DNA of 64,000 bases, from positions 99,083 through 163,082 of the forward strand of contig POWB01000009.1 in NCBI GenBank assembly GCA_010912705.1, given 5' to 3'. A program made the position numbers and the translations under genes. This document shows, piece by piece, positions 1 to 64,000 of this stretch (its first letter is position 1; every line of letters begins with the position of its first letter). Below the pieces are notes generated by a model. It made no database searches, was not told the origin of the DNA, and was given only the letters and a program-made list of their open reading frames with translations. Source of the DNA: Halochromatium sp. (lineage in GTDB: Bacteria > Pseudomonadota > Gammaproteobacteria > Chromatiales > Chromatiaceae).

Positions 1-19
1 GCGGTGATCGTCTGTCAAC

Positions 20-526
20 ATGGACCTGCGTATCTTGCCACTGGGCAAGGAGGATGACCGCAAGTCCTTCCGTTGCGGTGAGCGATCACTCGACGAGTAT
101 CTCCATCGTTACGCCGGGCAGGACATCAGACGCCGAGTCAATCGTGTCTTCGTGGCGGTTGCGGCTGATACACCAAGGCAGATCGTCGCCTTCTATAGTC
201 TCAGCGCGGGCAGCCTTGATGCCGAGGCATTGCCCGACGCCTATCGTCGCCGTTTACCTCGCTATCCGGTCCCTGTGGTCTTACTCGGGCGTTTGGCCGT
301 CGCGGTGTTCCACCAAGGTCAAGGAATCGGTGCTATTTTGCTCACCGATGCCCTGCGGCGCGTCGCAGGTGCCAGTCATCTGATGGCGGTCTATGCGGTC
401 GTCGTCGACGCACTGGATGATCGGGCGGCCGATTTCTATCGCAAGTTTGGCTTCATCGCATTACCCAGCCGACCCAGAACGCTGTTCCTGCCGCTTGACT
501 CGTTTCTCGAGTTGGGCGGAAGCTAA
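20..526 (+). CDS. GNAT-family N-acetyltransferase, TacT-like toxin type
   Basis: 168 aa; 'DEYLHRYA...QDIRRRVNRVFVAV..IVAFYSLSAGSL...VLLGRLAV...GQGIGAILL..A' matches the GNAT toxin pattern; partner antitoxin would lie upstream of the window. Confidence 0.75.
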   Translation: MDLRILPLGKEDDRKSFRCGERSLDEYLHRYAGQDIRRRVNRVFVAVAADTPRQIVAFYSLSAGSLDAEALPDAYRRRLPRYPVPVVLLGRLAVAVFHQGQGIGAILLTDALRRVAGASHLMAVYAVVVDALDDRAADFYRKFGFIALPSRPRTLFLPLDSFLELGGS

Positions 527-571
527 ATCGCTAATAAACTATATTTTGTGCCTTGTCACTGAACCCTTCTT

Positions 572-2716
572 ATGTCGGACCTAGATAAAGAACTAATGAG
601 TATTGCGGATGCGGATAATCTGCGTGATTCCGCAAGAGTTGACTATCTTAAAAAGCAATGGGGGATAAGCGATTTACGTGTTCAGGGGCGGCTTAAAAAA
701 ATGGGGGATCTCTGGTGGTTGACCGACGTCCGATCAGAAAACGGCACACTTCTCCATTATCCTTTTTCAGACTTGAGCCGGCCGCTGGGTCATGAAAGGC
801 CAGGAGTATTTGTCGGACCCGAATCCGTTATCCCTATTGGTCTTTCGGAGCCAGATCTGCTAGTCAGTACGATACTGGAAATTGCAAGCAAAGCTGAGCG
901 AGAAAAACAGAATAATCCGTTATTAGTTCAGGCAAATCCACGTCTGCTTAAGTTGCTGACTTCAATATCGTCGGAGTATTTCTTCTACAATGAAGATGGC
1001 ATCTCAGTTCCAGAAACAGTGCGCCAGCATTACATTGCGCAATGTCGGAAGGAGGCGGAAGCGGAACTTGCCAAGCTGAACGACGAACTTTCGCAAGGTA
1101 GGCGCCGATCTGACGCCCTTACAGCTGAGGTCATTGAAACACAGCAAAAAATCAAGCAGGAGGAGGCGTCCCTGCAAGAGGCCGAGGCGCACGCGATCAT
1201 GGCGCAAGAGGAACTGCAAGCCATTAAGGAGGAGCTAGCTGAAGCACGAAAGCAACGAGATCGCGAGCGTGGGCGCATTGAGAGCCAAGCGGATGAGTTG
1301 CGCGCCTATGTCAAGGCGAGAATTGCCCCCTTACGCCGCCTAGAACTCGTCACTCAGGCCCAATTGGACAGCCTGTTCCCGGGTGACAACGTTGCTGGTC
1401 AGCGTGAAGACAATGACTGGCCCCTGTTCGATGGCAAGACGACTCCGATCGATCATATCCAACGCTATCTCTTCGGCAAGGGCATTGGCTACCCCTTGGA
1501 TCTGCTCGAGAACTTTCATGCATTGCTGGGCACCGGAGACCTGATCATCCTGTCCGGCCTATCCGGTTCCGGCAAGACGAATCTGGTCAAGTCTTACGCT
1601 GAAGCCACGGGCAATGAGCATCGGATTATTCCGGTCAAGCCTAACTGGACCAGCGCCGAGGATCTGCTCGGCTTTCATAACCCGCTGCAGCGCGCCTATG
1701 CGCCGACGCCGTTTCTCGAGGCCCTCTTCGACGCTCAACGCGATCCAGAACGTCTCTATATCATCTGTCTCGACGAGATGAACCTAGCACGAGTCGAATA
1801 TTACTTCGCAGACTTCTTGTCTCGCCTTGAAGATCGAAAGGGTCCGAGCATACAGCTCTATCCCGACGATGAGTTGGGCCATGTCAAAACCGAGCTACTG
1901 GTGCTGTTGGAGACCTTAGGCGGATTGAATGTGGATGAGAATTCAGCAACCTTACAATCGCTGCTCGCAGATGGCGGAACAATGACCGCGCTGGCGCAGC
2001 GGCTGGGGCTTGGCGATAGGGAGTCCTTCCCCAAGCTGCATGGGCGTATCCGTCGCATGCTGACAGGTGCGCTGACGGTGCATCCAACGCTATCAATCCC
2101 AGCCAATGTCCGCTTTGTCGGCGCCATCAACATGGACGACACGACCCACTACCTGTCACCCAAGGTGCTCGACCGAGCCTATGTGCTTCAGTTTCAGAGT
2201 CCGCTAGATTATTGGCGGCAGGTTGATGGGAAGCTCGGCGATGCGGAAAAACCACGCGATGGCATTCGAATCCCAGCTTCCGCATTCTATCCAAGGTGTG
2301 ACTACCCGGATTATCAGCCAACCGATCCGCTGGTCAAGAAGTTGACATCCTATGTCAGCGAATTCCTCAAACCGCTTGGCATCGAACTCGGTATGCGACC
2401 CTTGCGGCAGGCGTTGCTCTATCAGGACCGATTGCGCGAGGTGTTCAAGGGAGACAGCCTAGAGCTGCTTGCCCTGAACCATTTGCTACGCCAAAAAGTA
2501 CTGCCGCGGTTCTCGTTTGACGGGAAGCAGCGCGCGCGAGGACGGGGTGAGCAGACCTGCGATGCGGTTGTGCGGGCCTTTCGGGATCGTTTGGTGGAGG
2601 ATTTAAGTCCGCTGCAGAGCAAGGACATTTCACCGTCTGGACGGGCAACCGACGAGATCAATTCGATGATCGAGCGCGCGGTTGAAAGTGATGGTGTCTA
2701 TAACTACTGGTCCTGA
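572..2716 (+). CDS. McrB-family AAA+ ATPase with coiled-coil N-terminal region
   Basis: Walker A GLSGSGKTNLVKSYA, Walker B IICLDEMNLARVEYYFADFLSRLE, sensor region RFVGAINMDDTTHYLSPKVLDRA; heptad-rich Glu/Lys/Ala segment around aa 155-265. Confidence 0.85.
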   Translation: MSDLDKELMSIADADNLRDSARVDYLKKQWGISDLRVQGRLKKMGDLWWLTDVRSENGTLLHYPFSDLSRPLGHERPGVFVGPESVIPIGLSEPDLLVSTILEIASKAEREKQNNPLLVQANPRLLKLLTSISSEYFFYNEDGISVPETVRQHYIAQCRKEAEAELAKLNDELSQGRRRSDALTAEVIETQQKIKQEEASLQEAEAHAIMAQEELQAIKEELAEARKQRDRERGRIESQADELRAYVKARIAPLRRLELVTQAQLDSLFPGDNVAGQREDNDWPLFDGKTTPIDHIQRYLFGKGIGYPLDLLENFHALLGTGDLIILSGLSGSGKTNLVKSYAEATGNEHRIIPVKPNWTSAEDLLGFHNPLQRAYAPTPFLEALFDAQRDPERLYIICLDEMNLARVEYYFADFLSRLEDRKGPSIQLYPDDELGHVKTELLVLLETLGGLNVDENSATLQSLLADGGTMTALAQRLGLGDRESFPKLHGRIRRMLTGALTVHPTLSIPANVRFVGAINMDDTTHYLSPKVLDRAYVLQFQSPLDYWRQVDGKLGDAEKPRDGIRIPASAFYPRCDYPDYQPTDPLVKKLTSYVSEFLKPLGIELGMRPLRQALLYQDRLREVFKGDSLELLALNHLLRQKVLPRFSFDGKQRARGRGEQTCDAVVRAFRDRLVEDLSPLQSKDISPSGRATDEINSMIERAVESDGVYNYWS

Positions 2717-4405
2717 CGATGATCGAACCACCCTGTGAGCTTCGGATCATCCGTGTCTCTTGGGCGCGCAAAGACGAGAGCACCGATGTCAAAACCGCTC
2801 AGCAGCCGATCAGGCTAGAACAGGGCGTTGATGGATGGGTCGCGGAGGTTCCGGCCTATCCCAAGGTCGAAGGAGGGGTCTATGGCCAACTGGCCGTGGC
2901 GCTCCCTGAAGGTGCAGCCGAGCCCAGTCTGCTTCTGGCTAATGATGACAGCTTCCCGTTGACGGTGGTTAAAGCGCCTGACGGACGCGAGTGGTGGATT
3001 GAGAAGGGCAAATGGAAGAAAACAAAGTACGCAAAATACCACGATGCCCCCTTGTGCAGACACGTAGGCGACGCACGGTTGCGAGTGGGCGGCGAAGTGA
3101 TAAGACTGCGGATCGCACCAGCGGGATTCACTGGTGAAGACTTTGAGCTGTTGCTGGATGAGTTCCGCAACGGCGCCTGGCAACTGATCCTTGAGCCATT
3201 GAGTCCAACCCGCAGCACCGATTGGCGTGGCGACGGTGGTATCGACCCTGCATTCTTGGCCGCAGTCTCTGAGTTTGTCCGCTATGTCGGGCGCGCACTC
3301 GATCAGCCGCATCGGGAACTGCGGGAAGTCCGGCAGTTGCAGCGCCTTGAGCGGGTGCGGCCTCATGTTGGTACCTTCCGCGAGTTGGCTGTGCGTGGTT
3401 TGCCTCGGCTAGTGAGCGGTCGTGGGCATGCTCCGAGTTTCAACACACCTGAGAACCGTCGACTGCTGTGGATGTGTATTCGACTGCGCCGGATGTTGAG
3501 CGGGCTGTTGGCTGGCTCAAAGGCGTCTACTCTCGAACTGCGTCGCCGAGCTGAGGGAGCCGAGGAGCGGGCCGCCTATCTTCAGGATTCGCAAGGCAAG
3601 GTACGCGTCGACCAGGCAAGATTAGCCCGGCTGATTGAGGAGCGCGAGAATCAACTCATCGCATACCAACAGACAGTCAGCCGATTACTCAGTGATCGGC
3701 TCTCTGATACCCAGCTAACCTTTTTTGATGTTCCACATCCGAGCCCGGATGCAGACAGGGGAAGTGCCGGATTTTGGTTTGATGGATGGAGCGAAGATGG
3801 TAGTGCTGTACGATTTCGCTTGAACTTTCACGTCGGCCTTAAAACGCTGAAGATGGTCTTCGATAAGCGCTATTGCTATCGACTGGTTGGAAATTTTGAT
3901 GTCGTACTCAGCGGCATCAGTCAAAGCGGTCGTCCATGGACCATATGGAGAATAGCTCGTTTAACCGAAATTCTTCCTATGAGGGAGCAAGATCCTACGT
4001 TGGAAAAGGCGCTTCGTTCAGAAATCGATATGCTGAAAGGCCATCGACCCTCCCAAGGGAATACCGATTTTTGGAAACCACTTAACAAAGCAGACGCTGA
4101 TGAACAACGTAGGGATCTAATTGAGGCGCGTGCCTCCGCTGATCGTTTGCGAGTCGCCAGTGAACTCTGGTCACGTATCGCGAGCCAGCTTGCACCATTG
4201 GCTGCTCAGCTTTCGTCACTAGAGGCTAGAGCACAAAAAATGGGAATTAAAGAGGCGCGTCAAGCCACTGTCATCGGGTCGATGACCTGGGTGATGAACC
4301 CTGACTACCGAGGGGCACTAGGAGCGTACCGTAATGCGCAGGCTAAAGCAGATTTGAAGGCATCGCAATTAGAGGGCCTGCTCAGGCTGGAAGATCTTGG
4401 TGTGA

Positions 4406-5941
4406 CTCGATCTTCGAGTTTTTTTCGGTTGACAAATGAGGGAAAATGATAGCCATTAACTAACGAGGAGCTGCCGCCATCTTTTCTGCTGCCCTGCCGT
4501 TCATTGCTGACTATCTCGACGACTTAGACGCGGCCCTGAAGGCGCAAGAGCCGGGGCGGGGGTTGACCCGCAGCCAGCGCCGGTGGCTGACGTTCTGTCT
4601 GATGGGTCTGTTGCTGACCAATACGGTGAGCTGGGCGCACTTTGAGCGCAGCGGTTTGCGCGGGTACCGACACAGTGCCTTATCGTGGATGTTTCGCCAC
4701 ACCAAGATCCTCTGGGAGGGGCTGTGGCAGGCCAGTGTCAGCGTGGTGCTCGCCCAGTATGACCTAAAAGAGGGGGTGCTGGTCGTCGATGACAGCGACC
4801 ATCGTCGCGCCAAGCGCACCACGCGCATTCACCGGGCCCACAAGATCTACGATAAGAAGACGGGTGGCTATTTCAACGGCCAGGCGTTGGTCTTTCTGGT
4901 GCTGGTCACACCACAGATCACCGTGCCAGTTGGCTTTCGTTTTGCCGCCCCGGATCCACGCCAGGTGGCGTGGCGGGCCGAAGAGAAGCGGCTGAAGCGC
5001 CTCAAGGTTCCCAAGGCCGAGCGCCCGCCGCGTCCGGCCCCGGATGCCGCCTATCCGAGCAAGCTCCAGTTAGCGCTGGAGTTGATCGCCTCCTTTCGCC
5101 AAGCCCATGCGCAGGTGCGCATCCGCGCGGTGCTTGCCGATGCGCTCTACGGCACGCAGGCGTTCATGGATCAGGCGAGTCGCCTGTGCGACGACGCTCA
5201 GACGGTCAGCCAGTTGCGCACCAACCAAAAGGTGCGTTTCCGCGGCAAGGAGCGCTCGCTGAAGGACTTCTTCCGCGCTTATCCGGGCGTCAGTCAACGC
5301 ATCCGCGTGCGCGGCGGCGAGGAGATCGAGGTCATCGTCAGCAGCGCCCGGGTGCACGTTTGCGCCCATAACGCGAAGCGCTTCGTCATCGCCCTCCGTT
5401 ATCCTAACGAGACCGAATACCGTTATCTGGTCGCCACCGATTTGAGCTGGCGCACGTTGGACATCGTCCAATGCTATACCCTGCGATGGCTTGTCGAGGT
5501 GTTTCTGGAGGACTGGAAGCTCAATGAAGGGTGGGGGCCGTTGGCCAAACAGCCTGACGAAGAGGGATCAAGCCGCAGCCTGATCCTGAGTCTGCTGCTC
5601 GACCATGCCCTCATCCTTCACCCCGAGCAGCAAGCCCGCCTGAGCCACCAGGCGCCCGCGTGCACCGTGGGCAGCCTGCGACAGCGTTGCCAGGGGGAGG
5701 CGTTGGTGGACCTGTTCCGACGGGTGTTGGAGGCCGAGGATCCCGCCGCCCAATTCGAGCAGCTCGCCGAAGCGATCAAGGCGGTGTTTCCCCTCGCCCC
5801 CTCGAGCAAGCACATGAGCGGACGAGATCTGGGTCGGCAACAGCCGACACCCGCCTTGCGCTACCGCGCCGCGGAGGTAAGCGCTTGCGCCTGACCACAT
5901 AGTTGGCTCAAAAGTCAAGACCTAAAAACTCGAAGATCGAG
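4406..5941 (+). mobile_element. IS4-superfamily insertion sequence, 1536 bp
   Basis: Terminal inverted repeats CTCGATCTTCGAGTTTTT / AAAAACTCGAAGATCGAG; 5-bp duplication TGTGA at 4401-4405 and 5942-5946. Confidence 0.9.
4563..5894 (+). CDS. IS4-superfamily DDE transposase
   Basis: VLVVDDSDH, VLADALYG and YTLRWLVEVFLEDWKL motifs; the frame is open upstream to about 4479, so the true start may be earlier. Confidence 0.85.
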   Translation: MTRSQRRWLTFCLMGLLLTNTVSWAHFERSGLRGYRHSALSWMFRHTKILWEGLWQASVSVVLAQYDLKEGVLVVDDSDHRRAKRTTRIHRAHKIYDKKTGGYFNGQALVFLVLVTPQITVPVGFRFAAPDPRQVAWRAEEKRLKRLKVPKAERPPRPAPDAAYPSKLQLALELIASFRQAHAQVRIRAVLADALYGTQAFMDQASRLCDDAQTVSQLRTNQKVRFRGKERSLKDFFRAYPGVSQRIRVRGGEEIEVIVSSARVHVCAHNAKRFVIALRYPNETEYRYLVATDLSWRTLDIVQCYTLRWLVEVFLEDWKLNEGWGPLAKQPDEEGSSRSLILSLLLDHALILHPEQQARLSHQAPACTVGSLRQRCQGEALVDLFRRVLEAEDPAAQFEQLAEAIKAVFPLAPSSKHMSGRDLGRQQPTPALRYRAAEVSACA

Positions 5942-6922
5942 TGTGATTGATCTGCCAATGATCTACGAGCGCTGGTGCCTGCTAAGACTCGTTGCGACGC
6001 TGCGCACACATTTCCATCTGTCACCGCCTAGCGATTTGCAGGGTCGGCTGCTCGAAAGCGTGACTGGGGAGAAGGCGTTGTCGGTCAGGTTCGAGGGACC
6101 GGCCCTCGGGCGCGATGTGCTGTTGGAGTATCAGCCGAGGCTGCAGAGGGACGGGGTTCCGGAGCAGCAGCGACCGAATCCGGATTTCATGTTGACTGTA
6201 CTGGCTCGGGATCATGATGCTCCGATACCTGGCACACCGCGTTCCCGACTGGTGCTTGATGCCAAGTGCAAGCCCTTTCTCGCGTTGGGGGAAGCAGGCT
6301 CAGGCCTCAGTTTGGTCGAAGAACTGGACGAATTGATCGGTAGGAAGAAGTACCATGAGCCTGATGACCATCGGGTTTTCGTGCTACACCCTGGTTCGGG
6401 ATCAGATGCGGCACAGCGAGAGGCCAGCTATTGTCATCTCGGCGGGAGCCATCTGGTGTCGACGAAAGAGGAACGGAAGCCGTGGGACGACGAGGGCTAT
6501 CCTGACCACCGATACGGGTTTGTGCTGCTGCGGCCTGGTGTCGCAGATCCGCTGATTCGGTTGATCCTGATGCACCTGTATCTTGGGCTAGACGACAGTA
6601 TTGGCGCTTACGATAATCGGCGTCCTGCCTGGACGCGGATCTGCCCTGCATGCGGGAGTGCTGAATTGACAGCAGAAGCGCCTGCTGGCACCCCGATGTC
6701 TGTTCATCCTGAACGGACAGATTGGTGTGTTGGTTGTGGTCGAATGCTGGTTTGGAATTATAGTGGCGGCTGCGGCACGCATCTGTTCAAGCTTGGCGGC
6801 CACTGGACCTTTCACGACACGCATCCACTGAATCCCTACAACATTCGCTGCCCGCATTGCGGAGACTTCATGAAGATGCGCGAATCGACACCTGAACCAG
6901 ATGACTCAGTTGAAACCGACGA

Positions 6923-8884
6923 TTGGGGAGAGTTGGACTGTCCGTTCTGGCTCGTACCCTGTTCATCGATGAATCGGGGGATTTTGCGCAAAGCCCGCGA
7001 TCCCTCGTCAGCGGTGTGCTGTGTCTGGGCAAGCCAGGGGCTGCTGAGAAACGGCTGGCGGCCGCTTTGGAGCCGGTCAGGCGCCGTTATCGGATCGGCC
7101 CAATTGCCAACCTGCATCTGACCGCATTGCGGCGGCGCTCACATCAGGAGGCGATGGAGATCGCCCGTGCGGTTCTCGATGCGGCCTATGACTCTGGCGT
7201 GTTGATCGCCACATTAGCAGTGGAGAATGCCCGCGGCGATGGCCTGACCAATAGTGAGCGGACCTACCGGCTGATGCTGCTGGATCTGTTGGCGCTGGCG
7301 GATGCGCTGCTGCCGGAGGACCGCGAGGATTCACAGCTTGAGATCATTGTTGCGCGACGGACGCAGGATGGCGTGCGGATGTCCACGCGGGAGGATCTCT
7401 TGGCGGATGTGGTTGAGCGCATCACGGATGCGGTTGAGGTGGGGCTTGCCGCCCGTGGCCTGCTGACTCGGCTCGATGCCCGTCACCTGCGCATCTGGCC
7501 TGCAGCCGACTCTGCGGGGCTCGCGGTCGCAGATTTTATCGCCAATCTCACCTATAACCGACATCGGCCGGAGAGCGGCGCACTATTCAGCGCGCTTGTG
7601 GAGCAGGACCGGTTGCGGTTATTCGAGGGCCTTGGACGTTACGCCGAGCGACGCGCGCGGATCAGTGAGCGCGACGGCGACTTGGCCGTTGCGCTTTCGC
7701 GATGGGCGCTGCTGGATTGTGAAGCGGATGCGGATTGCGAGTCTCGCCGTGCCGAAGCGCTTAGTCGTGTGTTGCGCCGCGCGATCCGCAGCGGAGTGAC
7801 GGGACCAATGGCCACGGTGGAGGCAGTGCTGGAGCGCCTTTGGCGCGCCCATAAGACGTCCCAGGATTATTCACCGCTGGCCGCCGCACTGGGGCGGATC
7901 GAGTCCGTTTTGCTGACCGCGAGCGGCCCACCGACGTTGTTGTATCGACTGCATAATCTGATGCATCAGGTTGCGAATCAGATGGGTGATCTGCCGACCG
8001 CAGAGCGGATGATTGCCGCGCAGTCTGTGTTGGCGACGAGGGTGATGGCCGATCCGAGTCTGTTTCACTTGATTCTGGATGCTCAGGTTCTCCGCGCGTT
8101 GACTGAGGAATTGCGCCTCGACTTTGCCTCATCAGAGCGTTATGCACGAGAGTATTTGAGGCTTGTAGAACAGTATGGAACCGTTTGGGAACTGTTGGAT
8201 GGGGTTCCGGGAAAGACCGATTTCGTTGGCTCGCGACTCTGGCTCAAGGCGCGCATGACAATGATTCGGGGGCTGTTGCTGGGTGGTGCGCCGCCGCAAC
8301 TAGACGAGGCGGGTACGCTGTTGCAAGGGATCTCATCCAATGATCTGAATGACGCCGACCACGCGCGTCTGCTTGGCTATCGGGTCTGGCACGGCATACG
8401 TGCAGGGCGGCCTACTGAAGTGTTGACGTTGGCTGCAACGCTGATCGAGCGTTACGCTGACCCTTTCGCGGCGCAGCACGCAGCCCGTGCTGCAGCGGAT
8501 GTCGCCCTACTGACGGATGTGCAATCGAAGGCTCAACTGAGACGGATGCTGTCGGTGCTGCGAGACCGGGCCGAGTCCGTCTCCGGCCATCCAGGCGAAC
8601 TGCTATGGCGCGATGTAGCGGTGCTGGAGCAACGTGTCGGCAGTGGCATGGCAGTAGCTCGAAAGGCATTCGCACAGGCACTTGCAATCAGTTCGCGCTT
8701 GCCAGAAAGTCCGGTTAATGCCTGGAATCGACGTGTGATCGAGGTCCACCAGGCTGCTTTGTGCGCAGGCTCGGAGCCGTCCGTGCTGCTGCCGACTGCA
8801 GCGCAGCGACTGGCTGCGCGGGCTCTTGACCTGGCGGATCAATTCGGTTCTGTCATGGCGTTTCGTCGCATCAGCCCTTACTGA
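6923..8884 (+). CDS. DUF3800-domain protein with C-terminal helical-repeat (TPR-like) region
   Basis: 'TLFIDESGDFA' and 'AGLAVADFIANLTYNRHRPES' motifs typical of DUF3800; about 400 aa Ala/Leu/Arg-rich helical C-terminus; TTG start in the track. Confidence 0.65.
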   Translation: MGRVGLSVLARTLFIDESGDFAQSPRSLVSGVLCLGKPGAAEKRLAAALEPVRRRYRIGPIANLHLTALRRRSHQEAMEIARAVLDAAYDSGVLIATLAVENARGDGLTNSERTYRLMLLDLLALADALLPEDREDSQLEIIVARRTQDGVRMSTREDLLADVVERITDAVEVGLAARGLLTRLDARHLRIWPAADSAGLAVADFIANLTYNRHRPESGALFSALVEQDRLRLFEGLGRYAERRARISERDGDLAVALSRWALLDCEADADCESRRAEALSRVLRRAIRSGVTGPMATVEAVLERLWRAHKTSQDYSPLAAALGRIESVLLTASGPPTLLYRLHNLMHQVANQMGDLPTAERMIAAQSVLATRVMADPSLFHLILDAQVLRALTEELRLDFASSERYAREYLRLVEQYGTVWELLDGVPGKTDFVGSRLWLKARMTMIRGLLLGGAPPQLDEAGTLLQGISSNDLNDADHARLLGYRVWHGIRAGRPTEVLTLAATLIERYADPFAAQHAARAAADVALLTDVQSKAQLRRMLSVLRDRAESVSGHPGELLWRDVAVLEQRVGSGMAVARKAFAQALAISSRLPESPVNAWNRRVIEVHQAALCAGSEPSVLLPTAAQRLAARALDLADQFGSVMAFRRISPY

Positions 8885-8906
8885 TCTCGGACTCTGGCGC
8901 ACGGGT

Positions 8907-8928
8907 GCCAGCCTTGGGCTGGCTTTTT
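8907..8928 (+). terminator. Rho-independent terminator after the cassette
   Basis: GCCAGCC-TTG-GGCTGGC-TTTTT. Confidence 0.8.
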
Positions 8929-8951
8929 CATCAAGACATCAGTATGCGTAA

Positions 8952-9362
8952 ATGAAACAGACGCTTGACCTCCTCGTCATCGGCGCCGGCTGGGCCGGCC
9001 TCTATGCGGCTAAATATGCATCAGCGGGCCGGTGACGGAGTTCACCGGTGCCGTCGTCCATACCGCCGAGCTCAAACATCCGCTCGATCTGGGCGTTGGC
9101 GCGGGCGATCACGTCATCGTCTACGGCGGCGGCGAGACCGCGACCGATGTTGTGCACGACCTTGCGACTGGAACGGCGGCCGAGATCACCTGGGCGATCC
9201 GCGGCGGGCAGCACTTCTTCCGCAAGGCGCCGCTCCGGCGCGGCCAGCCGCCAGGTGTCTACGATCGGCACGACATGACGCTTGACGAGTACTCATCCGG
9301 TGCCATCGGTGTCATGACCTCGGCGAAGAATGCCGCGCCGGGGATGCGCCATCTCGGCAATC
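8952..9362 (+). pseudogene. Flavin-containing monooxygenase fragment (copy A): N-terminus fused to an internal segment
   Basis: MKQTLDLLVIGAGWAGLYAAKY followed by internal 'VTEFTGAVVHTAELKHPLDLGVGAGDHVIVYGGGETATDVVHDL'; central region missing. Confidence 0.75.
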
Positions 9363-9502
9363 TCGAAACCTCAGGTAGTCTCTTCTCTTACCAGGGCCAC
9401 GGTGTTGCCGAGTGGCTACCCGTAACGCTGAACTCATGCATATTCTTCGTCGCATTCGCTATCGGGTTTTTCAGGTCAGGAAATGTTGCGAATGAGGTTT
9501 GC

Positions 9503-10045
9503 TCAACCCGGACGATCTGCTTCGGGTGACGCGTGTTCTGCGCGCGCTGCCCTGCCCATTGAGGCAGTGACCTTTGCCGACAGGAACAACAACAGCGGGT
9601 TATCTGGTGCTGATTCAAAGCCCAGGCGCCGGTAATAATTTGCCGCCTGTTCATCCAGTGCGTCGACAAACAAACCAATCCCACCGGCTTCGGCGTAGAT
9701 GCGCTGCACGCGCGTCATGGCATCGACCAGCAGCAGTTCGCCCAGACCCTTGCGCTGATACTGACTGTCGACAGCCAAGCGCCCCAGCCGTACACCGGGG
9801 ATGCGACCTGGTAACTTTTTGCGCCAGGCTTCGGGCAGATGCCGGTTGTCGAGTTCTGCCAGCGTTAGCGCGTAATAGCCGCAAATGCGCTCTGGCGCTT
9901 CCTCGCGAACGGCGACGAAGGTCTTCGACAGCCCTTTGTCCTGATGCTGACGGGCGACCTGCCACAGCCAGCTGTTCAGTTCCTGTCGGCCGCAGTCGAA
10001 GCCCTGCCGATCATGACTCCCAGTTAAAGCTTGTACCTGTATCAT
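9503..10045 (-). CDS. GNAT-family toxin of a type II TA module
   Basis: 'FDCGRQELNSWLWQVARQHQDKGLSKTFVAV...GYYALTLAEL...VRLGRLAVDSQYQRKGLGELLL..A'; follows a DUF1778 antitoxin gene. Confidence 0.85.
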   Translation of the reverse strand: MIQVQALTGSHDRQGFDCGRQELNSWLWQVARQHQDKGLSKTFVAVREEAPERICGYYALTLAELDNRHLPEAWRKKLPGRIPGVRLGRLAVDSQYQRKGLGELLLVDAMTRVQRIYAEAGGIGLFVDALDEQAANYYRRLGFESAPDNPLLLFLSAKVTASMGRAARAEHASPEADRPG

Positions 10046-10322
10046 CGCGTTTGGCTGTCTGGTAACGGGTCAGGGCGGCTTTCAACGTGGCATTGGGCTC
10101 AGGCGGGTTGTCCATCAGGTCGAGCAACCAGTTCCAGTCGCGCGGCGAGAGGCGGATGACCTCTTGGCGCTCGATGACCTCCTGAGCCTCTTTCAGCGCA
10201 GCTTGTACCAGAAACTGATTGACCGTGGCGCCGGTCAGTTCGGCGGCATGGCACAAGGTTTCATAAACGTCGTGGGGCACGCGTGCCCCGATGCGGTCTT
10301 GTTTAGTGGTGGCGGTTCGCAT
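10011..10322 (-). CDS. DUF1778 (RHH) antitoxin
   Basis: 'DRIGARVPHDVYETLCHAAELTGATVNQFLVQAALKEAQEVIE'; overlaps the toxin gene start. Confidence 0.85.
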   Translation of the reverse strand: MRTATTKQDRIGARVPHDVYETLCHAAELTGATVNQFLVQAALKEAQEVIERQEVIRLSPRDWNWLLDLMDNPPEPNATLKAALTRYQTAKRDDTGTSFNWES

Positions 10323-10363
10323 GTTCCATGCTCCAGCGAGTGCTTGAGCGCCTAGTCTATCAC

Positions 10364-10382
10364 TGGCGCCAATTTGGCGCCA
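10364..10382. promoter_or_regulatory. Tandem palindromes upstream of the antitoxin, candidate autoregulatory operator
   Basis: TGGCGCCA-AT-TTGGCGCCAA about 40 bp upstream of the antitoxin start. Confidence 0.35.
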
Positions 10383-10389
10383 AAAAAAC

Positions 10390-10832
10390 GGAGGGATTGT
10401 GGCAGGTCGACACCGAAGACGGGCGCAGATTCACCGCCAAACGGCTTGCCGTTGCGACCGGTGCCCATCAGCGCCGCCGGCCAATCAGCGGGCCGGTGAC
10501 GGAGTTCACCGGCACCGTCGTCCATACCGCCGAGCTCAAGCATCCGCTCGATCTAGGCGTCGGGGCGGGCGATCACGTCATCGTCTACGGCGGCGGCGAG
10601 ACCGCGGCCGATGTCGTCCACGACCTTGCGACTGGAACGGCGGCCAAGATCACCTGGGCGATCCACGGCGGGCAGCACTTCTTTCGCAAGGCGCCGCTCC
10701 GGCGTGGCCGCGGCCAGCCGCCAAGTGCCTACGATCGGCACGACATGGCGCTTGATGAGTATTCGTCCGGCGCCATCGGCGTCATGACCTCGGCGAAGAA
10801 TGCCGTGCCGGGGATGCGTCATCTCGGAAATC
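10390..10832 (+). pseudogene. Flavin-containing monooxygenase fragment (copy B)
   Basis: 'GLWQVDTEDGRRFTAKRLAVATGAHQ...VTEFTGTVVHTAELKHPLDLGVGAGDHVIVYGGGETAADVV'; near-identical to copy A over 10484-10832. Confidence 0.75.
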
Positions 10833-10849
10833 CGACACAAGAAAAAGAT

Positions 10850-11026
10850 ATCTCGCGCAGAGACGCAAAGGCGCAGAGAAGAAGAGAAGAAGAGAAGAAG
10901 AGAAGAAGATGAAGAACAAGAGAAGCGCACTGGGAACATCGAGCAAGCTCTTTCTTCCTTTGCGCCTCTGCGTCTCTGCGCGAGCCTCTTCTTGCCACGT
11001 CACAACCTCACGCGACCTCATGTCGA
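10850..11026 (+). repeat. Dispersed hairpin-forming repeat, copy 1
   Basis: TCTCGCGCAGAGACGCAAAGGCGCAGAG ... CTTTGCGCCTCTGCGTCTCTGCGCGAG arms around purine-rich GAAGAAGAGAAGA core; inverted copy at 30099-30255. Confidence 0.8.
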
Positions 11027-11190
11027 GGCCGTACCCTGTAGACTGAGTCTGGTTTCAGCGAGCGTATGCACCGGCTATCATCACGCTCTTGGCCGGGCAG
11101 CCGGGGTGCGATCGTTGTTGGTGCTGAGGTGGCCGTTCCAATCGGAACTGATCGATACTGATCGCTTATCTATAGAGGTGTTGGTTGGCA

Positions 11191-12147
11191 ATGAATTACG
11201 CAACGCGCAAGCGGGTTCTGGTGACCGGCGGCGCCGGCTTTGTTGGCTCACACCTCTGTGAGCGACTGCTGGCCGAGGGGCAGGATGTGCTCTGTGTCGA
11301 CAACTTCTTTACCGGCACCAAAGACAATATCGCCCACCTGCTCGCGAACCCCTATTTCGAGCTGCTGCGCCACGACGTCACCTTCCCGCTGTATCTGGAA
11401 GTCGACGAGATCTACAACCTCGCCTGTCCCGCCTCGCCGATCCACTATCAGTTCGATCCGGTGCAGACCACCAAGACCAGTGTGCACGGCGCGATCAATA
11501 TGCTCGGGCTCGCCAAGCGGGTAAAGGCGAAGATCCTGCAGGCCTCCACCAGCGAGGTCTACGGTGACCCGACTGTGCACCCACAGCCCGAGCACTACTG
11601 GGGTAACGTCAATCCGATTGGCCAGCGCGCCTGCTACGACGAGGGCAAGCGTTGCGCCGAAACCCTGTTCTTTGACTATCGACGCCAGCATGGGCTGGTT
11701 GTCAAGGTTGCGCGCATCTTCAACACCTACGGACCGCGGATGCATCCGAACGATGGTCGGGTGGTGTCGAACTTCATCATGCAGGCCCTGGAGAATCGGC
11801 CGATCACCCTCTACGGCGAGGGGACCCAGACCCGGTCGTTCTGCTATGTGGACGATCTCATCGACGGGCTGCTCCGGTTGATGAACAGCGCCGATGAGCT
11901 GGCTGGACCGGTGAATCTGGGCAATCCGCAAGAGTTCACGATGATCGAGCTGGCGCAAACGATTCTGGATCTGACCGGTTCACGCTCAACCCTGGTGCAT
12001 GCCCCGCTACCGCCTGATGATCCGCGGCAACGCCAGCCAGATATCGCGCTTGCACGCGAGCGGTTGGGTTGGGAGCCACGGGTGGCGCTGCACGAGGGGT
12101 TACAGTCCACCATCGCCTACTTCGAGCAGTTGCTCGGTCGGCGCTGA
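11191..12147 (+). CDS. UDP-glucuronic acid decarboxylase-like NAD-dependent epimerase
   Basis: [63 protein letters not shown]. Confidence 0.9.
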
Positions 12148-12188
12148 CGGGCGGCCTCATCGAATCCGTGATCGTCGGGCTTCAGCCT

Positions 12189-12440
12189 TCAGCCGCCAGT
12201 CACAGGCGGGAAGAAGGCGACCTCATCGCCATCGGCAACGCCGCTATCAGGGCGTGCCATCTCCTGATTGACTGCCGCAAGGATGCGCTGCTCTGGCGCG
12301 AGCGCTGCTGCCCAAGGCTCGCCACGCGCGCAGAGAAAGGCCCTCAGCTCGGCGACGGTGGCTCCTGCGCTCGGCTCGATGGCTTCGGTATCGCGTCCGA
12401 GCTGCTCGCGGAGGCTGGCGAAGTAGCGCAATTGGATCAT
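12189..12440 (-). CDS. moaD: Molybdopterin synthase sulfur carrier subunit MoaD
   Basis: Small ubiquitin-like protein ending FFPPVTGG. Confidence 0.85.
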   Translation of the reverse strand: MIQLRYFASLREQLGRDTEAIEPSAGATVAELRAFLCARGEPWAAALAPEQRILAAVNQEMARPDSGVADGDEVAFFPPVTGG

Positions 12441-13912
12441 CGACTCGCGCACCCGGGTACCAGCTCGCTGAATGGCAGAAAGGCAACCAGATCACCGATC
12501 GCAATGCTCTCGCCCGGCGGGATCACTACCAACCCATTGGCCCAGGTCAATGAGCTGAGTGCCGCCGATGAGCTGCTGTGAAAGCGCTGAATCGACGCTT
12601 GACCGGCCGAATCGAACGCCACCCGCGCCCGTTGATAGTCGTGACGCTTGACCGGCTTGGTCAGCTCGAAGCCTGCAGGCAGCATGAGCGGTGTTGGCAT
12701 CCTGGCCGCGCTGATGCCCTGCATGCGCTCGATGAACGGCCGCGCGAACAGGCAAAAGGTCACGAACAGCGAGACCGGATTGCCGGGGCTGCCGATGAAC
12801 GGCGTCTCCCTGATGCGCCCGAAGGCGAGCGGTTTGCCCGGCTTCATCGCCACCCGCCAGAGGTCGAGGCTACCGAGCTGCTCGACCGCGGGGCGCACAT
12901 GGTCCTCTTCGCCGACCGAGACGCCGCCGCTGGCCATGACCAAGTCGGCCTGCTCGGCGGCATGGCTGAGTGCGGCGAGCGTTGCCTCGCGGTCGTCCTT
13001 GACGATCCCCAGGTCAATCACTTCGCAGCCGAGCCCCTGCAGCAAGGCGCGGAACAGAAATCGATTCGAGTTGTAGATCTGGCCTGGAGCCAATGGCTCG
13101 CCGGGCATGACCAGCTCGTCACCGCTGGCGAGCATGGCGACGCGCAGCCGGCGAAACACCTGCAGCTGCGCGGCGCCGACACCAGCGGCAAGACCTAAGT
13201 GCTGGGGGCCGAGCCGCGTCCCGGCGGCGAGCACCTGCGAGCCGGCTTGCAGCTCTTCGCCACGCCGGCGGATGTTGTCACCGGCGCTGATCTCGGCGTT
13301 GACCCTGACCCCATCGCGCTCTGGCTCGCAGACCTCCTGGACCACCACCGTGTCGGCCCCCTCGGGCAGCGGCGCGCCGGTAAAGATGCGCGCTGCGGTA
13401 CCCGGCATGAGCGGAGTACCACAGTGGCCGGCAGCAATACGCTGGCTCAGCGGCAGCCAGCCGTTGCTTGCCTGGAGATCAGCAGCGCGTAGCGCATAGC
13501 CGTCCATTGCGCTGTTATCCCAGCCGGGTAGATCGGCGCGACTGATGACCGGCTTGGCGAGCACTCGACCGAGGCAGTCCATGGTGGGCAGCCATTCGCT
13601 GCCGTCGATGACGCGCGCCGCGGCGAGTAACTGTGTCGATGCCTCTTCGACACTAAGCGGTTTGGTGGCCGGCGATCGCGTGCTGGATTGAGCGATCTGG
13701 CTGGCCTCGCAATCGTTGACGGATGGAGGGTCACCAGATTGGGCTGCGGCGGTGTCGCGCGCGTCCTTCACCGAGGTTCCCTTCGGGGTCCGCGCCGAGG
13801 TCGCCGCATCCTGGCCAAAGGTCGTCTGGGTCTCGCGGTCCGTGTCGGTCGTGGTCGCGGCGTGGGACCCAGTGGCTGCGGTATGCCGGTTGTCATGCAT
13901 GCTACTGGTCAT
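12437..13912 (-). CDS. moeA: Molybdopterin molybdenumtransferase MoeA
   Basis: WDNSAMDGYALRA, RIFTGAPLPEGADTVV, ASGGVSVGEEDHV; the 14212 start in the track overlaps moaB, so the start is set at 13912. Confidence 0.9.
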   Translation of the reverse strand: MTSSMHDNRHTAATGSHAATTTDTDRETQTTFGQDAATSARTPKGTSVKDARDTAAAQSGDPPSVNDCEASQIAQSSTRSPATKPLSVEEASTQLLAAARVIDGSEWLPTMDCLGRVLAKPVISRADLPGWDNSAMDGYALRAADLQASNGWLPLSQRIAAGHCGTPLMPGTAARIFTGAPLPEGADTVVVQEVCEPERDGVRVNAEISAGDNIRRRGEELQAGSQVLAAGTRLGPQHLGLAAGVGAAQLQVFRRLRVAMLASGDELVMPGEPLAPGQIYNSNRFLFRALLQGLGCEVIDLGIVKDDREATLAALSHAAEQADLVMASGGVSVGEEDHVRPAVEQLGSLDLWRVAMKPGKPLAFGRIRETPFIGSPGNPVSLFVTFCLFARPFIERMQGISAARMPTPLMLPAGFELTKPVKRHDYQRARVAFDSAGQASIQRFHSSSSAALSSLTWANGLVVIPPGESIAIGDLVAFLPFSELVPGCASR

Positions 13913-13916
13913 GTGC

Positions 13917-14447
13917 TCATTGCTCGCCGAAGCGAGCGATGAGCTGGGAGAAGTTGCAGGGCCGGGTGCGGCTGTCCAACTGCGGCTGCAGGATCTGCTC
14001 CCAAGCGGTGCGGCAGGCGCCGGTGGAGCCGGGCAGGCAGAACAGCAGGGTACCGTTGGCGATGCCGGCGACGGCGCGTGATTGCACGGTCGAGGCGCCG
14101 ATCTCTTGATAGGAGATCTGCCGGAACAGTTCGCCAAAGCCATCGATAGTCTTGTCGAACAGCGGGGCGATCGCCTCAGGCGTGCTGTCGCGACCGGTAA
14201 TGCCGGTGCCACCGGTGCTGATCACCACCTGCACCTCGGGGTCGGCGATCCAGCGCGAGAACAGCGCGCGGAGTTGGTAGACATCGTCTTTGCAGATCAC
14301 CTGATCGGCGAGCCGATGGCCGGCGGCGCTGAGTTGCTCGCGCAGATAGGTGCCGGAGGTATCGTTGTCGGCAGTGCGGCTGTCGGAGACCGTCGCCAGC
14401 GCGATCGGCAAGCACATGAAGGGGGCGTCGTTAGGGGTTCGGCTCAT
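13917..14447 (-). CDS. moaB: Molybdenum cofactor biosynthesis protein B
   Basis: [41 protein letters not shown]. Confidence 0.9.
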
Positions 14448-14719
14448 GCTGTTAGGCTCATCGTTCGATTAATTACAGAGATTGGCTCGTCTGGCGGGCG
14501 TTGAATCAGGGCAAATGCGGCTTCCAAGGAGGCGTTTGAACCCTGCTTCACTCGCGTCAAATCGCCGCGCTTGGCCTGGCCTTCGCCGATACTGCCATAG
14601 CCCGTTGCGCGCACTGTGCGAATCTGCGCCTTCTTGGGTGTCTCACCAACCATCCCGACAGCTTGATAACGGCAGCCTGCCCATGTGTCCAGAACAAGGC
14701 TTTTGAATACCGCACTCAT
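14444..14719 (-). CDS. Hypothetical protein, uncertain
   Basis: 91-aa ORF with ATGA-type overlaps to both neighbours; no recognised domain. Confidence 0.3.
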   Translation of the reverse strand: MSAVFKSLVLDTWAGCRYQAVGMVGETPKKAQIRTVRATGYGSIGEGQAKRGDLTRVKQGSNASLEAAFALIQRPPDEPISVINRTMSLTA

Positions 14720-15144
14720 AGCGTGTCATCGTTGTCGCCTGACTGTTCCGGCATGAACATCGCCCGCATCGCGGCGACGAAGGTTTCAGCCTGTTCCACC
14801 ATCTCCTGCGCGTCAGCAGGTTCGACGGAATCGCCGTTGTAATCAGCCACCAGCCGGATTTCGTGCGCTCTATTCAGGAGCCGTCCGACCTCTTTCGATA
14901 CCGGGCCGTTCTTGACCAGAAAGTTGCCGAAAGCGCCGATCATGCCGCTATGGGTGCGCCCAATATCCGGCTCGACCGGTGCGCCCGATGCCAGTAGTGC
15001 AGCACGGGCGGCGTCGAACATAGCGTAGTAGACACGGTTAGCTGCGCCATCCATGTCGCCGAAATCGAGCAAGGCTCGGGCGGACGAGTACGCTGTGTCA
15101 GCCTTCGCCATCAAGGCGGCTGGCGTCAGTTGTCGATTGCTCAC
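14716..15144 (-). CDS. HEPN-domain protein (toxin partner of MNT)
   Basis: 'ARALLDFGDMDGAANRVYYAMFDAARAALLA...LLNRAHEIRLVADY'; GTG start overlaps the MNT gene stop. Confidence 0.8.
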   Translation of the reverse strand: MSNRQLTPAALMAKADTAYSSARALLDFGDMDGAANRVYYAMFDAARAALLASGAPVEPDIGRTHSGMIGAFGNFLVKNGPVSKEVGRLLNRAHEIRLVADYNGDSVEPADAQEMVEQAETFVAAMRAMFMPEQSGDNDDTL

Positions 15145-15479
15145 AGGCGAACACCCTCCCGGTTGATGTTTCGCAGCAAGGCAGGGTTCGAATAATTCTC
15201 CGGGTGCTCCCATTCGTCGAGCCAGATCGGAAGTGGCGAGACGAGGATGCCCGTTTCGAGCAGGACATCAAAGGCAACATCGGCCATCTCCAGTTTGGCG
15301 GTCAGAAAGCGTTGATGCTCGCCGCGCAACAGCACAGCCACGTCCGCATCGCTATCCGGGTGGTGCGTGCCACGCGCACGGCTGCCATAAACGATGGCTC
15401 CTGCTATGTCGTAACGGCTGGCGATCAAGGTGAGGAAGCGGCGGACAGCTTGCTCGGTGTCATGGTCGATGCGATTCAT
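15141..15479 (-). CDS. MNT-type nucleotidyltransferase
   Basis: 'AIVYGSRARGTHHPDSDADVAVLL' nucleotidyltransferase motif. Confidence 0.85.
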   Translation of the reverse strand: MNRIDHDTEQAVRRFLTLIASRYDIAGAIVYGSRARGTHHPDSDADVAVLLRGEHQRFLTAKLEMADVAFDVLLETGILVSPLPIWLDEWEHPENYSNPALLRNINREGVRL

Positions 15480-15571
15480 ACGAAGTCCATCATGAAATCC
15501 GATTCGATGATAGATCAAGGCCGGGGGAAAACAGCAACACAATCCGGTTTCGCGACTGAGCCACGCCGCGC

Positions 15572-15943
15572 CTACAGCCAGCGCGGGATCAGGATCAGCG
15601 CCCAGATGGTGGCGGCGAAGCTGATGCTCATGAAAACGGCCGCTGAGGCGATGTCCTTGGCCCGCGCCGAGAGTTCGTTGCGCTCTAAGCCGACGCGGTC
15701 GACATTGGCCTCGATCGCTGAGTTGAGCAGCTCGACCACCGGCACCAGCAATAGGCTGCCGACCAGCATGGCGTGTTCGACCGGCGTCTGGCCCAGCCAA
15801 AGCGCCAGCGGGATCAGGAAGATGAGGACGAAGACCTCTTGCCGAAAGGCCTCTTCGAGTTCATAGCAGGCCTTGAAGCCCTTCATCGAGTAGCCGAAGG
15901 CATGGATGATCCGGCGCCAGCCGCTGACGTTGTGATTGGCCAT
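15572..15943 (-). CDS. dgkA: Diacylglycerol kinase
   Basis: 'AFRQE..VLIFLIPLALWL...VELLNSAIEANVDRVG.ERNELSARAKDIASAAV'. Confidence 0.9.
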   Translation of the reverse strand: MANHNVSGWRRIIHAFGYSMKGFKACYELEEAFRQEVFVLIFLIPLALWLGQTPVEHAMLVGSLLLVPVVELLNSAIEANVDRVGLERNELSARAKDIASAAVFMSISFAATIWALILIPRWL

Positions 15944-15962
15944 GGTCCTGTCTCGCGTTGGG

Positions 15963-17426
15963 TCAGATGTCCTGCTGGCCCGGCTTCCAGGCGACATCGA
16001 GTTGGCGCGCGGCGCGCACATCATCGAGTCGACGCACAGGCAGGTTGTGCGGTGCCTGCCTGACCGTTTCGGGCTCGTGCTCGGCCTCGGCGCGGATCTG
16101 GATCATCGCCTCGACGAAGCCGTCGAGCGCCTCCTTGGTCTCGGTCTCGGTCGGTTCGATCAGCAGGCATTCCGGCACCAACAGCGGGAAGTAGGTGGTC
16201 GGTGCATGGTAGCCATAGTCGAGCAGGCGCTTGGCGACATCCATGGTGTTGACGCCGAAGTCCTTGGACTCTTTTTTCAATGTGATGATGAACTCATGGC
16301 TGGCACGCCGTTCGGGATAGGCGAGCTGGAAGCCGGCCGCGCGCAGCCGCGCCTGCAGGTAGTTGGCGTTGAGGGTGGCGAACTCGGCGACCCGACGCAT
16401 GCCCTCGGCGCCGAGCAGGCGGGCGTAGATGTAGGCGCGCAGCAGGATGCCCATGTTGCCGCCAAAGGCGGTCAGGCGACCGATGCTCTCGGGGCGGTCA
16501 TCCTCGTCGAGCCAGCGGTAGCGGTCCTGCTCATCGCGCGCGACCAGCGGGATCGGCAGATAGGGCTCGAGCCGCTTCGAGACCCCGACCGGGCCGGCAC
16601 CTGGCCCGCCGCCGCCGTGCGGGGTCGAGAAGGTCTTGTGCAGGTTCATGTGGATGACATCAAAGCCCATGTCGCCGGGCCGCACCTGGCCGAGGATGGC
16701 GTTGAGGTTGGCACCATCGTAATAGAGCAGGCCGCCGGCCTCGTGCACGGTCTTGGCGATGGCTTGAATGTTGCGGTCGAAGACGCCGACGGTGCTCGGG
16801 TTGGTAAGCATGATGCCGGCGGTCTGCGGCCCGACCGCCGCGCGCAGGGCGTCGAGGTCGACGTCGCCGTTGGCCCCGGTGGGCACCTCGCGCACCGTGA
16901 AGCCGGCCATGATCGCCGAGGCCGGATTGGTGCCGTGGGCGGCATCGGGCACCAGCATCTCGCGCCGATACTGATCGCCACGGGCGTCGTGATAGGCGCG
17001 GATCATCATCACCCCGGCCAGCTCGCCTTGGGCGCCAGCCGCCGGCGCCAGCGAGACCGCGTGCATGCCGGTGACGCTCTTCAGCATGTCTTGTAGCTCA
17101 TGCAGGCAGGCCATGATGCCCTGGCTATGGCTCTCCGGTGCGGCGGGGTGGCGCGCCAGGAAGCCGGGCAGCGAGGCCAGGCTATTGCAGGCGCGCGGGT
17201 TGTACTTCATGGTGCAGGAGCCGAGCGGATAGAAGTGCGTGTCGATTGAAAAGTTCTGCTGCGAGAGCCGAGTGTAGTGGCGCACCGCCTGCAGCTCGGA
17301 GACCTCGGGCAGGGCGGCGCGCTGCTTGCGGCGCAGTGCTGGCGGCAGCTCGGCCTGATCGGGCGTTGCGAGCGGTGCCTGCGCGGTGGCGCGGCGGCCG
17401 GGGCGGGAGTGTTCTTGGATGAGCAT
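15963..17426 (-). CDS. gcvPB: Glycine dehydrogenase (decarboxylating) subunit 2
   Basis: '[15 protein letters not shown]', '[15 protein letters not shown]', '[27 protein letters not shown]'. Confidence 0.95.
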
Positions 17427-17491
17427 GGCGGTGGTGAGAAGTGAGTATTGAGTGGTGAGGAGTGAGGAGTGAGTTTTCGGTGGATGGTTCT

Positions 17492-18865
17492 CTAAGCTGC
17501 TTTGGCGATGATTAGGGCGCTTGCGAGGGCTTCGCGATAGGCGGCGATCTCGGCGTCGGTGCGCTTTTCGGTGGCGCAGACCAGGAGGGCTGAGCCGAGT
17601 TCGGGATATTCGCGCCCGAGATCGAAGCCGCCGAGGATGTCTTGCTCGGCGAGTCCGGCGAGCACCGTTTCGGTTGGCGCCGGTAGGCGTAGGGCGCGCT
17701 CGTGGAACACGGGTGCGTCAAAGATCGGCTCCACGCCTGGCACCTCGCAGAGCTGTTGTGCGAGCCGGGCGGTGTTGGCGTGGCAGGCGGCGGCGACGCG
17801 CTCGAGACCTTCGGCGCCGAGGATGGCCATGTGGATGGTGGCGGCGGTCACCAACAGGCCTTGGTTGGTACAGATGTTCGAGGTCGCCTTGGAGCGGCGG
17901 ATATGTTGTTCGCGTGCCTGAAGGGTCAGGGTGTAGCCGATCTTGCCATCGCGATCCTGGGTCCTGCCGGCGATCCGTCCTGGTAGTTGGCGGATGAAGG
18001 CCTGCTTGCAGCACAGAAAGCCGAGATAGGGACCGCCGGACGCAAGCGGCATGCCCAGTGGCTGACCCTCACCGCAGGCGATATCGGCGCCGGCCTGGCC
18101 CCAGTCGCCCGGCGGCGAGAGCAGGGCGAGGGCGACCGGATTGACCACCCCGATCACTAGCGCATCGCGCGCCTGGGCCCAGTCGGTCAGCGCATCGACC
18201 TCCTCGAGCACGCCAAAGACGTTCGGCTGCGGCACCACCAGCGCCGCGAATGGCGCATCGGCGACGGCTTCGCAGTGTGCGACCTGGGTCTGCCCGCTGC
18301 GCTTGTCGAAGTCGACCTCGACCAATTCGATGCCCTGATGCTGGACGATGCTGGCGACGGTGCGGCGATAGAAGGGATGCACCGTGCGCGGCATCAGCAC
18401 GCGCGGGTGCTTGATCTTGCGATTGGAGCGCACCGCCATCAGCACTGCCTCGGCTAGCGCTGAGGCGCCGTCGTAGAGCGAGGCGTTGGAGACATCGAGC
18501 CCGGTTAGGGCGGTCATCATCGACTGGAATTCGTAGAGCACCTGCAGGGTGCCCTGGCTGGCCTCGGCCTGATAGGGCGTGTAGGCGCTGTAGAACTCGC
18601 CGCGGGTGGTGATCTGCCAGACGGCGGCGGGGATGTGGTGATCGTAGGCGCCGGCGCCGATGAAGCAGGTCGGCTCACCATCAGTGCGCGCCCGTGCTTG
18701 CAGGAGCTGGGTCACCTCCATCTCGCTCAGGCCAGCGGGGATGCCGTCTAGTCCCTGGGCGCGGAGCTCGGCGGGGATCTCATCGAACAGCGCGTCGATG
18801 CTGTCGACACCAATGGTGTCGAGCATGGCGGCGATGTCCTCGTCGGTGTGCGGGATGAAGGGCAT
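17492..18865 (-). CDS. gcvPA: Glycine dehydrogenase (decarboxylating) subunit 1
   Basis: '[15 protein letters not shown]', '[27 protein letters not shown]', '[10 protein letters not shown]'. Confidence 0.95.
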
Positions 18866-18871
18866 CGTCGT

Positions 18872-19264
18872 CTAGCCCTCGTCGGCCAGGAGTTGCTCGT
18901 AGCCGCCGGCGTCCATTAGGTCGTCGAGCTGGCTCGGGTCCGAGAGCTTGAGCTGGAGGATCCAGCCCTCGCCGTAGGCATCCTCGTTGATCGTCTCGGG
19001 CGCGCCATCGAGCGCATCATTCGCACCGACGACCTCGCCGCTGAGTGGGCTATAGATGTCAGACGCGGCCTTGACCGATTCGACCACCGCGCAGGCGTCC
19101 TTGATCGCGACCTGCTTGCCGATCTCAGGCAGCTCGACGAAGACCAGATCGCCGAGGGCGTCTTGCGCATGGTCGGTGATGCCGACGGTGACGGTGCCGT
19201 CGCCGTTATCTTTGACCCATTCATGGGACTCGGTGTATTTCAGCTCTGAAGGGATGCTGCTCAT
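18872..19264 (-). CDS. gcvH: Glycine cleavage system H protein
   Basis: 'ELKYTESHEWVK', 'VVESVKAASDIYSPLSGEVVGAN'. Confidence 0.95.
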   Translation of the reverse strand: MSSIPSELKYTESHEWVKDNGDGTVTVGITDHAQDALGDLVFVELPEIGKQVAIKDACAVVESVKAASDIYSPLSGEVVGANDALDGAPETINEDAYGEGWILQLKLSDPSQLDDLMDAGGYEQLLADEG

Positions 19265-19491
19265 AAAGGACTCCAGACGGATCGCGTCGCAAAAAAGGCG
19301 GCGGCTGTTGGCGATATGGCGCGAGGAGAGCGTGCTCTCGAGCCGGTGTTGTTTTAGGTTTGGCGCGCCGAAAACGCGCACTGCCGATGTGTCTCGTTCC
19401 GCTTTAACAATAAGCAGTGGAGCATCTTTGAACGACGAAACATGTGAATAGCGCTTACTTAGACGCTGTGCGAACATACCCGTTCGGCCCC

Positions 19492-20586
19492 TTATTCAAG
19501 CGCAATAAGCACTTTGCCATGGCGCACGAATGGAGGTTTGACAACCCGCGCGGGCACTGCCTTGCCGCGGATCTCGACGGCGCACTGATCGCCGATCCCG
19601 GGCTGCACCCGCGCCAGCGCGATGCTGCGCTGCAGGGTCGGCGAGAAGCCGCCCGAGGTCACCTCGCCGACGGGCTGGCCGTCCACCAGCACCGGCTGAT
19701 AGCTCCTGAGCACGCCGCGACCGGTCAGCAGCAGGCCGATGAACTCGCGCAGATCGCCGCTCGCGCGCTGTGCCTCGAGTGCTGAGCGACCGATGAAATC
19801 GCGCTCCTGCGGCTCGAAAGCGACCGTCCACTCGAGCCCCGATTCGAGGGGTCCGACCTCTTCTGTCATATCTTGGCCGTAGAGGTTCATCCCGGCTTCC
19901 AGGCGCAGGGTGTCGCGCGCGCCCAGTCCGGCAGGGGCAACATCGGCCGCAAGGAGCGCTCGCCAAAGATCAGCGATCTCGGAGGCCGGGAGCATGATCT
20001 CGAAGCCGTCTTCGCCGGTATAGCCAGTGCGGCCGACCAGCCAGTCGCCCTGTTCAGCAGCAAAGAAGGGCTTCAGTGCGCGCGCGGGCTCCTGTAGCGC
20101 GCCAGGAAGCAGTGGCAAGGCCTTGGTGCGGGCTTGTGGGCCTTGGACCGCGAGCATGGCGAGATCGTCGCGACTGTGGATGCTCACCGATGCACCCTGG
20201 ACAGCGGCGCGCATCCAAGCCAGATCCTTGTCGGCGGTGGCGGCATTGACCACGGCCCGATAACGGTTAGGGCCGAGGTCATAGCAGATCAGATCATCAA
20301 TCACGCCGCCGTCGGCATTGAGCATGCAGCTGTAGAGCGCCTTGCCCGGCTGCTTGAGCTTGGCGACATCGTTCGCTAACAGTCGCTGCAAGAATGCGAG
20401 GGCATCGGCGCCCTGGATGTCGACGGGACGCATGTGTGAGACATCGAAGACGCCGGCCTGCTGGCGCACGGCATGATGCTCGTCGAGCTGGGAGCCATAG
20501 TGCAACGGCATATCCCAGCCGCCGAACGGCACGATGCGAGCGCCAAGACGCTCATGCTCGGAGAAGAGGGGAGTTCTGGAACCCAT
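19492..20586 (-). CDS. gcvT: Glycine cleavage system aminomethyltransferase
   Basis: 'ARIVPFGGWDMPLHYGSQLDEHHAVRQQAGVFDVSHM', 'GYTGEDGFEI', 'ARDTLRLEAGMNLYGQDM'. Confidence 0.95.
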   Translation of the reverse strand: MGSRTPLFSEHERLGARIVPFGGWDMPLHYGSQLDEHHAVRQQAGVFDVSHMRPVDIQGADALAFLQRLLANDVAKLKQPGKALYSCMLNADGGVIDDLICYDLGPNRYRAVVNAATADKDLAWMRAAVQGASVSIHSRDDLAMLAVQGPQARTKALPLLPGALQEPARALKPFFAAEQGDWLVGRTGYTGEDGFEIMLPASEIADLWRALLAADVAPAGLGARDTLRLEAGMNLYGQDMTEEVGPLESGLEWTVAFEPQERDFIGRSALEAQRASGDLREFIGLLLTGRGVLRSYQPVLVDGQPVGEVTSGGFSPTLQRSIALARVQPGIGDQCAVEIRGKAVPARVVKPPFVRHGKVLIALE

Positions 20587-20678
20587 GCGGCACTCCGGTT
20601 GGCGGCCGCTGTGCTGCAGTCACGGCGCGCGGTTAAAGACAGACGAGCAGACGCCACAGTCAAAGCTGTATGCGCCGC

Positions 20679-20872
20679 CCCTCTGTCCTGAACCTGAGAG
20701 TTTGCGTCGAGCAGCCTTGCCAGCCCGCTATCGGCGGGTGGACAGGCTGCTCTTCGCTGCCCCGTCGGTGGGCCACTGCCGTGGCTACTCTCCAGAGTTG
20801 GTGTTAATTCCCTCGGTCCTTTTGCCTGAGCGATTCCGGGCGGATGTTGCGCCTTCGGCGCCGGTGTTGGCG
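20679..20872 (-). promoter_or_regulatory. Tandem glycine riboswitch
   Basis: Minus strand shows two aptamer-like blocks: 'GAATCGCTCAGGCAAAAGGACCGAG' and 'ACTCTGGAGAG...CTCTCAGGTTCAGGACAGAGG', directly upstream of gcvT. Confidence 0.85.
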
Positions 20873-20992
20873 ATTGTTTGGTAATCGCTAGAACCGGTCT
20901 CTCCCGCGGGACTTCAAACCATTGCCAATCAATATAACCATCTCTTGCCGCAGTTCCAAGGTCGAATCGCGAAATTGCTCTTGCAGGTGATC

Positions 20993-21045
20993 TCTCACTC
21001 GGTCTCGCACTCGGTCTCGCACTTGGTCTCGCACTTGGTCTTGGC
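20993..21045. repeat. Tandem 12-bp repeat (CTCGCACTYGGT)
   Basis: ctcactcggt ctcgcactcggt ctcgcacttggt ctcgcacttggt. Confidence 0.85.
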
Positions 21046-21110
21046 GGCTGCTATCGAACTGCTCTGCGATCACCGCGAAGCGTCAACGGCGATCGCGGGG
21101 CCGGTCAGGC

Positions 21111-21665
21111 TTAGGTGTTTTTGTCGGATTTCGACGCTGGCTTGGATTCGGTGGGAACCCGCTGGAATGTCAGGCCACCACATTCTGAGCAGGCGGGAAT
21201 GCGCCCCGCGCGGGTGAAGCGTGTCTCAGCGCCACACTTGTCACAGACCAGGGTGCCGGGGCCGGTGATCTGTCCGGCCTGATAGAGCGAGGCTTGACGC
21301 GCGCGCTCTGACCATTGCTCGAGCTGTATGCGGGTCTGATCGGCGACGCTGGTGAAGGCATCGAGCATGCGCTGCTCGATCAGCTCGAGATCGAAACGCC
21401 ACCAGGCGCGCAGATCCTCGCCAGTCTCGGCGAGGTAGTGAGCGGCATCTTCGATATCGCGCTCGATGTACTCGGCGACCTTGTGTGCCTCCTCGCGGCT
21501 TAGCTCGCCAAGCTCGACCATGTGGTCGCGGGCGCTCTCGAGCATCGCGCGCAGCTTAGGGGTCGCTTCCTCGGCCTCGTCCACGGCATGGCGCGCCCGC
21601 TCGAGCATCTGCTCGTAGGCCTTGACCAGCCGATCATCGGATTTGGGTTGTTCTTGCTTGCTCAT
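21111..21665 (-). CDS. Zinc-ribbon protein, YbeL/DUF1451-like
   Basis: Charged helical N-terminus and C-terminal 'LVCDKCGAETRFTRAGRIPACSECGG'. Confidence 0.75.
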   Translation of the reverse strand: MSKQEQPKSDDRLVKAYEQMLERARHAVDEAEEATPKLRAMLESARDHMVELGELSREEAHKVAEYIERDIEDAAHYLAETGEDLRAWWRFDLELIEQRMLDAFTSVADQTRIQLEQWSERARQASLYQAGQITGPGTLVCDKCGAETRFTRAGRIPACSECGGLTFQRVPTESKPASKSDKNT

Positions 21666-21821
21666 TGCTGGCTTCTCCTGCATTCATCAGGTCGACTGGT
21701 GGGCACGATTGTCACGGCTGAGCGCGCGACAGGCTGCTGATTAAAGTCTGGCTGATCGGCGCAAAAGCGCAAGTCGATACCCGCCTGCGCAGGCGTCTGT
21801 TCCAATGCGACTTGCGGACGA

Positions 21822-22163
21822 CTAGAGCGCCAGATGCAGCCGGATCGCCGCATCGATCTCTTGCAACTTGGCAGCTGCCAGCCTGCCGAGGGGTCTGCTT
21901 TGAATCCTCTCCTTGGAGATGGTCCTGATTTGCTGGGCCTGTGCCTTGGAGTCCTTTGGCAGACCTGAGTCCGCGCAAGACAAGGCGACCTCGAACGGAA
22001 AGATGCGAGTCAAAGAGGAGGTGATCGGCAGCACGGTCAGGGTGCTCGCTGCGCGATTGTTGGCGTTGTTGCTGACCACTAAGACCGGTCGGCGCTTGTT
22101 GATCTCGGACCCGACGGTTGGGCTCAGATCAGCGTAGACGATGTCACCTCGTTTAATCGTCAC
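21822..22163 (-). CDS. MazF-like PemK family toxin
   Basis: 'RGDIVYADLSPTVGSEINKRRPVLVVSNNANNRAASTLTVLPITS'. Confidence 0.9.
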   Translation of the reverse strand: MTIKRGDIVYADLSPTVGSEINKRRPVLVVSNNANNRAASTLTVLPITSSLTRIFPFEVALSCADSGLPKDSKAQAQQIRTISKERIQSRPLGRLAAAKLQEIDAAIRLHLAL

Positions 22164-22402
22164 CAGCGTTCATCGCTCAGGCCATCGCTCATCGTGATTT
22201 CGAGATCGATCTCGAGATCGCGGTCTCGGCGCCCTTCTTCTGATGCCTCTCGATAAGCGCTCTCGAGCTCTTCCTCGCGAAGACGAAGCAGCGCCTGCTC
22301 GATGACCCGCGAGCGACTGCCGATCGCATGATTGGCGCGATAGGCATCGATCAGCGCGACCAGGTCCGGGGTGAGCGATATCGATAACTTTTCAGTACGC
22401 AT
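22160..22402 (-). CDS. RHH-type antitoxin partner of the MazF-like toxin
   Basis: 'KLSISLTPDLVALIDAYRANHAIGSRSRVIEQALLRLREEELESAYREA'; overlaps the toxin start. Confidence 0.85.
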   Translation of the reverse strand: MRTEKLSISLTPDLVALIDAYRANHAIGSRSRVIEQALLRLREEELESAYREASEEGRRDRDLEIDLEITMSDGLSDERW

Positions 22403-22649
22403 CAGATTGCTCCTAAACATCCTACTGATGATGCTACCACAGCGGCGTCTGAACGAGGACGCACGCCGACAACGAGCGAGTAGTGGTTTAGACGAGCGAA
22501 GAGTGGTTCACAAGTGCAGCTCGATTCTGGCTTAGGGTATCCTGATGCGATCGACAAGGGCGTCGCGACCACGCGATAGCGCCTACCCCTGATCCAGCAC
22601 CCAATCATCATTCGATCATCATCTGATCACCAACCCGTGCAGCCCAGCC

Positions 22650-25250
22650 ATGATGCAGACCGAGTACGAGCCGCGCGCCATCGAACAGGAGGCGCAGCGC
22701 TATTGGGAATCGAGCCAGACCTTCAAGGCCGTCGAAGACCCGTCGCGCGAGAAGTTTTATTGCCTGTCGATGTTTCCCTACCCCTCGGGGCGGCTGCACA
22801 TGGGCCATGTGCGCAACTACACCATCGGCGATGTGATCGCGCGCCACCAGCGCATGCTCGGCAAGAATGTGCTGCAGCCGATGGGCTGGGATGCCTTTGG
22901 GCTACCGGCCGAGAATGCGGCGATCAAGCACGGCATTCCGCCGTCAAAATGGACGCGCGAAAACATCCAGGCAATGAAAGAGCAGCTCAAGCGCCTAGGC
23001 TTCGGCTACGACTGGGACCGCGAGCTGGCCACCTGCGATGTCGACTACTACCGCTGGGAGCAGTGGCTGTTTACGCGGTTGATGGAGAAGGGCCTCGCCT
23101 ATCGCGCCACCGCGATGGTCAACTGGGACCCGGTCGATCAGACCGTGCTCGCCAACGAGCAGGTCATCGACGGCCGCGGCTGGCGGTCCGGCGCGCTGGT
23201 CGAGAAACGCGAGATCGAGCAGTGGTTCATCCGCATCACCGCCTACGCGCAAGAGCTGCTCGACGCGATCGATAGCCTCGATGGTTGGCCGGAGCGGGTG
23301 CGGGCGATGCAGCGCAACTGGATCGGCCGCTCCGAGGGCGTGCACATGCGCTTCGGTATTGCCGGCGCTGAGGGCGCGGCCAGCCAGGAGACGCTAGACA
23401 TCTTCACCACCCGGCCAGATACGGTGATGGGCGTGACCTATGTCGCCGTCGCCGCCGAGCATCCGCTGGCGCAGCGTGTCGCGCAGGGGAATCCGCAGCT
23501 CGCCGCCTTTATCGATGAGTGCCGTCAAGGCGGGATCTCCGAGGCCGAACTCGAGACCATGGAGAAGAAGGGGCATCGCCTCGGCATTGATGCGCTGCAT
23601 CCAATCACTGGCCAGCGGGTGCCGATCTTTGCCGCCAACTTCGTGCTCATGGGCTATGGCACCGGAGCGGTGATGGCAGTGCCGGCGCATGATCAGCGCG
23701 ACTGGGAGTTCGCCGAGCGCTACAGGATTCCGAAGCGGCAGGTGATCTTTGCCACTGAGGGCGAGGAGGTCGGTATCGACAGCCACGCCTTCACCGAGAA
23801 GGGCATCCTCCGCGACTCCGACCCCTTCGATGGTCTGACCTCGGAGGAGGCTTTTGATGCTGTCGCCGACTGGCTCGAGACCCATGGTAAGGGCGGTCGA
23901 CTGGTCAACTTCCGGCTACGCGACTGGGGTGTCTCGCGTCAGCGCTACTGGGGCTGTCCGGTGCCGGTGGTGCGCACCGTCGATGGCGAGGTGCGGCCTG
24001 AGACCGAGCTGCCGGTGCGGCTGCCGGAAGATCTGGTCGTCGACGGCTCCGGCTCGCCACTGAAGAAGCTGCCGGCGTTCTCCGAGCTGCCCAATGGCGA
24101 GACGCGCGAGACCGATACCTTCGATACCTTTGTCGAGTCGAGCTGGTATTACGCGCGCTATTGCTCACCGAACTGTGATAGCGCCATGCTTGATGAGCGC
24201 GCCAAGTATTGGCTGCCGGTGGATCAATACATCGGCGGTATCGAGCATGCGGTTTTGCATCTGCTCTATGCGCGTTTCTTCCACAAGCTGCTGCGTGATG
24301 AGGGCCTGGTCGACTGCGATGAGCCCTTCGCAAAGCTGCTGACTCAAGGCATGGTGGTCGCCGAGACCTGGTATCGCGAGGATGGCGAAGGCCGCCGCGA
24401 CTGGTTTAATCCGGCCGCTGTCGAGGTCGAGCGCGATGACAAGGGCCGGGTGGTTGGCGCGGTGCTCAAGGCCGATGGGCAACCGGTTCATTTCGGCGGC
24501 ATCGAGAAGATGTCGAAGTCGAAGAACAATGGGGTTGATCCGGAGGCGATGATTGAGCGCTACGGCGTCGATACCGTGCGTCTTTATGTGATGTTCACCT
24601 CGCCGCCGGATCAGTCGCTGGAGTGGAATGATGAGGGTGTTGAAGGCGCCTATCGATTCCTGCGCCGGCTCTGGACCTTGGCTGCGACCCATGCCGATGG
24701 GCTGCGTGCCGCAGGTGCTGGGACGACGAGTGAAGCTGCTCAGCAGGCGTTTGATGATGCGCTGAGCGATGCTCGTCGTGAGATCCATACAGCGCTGAAG
24801 AAGGCGCTGTTCGATTACGAGCGGCAGCAGTTCAATACGGTTGTCTCGGCCTGCATGACGATCATCAATACATTATCGAAGCTTGCTGCTGAGGACTTGG
24901 CTGCACAAGGGGTTCGCCGCGAAGGGCTGAGCATCGCGCTGCGCCTACTTGCGCCGATTGCGCCACATATCACCCATCATCTGTGGCGTGAGCTCGAGCT
25001 TGGCGACGACATTCTGCAGGCACCCTGGCCGCAGGTCGATGAGGAGGCGCTAGCGCAGGATCAGATCACCTATGTCGTGCAGGTCAATGGTAAGGTACGT
25101 GGCAAGATCGAGGTGCCAGCCGCGGCTGAGCGTGCTGAGGTCGAGGCCGCTGCGCTAGCGAATGAGAACGTGCAGCGCTTTATTGGCGAAGCAAAGGTGC
25201 GTAAGGTCATCGTCGTGCCGAATAAGCTGGTCAATCTGGTCGCCAAATGA
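22650..25250 (+). CDS. leuS: Leucyl-tRNA synthetase
   Basis: '[23 protein letters not shown]', '[15 protein letters not shown]', '[12 protein letters not shown]'. Confidence 0.97.
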
Positions 25251-25942
25251 GCAGGCTGATCAGCGGCATCTGCTGGTTGATCGATGGCCGACCCTGCAAT
25301 GCTCGAGGCAGCGCTCAGCGGCCTAACGTCTTTGCTTTGGTCAAGGTGCAGCGGCGAGCGGCTCAGCTGTCCTCGGGTAAAGGGGCGCCTCTGCTGTTGA
25401 GCCTAGCCTGCGTGCTTGCGCTCGTCGGCTGCGGCTTCCATCTGCGGGGCGCGGTTGATCTTCCACCAGACTTGGAGCCAATCTATATCCAGTCCGGCGG
25501 CCTGGTCGGGCAGTCGATCGATGAGCGCTTGCGTGGTAGCGGGGTGTCGGTGACCAGCATTGCAACCCAGGCCGGGATGATCCTGCGCATCCTGGGTCAA
25601 ACCCGCAGCTCGCGCGTGGTCGCGGTTGATCGCGCCGGCAAGGCACTAGCCTATGCGCTGGAATTCGTGGTCGTCTTTGATGCCGTCGATGCCGGTGGCC
25701 AAGCGCTGATTCCGGAACAGCGGATCACCCTCGAGCGCACCTTTGATGATAACCCTGATGTGGCGGTGCTCGGTAAGCAGCTCGAATCCGACATCATCTA
25801 TCAGGATATGGCCGATGATGCCGCCGATCAGGTGCTGCTGCGGTTACGGGCGGCGGTGACGGCGCGCTCATCCCAACTGCGGCAGTCGGCGCCGCAAACC
25901 CCTAACCAAGCGGTTCCCTTGGCCGCTCCAGTCGCCAACTAG
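25247..25942 (+). CDS. lptE: LPS assembly lipoprotein LptE
   Basis: Lipobox LALVGC then '[20 protein letters not shown]'; between leuS and holA; the true start may be internal. Confidence 0.85.
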
Positions 25943-25967
25943 GCACTCCGCAGGTTCTCAATCCCCG

Positions 25968-26999
25968 ATGCCGATCGCGCCTGCTCAGCTCAGCCAACAG
26001 CTTAACAAAGGCCTAGCGCCAGTCTATCTGCTCGCTGGCAGCGAGCCGCTGCAGCTCGGGGAGGCGGCGGACGCGATCCGTACGGCTGCGCGCCAACGCG
26101 GCTTCAGCGAGCGTGAGGTGCTGGAGACCGGAGCGGACTTTGATTGGTCCTCGCTTGCTGGCGCCCTAGGCTCGCTATCGCTGTTTGCCGAGCGGCGTCT
26201 GATTGAGCTGCGGATCAGTGCGCCAAAGTCTGGCAGCAAGGGCGACGGGGTAGGGCGCGAAGGCTCGGATGCCATCCGCCGCTGCCTCGAGCATCTCAGT
26301 GCTGACGTGCTGCTTCTAATCCTGGCGCCGGGGCTGGATTGGAAGAGTCTGAAGACTAAGTGGGTGCAGGCGGTTGAACAGGCTGGCGTGCTGGTGCAGG
26401 TGCGCGAGCCGCAAGGGCGACAGCTCAACCAGTGGCTCGATGGGCGGCTGCGACGCGCCGGCTTTATACCCAGTTCCGATGCGGTCGCGCTGCTCGCTGA
26501 GCGGGTTGAGGGCAATCTGCTCGCCGCTGATCAGGAGATCACCAAATTAGGATTGGCACTGGAGCCGGGGCCGCTGGATGGCGAAGGCTTGATGGCGGCG
26601 GTGGCTGATAGTGCGCGCTACGGCGTGTTTGATCTTGCGGATGCAGCGCTCAGTGGTGATCGGGCTCGAGTTGCACGTGTGCTCGAGGTCTTGCAAGCCG
26701 AGGGCACCGCTGAGCCGCTGGTGCTCTGGGCGCTCGCGCGTGAGGTGCGCAAGCTGGCCGCACTTTCCTTTGCGCGCGCCAAGCGGCAGCCGCTCGGCCC
26801 GCTGCTGAAGGCGCATCAGGTCTGGGACTCGCGTCGCCCGCTGGTGATGGCAGCGCTGGATCGACTGCCGCTCGAGCACCTCTGGGAGCTGGTCATCCGC
26901 TGCGCCGACGCCGACCTGGCGATCAAGGGGCGCGGGGCTGCTGATCCCTGGCATCTGTTTCGACGGATTGCTGAGGGACTTGCCGCAGCGCCCTCCTGA
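25968..26999 (+). CDS. holA: DNA polymerase III delta subunit
   Basis: 'LAPVYLLAGSEPLQLGEAADAIR', 'LVEGNLLAADQEITKL'-type region, synteny with leuS-lptE. Confidence 0.93.
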   Translation: MPIAPAQLSQQLNKGLAPVYLLAGSEPLQLGEAADAIRTAARQRGFSEREVLETGADFDWSSLAGALGSLSLFAERRLIELRISAPKSGSKGDGVGREGSDAIRRCLEHLSADVLLLILAPGLDWKSLKTKWVQAVEQAGVLVQVREPQGRQLNQWLDGRLRRAGFIPSSDAVALLAERVEGNLLAADQEITKLGLALEPGPLDGEGLMAAVADSARYGVFDLADAALSGDRARVARVLEVLQAEGTAEPLVLWALAREVRKLAALSFARAKRQPLGPLLKAHQVWDSRRPLVMAALDRLPLEHLWELVIRCADADLAIKGRGAADPWHLFRRIAEGLAAAPS

Positions 27000-27117
27000 G
27001 GCATCCTGAGGGTTGCCAGTGCGCTGCTCGTATTCGCGCCCGCTTGCCGCCGAAACACTGCTAAACTAATCAGTTTTTTAGCGCCACCAGGCGTTCTAAC
27101 TCACTGCAGCCCATGCC

Positions 27118-28395
27118 ATGAAGACCGAGACCAAGATCACAGACGTTGCCGCCTATGTTGCCGAGGTTGGACGTCGGGCGCGCGTGGCAGCGCGAGCCAT
27201 GGCGCGTGCCGAGACCGGCGTCAAGAATGATGCGCTGCATGCGATGGCGACCGACCTCGATGCGCATCGCGAGACCCTGGCGGTGGCCAATGCCGCGGAC
27301 CTCGAGGCGGGCGCTGCCAAGGGCTTAGATGCGGCCCTGCTCGATCGCCTTGAGCTGACCCCTGGGCGCATTGATGCGATGATCGCCGGGCTTGAGCAGA
27401 TTGCTGCACTGCCAGACCCGATTGGTGCCATCACAGATCTCAACTATCGCCCCTCTGGCATCCAGGTCGGGCGCATGCGGGTGCCACTCGGCGTCATCGG
27501 CATCATCTACGAGTCCCGACCTAATGTCACCGCTGATGCCGCGGGGCTCTGTCTCAAGGCCGGTAACGCGACGGTGCTGCGCGGTGGCTCCGAGGCGTTT
27601 CAGTCGAATCAGGCCATTGCCGCCAGCATCCACCGCGGTCTGCAAACGGTTGGCCTTGCGGTCGACGCCGTGCAGGTGCTCGCCACCACCGACCGTGCCG
27701 CGGTTGGCGCCATGATCACTGATCCCGAGCATATCGACGTGATCATCCCGCGCGGCGGCAAAGGGTTGATCGAGCGCATCAGCCGCGAGGCGAGGGTGCC
27801 GGTGATCAAACACCTTGATGGGATCTGCCACGTCTATATCGACGACAAGGCCGACCCAGACAAGGCGGTTGTGATTGCGGTGAATGCCAAGACCCAGCGC
27901 TATGGCACCTGTAACACCATGGAGACCCTCTTGGTGGCCGAACAGGTGGCGCGCCCACTGCTCTCGCGCATCGGTGCCGCATTGGTCGCCAAGGGCGTTC
28001 AGATTCGTGGCTGCGAGCGCACCCGCCAGATCCTAGCGGATGCGCGACCAGCCACTGATGCCGACTGGGGTACCGAGTATCTGGCCCCGATCCTCTCAGT
28101 GCGCGTCGTCTCCGGCATGGACACCGCGATCGAGCATATCGAGGCGCATGGCTCGCACCATACCGATACCATCGTGACCGAAGACTACAGCCGCGCCCGC
28201 CGCTTCCTGCGTGAGGTTGATTCCAGCTCGGTTATGGTGAATGCGTCCACCCGTTTTGCTGATGGCTTCGAGTATGGGCTGGGTGCCGAGATCGGCATCA
28301 GTACCGACAAGTTTCATGCCCGTGGTCCGGTTGGGCTGGAGGGATTGACCTCGCAAAAGTTCGTCGTGCTCGGCGATGGCCAAATCCGTGCCTAA
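27118..28395 (+). CDS. proA: Glutamate-5-semialdehyde dehydrogenase
   Basis: '[39 protein letters not shown]', '[22 protein letters not shown]'. Confidence 0.96.
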
Positions 28396-29038
28396 TGAAC
28401 GACCGATGATCGGTCTGTTCGGAGGCACCTTCGACCCGGTGCACTTTGGCCATCTGCGCGTGGCCCTAGATGTCGTCCAGCACCTCAGGCTTGAGCAGCT
28501 CCGGCTGCTGCCGCTCGCTGCCGCGGTGCATCGGCGGCAGCCGATCGCCGCGCCGGAGCAGCGGATGGCGATGCTGCGGGTCGCCATCCATGATGAACCG
28601 GTGCTGGTGGCTGACGATCGTGAGCTGACCCGAGGCGGGCCTTCGTACACAGTGGACACCTTGCGCTCGTTTCGAGAGGAGCTTGGTGCTGAGGCGCCAC
28701 TCTGTCTATTGGTCGGTGCCGATGCCTTTGAAGGCCTGCGCGACTGGCACCGGCCGTTGGACATCATGGAGATGGTGCATCTGATCGTGATGCAGCGACC
28801 GGGTGCCCCTACCGCGCGTGATCCTTGGCTTCGGGATCAGGTCGAGCAACGCCGAATCCAAGATCCTGCCAGCTTGCGTGATCAAGCCGCGGGTCTTATC
28901 TACTTCCAAACGGTGACGCAGCTCGATATCTCGGCCACCCGCATTCGCCGGCTGCTGGCGCAAGGCAAGAGTCCGCGTTATCTGCTGCCGGATGCGGTCT
29001 TGGCCATGGCCCACGCCAGCCGTTGCTATGCAAGCTGA
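28376..29038 (+). CDS. nadD: Nicotinate-nucleotide adenylyltransferase
   Basis: '[19 protein letters not shown]', 'DNRELTR..SYTVDTL'-type motif, '[13 protein letters not shown]'. Confidence 0.95.
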
Positions 29039-29107
29039 AGTTAAGCGGCGTTGATGGCAAACGAATATCCCAGGCTCTCCAATGAGAGGCGTCCAAGAGG
29101 ACTGTTA

Positions 29108-29467
29108 ATGCAGCTAGAGCACCTGAAAGACCTCGTGGTTGAGGTTCTGAACGATATGAAGGCCCGCGACATCAGTGTGATGGATGTGCGCGGCAAGACG
29201 GCGGTGACCGACTATATGATCGTCGCCTCCGGAACCTCCGATCGACACGTCAAGGCCATCGCCGAGACCGTTGCCTATAAGGCCAAGGAGGCCGGCGAGG
29301 CGCCGCTTGGTACCGAAGGCGTGCAGGAAGGCGAATGGGCGTTGGTTGATCTCAATGGCGTGGTGGTGCATCTGATGCTGCCCAAGGTGCGAGACTTCTA
29401 TAGCTTAGAGCGGCTCTGGAGCGCGCCCGCGCTCGTCTCACGCCCGGTTGCCAGTGCCTCGGCCTGA
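29108..29467 (+). CDS. rsfS: Ribosome silencing factor RsfS
   Basis: 'DISVMDVRGKTAVTDYMIVASGTSDRHVKAIAE', 'EWALVDLNGVVVHLMLPKVRDFYSLERLW'. Confidence 0.95.
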   Translation: MQLEHLKDLVVEVLNDMKARDISVMDVRGKTAVTDYMIVASGTSDRHVKAIAETVAYKAKEAGEAPLGTEGVQEGEWALVDLNGVVVHLMLPKVRDFYSLERLWSAPALVSRPVASASA

Positions 29468-30047
29468 GATCAGCCTAATCGCGGCCATGGCGCGCGGGCG
29501 CGTCATCGGCCGGGACAACAGAATGCCCTGGCATCTGCCCGCCGATCTCGCGCACTTCAAGCGCCTGACCTTGGATAAGCCGATTATCATGGGGCGACGC
29601 ACCTGGGAATCGTTACCTGGTCTGCTGCCGCGACGGCGACATCTCGTCATCTCTGCCGATCCTGCGTTTCGACGCTCGCTGAGGCAGGCCGAGGCCGTCA
29701 GTTCCCCCGAGAGGGCGTTGGAGCAAGCTGGCCCAGTCCCTGAGGTGATGATCGTCGGTGGCGCGAGCATCTATCAAGCCTTCCTGCCAATCGCCGATCG
29801 CCTGCTACTGACCCTGATCGACGCTGAACTCGACGGTGATGCCTACTTTCCGGCCTGGTCAACAGCGGAATGGCAAGAGACGGCACGCCAACAGCGCCCA
29901 CGCGATGCTGCGAACCGCTATGATCTTGAGTTCGTGATCCTAACGCGTGCTCACAGCCGTCAGGCACATAGGGGTAATGCTGTCGGAACAGAAACTAACC
30001 CGAATGTTTCACGCGAAGCCGCGAAGAACGCGAAGAATACGAAATAA
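29448..30047 (+). CDS. folA: Dihydrofolate reductase
   Basis: 'SLIAAMARGRVIGRDNRMPWHLPADLAHFK', 'IMGRRTWESLPG'; the C-terminal ~30 aa run into a repeat. Confidence 0.92.
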   Translation: MPVPRPEISLIAAMARGRVIGRDNRMPWHLPADLAHFKRLTLDKPIIMGRRTWESLPGLLPRRRHLVISADPAFRRSLRQAEAVSSPERALEQAGPVPEVMIVGGASIYQAFLPIADRLLLTLIDAELDGDAYFPAWSTAEWQETARQQRPRDAANRYDLEFVILTRAHSRQAHRGNAVGTETNPNVSREAAKNAKNTK

Positions 30048-30098
30048 CATTATAAATCAATTTCTTAGTTTCTGTTCGGGTGGTTTCGGGTGCGGTCC

Positions 30099-30255
30099 CG
30101 ACATGAGGTCGCGTAATGTTGTGACCTGGCAAGAAGAGGCTCGCGCAAAGGCGCAAAGGAAGAAAGAGCATTGCTCGATGCTCCCAGCGCGCTCATCTTC
30201 TTATCTTCTTCTCTTCTTATCTTCTTGTCTGCGCCTCTGCGCCTCTGCGCGAGAA
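30099..30255 (-). repeat. Dispersed hairpin-forming repeat, copy 2 (inverted relative to 10850-11026)
   Basis: Reverse complement reads CTCGCGCAGAGGCGCAGAGGCGCAGACAAGAAGATAAGAAGAG...TTTGCGCCTTTGCGCGAGCCTCTTCTTGCCAGGTCACAAC...GACCTCATGTCG. Confidence 0.8.
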
Positions 30256-30273
30256 ATCGTTTTCAACCATTGC

Positions 30274-31107
30274 TCAATCCGGCGCCAGATAGCCGGCGCA
30301 ATCAAGCTCGATCAGGGACATTGGCTTCTTGCGCCGCACCCGGACTGCGCTCATGCGGCCACCCCAGACGCAGCCGCTGTCTAACGCCCAACAGTTGTTC
30401 TCGGCTAGGAAGCCAATGGTCGACCAGTGGCCAAACAGGATACGGTCTTCGCTGGATCGCCGATCGGGCATACGAAACCAGGGCAGGGCACCTGGTGCAG
30501 GCTGCTCGAGACCGCCTTTCTCTTTCAGCAGCAGCCGGCCATCCGGGTGGCACCAGCGCAGACGCGTGAAGCAGTTAGTGATGAAGCGCAGTCGCTCCAT
30601 GCCGCGGAGGTCATCATGCCAACAGTCCGGCTCGTTGCCATACATCTGTTCGAGAAAGTCGACGTGCGCTGGTCCTTGCAACTGGATCTCGACCTCACGC
30701 GCGTAATCCTGTGCCTGCGCCAGCGTCCATTGTGGCGGTAGACCCGCGTGGAGCAGGGTAAAGCCCTTCTTCTCACTCTGATGCAACAGCGGTCGATGCC
30801 GAAGCCAGTGCAGCAGCTCGTCGCAATCTGGGGCTTCGAGGATCGCCTCTAGGGTGTCTTTCTTGCCCATCCGCGCACCGGCGAGGGCGACGGCGAGCAG
30901 ATGCAGGTCGTGATTGCCAAGTACGACGATCGCGCGCTCGTCAAGGGCCTTGATCCAGCGCAGCACGGCCAGCGAATCAGGGCCGCGGTTGACCAGGTCG
31001 CCAACACACCAGAGCTTATCTTTGGTTGGGTCGAAGCCGATCTTGTCGAGCAACCGGCGCAGCTCGTCGTAGCAACCTTGGATGTCGCCAATCGCGTAAG
31101 TCGCCAT
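30274..31107 (-). CDS. apaH: Bis(5'-nucleosyl)-tetraphosphatase, symmetrical
   Basis: 'ATYAIGDIQGCYDELRRLLDKIGFD', 'GDLVNRGPDSLAVLRW', 'VLGNHDLHLLAVA'. Confidence 0.95.
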   Translation of the reverse strand: MATYAIGDIQGCYDELRRLLDKIGFDPTKDKLWCVGDLVNRGPDSLAVLRWIKALDERAIVVLGNHDLHLLAVALAGARMGKKDTLEAILEAPDCDELLHWLRHRPLLHQSEKKGFTLLHAGLPPQWTLAQAQDYAREVEIQLQGPAHVDFLEQMYGNEPDCWHDDLRGMERLRFITNCFTRLRWCHPDGRLLLKEKGGLEQPAPGALPWFRMPDRRSSEDRILFGHWSTIGFLAENNCWALDSGCVWGGRMSAVRVRRKKPMSLIELDCAGYLAPD

Positions 31108-31194
31108 AATCCTATAAACCGCAGATGGCGCAGATGCACGCAGACATAAAGACTAAAAATAACAGATTAATCGCGACGCACCATTTCTTATCCC

Positions 31195-31605
31195 TTAGTG
31201 CAGCCCGCTCCGATCCCCAAGCGAGAACGGCCGAATCAACGCATCGAAGCGCCTGCCGTCGTCGGCGAGCATGTCATAGCTCCCATGCATACTGCCAAGT
31301 GGTGTCGCAATCTGGGTGCCGCTGGAGTACTCGAAGCTTTCTCCTGGCTGCAGATGTGGCTGCTCGCCAACCACCCCGGCACCGCGCACCTCCTGCGTCT
31401 TGCCGTCGGAATCAGTCACGATCCAATGCCGATTCAATAATTTTGCCGGCACCTCGCCCCGATTGCTGATCTTAATCGTATAGGCAAAGGTGTAGCGACC
31501 GCTGTCGGGGTCGGACTGCTCCGGGAGATACTCTGTCAGCGCTTGAATGTCGATCCGATAGCGCGCGTCGGTCTCGTTGTCAGCCATGGTGTCTTGGTCA
31601 GTCAT
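31195..31605 (-). CDS. apaG: Co2+/Mg2+ efflux protein ApaG
   Basis: 'YTIKISNRGEVPAKLLNRHWIVTDSDGKTQEVRGAGVVGEQPHLQPGESFEYSSGT'. Confidence 0.95.
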   Translation of the reverse strand: MTDQDTMADNETDARYRIDIQALTEYLPEQSDPDSGRYTFAYTIKISNRGEVPAKLLNRHWIVTDSDGKTQEVRGAGVVGEQPHLQPGESFEYSSGTQIATPLGSMHGSYDMLADDGRRFDALIRPFSLGDRSGLH

Positions 31606-31675
31606 GCAGGGGTCTCTCAGCTCTCAACAGCAAGCCGGTTGGTCTATCCGGTTATCTATCAATGGGGGTAAATCG

Positions 31676-32452
31676 TCAGCCAAAGCCAGTCACACCACGC
31701 TCAGAGGCGGCGATGAAACCGACGATCTGATCGGTCTCTGGACTCGGGTAGCGCGCCTTGGCCTCGCTCAGTCCATCCGCCAGCCGGCGGCCTGAGCGGA
31801 AGATGAGTCGGTAGACGGCCTTGATGCGGGCGCGCTGCTCGGCGCTAAAGCCGTTGCGCTTCAAGCCCACCAGGTTCAGGCCGACGAGGACGGCGCGCTG
31901 ACCGTTGGCGATCACGAAGGGCGGGATGTCTTTCGTGACACCCGTGAGTCCGCCGATCATGCTGTAGGCACCAATGCGGGCGAATTGGTGCACCGCAACC
32001 TGTCCGGAGATGAAGCAGTGATGCGCCAGCTCCACGTGTCCGGCCAGGGTTGCGGTGTTGGCAAAGATATTGTCGTCGCCGACCAGGCAGTCGTGACCGG
32101 CATGACTGTAGGCCATGAAGTAGTTGCGGCTGCCGATGCGGGTGCCTTGCTCGCACTTGATGCCGCGGCTGATGTTGACGCACTCGCGAAAGCAGTTATC
32201 GCTGCCGATGGTTAAGGGCCGCCCGCGCGCTGGGGTGAAGCCGAGATCCTGCGGCTCGCTGCCGAGCGTGGCGCCATGGCAGACCCGGTTGCGCGGGCCG
32301 AGCTTGGTATCACCATAGATGCGCACGCAGCTTTCCAGCCGGCAGTCGGCGTCGATGACGGCACCGGCCTCGACCAAGGTCCAGGGGCCAATCTCGACGC
32401 TCGGGTGGACTTGGGCGCCGTCCTCGATGATCGCGCTCGGATGCACCGCCAT
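31676..32452 (-). CDS. lpxA: Acyl-ACP--UDP-GlcNAc O-acyltransferase
   Basis: Hexapeptide repeats; '[30 protein letters not shown]', '[17 protein letters not shown]'. Confidence 0.9.
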
Positions 32453-32487
32453 AGCATTGGGCTCAGTCGTCGTGCTCAGCTAGCGCA

Positions 32488-34056
32488 TCAGTGCCGGAAA
32501 TGACGCATGCCGGTGAACAGCATCGCGATCTCGTGCTCGTCAGCAGCCGCGATGACCTCATTGTCACGCATCGAGCCGCCGGGCTGGATCACGGCCCGAA
32601 TGCCAGCGGCCGCGGCCTGATCGAGTCCGTCACGGAAGGGGAAGAAGGCGTCCGACGCCAACACCGCCCCGGGGACCTCCAGCCCGGCCTGCTCGGCCTT
32701 GATGCCGGCGATGCGCGCCGAGTTCACACGGCTCATCTGACCCGCTCCGACCCCTATGGTCATGCCATCGCGGGCATAGACGATAGCGTTGGATTTGACG
32801 AACTTGGCTACGCGCCAAGCGAACAGGAGATCCTCGCGCTCGGCCGCAGTCGGCTCGCGCTTGGTGACGCAGTTGATCGACGCGGTTAGATCCAGATCAG
32901 CACCTTGCACCAGAAGTCCGCCGCGCACGCGCTTGAAATCCCGATAGCGCTGGCGCTCCACTGGCCAGGGGCCAGCGCACAGCAGACGCACATTCTTCTT
33001 CGCCGCCACCGCCTCGATGGCCTCTGGGCGAATCTCGGGGGCAATGATGACCTCAACGAATTGGCGTGCGACGATCGCCGCTGCGGTCTCGCCATCCAAC
33101 ACCTGATTGAAGGCGATGATGCCGCCGAAGGCCGATTCTGGATCGGTGCTGAAGGCACGCTCGTAGGCATTGAGCAGGCTGTCGCCTAGCGCGACGCCGC
33201 AGGGGTTGGCATGCTTGACGATCACGCAGGTCGGTGCATCGCCAAACTGTTTCACGCACTCGAGCGCCGCATCGGTGTCGGCGATGTTGTTGTAGCTGAG
33301 TTCCTTGCCCTGCAGTTGCTCAGCGGTAGCCACACTGGCCTCGCAGCCACCACGACCGACGTAGAAGGCCGCGCTCTGGTGCGGATTCTCGCCGTAGCGC
33401 AGCACCTGGCGCTTGCGGAACTGCATGTTGAAGGTGCGCGGCAGGCCCTCCGCCTTGCCCTCTGGATGCTCGATGATCGCGCCTAAGTAGTTTGCGATGG
33501 CACCGTCGTAGTGCGCGGTATGCTCAAACGCGCGCACCGCAAGATCGAAGCGAGTCGGATCATCTACCGCGCCGCCGTTGGCCGCCATGGCGGCCAATAC
33601 CTGATCGTAATCCGCCGGGTCGCAGACGACGGTCACATCGCGATGATTCTTGGCCGCTGCACGAATCAGCGTCGGGCCACCGATGTCGATGTGCTCGATC
33701 GCGGTCGGCAGGTCGCACCCCGGGCGGGCCACAGTGTCTTCGAACGGATAGAGATTCACCACGACTAGATCGATGGGGCGGATCTCATTCTCGTGCATCA
33801 CCTGATCGTCTTCGCCGCGGCGGCCGAGGATGCCGCCGTGGATGCGCGGGTGCAGCGTCTTCACGCGGCCGTCCATCATCTCCGGAAAGCCGGTGTATTC
33901 AGCGACCTCGATCACCGGTACATCCTGCTCGGTGAGGAGCCGCGCGGTGCCGCCCGTGGACAGGATCTCGATGCCTTGCTTGCTCAAGGCTGCGGCGAAG
34001 GCGGCGATGCCGGTCTTGTCGGAGACGCTGATCAGCGCCCGTTTGATTGGTTTCAT
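32488..34056 (-). CDS. purH: Bifunctional AICAR formyltransferase/IMP cyclohydrolase
   Basis: '[12 protein letters not shown]', '[49 protein letters not shown]'. Confidence 0.97.
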
Positions 34057-34104
34057 GTTGACCTCTGTTTGCTGCGGCTCGCGCTCAGGACAGCCCTTGA
34101 GCGG

Positions 34105-34416
34105 CTAAGGTTGGCCGGCGCTTTTCTTGAGCTTCTTGCGCAGGGTGCCGCGGCTGATGCCCAAGACCTCCGCGGCGGCGCACTGATTGCCCTTGGTGTG
34201 CTCCAGCACAGCCTCGAGCATGGGCTGCTCGACCTCGTCCATCACCAACCGATAGAGTCCCTGGATGTCATGATCGCCCATGCTGCAGAGATAGCTACGC
34301 AAGGCGATGCGCACGCATTCGCGCAGCGGCGGGTGTTGGCTCGACTGCTGGTCTGACTCATGCTCATGCTCATGCTCTTGAAAATCTGGCACCCCGGAGC
34401 TTTGCCCATCGTTCAT
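34105..34416 (-). CDS. fis: Fis family nucleoid-associated protein
   Basis: 'VEQPMLEAVLEHTKGNQCAAAEVLGISRGTLRKKLKK'; next to dusB. Confidence 0.92.
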   Translation of the reverse strand: MNDGQSSGVPDFQEHEHEHESDQQSSQHPPLRECVRIALRSYLCSMGDHDIQGLYRLVMDEVEQPMLEAVLEHTKGNQCAAAEVLGISRGTLRKKLKKSAGQP

Positions 34417-34475
34417 TCATTAGACTCCTTGCCGCCTATTTGAGGTGATCGCGCATGCTTATGTTTTGATGTCTC

Positions 34476-35510
34476 CTAGACGCTCGACTGAGCCTGCTGA
34501 TGCCGAGTCAGCGCTTGCGGCCTGTCGCCCGCGGCGAAATGCTCCCGCAGCAGTGCGAGCTGGGCTGCGGCTGCGGTCGTTGCCATCAAACGCTTGCGCA
34601 ATAGCTGACGCTTGGCGTCCGAGTCAGACTCGCCGCCGAGGTCGCGCAGATACCAGCCGATATGCTTCCTTGCGATCAACACCCCGCGCCGCTCGCCGTA
34701 GAACGCGTAGAGTCGGTCCAGGTGCTCCACTAAGACAGCCCCAATCCACGCCAGCGAGGGTGCTATGGGCACCTCGTCAATCGCTGTTGGGGACTCGCCG
34801 CTGACCGACCCCTCCGATAACGCGAGACCGCGGAGTGCGGTTGCGATGCTACCGAAGATCCAGGGTCGGCCCAAGGCAGCGCGTCCGAGCATGATAGCAT
34901 CGGCGCCGGTCCGGTTCAGCACCTCGATGGCCTTTGTTGGGCCGTCGATATCGCCGTTCGCCACCAGCGGCAGCCGACTGCACTGATCGCGAATACTGGC
35001 GAGACTCTCCAGCTCCGCTTCGCCTGCATAGCCGCAGGCCCGAGTGCGGCCGTGCACGGTCAAGAGCGCAATCCCGCTCGCCTCGGCGATCTGGGCAATG
35101 CGCGCCAGATTGCGCGTTTCAGGTGACCAGCCGGTGCGCGTCTTCAAGGTCACCGGCACCTCGACGGCCTTGACCACGGCCTCGAGGATACGCCCGACCA
35201 AGGCCTCGTCGCGCAGCAGCGCCGAGCCGGCCGCCGCCTTGCAGACCTTCTTCGCCGGACAGCCAAGGTTGATGTCGATCAGCGCTGCGCCACAGTCGAC
35301 GTTGTAGCGCGCGGCCGCAGCCATCTGTACCGGATCGGAGCCGGCGATCTGTACCGCAATGGGGCCAGGCTCACCGCGGTGATCGAGGCGCTCGCGACTC
35401 TTGCGGGTAGCGCGCAGGGCGGGATTCGCGGAGACCATCTCGGAGACGGCGAGGCCAGCACCGAGCTGCCGGCAGAGACTCCGGAACGGTCGATCGGTCA
35501 CCCCGGCCAT
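34476..35510 (-). CDS. dusB: tRNA-dihydrouridine synthase B
   Basis: 'MAGVTDRPFRSLCRQLGAG', 'DINLGCPAKKVCKAAAGSALL', 'ANGDIDGPTKA'; the N-terminus continues upstream (GSVSIPNRLILAP) beyond the listed ATG. Confidence 0.93.
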   Translation of the reverse strand: MAGVTDRPFRSLCRQLGAGLAVSEMVSANPALRATRKSRERLDHRGEPGPIAVQIAGSDPVQMAAAARYNVDCGAALIDINLGCPAKKVCKAAAGSALLRDEALVGRILEAVVKAVEVPVTLKTRTGWSPETRNLARIAQIAEASGIALLTVHGRTRACGYAGEAELESLASIRDQCSRLPLVANGDIDGPTKAIEVLNRTGADAIMLGRAALGRPWIFGSIATALRGLALSEGSVSGESPTAIDEVPIAPSLAWIGAVLVEHLDRLYAFYGERRGVLIARKHIGWYLRDLGGESDSDAKRQLLRKRLMATTAAAAQLALLREHFAAGDRPQALTRHQQAQSSV

Positions 35511-35597
35511 CGGTGCCAGGATCAGCCGATTCGGGATAGAGACCGAGCCGATCTGTAGCGGCTGCAGCAGTTTGGTGGCGTTAGCGGTGCTCAGGGT

Positions 35598-35633
35598 GTT
35601 TGTGCTGGTTTTGTGCTGGTTTTGTGCTGGAGG
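35598..35633. repeat. Three tandem copies of TTTGTGCTGG-type repeat
   Basis: tttgtgctggttttgtgctggttttgtgctgg. Confidence 0.8.
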
Positions 35634-35676
35634 AGTCAGGAAAACGGACGGCGCATGCCGAGATATTGCCCTTGGC

Positions 35677-36603
35677 TCATCGATCCGATCGCCGGCGACC
35701 GCTGATCAGCACCCAATCGTCGCGAGCCATCGGCGGCTCAAGCGCAAAGGCGTCACGATAGGCCGCACTGACCGTCTCGGCTTGGTGGCTCAAGATCCCT
35801 GAGAGGGCGAGCAGACCCTCTGGTTTCAACCGCTGACTCAGGGTTGGCGCTAGCTCGATGAGTGGGCCGGCCAGGATATTGGCCACCAAGAGATCGGCCG
35901 CGTCGGTTGGCAGCTGTGCTGGCGCGAAGACCAGCAGTCGTTGGTCAACGCCGTTCACCCGGGCGTTCTCGAGCGTTGCCTCCAGCGCTTGCGGATCATG
36001 ATCGACCGCTAGGGCGCGCGCCGCGCCTAGCTTCAAGGCCGCGATCGCGAGGATGCCGGAGCCGCAGCCGAAATCGATCAGGGTGCGGCCTGCCAGGGGG
36101 GCGCGATCGAGCCACTCGAGGCAGAGCGCTGTGGTGGCATGATGCCCGGTGCCGAATGCCAGTCCGGGGTCTAGGTCGATCACCACCGCGTCGGTCGCAT
36201 CGACCCGCTGCCCGCGTGGGCAGATCCAGAGTCGGTCACCAAAGCGCTGTGGTTCGAGGCCCTCTAGCCAAACGCACTCCCAGGGTCGATCCTCGAGAGG
36301 GTGTAAGCGCGGCGGCGCCAGGCAGTGTGGTGCGAGCCGCTGAGCGGCGGCCTCGGCGAGTGCGCTGCCGGCCGGGTCATCGTCGAATAGGGCGGTGATG
36401 CGCAGTTGGCGCCAGAGCGGCGTCTCGCCGGGGGCGGGCTCAAGCACTGGCGGCTGATTCAGAGCACGAACACTGGTCCAGTCAGCAGGCCCGTCGCCGC
36501 CTTCATCGAGCGTGACGGCCAGGGCACCGGCGTTCTCCAGCGCCGCCTCGATGAGCGGCGCCACCTCGCGATCTGCCAACAGCTCAAGCTCGATCCAGGC
36601 CAC
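35677..36603 (-). CDS. prmA: Ribosomal protein L11 methyltransferase
   Basis: 'DPGLAFGTGHHATTALCLEWLD', 'LIDFGCGSGILAIAALKLGA', 'LLVANILAGPLIEL'. Confidence 0.95.
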   Translation of the reverse strand: MAWIELELLADREVAPLIEAALENAGALAVTLDEGGDGPADWTSVRALNQPPVLEPAPGETPLWRQLRITALFDDDPAGSALAEAAAQRLAPHCLAPPRLHPLEDRPWECVWLEGLEPQRFGDRLWICPRGQRVDATDAVVIDLDPGLAFGTGHHATTALCLEWLDRAPLAGRTLIDFGCGSGILAIAALKLGAARALAVDHDPQALEATLENARVNGVDQRLLVFAPAQLPTDAADLLVANILAGPLIELAPTLSQRLKPEGLLALSGILSHQAETVSAAYRDAFALEPPMARDDWVLISGRRRSDR

Positions 36604-36626
36604 AGTCAGTGCCGCGGAGGCAGCGG

Positions 36627-37967
36627 TCAGAGACCGAGCTTCTTCTCGAGATAGTGGATATTGATGCCGCCTTGCTGGAAGGCCGCATCCTGCAACAGCC
36701 GCCGATGCAGTGGAATATTGGTATGAATGCCCTGAATGATGGTCTCGCGCAGCGCATTGCTCATCCGCGCCAGCGCTGAGCTGCGATCCTCACCATGCGC
36801 GATCAGCTTGCCAATCATCGAATCGTAGTAGGGTGGTACCACATAACCCGCATAGAGATGGGTGTCGATTCGCACCCCTGGGCCACCCGGCGCATGGAAC
36901 CCCTCGATCGGCCCTGGGCTCGGCATGAAGGTCTCGGGGTGCTCAGCGTTGAGCCGACATTCGATGGCGTGGCCGCGCGGCACGATGTCGCTTTGCTGAT
37001 AACGCAGCCGCTCGCCGCTGGCGACGAGGATCTGCTCTTTGATCACATCGACGCCGGTGATCATCTCGGTGACCGGATGCTCGACCTGAACGCGGGTGTT
37101 CATCTCGATGAAATAGAATTCATCGTCCTGGTACAGGAACTCGAAGGTGCCGAGGCCGCGGTAGCCGATGGTGCTACAGGCCTCGGCACAGCGCTCACCG
37201 ATGCGTTGGCGCTGCTCGGGCGTGATGCCTGGGGCGGGCGCTTCCTCGATGACCTTCTGATGCCGGCGCTGCATCGAGCAGTCGCGCTCACAGAGGTGGA
37301 TGGCATTGCCATAGCTGTCGGCGAGCACCTGGAACTCGACGTGGCGCGGGTTCTCCAGATACTTCTCCATGTAGACCACGTCATTGCCGAAGGCGGCGCC
37401 GGCCTCGGCCTTGGTCAGCGAGATCGCATTCAGCAGCGTGGCATCTGAATGCACCACGCGCATGCCACGCCCACCACCGCCACCAGAGGCCTTGATGATG
37501 ACCGGATAGCCGATCTCGCGTGCCAGCTGCAGCGTGTGCTTGGCGTCGTCGTCGATCGGGCCATCGGAGCCCGGCACGCAGGGGACGCCGGCCTGCTTCA
37601 TCGCTCGGATGGCGGACACCTTGTCGCCCATGAGGCGGATCGTGTCGGGCTTGGGGCCGATGAAGACGAACCCGGAGCGCTCGACGCGCTCGGCGAAATC
37701 CGCATTCTCCGAGAGGAAGCCGTAGCCTGGATGAATGGCGACGGTATCCGTGACCTCGGCAGCGCTGATGATCGCCGGGATATGGAGGTAGCTGTCGCGC
37801 GACAGGGCGGGGCCGATGCAGACCGATTCATCGGCCAGCAGGACGTGTTTCAGCTCACGGTCGGCCTCGGAGTGGACGGCGACGGTTTTGATGCCTAATT
37901 CGCGGCAGGCACGCTGGATACGCAGCGCGATCTCGCCGCGATTGGCGATAAGGATCTTCTCGATCAT
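36627..37967 (-). CDS. accC: Acetyl-CoA carboxylase biotin carboxylase subunit
   Basis: '[30 protein letters not shown]', '[14 protein letters not shown]', '[20 protein letters not shown]'. Confidence 0.97.
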
Positions 37968-38416
37968 TCGATCACGAACAGCGGTTGGTTGTACTCAACA
38001 GGCTGGCCGTTCTCGACCATGATCTTCTTGATCACGCCAGCACGCTCAGACTCGATTTGATTGAGGATCTTCATCGCCTCGATGATGCAGAGGATATCAC
38101 CAACCTTCACCTCTTGGCCCTCTTCAACAAACGACTTGGCGCCGGGCGATGGCGATCGGTAGAAGGTGCCGACCATCGGCGAGCGCGCTAGGCAGGCGTC
38201 GTCGATTTCTGGCGCGCTGGGTGTGACGGCTGCTGGCGCGCCTGGTGCTGGTGCACTGAAGGCAGGTGCCGGTGCTGCCGCTGGCAGCATGAACTGCGGT
38301 GCCCCACTGCCATGGCGGCTGATGCGGACTGACTCTTCGCCCTCATGAATCTCGATCTCTGCGACGTTCGACTCATCGAGCAATTCGATCAGCTTTTTGA
38401 CCTTGCGGATGTCCAT
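37964..38416 (-). CDS. accB: Biotin carboxyl carrier protein
   Basis: Ala/Pro linker and '[20 protein letters not shown]'. Confidence 0.96.
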
Positions 38417-38512
38417 GACAGGTGATCTTCTCGCCGTGGATAGTTGCTTATCGTTGTAGATACGGGGGACTTGAGGGCTGCGGCGCTAGTGAGCGCAGCG
38501 CAGCCCAGCGGA

Positions 38513-38959
38513 CTAGGGCGGGCCGCTGAGCCGCTGTAATGCCGCCGTCAGCGCCAGGCTGTAACCTTCAGCACCTAGGCCACTGATGACGCCTTCCGCG
38601 ATATCAGAAAAATACGAGTGCGCCCGAAATGGCTCGCGCGCGTAAATATTTGAGAGGTGCACCTCGATAAAGGGGATGCTGACCGCGAGCAGCGCATCTC
38701 TGAGCGCGATGCTGCTGTGCGTGAAGGCGGCCGGATTGAACAGGATAAAGGCAACCCCATCGGACCTGGCTTGATGGATCGCGTCGATCAGCGCGTGCTC
38801 GGCGTTGCTCTGCACCAGCTGCAGCGCATGGCCGGCGGCCTCGGCGTTAGCGCAAAGCCTGCTGCCGATACTCTCGAGCGTGTCACGACCGTAGGTCTCC
38901 GGCTCACGGGTACCGAGCAGATTCAGATTGGGGCCGTTCAGGCAGAGGATCTTAGCCAT
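38513..38959 (-). CDS. aroQ: Type II 3-dehydroquinate dehydratase
   Basis: '[20 protein letters not shown]', '[18 protein letters not shown]'. Confidence 0.95.
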
Positions 38960-39151
38960 CGCACCGAGACACTGAGGGAAAACGCAGCCATCGGCTGCGA
39001 ACCGTCGAAAAAAAGGCGATTTGGGCAGGTTTTGACTGCATGCGCACAGAGTACGGCATTTGGCGCCAATTTACAAAGGTGTCATCGCACAAGCATCCAG
39101 GGAAAGCGTGTTTTCGCCGCTGTTATGCGCCGATGGCAGCCTTTTGCGACC

Positions 39152-39191
39152 CGTCATCAAGGATCTTGACGCGTCATCAAGGATCTTGACG
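39152..39191. repeat. Two tandem copies of CGTCATCAAGGATCTTGACG
   Basis: Direct reading; the junction forms palindrome TGACGCGTCA. Confidence 0.8.
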
Positions 39192-39252
39192 CGCTTTTTC
39201 TAGCCTCCTGAAGATCGAATCATCAATGCGGGACAATCAGGCGACTTGCTCC

Positions 39253-39819
39253 TTAGTCCGCGCCCAGCAGGAGCGGTTTGACCTCAGTCTCGAGCAGATC
39301 GACGTCGACCTCGCCGGTATGGCTGAAGATACGCCGGCCCAACGGATCGAAGCCGACCGTGAACGGTAGTCCGCCGGTACGGTTACCCAGTTCACGTGAG
39401 AGATCGACGCTGTCGCGCGTGCCGATCAAGATCGGATAGCTCACCGCGTTGTCTTCTAGGAAGGCGGCAATCTCCTCGGCGCGATCGATGGCGATGCCCA
39501 CCACCTGTAGGCCTTGGTTGGCGTAGGTCTGCTGCCATTCATCGAGCAGCGGGATCTCGCGTAGGCAGGGTGGGCACCAGGTCGCCCAGAAGTTCAGCAC
39601 CAGCACCTTGCCGGCCCAGGTGCTACTGCTCATCTCGCGGCCTTCGAGGGTGGGTAGCCGGAGATCGGGCAGGCTGTCCAGCATGCCCTGCTGTGGGCTG
39701 CGCCGAGAGGGCTCAGTCGCGTTGTCACCAACGTCGAGCCAACGCTCGCCGAACAGGGCGAGCCCGATGCTGACCGAGCCGGCCAGCACCGTGACAGCGA
39801 GTACCTTGGCGGCATTCAT
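39253..39819 (-). CDS. TlpA/ResA-like thioredoxin-fold protein
   Basis: 'LVLNFWATWCPPCLREIPLLDEWQQTYANQGLQVVGIAID'. Confidence 0.9.
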   Translation of the reverse strand: MNAAKVLAVTVLAGSVSIGLALFGERWLDVGDNATEPSRRSPQQGMLDSLPDLRLPTLEGREMSSSTWAGKVLVLNFWATWCPPCLREIPLLDEWQQTYANQGLQVVGIAIDRAEEIAAFLEDNAVSYPILIGTRDSVDLSRELGNRTGGLPFTVGFDPLGRRIFSHTGEVDVDLLETEVKPLLLGAD

Positions 39820-42446
39820 TGGCCAAACTCATTCAGATGAGCGGCAAACTCCGCTGCGGGAATAAAACCGACGAGTCGCCAACCGCGCTGCTCCTGCCCG
39901 CTACTGTCGAAGAACATCATCGCCGGCGGTCCGGGGATACCAAAGCGCTCTTGCATCAGTGCCTTATCCTCGGCGTCGTTTGCGGTCACGTCCGCCTGCA
40001 GCAGCACATAGCGTTGCATAGCCTGCTGCACGGCTGGGTCCGGGAAGGTATAGCGCTCCATCTCCTTACAGGACACACACCAGTCGGCATAGAAGTCGAG
40101 CATCACCGGTTTGCCGCTGGCGCTGGCCGCGGCCACCGCCTGATCCAAATCGGCGACGGTCTTGATGCGCTGGAACTCCGGATGTGCGGCGGCCGCACCC
40201 TGGCCACCGGCTGCCGGCGCCAAGCCGCGCAGTGGCTGGATGGTATCTTTGCCACCGGCAGCGGCGCCGACCAGCATGAGCACGCCATAGATCAGCAAGG
40301 CGACGCCGAGCGACTTCCACAGCTTGGACCAGCCGCTCGCCTCGGGGCCATGCTGGGTGAGGGCGCCCAGGTAGACACCGGAACTGATCAACAGCAGACC
40401 CCAGAGCAGCATCGCAACGGCCGCGGGGATCACGCGCTCGATCAGGAGCACGGCAACCGCCAGCAAGAGCACGCCAAACACGGCCTTGACCGAATCCATC
40501 CAGGCGCCGGCGCGCGGCAGCAGCTTGCCGGCCGAGGTGCCAATGGCAAGCAGGGGGGCACCCATGCCGAGGCCAAGCCCGAGCAGGGCGAAGAAGCCAA
40601 GCACACCATCGCCGGTTTTGCCAATGAAGATCAGCGCGCCCATCAGGGGGGGCGCCACGCAGGGGCCGACGATCAGCGCCGAGAGCGCGCCCATGATCGC
40701 CGCACCGGTGAGGGTGCCGCCCTGTTGTTTATTGCTCAGTTGGGTGAGCTTGGTCTGGACACTACTCGGCAGTTGGAGGTCGTAGAAGCCGAACATCGAT
40801 AGCGAAAGGGCGACGAAGATCGCCGCAAAAGCCGCTAGCACCCAAGCGTTCTGGAAGGCCGCTTGCAGATTGGCGCCAAAGAGTCCGGCGATCACGCCGA
40901 CGATGGCATAGGTCAGCGCCATCGCCAGCACATAGGCAAGCGACAGGAAGAATGCTTGACGGGTGGTGATCTTGCTGCCCTGACCGGCGATGATGCCAGA
41001 CAGGATCGGGATCATCGGGAAGACGCAGGGGGTGAAGGACAGCAGCAGTCCGAGCACAAAAAAGATCGCCAGCGCACCAAAGATACCGGTCTGGGCCAGC
41101 CGCGCAGCGATCTGATCCTGCTCCGAGATGCGTTGTTGCGGCGCCGTGCCCGCATCAGAAATGGCTGCTGTGCTCGCCGATGAGCCTGTCAGTGAGCCGG
41201 TGTCGGAGGGATTCTCCGCGGCTCCTGCACGCATCGGCTCGATGAGTGCGACGGTGGTCAGCGCAGGTGGCAGATCGAGCGTCAACCGATCGGTGACTGG
41301 CGGATAGCAGATGCCACGCTCGGCACAGCCCTGATACTTGGCGACGAGCGTGACGCTGGTCGCTGCTTCTTGGCCGCGCAACAGGGGCACACTGAGATCG
41401 ACAGCGCCATGGTAGATGGCAACATCGCCGATGCTGCCATCGGGACGGACGGTGTCTGCTTTGATCTCGGCGGCGGGCAACTCATAGGTGCCGAGCTGAA
41501 CGCCCTCAGCGTCCTCGAGCGCGAGCTCGATCTTCTCTTGATAGAGATAGGTCTCAGGTGCGATTTGCCAGCGCAGCGCCAAGGTCTGCGCGTCTTCGAC
41601 CATCACATCAAGCTGGAATGCCTCTTCGGCCGGGAGGATGTCGTCCTCGAAGCCAAAGCCGAGTGACGGGGTGCCATGGCTCAGCTGGGCACTGAGCGGA
41701 GCGTCCGCAGCAGACGGATTCGGCGTCGCGAGGGACTGGGACTGGGACTGGGACGGCAGTGAGCCGTTGCTGGTCTCGCTGTTCGCCTCGCTGGCTAGAT
41801 TGCTGGCTAGATTGACCTCAGTGCGGTTGTCGACGAGCGCAGCCGATGCATCCGTCGGTGGCTCGGCAGCGGCTAATGCGGGTAGCTCGAGCAGGATGCT
41901 CTGGCGCTGCGGTGGGTAGCAGAGTCCGGCATCGGCACAGCCTTGCGATTGGGCCTCGATCCGCACCACCTCACCGACATCGCTGGTGCCTGTCACCGGC
42001 AGCGTCACCTCGACTCGGTCACGATAGATGGCGACCTCGCCAAAGAACGGATCCATCTTGGTCTCGGCCGGTGGCAGCTTGGCCTTACCCAGCTCGAAAC
42101 CCGGTGTCTTGCTCTCGAAACGGAACTTGGAGCCGTACAGATAGTAGCCAGGCTCGATCTCCCAGCTCAGCCTGACGCTGTCTGGGCCTTGCGCTTGACC
42201 CCCAATCCGAAACGCCTGATCAGGCTGAAGAAACTCGTCCTCCGCTGCGCTCGTCATCGGCAGTGCGAGACCGAGCGTGAGGATCAGTGCGAGCAGAAGC
42301 AGACTAAGGCATCCGCGCGACACAAGGCTGGCAACGGCGCTGGCAACCTGGCGCGGCTGCTTGCCCGTCGGCTGCGTAGAGGCTTGGGCGTCCAGGCGTG
42401 GCGTCGAGTCAAGCCTGTGATCGATCAGTGGTTGTTCGCAGTACAT
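39816..42446 (-). CDS. dsbD: Thiol:disulfide interchange protein DsbD with two N-terminal DsbD-alpha domains
   Basis: Eight-TM core, C-terminal 'DFYADWCVSCKEMERYTF', and two periplasmic modules ending 'CADAGLCYPP' and 'CAERGICYPP'. Confidence 0.93.
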   Translation of the reverse strand: MYCEQPLIDHRLDSTPRLDAQASTQPTGKQPRQVASAVASLVSRGCLSLLLLALILTLGLALPMTSAAEDEFLQPDQAFRIGGQAQGPDSVRLSWEIEPGYYLYGSKFRFESKTPGFELGKAKLPPAETKMDPFFGEVAIYRDRVEVTLPVTGTSDVGEVVRIEAQSQGCADAGLCYPPQRQSILLELPALAAAEPPTDASAALVDNRTEVNLASNLASEANSETSNGSLPSQSQSQSLATPNPSAADAPLSAQLSHGTPSLGFGFEDDILPAEEAFQLDVMVEDAQTLALRWQIAPETYLYQEKIELALEDAEGVQLGTYELPAAEIKADTVRPDGSIGDVAIYHGAVDLSVPLLRGQEAATSVTLVAKYQGCAERGICYPPVTDRLTLDLPPALTTVALIEPMRAGAAENPSDTGSLTGSSASTAAISDAGTAPQQRISEQDQIAARLAQTGIFGALAIFFVLGLLLSFTPCVFPMIPILSGIIAGQGSKITTRQAFFLSLAYVLAMALTYAIVGVIAGLFGANLQAAFQNAWVLAAFAAIFVALSLSMFGFYDLQLPSSVQTKLTQLSNKQQGGTLTGAAIMGALSALIVGPCVAPPLMGALIFIGKTGDGVLGFFALLGLGLGMGAPLLAIGTSAGKLLPRAGAWMDSVKAVFGVLLLAVAVLLIERVIPAAVAMLLWGLLLISSGVYLGALTQHGPEASGWSKLWKSLGVALLIYGVLMLVGAAAGGKDTIQPLRGLAPAAGGQGAAAAHPEFQRIKTVADLDQAVAAASASGKPVMLDFYADWCVSCKEMERYTFPDPAVQQAMQRYVLLQADVTANDAEDKALMQERFGIPGPPAMMFFDSSGQEQRGWRLVGFIPAAEFAAHLNEFGQ

Positions 42447-42769
42447 TGGCGGACCCAGTCGAGATAGTTCTTGTTGCCGGCGGTGATCGGATGGCTGATC
42501 ACCTCGGGGATGTCATAGGGATGGAGTGTTTCGATGCGCGCTGCAAGCGCATCGAGCAGGCGCTCGGTGGTCTTGATGATGAGCAACACCTCATTGTCGG
42601 TCTCGATCTCAGTTTGCCAGCGGTATACCGAGACTAGGCCCGGCAGGATGTTGACACAGGCGGCCAGCCGCTCGGCAACCAAGGTGTGTGCCAGCGTTTG
42701 TGCAGTCTGCGCATCAGGGCAGGTACAGAGGCTGATAGAGACCGGCTCAGGGGTAGATTGAGTTCCCAT
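42425..42769 (-). CDS. cutA: Divalent cation tolerance protein CutA
   Basis: 'LVAERLAACVNILPGLVSVYRWQTEIETDNEVLLIIKTT', 'HPYDIPEVISHPITAGNKNYLDWV'. Confidence 0.93.
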   Translation of the reverse strand: MGTQSTPEPVSISLCTCPDAQTAQTLAHTLVAERLAACVNILPGLVSVYRWQTEIETDNEVLLIIKTTERLLDALAARIETLHPYDIPEVISHPITAGNKNYLDWVRQCTANNH

Positions 42770-42943
42770 AAGGCTGCTAAAGGGTCGTTGCGGGTGTTCT
42801 TGTCGGGCTGCGGACGAGGCGCATAGCCTAACGGAAACCGAGCGCTAGGGCTGTGCTGGTTTGAATCAGGCAAATCCGGACAAACGTCCGGGTCATTGCG
42901 CCGGCCGAGCGATGCCAGGCGCCCTAGCAGCGAGACCCGGTTT

Positions 42944-43369
42944 ATGTGGATTTTCCTTCTTCTCTTCGTCTTTGCTCCACTGATCGAGCTGTACTTCCTG
43001 ATCCAGGTCGGCTCGGTCATCGGCGCACTGCCAACCATTCTATTGTCGATCCTGACTGCGGTCATCGGTGGCTACTTGGTGCGCATGCAAGGTCTAAAGG
43101 TGCTGATGCGGGTGCATTCCATGCTCGATCGTGGGGAAACGCCTGCTTTAGAGCTCCTCGATGGCGCTGTGCTCCTGTTGTGCGGTTTCGCCCTGATGTT
43201 GCCCGGGTTCATCACTGATGTGGTTGGCTTCGTGCTGCTTATCCCGCCAGTGCGTCAGGCGCTGATCCGCCGCTACGTCAATCTGATCCCGGTCCAAGGA
43301 GATGTCGTGGTGCGCGAAGAGCGTTTGACTCGGCGCAGCATCGAAGGCGACTGGCGTCGCGATGACTGA
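42944..43369 (+). CDS. fxsA: FxsA family membrane protein
   Basis: 'LFVFAPLIELYFLIQVGSVIGALPTILLSILTAVIGGYLVRMQG', 'LLPGFITDVVGFVLLIPPVR'. Confidence 0.92.
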   Translation: MWIFLLLFVFAPLIELYFLIQVGSVIGALPTILLSILTAVIGGYLVRMQGLKVLMRVHSMLDRGETPALELLDGAVLLLCGFALMLPGFITDVVGFVLLIPPVRQALIRRYVNLIPVQGDVVVREERLTRRSIEGDWRRDD

Positions 43370-43462
43370 GCGGCCAAGACTGAGCGGCCAAGACTGAGCG
43401 GCCAAGACTGAGCGGCCAAGACTGAGCGGCCAAGACTGAGCGGCCAAGACTGAGCGGCCAAG
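43365..43462. repeat. Seven perfect tandem copies of 14-bp ACTGAGCGGCCAAG
   Basis: Direct reading; first copy contains the fxsA stop codon; an eighth, degenerate copy follows. Confidence 0.95.
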
Positions 43463-43497
43463 ACTGAGCGACGCAGTCGGTTGCGGGAAATTCCCCC

Positions 43498-43525
43498 TTG
43501 ACACAGCGCAGCCGCCGCCTATTAT
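43498..43525 (+). promoter_or_regulatory. Sigma-70-type promoter of groESL
   Basis: TTGACA - 16 bp - TATTAT, overlapping the CIRCE start. Confidence 0.7.
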
Positions 43526-43551
43526 TAGCACTCACTCGAGATGAGTGCTAA
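43525..43551. promoter_or_regulatory. CIRCE element (HrcA operator)
   Basis: TTAGCACTC-ACTCGAGAT-GAGTGCTAA, exact 9-9-9 match. Confidence 0.95.
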
Positions 43552-43669
43552 CAGCCGATCGAAACACACTGTTGTCGACGGCACCAACAGTTCGACATCG
43601 GCGGCGGGCCAGACCCGTCCCGATCTTCCACCTCAACCCTGTAATTAACGACCCTGAGGGCTAACCCAG

Positions 43670-43960
43670 ATGAAGATTCGTCCTTTGCATGACCGCATCG
43701 TGGTCCGTCGCATGGAAGAAGAGCGCACCTCTGCCGGCGGCATCGTGATCCCGGACTCGGCCGCTGAGAAGCCGATCCAGGGCGAGGTCGTAGCCGTTGG
43801 CAACGGCAAGATCATGGATAACGGCGACACCCGCAGCCTCGATGTGAAGGTTGGCGACAAGGTGTTGTTCGGCAAGTACTCCGGCACCGAGGTCAAGCTC
43901 GACGGCGAGGAGCTGCTGGTGATGCGCGAAGAAGACGTCATGGGCGTCGTCGAAGGCTAA
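43670..43960 (+). CDS. groES: Co-chaperonin GroES
   Basis: '[44 protein letters not shown]'. Confidence 0.98.
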
Positions 43961-44029
43961 GCCGCGCACCCGCTGAAGCCTTTCGGATTCGTCCGACATC
44001 AATCATTCGATACAACCAGTTTTGCTTGA

Positions 44030-45682
<1,653 letters not shown>

Positions 45683-45765
45683 GCCCTAAGCCTGTTATCC
45701 GAGCTCATGATGATGAGTTCGCCAGCTGGATCGTGTGTTGACGACCCAGTGGCGATACACCGAGA

Positions 45766-45792
45766 AAGCCCCGCTTCGGCGGGGCTTTTTTA
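45766..45792 (+). terminator. Rho-independent terminator of groESL
   Basis: AAGCCCCGC-TTCG-GCGGGGCTTTTTT. Confidence 0.92.
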
Positions 45793-45951
45793 TGACGGGT
45801 GTCCGACAGGCTGTTCACGCACGCCTCAGACGACATGCGACACATAGGACATAGGCAGCGCCCCAGAAACGCAACATTGATCGCTGCAATAATGTGCCAT
45901 ACTGTGACGAAGTCTACTTTGTGAAACCGATACCTACGGAAAAGTCCTTAG

Positions 45952-46818
45952 ATGTCTTCTCGTTGCTTGAGCTGGTGTAGGGCGTCTGCGTTGGCATTAT
46001 TGGCGCTGCTGGTTGCGCTCGGTGCGCAGGCGGCAGGTCCCGAGATTCAGTCTGGCGCGGCACTGGTCATCGATCACGAAGGTAATCGGCTATTTGAGCG
46101 CAACCCGACCGAGGTCCGTCCGATAGCCTCGATCACCAAGCTGATGACTGCCATGGTCGTCATCGATGCCGATGTGCCGCTTGATGACCGCATCACCATC
46201 ACCGAGGCGGATCGTGACCGGCTGCTTTGGAGTCGTTCGCGGCTGCGCATCGGCGAGGCTAAGCTGTCACGGCTCGACCTCTTACGCACGGCGCTCATGT
46301 CCTCTGACAACCGCGCTGCTGCTGCGCTGGGGCGCACGACCTTCGCCGATGGTACAGAGGCCTTTGTGAACGCGATGAATGAGAAAGCGCGCGTCTTGGC
46401 GATGCGCGACACGCGATTTGCCGACGCTAGCGGCCTCGATGCAGGCAATCAGTCCACCCCCGAAGACCTAGTACGTCTACTCAATGCCGCTGCCCGTTAT
46501 CCTTTGATTCGCGAGATCACCTCGACTGGCGAGACCGAAGTCAGCCCCCATGCCGGGCGCGGCCCGCTGCCGTACCGCAACACCAACCCACTCACCCGCG
46601 ACCAGCGTTGGACCGTCGAGCTTTCCAAGACTGGTTACCTCAATGAGGCAGGACGCTGCCTGGTGATGCAGGCGGTGATCGGAGAACGTCGCGTCTACGC
46701 CATTTTTCTCAATGGCCAAGGCAAGCTCACCCCGATTGGCGATGCCAACCGCCTGCGTCAGTGGTTAGTAGATGCTGATGAGCTGAAGACCACTAGCCTG
46801 AGTGCTCGGCGGCAGTGA
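45952..46818 (+). CDS. D-alanyl-D-alanine endopeptidase / serine hydrolase, PbpG-like
   Basis: 'RPIASITKLMTAMVV', 'SSDNRAAAALGR', 'LSKTGYLNEAGRCLVM'. Confidence 0.9.
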   Translation: MSSRCLSWCRASALALLALLVALGAQAAGPEIQSGAALVIDHEGNRLFERNPTEVRPIASITKLMTAMVVIDADVPLDDRITITEADRDRLLWSRSRLRIGEAKLSRLDLLRTALMSSDNRAAAALGRTTFADGTEAFVNAMNEKARVLAMRDTRFADASGLDAGNQSTPEDLVRLLNAAARYPLIREITSTGETEVSPHAGRGPLPYRNTNPLTRDQRWTVELSKTGYLNEAGRCLVMQAVIGERRVYAIFLNGQGKLTPIGDANRLRQWLVDADELKTTSLSARRQ

Positions 46819-46878
46819 ATGGTGAGTGAGAACTTGATAGTGAGAAGGCTGTGCGTAGACCATCTAGGGCATTAACTG

Positions 46879-47787
46879 TTGAAACTCCTAATCGAGATCG
46901 GCAACACCAGCCTTAAGTGGGCGCTGCTTCAGGGTGAGGCCGGTTTGCCTGGGCCGATGGCCGCTGCACGCCATTTCGGTGCGCTGCCCATTGATGTGCT
47001 TGCTAGCTGGGATCAACTGGGGGGTGTCGAACGCGTACTGGTGGCCAGTGTTGGTCCCGATACCGTGCTTGATGCTGTCAAGACTGCCGTCGCCGCCTAC
47101 TGGCAATGCCCCCTGACGCCTATCGAGACCTCGGCCGAGGCGCTGGGTGTTAGGGTTGCCTACGCCGAGCCGGAACGACTGGGAGTAGACCGCTTTCTTG
47201 CGCTGATTGGTGCCCACTGGCTTGCTGGACGTCCCGACCTCTTAACAGGGGCCTTAGAGCAAGTGAAGCCTGAGCCTGAGCTTACATACAAGCCTAAGCC
47301 TAGGGGCGGCTTTAGCTCCGACCATGTTCCCGCCGTCAAGCCAACGGTAAGCCCTAGTCCTGAGCGACCTCTCCCGCGGCATTCCGAGACGCCAGAGTCA
47401 GGCTGTGCAACCCTCATCATCGACGCCGGAACGGCGATCACCTTCGACGCATTACTGGCTGATGGCCGCCACCGGGGCGGCCAGATCATGCCGGGCATCA
47501 GCATGCTCCGCGAGAGCCTATTGCGAGGCACCCGGCTGCCACCGCATCAGACCCTTGATCAGCACGACCCCTGGGGCATCGACACGGGTCCAGCGATCGC
47601 CGCTGCCAGCCTCCAGGCTCCAGCCGCACTCGCCGAACGTCTACGAAGTGTGCTCCACCAGGAAACCGGCAAGATTCCGCGACTGCTGATGACCGGCGGC
47701 GATGCCGGCCGCCTTGCGCCCTTGTTGGATCAGACCGTCCATTTACAGCCCGACCTGGTTTTGATTGGACTTTCTCGGTTTGCTTGA
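46879..47787 (+). CDS. coaX: Type III pantothenate kinase
   Basis: 'LLIEIGNTSLKWALL', 'LGVDRFLALIGAHWLAG', 'LIIDAGTAITFDALLADGRHRGGQIMPGI'; TTG start. Confidence 0.88.
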   Translation: MKLLIEIGNTSLKWALLQGEAGLPGPMAAARHFGALPIDVLASWDQLGGVERVLVASVGPDTVLDAVKTAVAAYWQCPLTPIETSAEALGVRVAYAEPERLGVDRFLALIGAHWLAGRPDLLTGALEQVKPEPELTYKPKPRGGFSSDHVPAVKPTVSPSPERPLPRHSETPESGCATLIIDAGTAITFDALLADGRHRGGQIMPGISMLRESLLRGTRLPPHQTLDQHDPWGIDTGPAIAAASLQAPAALAERLRSVLHQETGKIPRLLMTGGDAGRLAPLLDQTVHLQPDLVLIGLSRFA

Positions 47788-47978
47788 TCAGATGATCAGA
47801 CTGTTTTTTGCTCCATGCAGTATCCGATCATGCAGTATCCGATCTCAACAACGGTTGTATGCATTGAGCTAAAGGCGCGTCTCGCTTACACTCTCTTAGC
47901 TGATGGCCTGGATCGACTCCGTTGTCGACTGGGTCACTGGTAACATGCAGTCTTACCAAGACTCCTGTCTCGTAGATT

Positions 47979-48054
47979 GCTGGCGTAGCTCAGTTGGCAG
48001 AGCAGCTGATTTGTAATCAGCAGGTCGTCGGTTCGAATCCGTCCGCCAGCTCCA
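47979..48054 (+). tRNA. tRNA-Thr (TGT)
   Basis: Acceptor GCTGGCG/CGCCAGC, anticodon loop TTTGTAA, T-loop GGTTCGAATCC, 3' CCA encoded. Confidence 0.95.
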
Positions 48055-48062
48055 TTAAAAAC

Positions 48063-48098
48063 AACGGGTTAGCTACATTTTGAGCTAGCCCGTTTTTT
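48063..48098 (+). terminator. Rho-independent terminator after tRNA-Thr
   Basis: AACGGGTTAGCT-ACATTTTG-AGCTAGCCCGTTTTTT. Confidence 0.85.
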
Positions 48099-48842
48099 GT
48101 TGGTGCTATGACGGTGCTATGCGCTGCAGCAAACTAGCACCACTTTCTGCACCCTTCTGCAAAGTCCACGCTCGAAGACTCGCCGGTCAACATCCCTCAG
48201 ACCGAACCATGGTCACCCTGAGAAGGTGATGCTAAGCCCTCCCTCAGGACTCCCAGCAGGCTGCCTGCGTCAGCATCTTTAACGTCTACGGGGAACAGGT
48301 TTGCCGTCGCTGTCATGTCAGAGAGTCAGTTCATAACCTCGTTCGGTTACAACCAGTGCAAACTCATGTCCCTGAAGCAGGTACTGATCAAAGCGCTCAA
48401 GAACTTGCCTCAGATCAAATCCCCTAGCGCGTGTCATGATGTAACATCACTAGAACTGACCATTTTTAGACGCGCATGGCTAAGGTATAGTCGCGTCGCT
48501 GCAAGGGGCCTAGCAGATGGCGGAGACACAAAATGATGCGTTGGCATGTGGTGACCAGCGTCGATCTATCGAGCGATCCGTGCGCAATGTACGCTCTAGT
48601 GCTGTTAATCCTATCTCTGAGCCCCGTCGATCCCCATCCTCCTTTGGGCATCGTTGCCCTACACATCTGAATCAGTTTCCGGTGTTGTCCCGGCTCAGGA
48701 CGGATGTCACTGAAACCGCAGATTCCTTTGCACACTCGCGTCATCTCGACTCTTCACGCCGAGACATCGCTCGGCTACCCCATCCCTGTTCGCGATGATG
48801 ACCCCATCAAGACCCAGGGGGTTGTGATCCATCTATTGCCTG

Positions 48843-50346
48843 TTGGCCGATGATCCTGAACAGGAGAAGCCGATGAGCGACGGATACACCAGGGGGCGGC
48901 AATGGATTTTGCGCGTGCAAAGCGCATTTGTGCTGCCCTTGGCAAGAGGGATCTATCTGTTGGTCGCGCTAGCCTGCCTATTCACTGTCATTGGCGGGAT
49001 CATCTACGTCGCGTTCTTGCAAGCCTCTGCGGCCAGTCAGCCCACTCTGGAGCCATTACCTCCTGCGTATCAGGAAAGCGGCACCATCGATGAGTATCCG
49101 CCGTACGAAATCGATCTTTCCGTGATTGAGGACCATCTCGCCGCTCCAGGTGGACTGCGATTTTTGGTTACTATCGGCACCATTACCACGGCGATTGACG
49201 AAAGTACCCTGTTGGGGCACTTTCAAGCGAGCACATTGAACAAGTTGGCCGGATTCCCTGACGGCGTGAGCCTCTTAGGCGGCCGTGACGCCCACTTATT
49301 CGAGCGGGTGCAAGGTCCAAACGGACGTTCCGCACCTTTGACCCTATTGATGTGAAATTTTATTCGCTATTTAAATCAACGCCTTATATCAAGAACAAGA
49401 ATGAAAACTACTTGCATTAATGGCGGAAATCGGAAAAAACCTCCTAGCAAGATAAGTTTCTACGGTAGAACTGAATCAAACGTGCTGCCTTTTTACGCGA
49501 AAAAATAGCTATATGCCGATAAAATAGGTGCGGAATGCGGGTCCAAATCCACAGCTCATTGGACTCGCCCCGCGACCGGCGTTGTTGACCGAGATCGAAC
49601 AGGCGCTGCAAGGCATCTCAGAGCAAAGCAGTCGCTCCTTTGAGGTGCGCGTGATCGCAAGGGACCGCTATGGCATCACGTCCGCACCGATAGACCTGTC
49701 CTTTGATCTCACCTTCGGGCCGCCTCCTGCCACGCGTGTTGCTGTGCGTGACTCAATCCCGGAGCCGGAATAAGGCCAAGAGGTCTCCGAACTGCAGCAG
49801 ATCGCCCGTACGATCGCACAAACCATCGAACCCACCGTCAATCCGGCACAGTTCGAGGCTTACCGTGTGGCGCTTGAGGTTCCAGGTCGATGCGGGGCAC
49901 GCGATGACGACGCAACCTTCCTCGCCAACTATCGTCAAGCCTTTGAGAGCGTCAAACCACGCATCAGCTCCACCAATCTCGACGCCTTCTACACTGGCTT
50001 GTGCAATGCCTGGGAGGCTGTGCTGCAACGTGAAGCCGCAGCCCGGATGCAAGCTGAGCAGCAGCAACGCGCCGCATACAGGGCTTCTGAGGAAGCACGT
50101 GCGCAGGTCAAAGCGCGCAATCGTCAGATCGCACTTGAGCACCAGGCAAAGGTGGAACGGGCAACGGAGATGACCACAGTGACGCTGTCGGTGATCGGCG
50201 GTGCACTTGGACTGTTCTTGTCGGTGGCGTTACTCCTCGCTTTTCTGGCGATCGAAGGCCATTCGCGTGCGATGCGTGCTGCGGTAGAGTCCATGGTGCG
50301 ATTGGCGGAGCAGCGGGAGACCGGGTCTTCGCCGCATAGCGTCTAA
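48843..50346 (+). pseudogene. Degraded hypothetical membrane protein gene (N-terminal and C-terminal TM segments)
   Basis: N-terminal TM 'LARGIYLLVALACLFTVIGGIIYVAFL'; ORFs 49528-49773 and 49867-50346 lie in one frame separated by a TAA; coding-like but frameshifted sequence between 49340 and 49520. Confidence 0.6.
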
Positions 50347-50360
50347 ACACAGGCACGCCC

Positions 50361-51848
50361 ATGAAGCGATACAAGATTGATCACAAAGCGGGAGGTATCC
50401 TATTGTCTCATCGGCTGATTCCGTCTCTGGTCCTCAGTGGCTTTTTGGTCATGACCCTGTCCACTGGTGCCTTTGCCTTAGACCAAGAGGCTGATCAGGC
50501 CCACTCGGTGCAGGACTCGACACCATCGAACAGCGCCGAACTGGTTAACGAAGTGGCAGACGAACAGCAAGCGCGGTTCGCCCAGGCGATCGCGGCAGGG
50601 ACTGTGCTCGAGCAGATGAGCATGGAGCAGGTGTTACAGATCCGCGGTGAGCCGAATCAGAAGGAGGTCATCCCTCCAGATGCAGAGTTGTGGCGTTATG
50701 CCGAAGGCGAGGTTGCGTTCTCAGTCGGGAAGGTCACTTACGTCTCGTTGACCCCGAATGTACGGGCTCCGGCCCCGAGACCACTGCAAGCCGATACGCG
50801 TCCGTCCACTGTGGCACCCGCGCGGACCACAGCCCCAAACGAACAGCCTTGGCAAGTGGATGCGCCGCCCATCGCGGTCGGTGATACCTATGTGTACGAA
50901 TCGAGGCCCTTAGACGAAGATGGCTCAAGCCCAGGGTCTCATCTGGTGACTCGGCGCACGGTGACCGATACCGGGCGTTTCGTCACCTTGTCGTCCTTGG
51001 TGCTCCAAACCCAGGGGGCCAAGCCCCGAATGCTCTACTATGATCGGCAATGGAATCTGGTCCAATCACGCAATACCAGCGGCAGTGGACGTGACTACTC
51101 ACCAGCGCTGCGCTACTACGACTTTCCACTGTATCCAGGCAAGACTTGGCGTGAGACGACAACGGAAACAGATACCAAGACGGGCGCCATCCGACAGCAC
51201 ACCCTTTCCGGTCGAGTCGAAGGGTGGGAAACGGTTTCAGTACCCGCAGGCACGTTCCACGGCATCAAGGTGGAACTGAAAACCGAACTGTACGACCCCA
51301 ACAGCGGTGAGCACATCATCGGTTCTGATACCTCCTGGTACGTACCGGAAGTGCGCCGCAGCGTGAAGTCGGTCATGACCGGAAAGGCAGGAAAACAACG
51401 ACTGATACACCTTCTTTCGTATCACTTAAACGGGCAAACGAGTGTTTACGCTGAAGAAGCTTATATCTGTGCTACGGTTTCTGAGATTTTAGAAACGGAA
51501 AGTGAAGATTGTATGTATTTTATCGCCAAAGGCGATTTTGAACCGGACGGAAAGCAAGGGAGAGAGCTGAGTATCTGCTTAGATAACGATAACGATGTTC
51601 AACAAGATGCGTCGCTAGCTATAGACTCCTACGAGCAACAGAAAGAGGTCTATATTCTCGTCGATGAGGATAGCGTCAGGCGAATAGAAAGCAGCTGTCT
51701 TGGCTCTGCTGAACAAGAGACCGCTAGTTACTTCAGCCCCTGTGTAGAAAATAAGATAGCCGACTTTAGATCTGAGATGGGTGAGGAGGCTATACTAAGA
51801 ATGGATGTGATTAGCGAATGGGAAGCTGAGTGCTCATCACCCAAGTAG
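50361..51848 (+). CDS. Hypothetical exported protein
   Basis: 495 aa, signal peptide 'LVLSGFLVMTLSTGAFA'; 'GDTYVYESRP...VSVPAGTFHGIKVELKTELYD'. Confidence 0.7.
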   Translation: MKRYKIDHKAGGILLSHRLIPSLVLSGFLVMTLSTGAFALDQEADQAHSVQDSTPSNSAELVNEVADEQQARFAQAIAAGTVLEQMSMEQVLQIRGEPNQKEVIPPDAELWRYAEGEVAFSVGKVTYVSLTPNVRAPAPRPLQADTRPSTVAPARTTAPNEQPWQVDAPPIAVGDTYVYESRPLDEDGSSPGSHLVTRRTVTDTGRFVTLSSLVLQTQGAKPRMLYYDRQWNLVQSRNTSGSGRDYSPALRYYDFPLYPGKTWRETTTETDTKTGAIRQHTLSGRVEGWETVSVPAGTFHGIKVELKTELYDPNSGEHIIGSDTSWYVPEVRRSVKSVMTGKAGKQRLIHLLSYHLNGQTSVYAEEAYICATVSEILETESEDCMYFIAKGDFEPDGKQGRELSICLDNDNDVQQDASLAIDSYEQQKEVYILVDEDSVRRIESSCLGSAEQETASYFSPCVENKIADFRSEMGEEAILRMDVISEWEAECSSPK

Positions 51849-51893
51849 TGACATGATAACAAATTTATTGTAAGATAAAATCACATGTAGTGC

Positions 51894-53014
51894 ATGAAGA
51901 GTTTAATGATGTCTAATAGAATCAATAGATTTTTAAAGTATTGCGGTTCTTTGGTTTTGATTGCGACAGCTATCGCAATACCTGCAGAATCTTTTGCTGA
52001 AGATATTGATGAGAAAATTTCAATTGTGGTCCAGGGGGTAGGGCTTAATCAAGATGCAGCTTTGCGCAACGCTTACAATAATGCCATACAACAGGCAATT
52101 GGAGTATATGTGGATGCTGAAACAATCGCTAAGAACGACCAGATAATCAAAGATCAAGTATTAACCCATTCTCGAGGTTTGATTAAGGAGTTCGAGAAAA
52201 TTAGTGAAAGCAATGAAGACGGGCTTTCGCGTGTTACAATTCGAGCAAGCGTCTTTCGGCAACCCCTTCTAGAAAAAGTAGAGCCTGTATTAGAATCTGT
52301 TATGGAATTTGATGGAGCTAATCTACATGCTGGATTAGCAACAAAAAAAAGCAAACCCAAGATGCGCAAGCCTTACTCGATTCTGCTATTGAAAAAATAG
52401 CTGTTACTTCAATTTTTAATTTGATGGTGAAGCTAAGTTTGAAGAAAGCAAGTTTAAAAGATTGGGGAACAAGGAAGATAAACTAGTTGTTCCAATTAAG
52501 GCTACAGCTAATCGTAAGCTTTATAACAGCCTACGTGACGAGTTAATGTTAGTGCTAGATCAAGTTGCAAAAGAAAAGCAAGATTTTAACTATTTGAAAA
52601 GCGACATTTTAGTTCACGATATGGCATCTGAAAGAATGAAAGTAATGAGAGACCGTGATATTACTGATAAAGTAATAGTCCAATTATGGGAAAGCTTGCA
52701 TTCAAAACAATCAAAGTGGCGCATCTACCATGTGCTAAGCACATGTGAAAAAAATATCTTTAGAAGCTCTCGCGGAGGTTCAAGTTTTTAATAAAGACGG
52801 AGATTTGATAGCTTTAGGTGAGCAGCTACTGGGACCAAGATCTTTTTCTGGGCTTACTTTTTCAAATGTAACACCTTGCATCTATGCTCCAAAAATTCAT
52901 AAGAGCGGAAAGCTCTATGAAACTTTAAGTTTTGATATTTCAGTAAAAATAGAAAAGTCTATGCTTGTTGAAATTAATGAAATAAAACTAGAAATTAAGT
53001 ATCAAATTCGATAG
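51894..53014 (+). pseudogene. FlgT/LPP20-like hypothetical exported protein, broken by homopolymer frameshifts
   Basis: ORFs 51894-52400, 52462-52791 and 52745-53014 join by shifts near A8 (~52343), T-run (~52415) and A7 (~52750). Confidence 0.6.
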
Positions 53015-53147
53015 ATGTATTTAATCTGAAAATACAGGTAGCTTAAATAGCTTTCAGCCCAATGACCTAATGGCTTGACTAAACTTATTCTATTCAGCTA
53101 TCGCGCCGTATCCGATTGATTTTCGATGCTATAAAAAGCCTGGGGTT

Positions 53148-54476
53148 TTGAAAATGATAAAAAGCTTAATTTTTTTAGCTATTGCAGCGATTCTTTTTGC
53201 TTCCTGCAATCTATCAGCTCAATCTTTAACAGCTGATGACTTCTTGCCCCCTGCAGTAGCTGAAAATCCTGCCCAAGCTGAGGAACTCAGACGGGTCAAA
53301 GGCCAAGTTGAAAGTGTCTCTGATACAGCAACTGGCGAGCAGGTTGTAAAAGCTGACACTGCACAAGATGCAATCAATTATGTTGTCAACCAAGGATCGG
53401 TAGGCGCCGAGATGGTACGCTTTGGTTCCGGCCTTGGTTGGGTAGCAACTGGGCAAGGTGGCTATGAATCGATGCCGAATCTGACCGCTACTCGGATTGC
53501 AAAGCGCAATGCCTATGTGCGCGCATTTATGGAGGCTAAAGCAAAGCTTGCTGAAGCACTTGATGGTTTATCAGCTACAGGTCAAACGGCTGTACTGGAA
53601 GCGATGGAGAGCGAGACCAATGCTATGGAAGATTTAAACCGCTACACGTCGACTCAGGAAGAACGTTTAGAACAAGCCGTGCAAATGCTATTGCGCGGAT
53701 TTGTTATCTATTCAGTCAAGGACGATACTAATAGCTAACAGGTTTTTGTGAGTATTGTTACTACACCAAAAACACGCGGAGAAGTTAACCGAACCTCTCC
53801 TGATGGGCTTGAAGCGGATTCAGTCAGAGAAGGTCTGAATCAAGTATTAGTTGAAATTCAGAAAGGGATCGTTCCACCTGTTGGGGGACGTGTTATCTCT
53901 GTACCTGCAACGGGTGAAATGGCATTTGTTGGATTTGGATCGGATGTGGTTCGCACTAGTTCTAATGCGACTTTACAAGCGAAACAGCGTCTGAATGCGC
54001 AAAAGATTGCTAACATGCGAGCGGCCGATGCCTTGGTCGGATTACTCATTGGGGACGACACGAGCTGGAAAAGTAAGCTTGACGAACAAACTCAGCAGCT
54101 GATCGCGAATTTTGAAGATACCGAAACTGAAGATGGTGATGTGACTAGGGAACGATTCGAGGAAACACGCACGTCTTTTATTAACTCACAACGCTCGAGC
54201 GAAGAATTTCAATCGCTACGCCAAGGGATTTTGCCTCCTGGTGTTATGCGCAAAAACTTCAGCAGTTCGGATGAAGCGGAAATGTATGCGATCGCCGTGT
54301 ATATCCCCTCTGTGACACAACAAGCGGCTGATACAGCAAAATCTATGAGCGAGTCTCAACTGATTCAGCCAAGCCGCTCTGGAAACAATTCCGGCTCTGG
54401 GCGCAGCAGTCAAAGCCCTTCAGCAACGATCGCACCGGGACCGACCGGACAGATTCACGATGATCAAAATCTGTAG
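53148..54476 (+). CDS. Hypothetical exported protein (DUF6844-like appearance) interrupted by one in-frame TAA at 53736-53738
   Basis: 53148-53738 and 53748-54476 are in the same frame; '...GFVIYSVKDDTNS*QVFVSIVTTPKTRGEV...' reads as one protein; signal peptide at the N-terminus. Confidence 0.6.
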
Positions 54477-55383
54477 GGGACAGTGCCTGCAAGCACTGTT
54501 CAATGGGCGGCAGCTTTGCATTCTGGCATTGCTGCTCTCCATGGTCACTTTTGGCACAGAATTATCCGAACAGCCAACAGAAAAAATAAGCTAGAGCAAC
54601 AGGGTTTGAAAACATGGCTTTTGGCTTCCCGGCTTCCTTCCCCAGCGCAGGAAGCCTTGTTGCTTCGCCACCATCTTGACCCATCAGCCAATCAGTGGAT
54701 CACCGAGCTAGATAGCGTTGTGTATTCTCTGGCTCAAGTACCGCTCTCAAAAATTACCGAGTGCAATTCGAGTAGCAAAAACGGACCTCGCCCAAAAAAA
54801 AGCACGGCAAGGGCTCCTACAGTACGCAGCAGGAGCATCTTACGCAAAAAGCGGTTATACCCAACGCGAAGCAGTCGCCAAGGCACTTATGCGTTTGGAC
54901 AATGAGGTTGGCGGACGGCTATTACCAGGTATACAGAGCCGAGCAACAGCGCTCCGTGATATAGCTGTTGCACTTGTCTGGACTGATGCACAAGCCGTTT
55001 CAGTCTTCCGACAAAAGCCGCCCTCTCATAAGCAATTTCTGACAGCCTACTGTGAAGCGCTTTATCCAACAGCGCAGGCTGTTTTTTTGCGGAAAGAATA
55101 TGAAGAGGCATTAAAAATTTATCGCTCCATGCATGACCTGGACTGCCCACGGCCACTCCCCTATTATCTTGATGCGGCAGAATGCTTCCTGCATCAAGGC
55201 CAACTCGAAGATGCAGCGCTCATGTCAACCTATCTTCTGGACCGGCCAAGAAATATTTTAACTGCAGCACTTGTCGAGCGTGCCGGTGATATTCTAAGCA
55301 CGGCAGACAAACAAAAAAAGGCGAAAGCCGCCTATGAGTTAGCCTTAGACTTACTTAGCGATACACACAATACAAGCCCTTGA
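54460..55383 (+). pseudogene. TPR-like hypothetical exported protein with frameshifts
   Basis: MIKICRGQCLQALFNGRQLCILALLLSMVTFG signal peptide in one frame, then LEQQGLKTWLLASRLPSPAQEAL in a second, then AKTDLAQKKARQGLLQYAAGASYAKSGY in a third. Confidence 0.55.
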
Positions 55384-55515
55384 GCGACATAAAAGCATTC
55401 GGCTTGAGCCATGAAGACCCATCCTCACACATATTTTGGTGTATGCGCGCAATCATCAAAACATGAAAGCGGTGAATGTCAAGGTAGTTGTCGCATGTCC
55501 CATGGTTTTACGCGG

Positions 55516-56526
55516 TTATTTTACCGGCGTGCTTTCGGGCTCCCGCTCAGGGTTGAGCGAGACGACCTCGATGGGCTCCCAGTTGCGGGTCTTGCCACTC
55601 CAGCGCTCAGGATGGTCCTCGCGAGCCGCCTGGTTGAGGGCATGGCGCTGAGCCAGGATGGCCCGGTCCTCACCCTGATGACGCTCCTCAGGAGTCACGA
55701 AGCGAATAGCGCTATGGCGATGCTCGGTGTTGTACCAAACCACGAAGTCCTGCACCCAGCGCTGAGCCGCCTCCAGGCTGTCGAAGCCGTTGACGGGATA
55801 GCCAGGGACATACTTGCAGGTGCGAAACAACGCCTCGGAGTAGGCGTTATCGTTACTCACCCGTGGACGGCTATAGGAGGGGGTGATGTTGAGCGCATAC
55901 AGCGTTTCCAGCAGCGTGGCGCCCTTGAACGGACTGCCGTTATCGGCATGCAGCACCAGCGGCTGATCGATCAGGCCCTCAGCCAAGACTGCGCGGCGGA
56001 TCACCAGGCTGGCGTGGTGGCTCGATTCGGCATGAAAGACCTCCCAGCCGACGATCTTGCGGCTGTAGACATCCACGATCATCACCAGGTAGAAGAACAG
56101 GCCTTTGACCGGTCCCGGCAGCCAGGTGCAGTCCCAGGACCAGACCTCATTGGGTGCGTAGGCGTGGAAGGTCGTTGGCCTAGGATGGCGGGCGGCGGGC
56201 TTGGCCCGTCCGCGATGGGCCAGCTCGCCGTGGCGGCGCAGCACCCGGTAGATGCTCGACACCGAGGCGATGTAGCGCTGCTCTTCATCCAGCAGCCGCG
56301 CGACGATCTGCTCGGGCGGCAGGCTGGCGAAGTCAGGACGATGGCAGACCGCCAAGATCGCCTGCTCTTCCTCCGGCGTCAGCGCATTCGCCGGCGTTGG
56401 GCGCTCAGCAAGCGGGCGCTGGTCCTCGCCGACCTCCCCCTCCTGCGTCCAGCGTTGATACGTCCGCGTGCTCAAGCCCAGGAGCTCGCAGGCGGGTGCC
56501 AGCCGCGCCCCCCTTGGCGCAGGCAT
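55516..56526 (-). CDS. IS3-family transposase OrfB (rve integrase core)
   Basis: 'NEVWSWDCTWLPGPVKGLFFYLVMIVDVYSRKIVGW', 'LHADNGSPFKG', 'YSRPRVSNDNAYSEALFRTCKY'; 5' end affected by a C6/G6 frameshift. Confidence 0.88.
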   Translation of the reverse strand: MPAPRGARLAPACELLGLSTRTYQRWTQEGEVGEDQRPLAERPTPANALTPEEEQAILAVCHRPDFASLPPEQIVARLLDEEQRYIASVSSIYRVLRRHGELAHRGRAKPAARHPRPTTFHAYAPNEVWSWDCTWLPGPVKGLFFYLVMIVDVYSRKIVGWEVFHAESSHHASLVIRRAVLAEGLIDQPLVLHADNGSPFKGATLLETLYALNITPSYSRPRVSNDNAYSEALFRTCKYVPGYPVNGFDSLEAAQRWVQDFVVWYNTEHRHSAIRFVTPEERHQGEDRAILAQRHALNQAAREDHPERWSGKTRNWEPIEVVSLNPEREPESTPVK

Positions 56527-56571
56527 CCTCGATCAGCTCAACGGCGTGACGGCGATCTGTGGCGCTGATCA

Positions 56572-57066
56572 TCACGCCTCGTCCCCCCAGATCACCGCGG
56601 CTTTTTTTGACAAGGCCAACAGCGCGGCCGTCTCCGCCAGCGCGGCGTTCTTGCGCCGCAGTTCACGCTCAAGCTCACGAATGCGCGCGCGCTGCGCCTT
56701 GGCCACCTCGGCCTCGCCTCGGCGTTCCTGCTGGGAACGGTTGCCGGCCTGCTCACAATCGCCTCTCCAAGCGGCCAGTTGCTCGGGATACAACCCACGA
56801 CGGCGACAATACTCGGCGGTCTGCTCGGCATTCATCGCCGCGGTCTCGAGGACCGCGGCAAAGCGATCCTTCGAGGACCACTGCTCAGCGCCCTCGGCAT
56901 TGGCCGCGGGCAGGCAGCGGCCCTTGGCCCGTGCCTCGGCACGCCATTTGTACACCGTGGCTAAGGACAGTCCTTCCTGCTCGGCCACCTCCTGTGGACT
57001 CAGGTTCTGCGGCGGCAGCAGTTTGGCCACGACAGCGGCGCGGCGTTCTTCAGAATATCGAGGCAT
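56572..57066 (-). CDS. IS3-family transposase OrfA
   Basis: 'MPRYSEERRAAVVAKLL..NLSPQEVAEQEGLSLATVYKWRAEARAKG'; A7 slippery tract near the 3' end. Confidence 0.85.
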   Translation of the reverse strand: MPRYSEERRAAVVAKLLPPQNLSPQEVAEQEGLSLATVYKWRAEARAKGRCLPAANAEGAEQWSSKDRFAAVLETAAMNAEQTAEYCRRRGLYPEQLAAWRGDCEQAGNRSQQERRGEAEVAKAQRARIRELERELRRKNAALAETAALLALSKKAAVIWGDEA

Positions 57067-57134
57067 GATGTGCTCCTCTCGCCCCCAACGATTCTTAAGA
57101 AGGGTAACAGGGGCAGGTGACACTTATCCTGACA

Positions 57135-57684
57135 CTGAGGGCTGGGCGACCAGCACCTGCATCCCGAAGGCCTCAGCCACCCGGGCGACGGATTGACCCA
57201 ACTCGCCATAGCCGAGAATGCCGAGGGTCCGTCCAGCCAGTTCGCGAATGGGATAGTCCATCAGGCAGAAGCGCTCATGCTGCTGCCAGGCACCGCTGGC
57301 GACCGCGCGGTGATACTCGGGCAGGCGGGTGGTCAGCGCTAGGATGAGCGTGAACACATGCTGCACCACCGCCGGGGTGGCATAGCGCACCACATTCGCC
57401 ACTGCGATGCCTTGCTCGCGCGCCGCGTTCAGGTCGACATGGTTGGTGCCGGTTGCGGCAATGCAGATCAGTCGCAGGGAAGGGGCCGAGGTCAGCACAG
57501 CGCGATCCAGGGCCACCTTGTTGGTCACCGCGATCTGCGCATCGCTGAGATGCTCCAGGATCTGGGGCGGTTCCGTCTGCGGATAGCGTCGCCAAGCGCC
57601 GCACACGCGGTCCAACGGGGACAGATCAAGGTCGCCTTGGTCGATGGTGGCCAGATCCAATAAAACGCCGTTCAGCGGTGACAT
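57135..57684 (-). pseudogene. D-2-hydroxyacid dehydrogenase, 3'-truncated by the IS3 element
   Basis: 'LRLICIAATGTNHVDLNAAREQGIAVANV', 'LAGRTLGILGYGELGQSVARVAEAFGMQVLVA' then ends in IS sequence. Confidence 0.8.
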
Positions 57685-58021
57685 CGGGGGACTCGTAACG
57701 GGGATTCAATAAGCGATGATCGCATGATCATGGGCTCGCGGTGGTTCATCCCAAACGGAGACAAGATGCCGCAATCCATCGAAGCCGAGATCACTCCCGA
57801 CCGCAAGGCCGGTTGCCGAAGTCTGATAAGCTAACATGGCAGGCGCGAGACCCTGGCCACCTTCCTGGCAGCCAGCGACGAGAGCGGCCTTGTGCGGGGC
57901 TCTACTCAAGCCTTGCGCAGCATTCTCGATCGCGACGACTTGCGCACTGCTCAACCTGGCGATCTCGGCAGCGGGATAATCGAGATCGCTGCGAAGCGCA
58001 ATGCCTGGGACGATGAGACCG

Positions 58022-58291
58022 ATGGGGCTAGAACAACAGGATTTGCCAGAATGGTGGAACTGGGAGCTGGAGCTGACACCGCATGTGCTCAAGCGGATGG
58101 AAGATCGGGACTTCAACGAAGTCGATCTGCGAACCATGTTAGAGCATGCCCAGGGCCATCGCCCCGACGCCGTCGAAGGACGCTGGATCATCGAAGCACG
58201 ACACCAACGTCAACGCTGGCAGATCATCGTGGAGCCAGACGAGTTTGAGCGACTGCTCGTCGTCGTCACCGCCTATCCGATGACAAGGTGA
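58022..58291 (+). CDS. DUF4258 family protein
   Basis: 'LELTPHVLKRMEDRDFNEVDLRTMLEHA..HRPDAVEGRWIIEARHQRQRWQIIVEPDEFERLLVVVTAYP'. Confidence 0.75.
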   Translation: MGLEQQDLPEWWNWELELTPHVLKRMEDRDFNEVDLRTMLEHAQGHRPDAVEGRWIIEARHQRQRWQIIVEPDEFERLLVVVTAYPMTR

Positions 58292-58295
58292 ATCA

Positions 58296-58565
58296 ATGAG
58301 ATCGTCTTACCTCGAAGTGACCTTTCGCCGCGGACGGCCATTGGCGGCCTACCTCTACCTTCCTCGCACGCCGGGCGACAAGAGCGATCATGTCGAACAG
58401 GCGGGCGCTGGACTGCTGGTGGACTACACCGCTGACGGCAAGCCGATCGGTATTGAGATCACTGCGCCCGCACAGGTCGATGTCGCGGAACTGAACCAGG
58501 TTCTCGTCCATCTGCACGCGCCTGCAGTGACCAATGAGGACATCGCGCCGCTTCGCGCGGCCTGA
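58296..58565 (+). CDS. DUF2283 family protein
   Basis: 'LLVDYTADGKPIGIEITAPAQVDVAELNQVL'. Confidence 0.75.
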   Translation: MRSSYLEVTFRRGRPLAAYLYLPRTPGDKSDHVEQAGAGLLVDYTADGKPIGIEITAPAQVDVAELNQVLVHLHAPAVTNEDIAPLRAA

Positions 58566-58632
58566 GCCGCCGCCCCCGCGCAAGGGTCGACGATAAACCT
58601 CATCCCGAAACTGCGATGCGATCGATCCGCTC

Positions 58633-58965
58633 ATGGGCGATCATGCTGTGCGCATAGGCGAGGCAGGCATTGATGTCGGCCTGCTCGAGGTCACCAGTAG
58701 CGGCGTGCGCAATGCCTTCCCGGAGCGCCTGCTCGCCGTGCTCGATTGGCTCGATGACTGGCTCTTTGCCCCCGGCTCACCGCTGAACGTGTTTACCCGT
58801 CGACGGCGCCTGCGCATCCTGCCGCGCAAGCCGGAGGGGGCAGCGAGCGGTCGGCGCCTGCTCAATGGCAGTGGTATTGGCCTGGTCGAGCTGGATGCGG
58901 ATGGCCGACCCTTGCGGATTCGCGAGCTACTTGCTGATGGGATGGCTGTGATCTTCACTCGATAG
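58633..58965 (+). CDS. Hypothetical protein
   Basis: 110-aa ORF, no recognised domain. Confidence 0.3.
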   Translation: MGDHAVRIGEAGIDVGLLEVTSSGVRNAFPERLLAVLDWLDDWLFAPGSPLNVFTRRRRLRILPRKPEGAASGRRLLNGSGIGLVELDADGRPLRIRELLADGMAVIFTR

Positions 58966-58969
58966 GGCG

Positions 58970-59300
58970 TTGAGCGCATCTGCGACCGTCATCCTCGGCC
59001 AATCCTGGTGTGGCATGCTGACGATCGAGTACGCGCTGACCCAGCCTCTTGGTCTGCAAGGACTGGTCCTCGCCAACAGCACGCCCAGCGCTCCGCTCTG
59101 GGGCGAGGAGACCCACCGCCTGCGCACGCAGCTCAGCGCCGAGGTGCGCGCGGTGCTCGATCAGCACGAAGCCGCCGGCAGCACCGATAGCGCGGCCTAC
59201 CAGGACGCGATGATGGCCTTCTACCGCCGCCACGTGATTCGGCTCGAAACTTGGCCCGCGTCCGTTCGGGACGATCCAGCGCTGCGAGTCCAAGTCCGAG
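58970..59300 (+). pseudogene. Proline iminopeptidase (alpha/beta hydrolase) fragment
   Basis: 'ILGQSWCGMLTIEYALTQPLGLQGLVLANSTPSAPLW' nucleophile-elbow region only. Confidence 0.7.
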
Positions 59301-59482
59301 CACGCTCGGGGGATGTTGACCGGCGACCGGGTGTAGTGGTGAAGGGGTTGGTTGGGGCATGATCAAGCGCTGGGGCGATGCAAACGGTTGGATGGATTGG
59401 GGCACGATTGCCTGAAACATGAGGCGATTCGCCGGGTCGTTCCAGGCCGCGACCGATCGCGGCCGTGTGACGAGCGTATCGC

Positions 59483-59965
59483 TCATTCTCTGCTCTCCAT
59501 CTCTCGGCGCCGCATCGGCATCGCATCGATGCGCTCGAAGAGCGCTGGCAGATCCAGTTCGCCGGCACTGGCTTTGAGGCCGCCATCCTTGCCGATCAGG
59601 AAGACAACGGCATCGGATCGGCTGAAAAATCGCTGCTCAAGCTCTTGCTTGAGTCGAGCCTCGATCGCTCCTGGATAGTTGGTCCGCAAAAGCCCCTGAT
59701 CACGCACAAACCAGAGGATGTCACGCTCATCGATCTCGGGCTGCTCGGCGCGCAGGCGTGCAACCGCATCCGGGATTTGCACATCGACTAAAATGATCCG
59801 ATGCTGCCAGCGCAGTGAGCCAAGCTCCGCGAGGGGCGGATCGGTACCCTCATCGACTGGCTCGGCGCTGAGCAGCGTGCTCGCCGAACTGAACCCGAGC
59901 CCAAGGACGAGGCTGAGCGCCAGATTCAGCCTGAGTGCCGCAAGCGCCTGTATGATGGTCGTCAT
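59483..59965 (-). CDS. DUF4174-type exported protein
   Basis: N-terminal signal-like segment; 'LRWQHRIILVDVQ...VVFLIGKDGGLKASAGELDLPALFERIDAMPMRRREM'. Confidence 0.7.
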   Translation of the reverse strand: MTTIIQALAALRLNLALSLVLGLGFSSASTLLSAEPVDEGTDPPLAELGSLRWQHRIILVDVQIPDAVARLRAEQPEIDERDILWFVRDQGLLRTNYPGAIEARLKQELEQRFFSRSDAVVFLIGKDGGLKASAGELDLPALFERIDAMPMRRREMESRE

Positions 59966-59999
59966 GATCCTCTCCAAAAATAGCCCATTAGCGTTGCTG

Positions 60000-60485
60000 A
60001 TGCAGACCTTTCCCCGGCCTGGCCGTCTGCACTGGACTGGCCTGCGACCGGCGAAGCGCGCAGCGTTGATCCAGGTCGAGGCCGCGCAGGCCATCACCGG
60101 CGCGGGTCTCAAGGGCGATCACTACAGCGGACGCTCCGGCAGCCGCGGCATCACCCTGCTGCAGGCCGAGCACCTGCCAGTGATCGCAGCGTTAACCGAT
60201 GTCGCAGAGATTGCGCCGGCCACGCTGCGCCGCAACCTGTTGGTGTCCGGCATCAACCTGGCGGCGCTCAAGGGGCAACGCTTTCAGATCGGCGAGGCGG
60301 TGCTGGAGGGCACGAGCTTCGCGCATCCCTGCTCACGCATGGAGGAGGTGCTGGGGCCAGGCGGCTACAACGCCCTGCGCGGCCATGGTGGGCTTTGCGC
60401 GCGGGTGATCCAGGGCGGGCAGTTGCGCGTCGGTGATGCCGTGGTTGCCGAGGGCGCCGACGTCATCGGCAGCCCAGACATTTAG
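60000..60485 (+). CDS. MOSC domain protein
   Basis: 'LKGDHYSGRSGSRGITLLQAEHL', 'TLRRNLLVSGINLAALKGQRFQIGEAVLEGTSFAHPCSRMEE'. Confidence 0.85.
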   Translation: MQTFPRPGRLHWTGLRPAKRAALIQVEAAQAITGAGLKGDHYSGRSGSRGITLLQAEHLPVIAALTDVAEIAPATLRRNLLVSGINLAALKGQRFQIGEAVLEGTSFAHPCSRMEEVLGPGGYNALRGHGGLCARVIQGGQLRVGDAVVAEGADVIGSPDI

Positions 60486-60508
60486 CCTCCTGGGTTCGAA
60501 CAGATTGC

Positions 60509-61090
60509 GTGAATGCCATGCCCACCACCATCCACGACAAATTTGCCTCCATCCTCGCTGAGATCGAGCGGACTGGGTCCGCTAACACCCAACGCCTGAC
60601 TGTACTGAAGAAGTGGTTCGAGCCGGGGGATCGACTGCGCGCCTTTGCGTGCTGGATGATCGAGCGAATCGTCGCTGAACAACAGGCCTCCTCCAGCGAG
60701 GCCGAGGCGCTCATCACAGAAGCAGGCACCGCCCTGCATGCGACTGACAGCACGGGCACCCCCCATTGGGTCGGCATGCAGCGCTTGCTGCGCCGCTTAC
60801 AGGCGTTTCACTCCGAGTACCGGCGCGTCAAGTCGTATCAGGTCCGCATCATTCATAATCGCTCCGTCCTGTTGCTTGAAGAGGCGTTTCGGATCATCCT
60901 GAGACAGGCTGATCAGCCCGCCGACGGCTACCGACTCGCCGCAGACTACTGCGAGCACTATGACGGGAGGTACGGCACCACGTTGAACGGCCCGGCCAAG
61001 GCGCGCGTGCAAGCCATCGCGGATTTTGTCGCGGAGCAGGAAGCGCGGGAAGCCAAGGCTCAAGGCCCGTACGTTTCACTCGGCGTTTGA
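60509..61090 (+). CDS. Hypothetical protein
   Basis: 193-aa ORF with balanced composition. Confidence 0.5.
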   Translation: MNAMPTTIHDKFASILAEIERTGSANTQRLTVLKKWFEPGDRLRAFACWMIERIVAEQQASSSEAEALITEAGTALHATDSTGTPHWVGMQRLLRRLQAFHSEYRRVKSYQVRIIHNRSVLLLEEAFRIILRQADQPADGYRLAADYCEHYDGRYGTTLNGPAKARVQAIADFVAEQEAREAKAQGPYVSLGV

Positions 61091-61888
61091 GGTCTCCGTT
61101 GAATCGGCTGAGGATGCAGTCCTCATCACCGTCTCCAACAGCAGCCGATCAAGCGCCGCTTCATCGATCGGCCTTGTCGGCGGTGGCATGACCGCTTCCA
61201 GCCGTGTCAGCTCATGATCGATGAAGGCATTGAGGATGGGCAGGGGTGCTCCGACCTCCGCCTCTCCAACCGAGCGCTTGATCACCAGCAACTGCTCAAT
61301 GGCCGCGCGGAGTTCGGGCTCATCGATCAAGGTCTCGGCCAGCGTCTCAAAACGCATCGGCACCGGACCGCGTTCCTGCTCGATCCAGAGCGTCGCTAGC
61401 AACGGGCGCAGCACGTAGAAGTACTTCTTCAACCGCACCTGCTCACGGGTCAGAAAGTCCCGATAGTTGCCACGCGCCATGTGCACGTAATGATGAAACG
61501 CCCGCTCTGGCTGATAGACAGACTCAGCGAGTGCGCGCAACCGCTGCAGAAACACCGGGTCAGCGCGATAGACGATCGGCGAGTCCAGCCACTCAATCAG
61601 CGTGGCGTTGCCCTTGCCGAGCAGTCCCAAGGCCTTACGCAGCTCCCAGCCATTGATGTCGAGATCACCCGTGATCGGCTGCTCGATGACAGCGCGCTGT
61701 GGCCGCACCCGCAGGTACCAGGGCAGGGGATGGACATAGAGGAAGCGCACATCGTAATCGCTATCCGGCGAGGCAAAGCCCCAACCGCGGCTGCCGGATT
61801 CGCAGGCGAAGAGGATGCGTACCTCATGCTCGGCCTCGATCGCCGTCAGCGCGCTGAGGATCGCCGCGCACCGTTCGTGCGCTACCAA
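61076..61888 (-). CDS. Nucleotidyltransferase, RlaP/COG3541-like
   Basis: 'FACESGSRGWGFASPDSDYDVRFLYVHP'. Confidence 0.8.
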   Translation of the reverse strand: MVAHERCAAILSALTAIEAEHEVRILFACESGSRGWGFASPDSDYDVRFLYVHPLPWYLRVRPQRAVIEQPITGDLDINGWELRKALGLLGKGNATLIEWLDSPIVYRADPVFLQRLRALAESVYQPERAFHHYVHMARGNYRDFLTREQVRLKKYFYVLRPLLATLWIEQERGPVPMRFETLAETLIDEPELRAAIEQLLVIKRSVGEAEVGAPLPILNAFIDHELTRLEAVMPPPTRPIDEAALDRLLLETVMRTASSADSTETSNAE

Positions 61889-62364
61889 TGCCCGCTCCCC
61901 GGCTGCTGGTCACGCCCGCGCAGGAAGGAGAGCAGCAGGCCCACAGTTGCGGCGATGCCAGAATAGCCAAGGATGACACCTGCGCGTTGGCGTGCCAACG
62001 CCAATCCGTCGCCAAAGGTCGGGTTGCCACCACGTAGCCGCTCTAGCGTGCCGCCCACCAGGGCGGTCAGAAAGAAGTTGGTGATGAAGCTGGTGATCAG
62101 CAGAAACAGCCACAGCAACAGTCCGCCGGCGGCGTAGGCCCACCAGGGTGCATCGCCCGCTTGGTTGGGCTGATCCACCTGCGATAACAGCTGTTCCAGC
62201 TCTGGATGGCTTAGCACCAGCCAAGCGCCACCGCCAAGAATCAGTGCCGAAAAGATCAAGATTCCGAGTCCCGCCAGCACCGGATAAAGAATGAAGCCCT
62301 TTTCGGCGCCGAGCACCGCAAGCGCGCTGCGAAACAAAGACCATGAGCGTGTGAAGACCGCCAT
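61882..62364 (-). CDS. DUF6159-like membrane protein, possibly C-terminally truncated
   Basis: 'ALAVLGAEKGFILYPVLAGLGILIFSALILGGGAWLV' and 'FLTALVGGTLERLRGGNPTFGDGL..A'. Confidence 0.55.
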   Translation of the reverse strand: MAVFTRSWSLFRSALAVLGAEKGFILYPVLAGLGILIFSALILGGGAWLVLSHPELEQLLSQVDQPNQAGDAPWWAYAAGGLLLWLFLLITSFITNFFLTALVGGTLERLRGGNPTFGDGLALARQRAGVILGYSGIAATVGLLLSFLRGRDQQPGSGHW

Positions 62365-62799
62365 CTGTGATCGCTCCCCTGAGGTTGATGTTGGGATTCG
62401 CCGTCGGCGAGGGGGTCGGACGCTTGGCCCCTGTTGCAGCGATGGTTGCCCGCGGTCAGACAGGCGGGCGTTTAGGCTGTGGGTAGTTTGCCATGGTTCA
62501 CCGGAAATTGGTCGCTGAGCGACTGGTTCCACGGGGTCAAGCACGGGTCTGCGTCAGGCTGGCCTGCAGCAACGGGTGGAGTACAGGGTGATCAGCTCCG
62601 AGCGCTTGCAGTTCCTTGATCAAGGTCGCGCGAAAGGCCGAGCAGCTCGCCGTGGCGTTCCAAGCCGAGGCCGATCGCGGCAGTGTGACCCCGGCGTCGA
62701 TCACTTAAAGGCCTGCTTGGTCTGAGCATGCGGTGGCACGAGCAGGGTCAGGGTGATCAGCGTGCCGAGCCCGAGCATCAGAGTCAGCCTGAGACCCAA

Positions 62800-63180
62800 T
62801 TCTGTCCGCGCTGCGTTGATCCGCGTCCATGTCGCGCAGGCACTGACGGGCGCAGGACTCGAAGGCGATCACTACAGCGGGCGCTCCGGCAACCGCGGCA
62901 TCACCCTGCTGCAGGCCGAACATCTGCCGGTGATCGCCGCGCTTGTCGGTGCCGAGGAGATGGCGCCGGCAACCCTGCGTCGCAACCTGCTGGTGTCCGG
63001 CATCAACCTGATCGCGCTCAAGGGGCAACGCTTTCAGATCGGCGAGGCGGTGCTGGAAGGCACGAGCTTCGCGCATCCCTGCTCGCGCATGGAAGAGGTG
63101 ATGGGGCCTGGCGGTTACAACGTTATGCGCGGCCATGGTGGGCTCTGCGTGCGCGTGATCCAGGGCGGGTGGCTGCGCGC
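62800..63180 (+). pseudogene. Truncated second copy of the MOSC domain gene
   Basis: 'AQALTGAGLEGDHYSGRSGNRGITLLQAEHLPVIAAL...GTSFAHPCSRMEEVMGPGGYNVMRGHGGLCVRVIQGG' closely matches 60000-60485. Confidence 0.8.
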
Positions 63181-63346
63181 TGGAGTGCCAGGTGGTGCGC
63201 AGATAGTCGACGGCACTTTGGGTGAAGGCCGTGTAGCGCGAGCGCATCAGTGCTTCGGCGGTGGCTGGCGCTGAGGTGCCATCCAGGAACGGACCGCAAC
63301 AGTCGGCCAGGGTTTTTCCAGAGCCGCAGGGGCAGGGCGTCGGCAA
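63180..63346 (-). pseudogene. YchJ-type SEC-C motif protein, N-terminal fragment
   Basis: 'MPTPCPCGSGKTLADCCGPFLDGTSAPATAEALMRSRYTAFTQSAVDYLRTTWH' then runs into the antisense of the MOSC fragment. Confidence 0.75.
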
Positions 63347-63409
63347 GACTCAGGTCCTCTTGGTGGGCAGGCATGAACCGGTTTCGGCGCGCATCGAGTT
63401 CTGTCACCG

Positions 63410-63600
63410 CGACAGAGGATCGCGCCGATTTTGGAGCTGTACTGGCCGGGGGCGTTGATCACTGGTACCTCATAGCCAGCGATGCGGCTGCGATAGGGCA
63501 GGGTCTCGACCAGCTTTTGCACGTCCTTGTCCCGTTGGCGCAGGATCGGAATACCTTCCTCGCGCAGTGCCTCGGGGTCCTCGCACATGAGCCGGCCCCA
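63410..63600 (-). pseudogene. DHHA1-type phosphoesterase internal fragment
   Basis: 'DPEALREEGIPILRQRDKDVQKLVETLPYRSRIAGYEVPVINAPGQYSSKIGAIL'. Confidence 0.5.
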
Positions 63601-63754
63601 TTCGATGAGCGAGAACGCATAGGAGCAAAAAACAGAGTAACGTCGCCAGGATCAAGACAAGTTCCAATGCATTCATGATGCACGCTCCGATCTGATGTGG
63701 TTCGAGGTTCGGGAAACGCTCGGGCTGTGCGCGGTTGCAACGCCCGCCCCGGTC

Positions 63755-64000
63755 TCACGCCGCGGCCTTCCAGGTCTCGGTTGCAGCAATCGCTCTGGCG
63801 AAGTCGGCAAAGTCCTTCGGCTCCCGACCGAGGGCACGTTGCACACCGTCTGTCAGGTAGGCATTGCGCCCGTCCAGCACGGTCGCGAACAGATAGTCGA
63901 GCATCCACAGCACATCCTGGGGTGCACCAGAATCGGCGACGCCTTGAACAAAGGCATCATGCGGGACCGGCCTGTACTGGATCGTCCGACCGGTCGCCGA
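63755..64000 (-). CDS. NAD(P)-binding (NmrA/SDR-like) protein, C-terminal part, continues beyond the window
   Basis: Minus strand reads '...YRPVPHDAFVQGVADSGAPQDVLWMLDYLFATVLDGRNAYLTDGVQRALGREPKDFADFARAIAATETWKAAA*'. Confidence 0.6.
   Translation of the reverse strand, partial: SATGRTIQYRPVPHDAFVQGVADSGAPQDVLWMLDYLFATVLDGRNAYLTDGVQRALGREPKDFADFARAIAATETWKAAA

Follow-up and report, generated by a model that had tools for sequence, protein, structure and literature searches.

Where a toxin–antitoxin (TA) module lies between repeated sequences, as at the present locus, the question is whether the repeats were made by the arrival of the module, whether they serve its mobility, or whether they have another origin. 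We addressed this question in a 64,000-nucleotide stretch of DNA from the purple sulfur bacterium Halochromatium sp. (the window), in which a minus-strand DUF1778/GNAT pair lies between two fragments (A, 9020-9362, and B, 10484-10832) of a flavin monooxygenase (FMO) gene. The fragments are direct repeats with 92% identity and a single 6-bp indel (blastn, 320 of 349 identities, 6 gap positions, E = 5 × 10−144; the next match within the window has an E value of at least 0.08, which is chance level), aligning in two ungapped blocks (9020-9245/10484-10709 at 94% and 9239-9362/10709-10832 at 91%) with a start-to-start spacing of 1464/1470 bp. Ungapped blocks, blastn and profile matches confirmed the first-pass annotation in its description of similar, same-orientation copies around a minus-strand TA. 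Only these 2 copies of the repeat segment, plus a 33-bp partial match, were present in the organism's own genome (a 4.19-Mb draft assembly of 43 contigs with 89.8% completeness). The observation was right, and the structure is larger than first described: it had been overlooked that a third, 5′ remnant of the gene lies beyond the window edge and that 2,344 bp are deleted right after B.

The gene is intact in one same-genus genome, that of Lamprobacter modestohalophilus DSM 25653 (G002), where it encodes an FMO-like protein (PF00743) of 589 aa and lies between IMP dehydrogenase (IMPDH) and UDP-sugar dehydratase, in the order IMPDH (minus strand), FMO, methyltransferase, membrane protein and UDP-sugar dehydratase (neighbour names are from sequence resemblance). 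This is the same locus as in our genome, in which the organism's own IMPDH is just left of the window (contig C43:97015-98523) and the right native neighbour, a UDP-sugar dehydratase/epimerase (11185-12147, plus strand), is 93% identical to its Lamprobacter counterpart. A and B align to the intact gene at 93% and 88%, respectively; the Lamprobacter gene is whole, whereas here it is represented by three fragments, none capable of making protein. The first-pass annotation had named, as evidence that would count against it, a strain with an intact monooxygenase and no duplication around this TA; Lamprobacter fits this only in part, having the intact gene and lacking this TA, but with its gene at the same locus.

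With the intact gene as the mapping reference (Lamprobacter sequence L019), copy A (F2) consists of the FMO 5′ end with its own ATG (8952-9019, plus strand; from 8965, 91% identity to L019 8858-8912) and the FMO middle (9020-9416, plus strand; 93.2% identity over 397 bp to L019 9286-9682). In total, L019 8845-8912 is joined to 9286-9682 across window positions 8952-9416, with 373 bp missing between; the 5′ reading frame reads MKQTLDLLVIGAGWAGLYAAKYASAGR and then stops, broken at 9019/9020 after 27 codons. The earlier view that A keeps the N-terminus and has lost the centre of the gene therefore stands, but its end at 9362 does not, as homology continues to 9416. Copy B (F3) is FMO middle only (10377-10832, plus strand; 87.9% identity to L019 9179-9628, with clear homology from ~10386); rather than at 10484, as first reported, its homology begins at ~10377-10386, immediately behind an operator-like region of the TA. 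After B, L019 9628 is joined to 11973 (junction 10832/10833), a 2,344-bp deletion that took away the 3′ end of FMO together with the two genes beyond it and that ends, on the right, within a dispersed repeat element present in many copies in the genome. This element (~230 bp, with CTCGCGCAGAGACGCAAAGGCGCAGAG inverted repeats; window 10833-11094, with a second copy at 30088-30264) matches 17 places in the genome with its left 50 bp, and copies at five other loci align over part of its length.

The third remnant, F1, is beside IMPDH (C43:98583-98742, or window ~−500 to −341), where the native promoter region of the FMO gene stands together with a degenerate 5′ end of that gene that has ATA as its start codon. 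F1 is only ~80 bp long, and its exact end is blurred by microhomology, ~11 bp at the junction being common to FMO and the flank of a neighbouring TA pair (TA1). The FMO 5′ end is thus present twice, in F1 and F2; the sequence upstream of F1 matches the native promoter, whereas that upstream of F2 does not. A search across the own genome for the missing FMO parts returned only copies of the dispersed repeat. Carriage of the FMO gene on plasmids was considered and rejected, with no close plasmid relative and 28-29% identity at best among the matches listed.

Between F1 and F2 is a ~9-kb block that holds a second GNAT/DUF1778 pair, an IS-interrupted candidate defence operon and a DUF3800 gene. 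The toxin of this pair (TA1; 20-526, plus strand; its DUF1778 antitoxin is just outside the window at C43 98806-99090) is 37% identical to the toxin between A and B, and the pair also adjoins IMPDH in G005, a different species of this genus, there without an FMO gene. The candidate defence operon (572-7121) was predicted by PADLOC from PDC-M26A (572-2716, plus strand) and PDC-M26B (2719-4449 and 5943-7121, plus strand), the latter split by a transposase open reading frame (4563-5894, PF13546), with E values of 8 × 10−168, 8 × 10−56 and 3 × 10−44 for the pieces. The last gene of the block on the right, which immediately precedes copy A, encodes a DUF3800 protein (6923-8884, plus strand; PF12686, E = 1.9 × 10−4); the idea that F2 travelled with this gene was rejected, the protein being present in just 1 other genome of 116.

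The module between A and B (TA2) comprises a GNAT acetyltransferase toxin of 180 aa (9503-10045, minus strand; PF13508, E = 9.5 × 10−10) and a DUF1778/TacA1-type antitoxin of 103 aa (10011-10322, minus strand; PF08681, E = 1.1 × 10−23, 83.4 bits against a cut-off of 21). The toxin matched the solved structures 6g96 (E = 1.7 × 10−27) and KacT 5zgn (E = 2.2 × 10−23) in a phmmer search; the antitoxin matched KacA 5zgn (E = 1.7 × 10−10). The antitoxin gene comes first and overlaps the toxin gene by 35 bp, an order and overlap shared with a pair on an Acidithiobacillus caldus plasmid. Upstream of the antitoxin is a promoter/operator-like region (10357-10384, minus strand), with a presumed promoter function, which aligns in three modules; its two TGGCGCCA palindromes, a putative operator, are both exact in the window and in the module of genome G064, and in A. 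caldus one of them is exact and the other carries a mismatch (TGGCGACA). Conservation with G064 (80% DNA identity) and the A. caldus plasmid runs from these palindromes (~10384) to about residue 160 of the toxin (~9563), and homologous toxins stop near residue 162. Past this conserved end, the toxin open reading frame runs on for ~20 residues that are absent from relatives. They are encoded by a filler (9417-9562) that separates copy A from the conserved part of the toxin gene and to which no relative aligned.

To judge from sequence, TA2 resembles known GNAT-DUF1778 modules: like TacAT, AtaRT and KacAT, it combines the two families, its antitoxin gene precedes and overlaps the toxin gene, and its proteins are similar to KacT/KacA and others of this type with solved structures; it differs in that its toxin open reading frame extends ~20 residues beyond those of its nearest relatives, into flanking DNA. 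Its genes look intact, and it is probably an ordinary GNAT-DUF1778 type II module. DUF1778-type antitoxins repress their own operons; in TA2, the antitoxin would bind the toxin and repress the operon, and free toxin would acetylate aminoacyl-tRNA, the activity described for toxins of the family (PMC9177977).

Whether the repeats date from the insertion of TA2, as first suggested, can be judged from how they differ. Over the 343 bp on which the silent-site test is based, 23 sites distinguish A from B, of which 15 fall at third codon positions, with 15 synonymous and 8 nonsynonymous differences (dS = 0.197, dN = 0.032, dN/dS = 0.16; silent excess, P = 6 × 10−5), and this dS approximates that between our genome and Lamprobacter for IMPDH (0.18) and the dehydratase (0.22). 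The silent-site bias and species-like dS therefore indicate that the copies diverged as parts of working genes and died later; A and B appear to be remnants of two gene versions with a divergence depth similar to that of the species pair. Adding a third sequence (C) and an outgroup (G009) gave nearly a star (4 sites linking A and C, 1 linking B and C, and 3 linking A and B), consistent with three lineages of similar depth. Insertion with target-site duplication predicts identical or neutrally drifting flanking copies, and we found 92% identity and a dN/dS of 0.16; recent duplication, or a long target-site duplication, was thus rejected as the default on silent-site divergence, and the proposal of a duplication made at TA insertion is unsupported.

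Identity along the region alternates between Lamprobacter-like and G005-like: the IMPDH side and the dehydratase are closer to Lamprobacter, TA1 is held in common with G005, and from ~13.7 kb on the sequence is closer to G005. This switching makes it likely that one FMO version was imported by gene transfer, the main alternative being an old tandem paralogue. In the part with mosaic ancestry from ~13,700 onward, a gene at 13,917-14,447 has a dS to Lamprobacter of 0.62, compared with 0.2 near the FMO locus.

The most probable explanation is an FMO locus of mosaic origin that has decayed, in which an ordinary TA stands between what is left of two versions of the gene, with the caveat that misassembly is possible in a draft of this kind (43 contigs, 89.8% complete). 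The ancestral order would be the one kept in Lamprobacter, from IMPDH through FMO, methyltransferase and membrane protein to UDP-sugar dehydratase. The FMO gene now exists as three pieces, F1 with the native promoter and a degenerate 5′ end, F2 with a second 5′ end and middle, and F3 with the middle, located on the native right side, of which F2 may stem from a second, already divergent version, acquired from a relative by gene transfer or retained as an old paralogue. Insertions would have added the ~9-kb block, with TA1 and the candidate defence operon, and the 0.96-kb TA2 stretch, and deletions (373 bp in F2, 2,344 bp after F3, and the remainder) would have trimmed both FMO versions, making the flanking repeats a by-product of two adjacent gene versions. 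The locus thus looks like the outcome of genome decay, with versions of a gene having become mixed at a single variable site, rather than a young mobile cassette.

A single insertion could instead have brought the TA and duplicated ~450-500 bp of FMO, either as a very long target duplication or because a circle that carried both the TA and a fragment of FMO was captured by single crossover. The outer limits of the copies fit this history, in that A ends at L019 9682 and B starts at 9179 (~500 bp of overlap, with the TA between), as does the position of B right behind the TA operator. However, near identity would be expected of a fresh copy and evenly spread changes of a dead one, whereas A and B are 8% different with a strong silent bias, and neither an integrase nor a resolvase gene is present in the 9417-10376 insert. 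The divergence objection would not apply to a circle with a foreign FMO allele, and we consider a single insertion unlikely overall. Rather unlikely, too, is a history that starts from two old tandem FMO paralogues, in which the TA took the place of the first gene's end and the second gene's start and later deletions trimmed the remainder. Two functional genes in the same order and orientation would account for the silent-site divergence, and other TAs in the genus do lie between tandem paralogues (ATPase genes and FlaG genes), but a pair of FMO genes was not found here in any of the relatives searched, and the upstream sequence of F2, unlike that of F1, departs from the native promoter. Against the favoured mosaic history, in turn, neither tandem whole FMO genes nor the ~9-kb block together with an intact FMO gene, either of which would be an intermediate, was found among strains and relatives.

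We assessed whether TA pairs are enriched between repeats more generally. Windows of 3.2 kb centred on a TA were set against further windows taken from the same surroundings (up to 20 kb), and direct repeats of at least 80 bp between flanks were scored. In the family outside the genus, repeats flanked 2 of 55 TA windows and 12 of 397 controls (P = 0.53); in the genus, with the present locus left out, they flanked 5 of 20 TA windows and 3 of 127 controls (P = 0.001; pooled family and genus, P = 0.013). These same-region controls superseded an earlier genus control (0 of 87) that was unmatched to TA loci. Two of the five genus cases represent a single locus shared by two species, and the repeats consist of ordinary copies of genes (ATPase, FlaG and HicAB, named by sequence resemblance). 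In both species, a GNAT/DUF1778 pair lies between two ATPase gene copies that are ~90-93% identical over 565-570 bp (L095/L182 in our genome, C42 ~121 kb; L099/L183 in Lamprobacter). The general selection for repeat-flanked modules put forward in the first-pass annotation thus finds no support family-wide, and what stands is an excess in the genus, a weak lead in one genus rather than a general rule, and one that is silent on excision.

The idea behind that annotation was reasonable, since arrays and islands can be stabilised by TAs located on chromosomes (PMC7167474). Like the TAs of the Vibrio superintegron and SXT mosAT (PMC7167474), the present module is in a variable chromosomal region, here beside a candidate defence operon; unlike them, it comes with no identified mobility genes, attachment sites or stability phenotype. 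Our literature search found no paper combining GNAT-DUF1778 TAs with flanking direct repeats. A related and highly doubtful notion is that TAs lock duplications: collapse between copies would lose the antitoxin and be punished, such that duplicates around TAs would outlast others, leaving several in the genus (FMO, ATPase, FlaG and HicAB). If true, the protection of duplications from collapse would be a testable consequence of chromosomal addiction, for which the genus excess is a small lead and against whose generality the family result speaks. Least probable is an active addiction cassette, excised by A/B recombination as a ~1.46-kb circle and maintained by post-segregational killing, for which the length and identity of the repeats, intact-looking TA genes and the genus excess (two of its five cases being orthologues) can be cited, but no excised form or circle was seen, nor any variant in the relatives, a family-wide excess is lacking, and the silent-site divergence is long, which implies that the repeats were neither homogenised nor collapsed. 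The geometry permitting homologous recombination, as first noted, is real; deletion or circularisation is without evidence here, and excision and selection for repeat-flanked addiction modules are possible but unsupported.

The locus offers a readable example of the step-by-step loss of an accessory gene at a variable site of the chromosome where TA modules have meanwhile gathered. Its third remnant and silent-site bias indicate that repeats flanking a TA need not be insertion duplications, and advise caution with similar claims. Known RNA elements were absent near TA2 and, within the window, were confined to a tRNA and a glycine riboswitch located elsewhere, the aptamer of the latter (20804-20916, minus strand) scoring above the Rfam gathering score.
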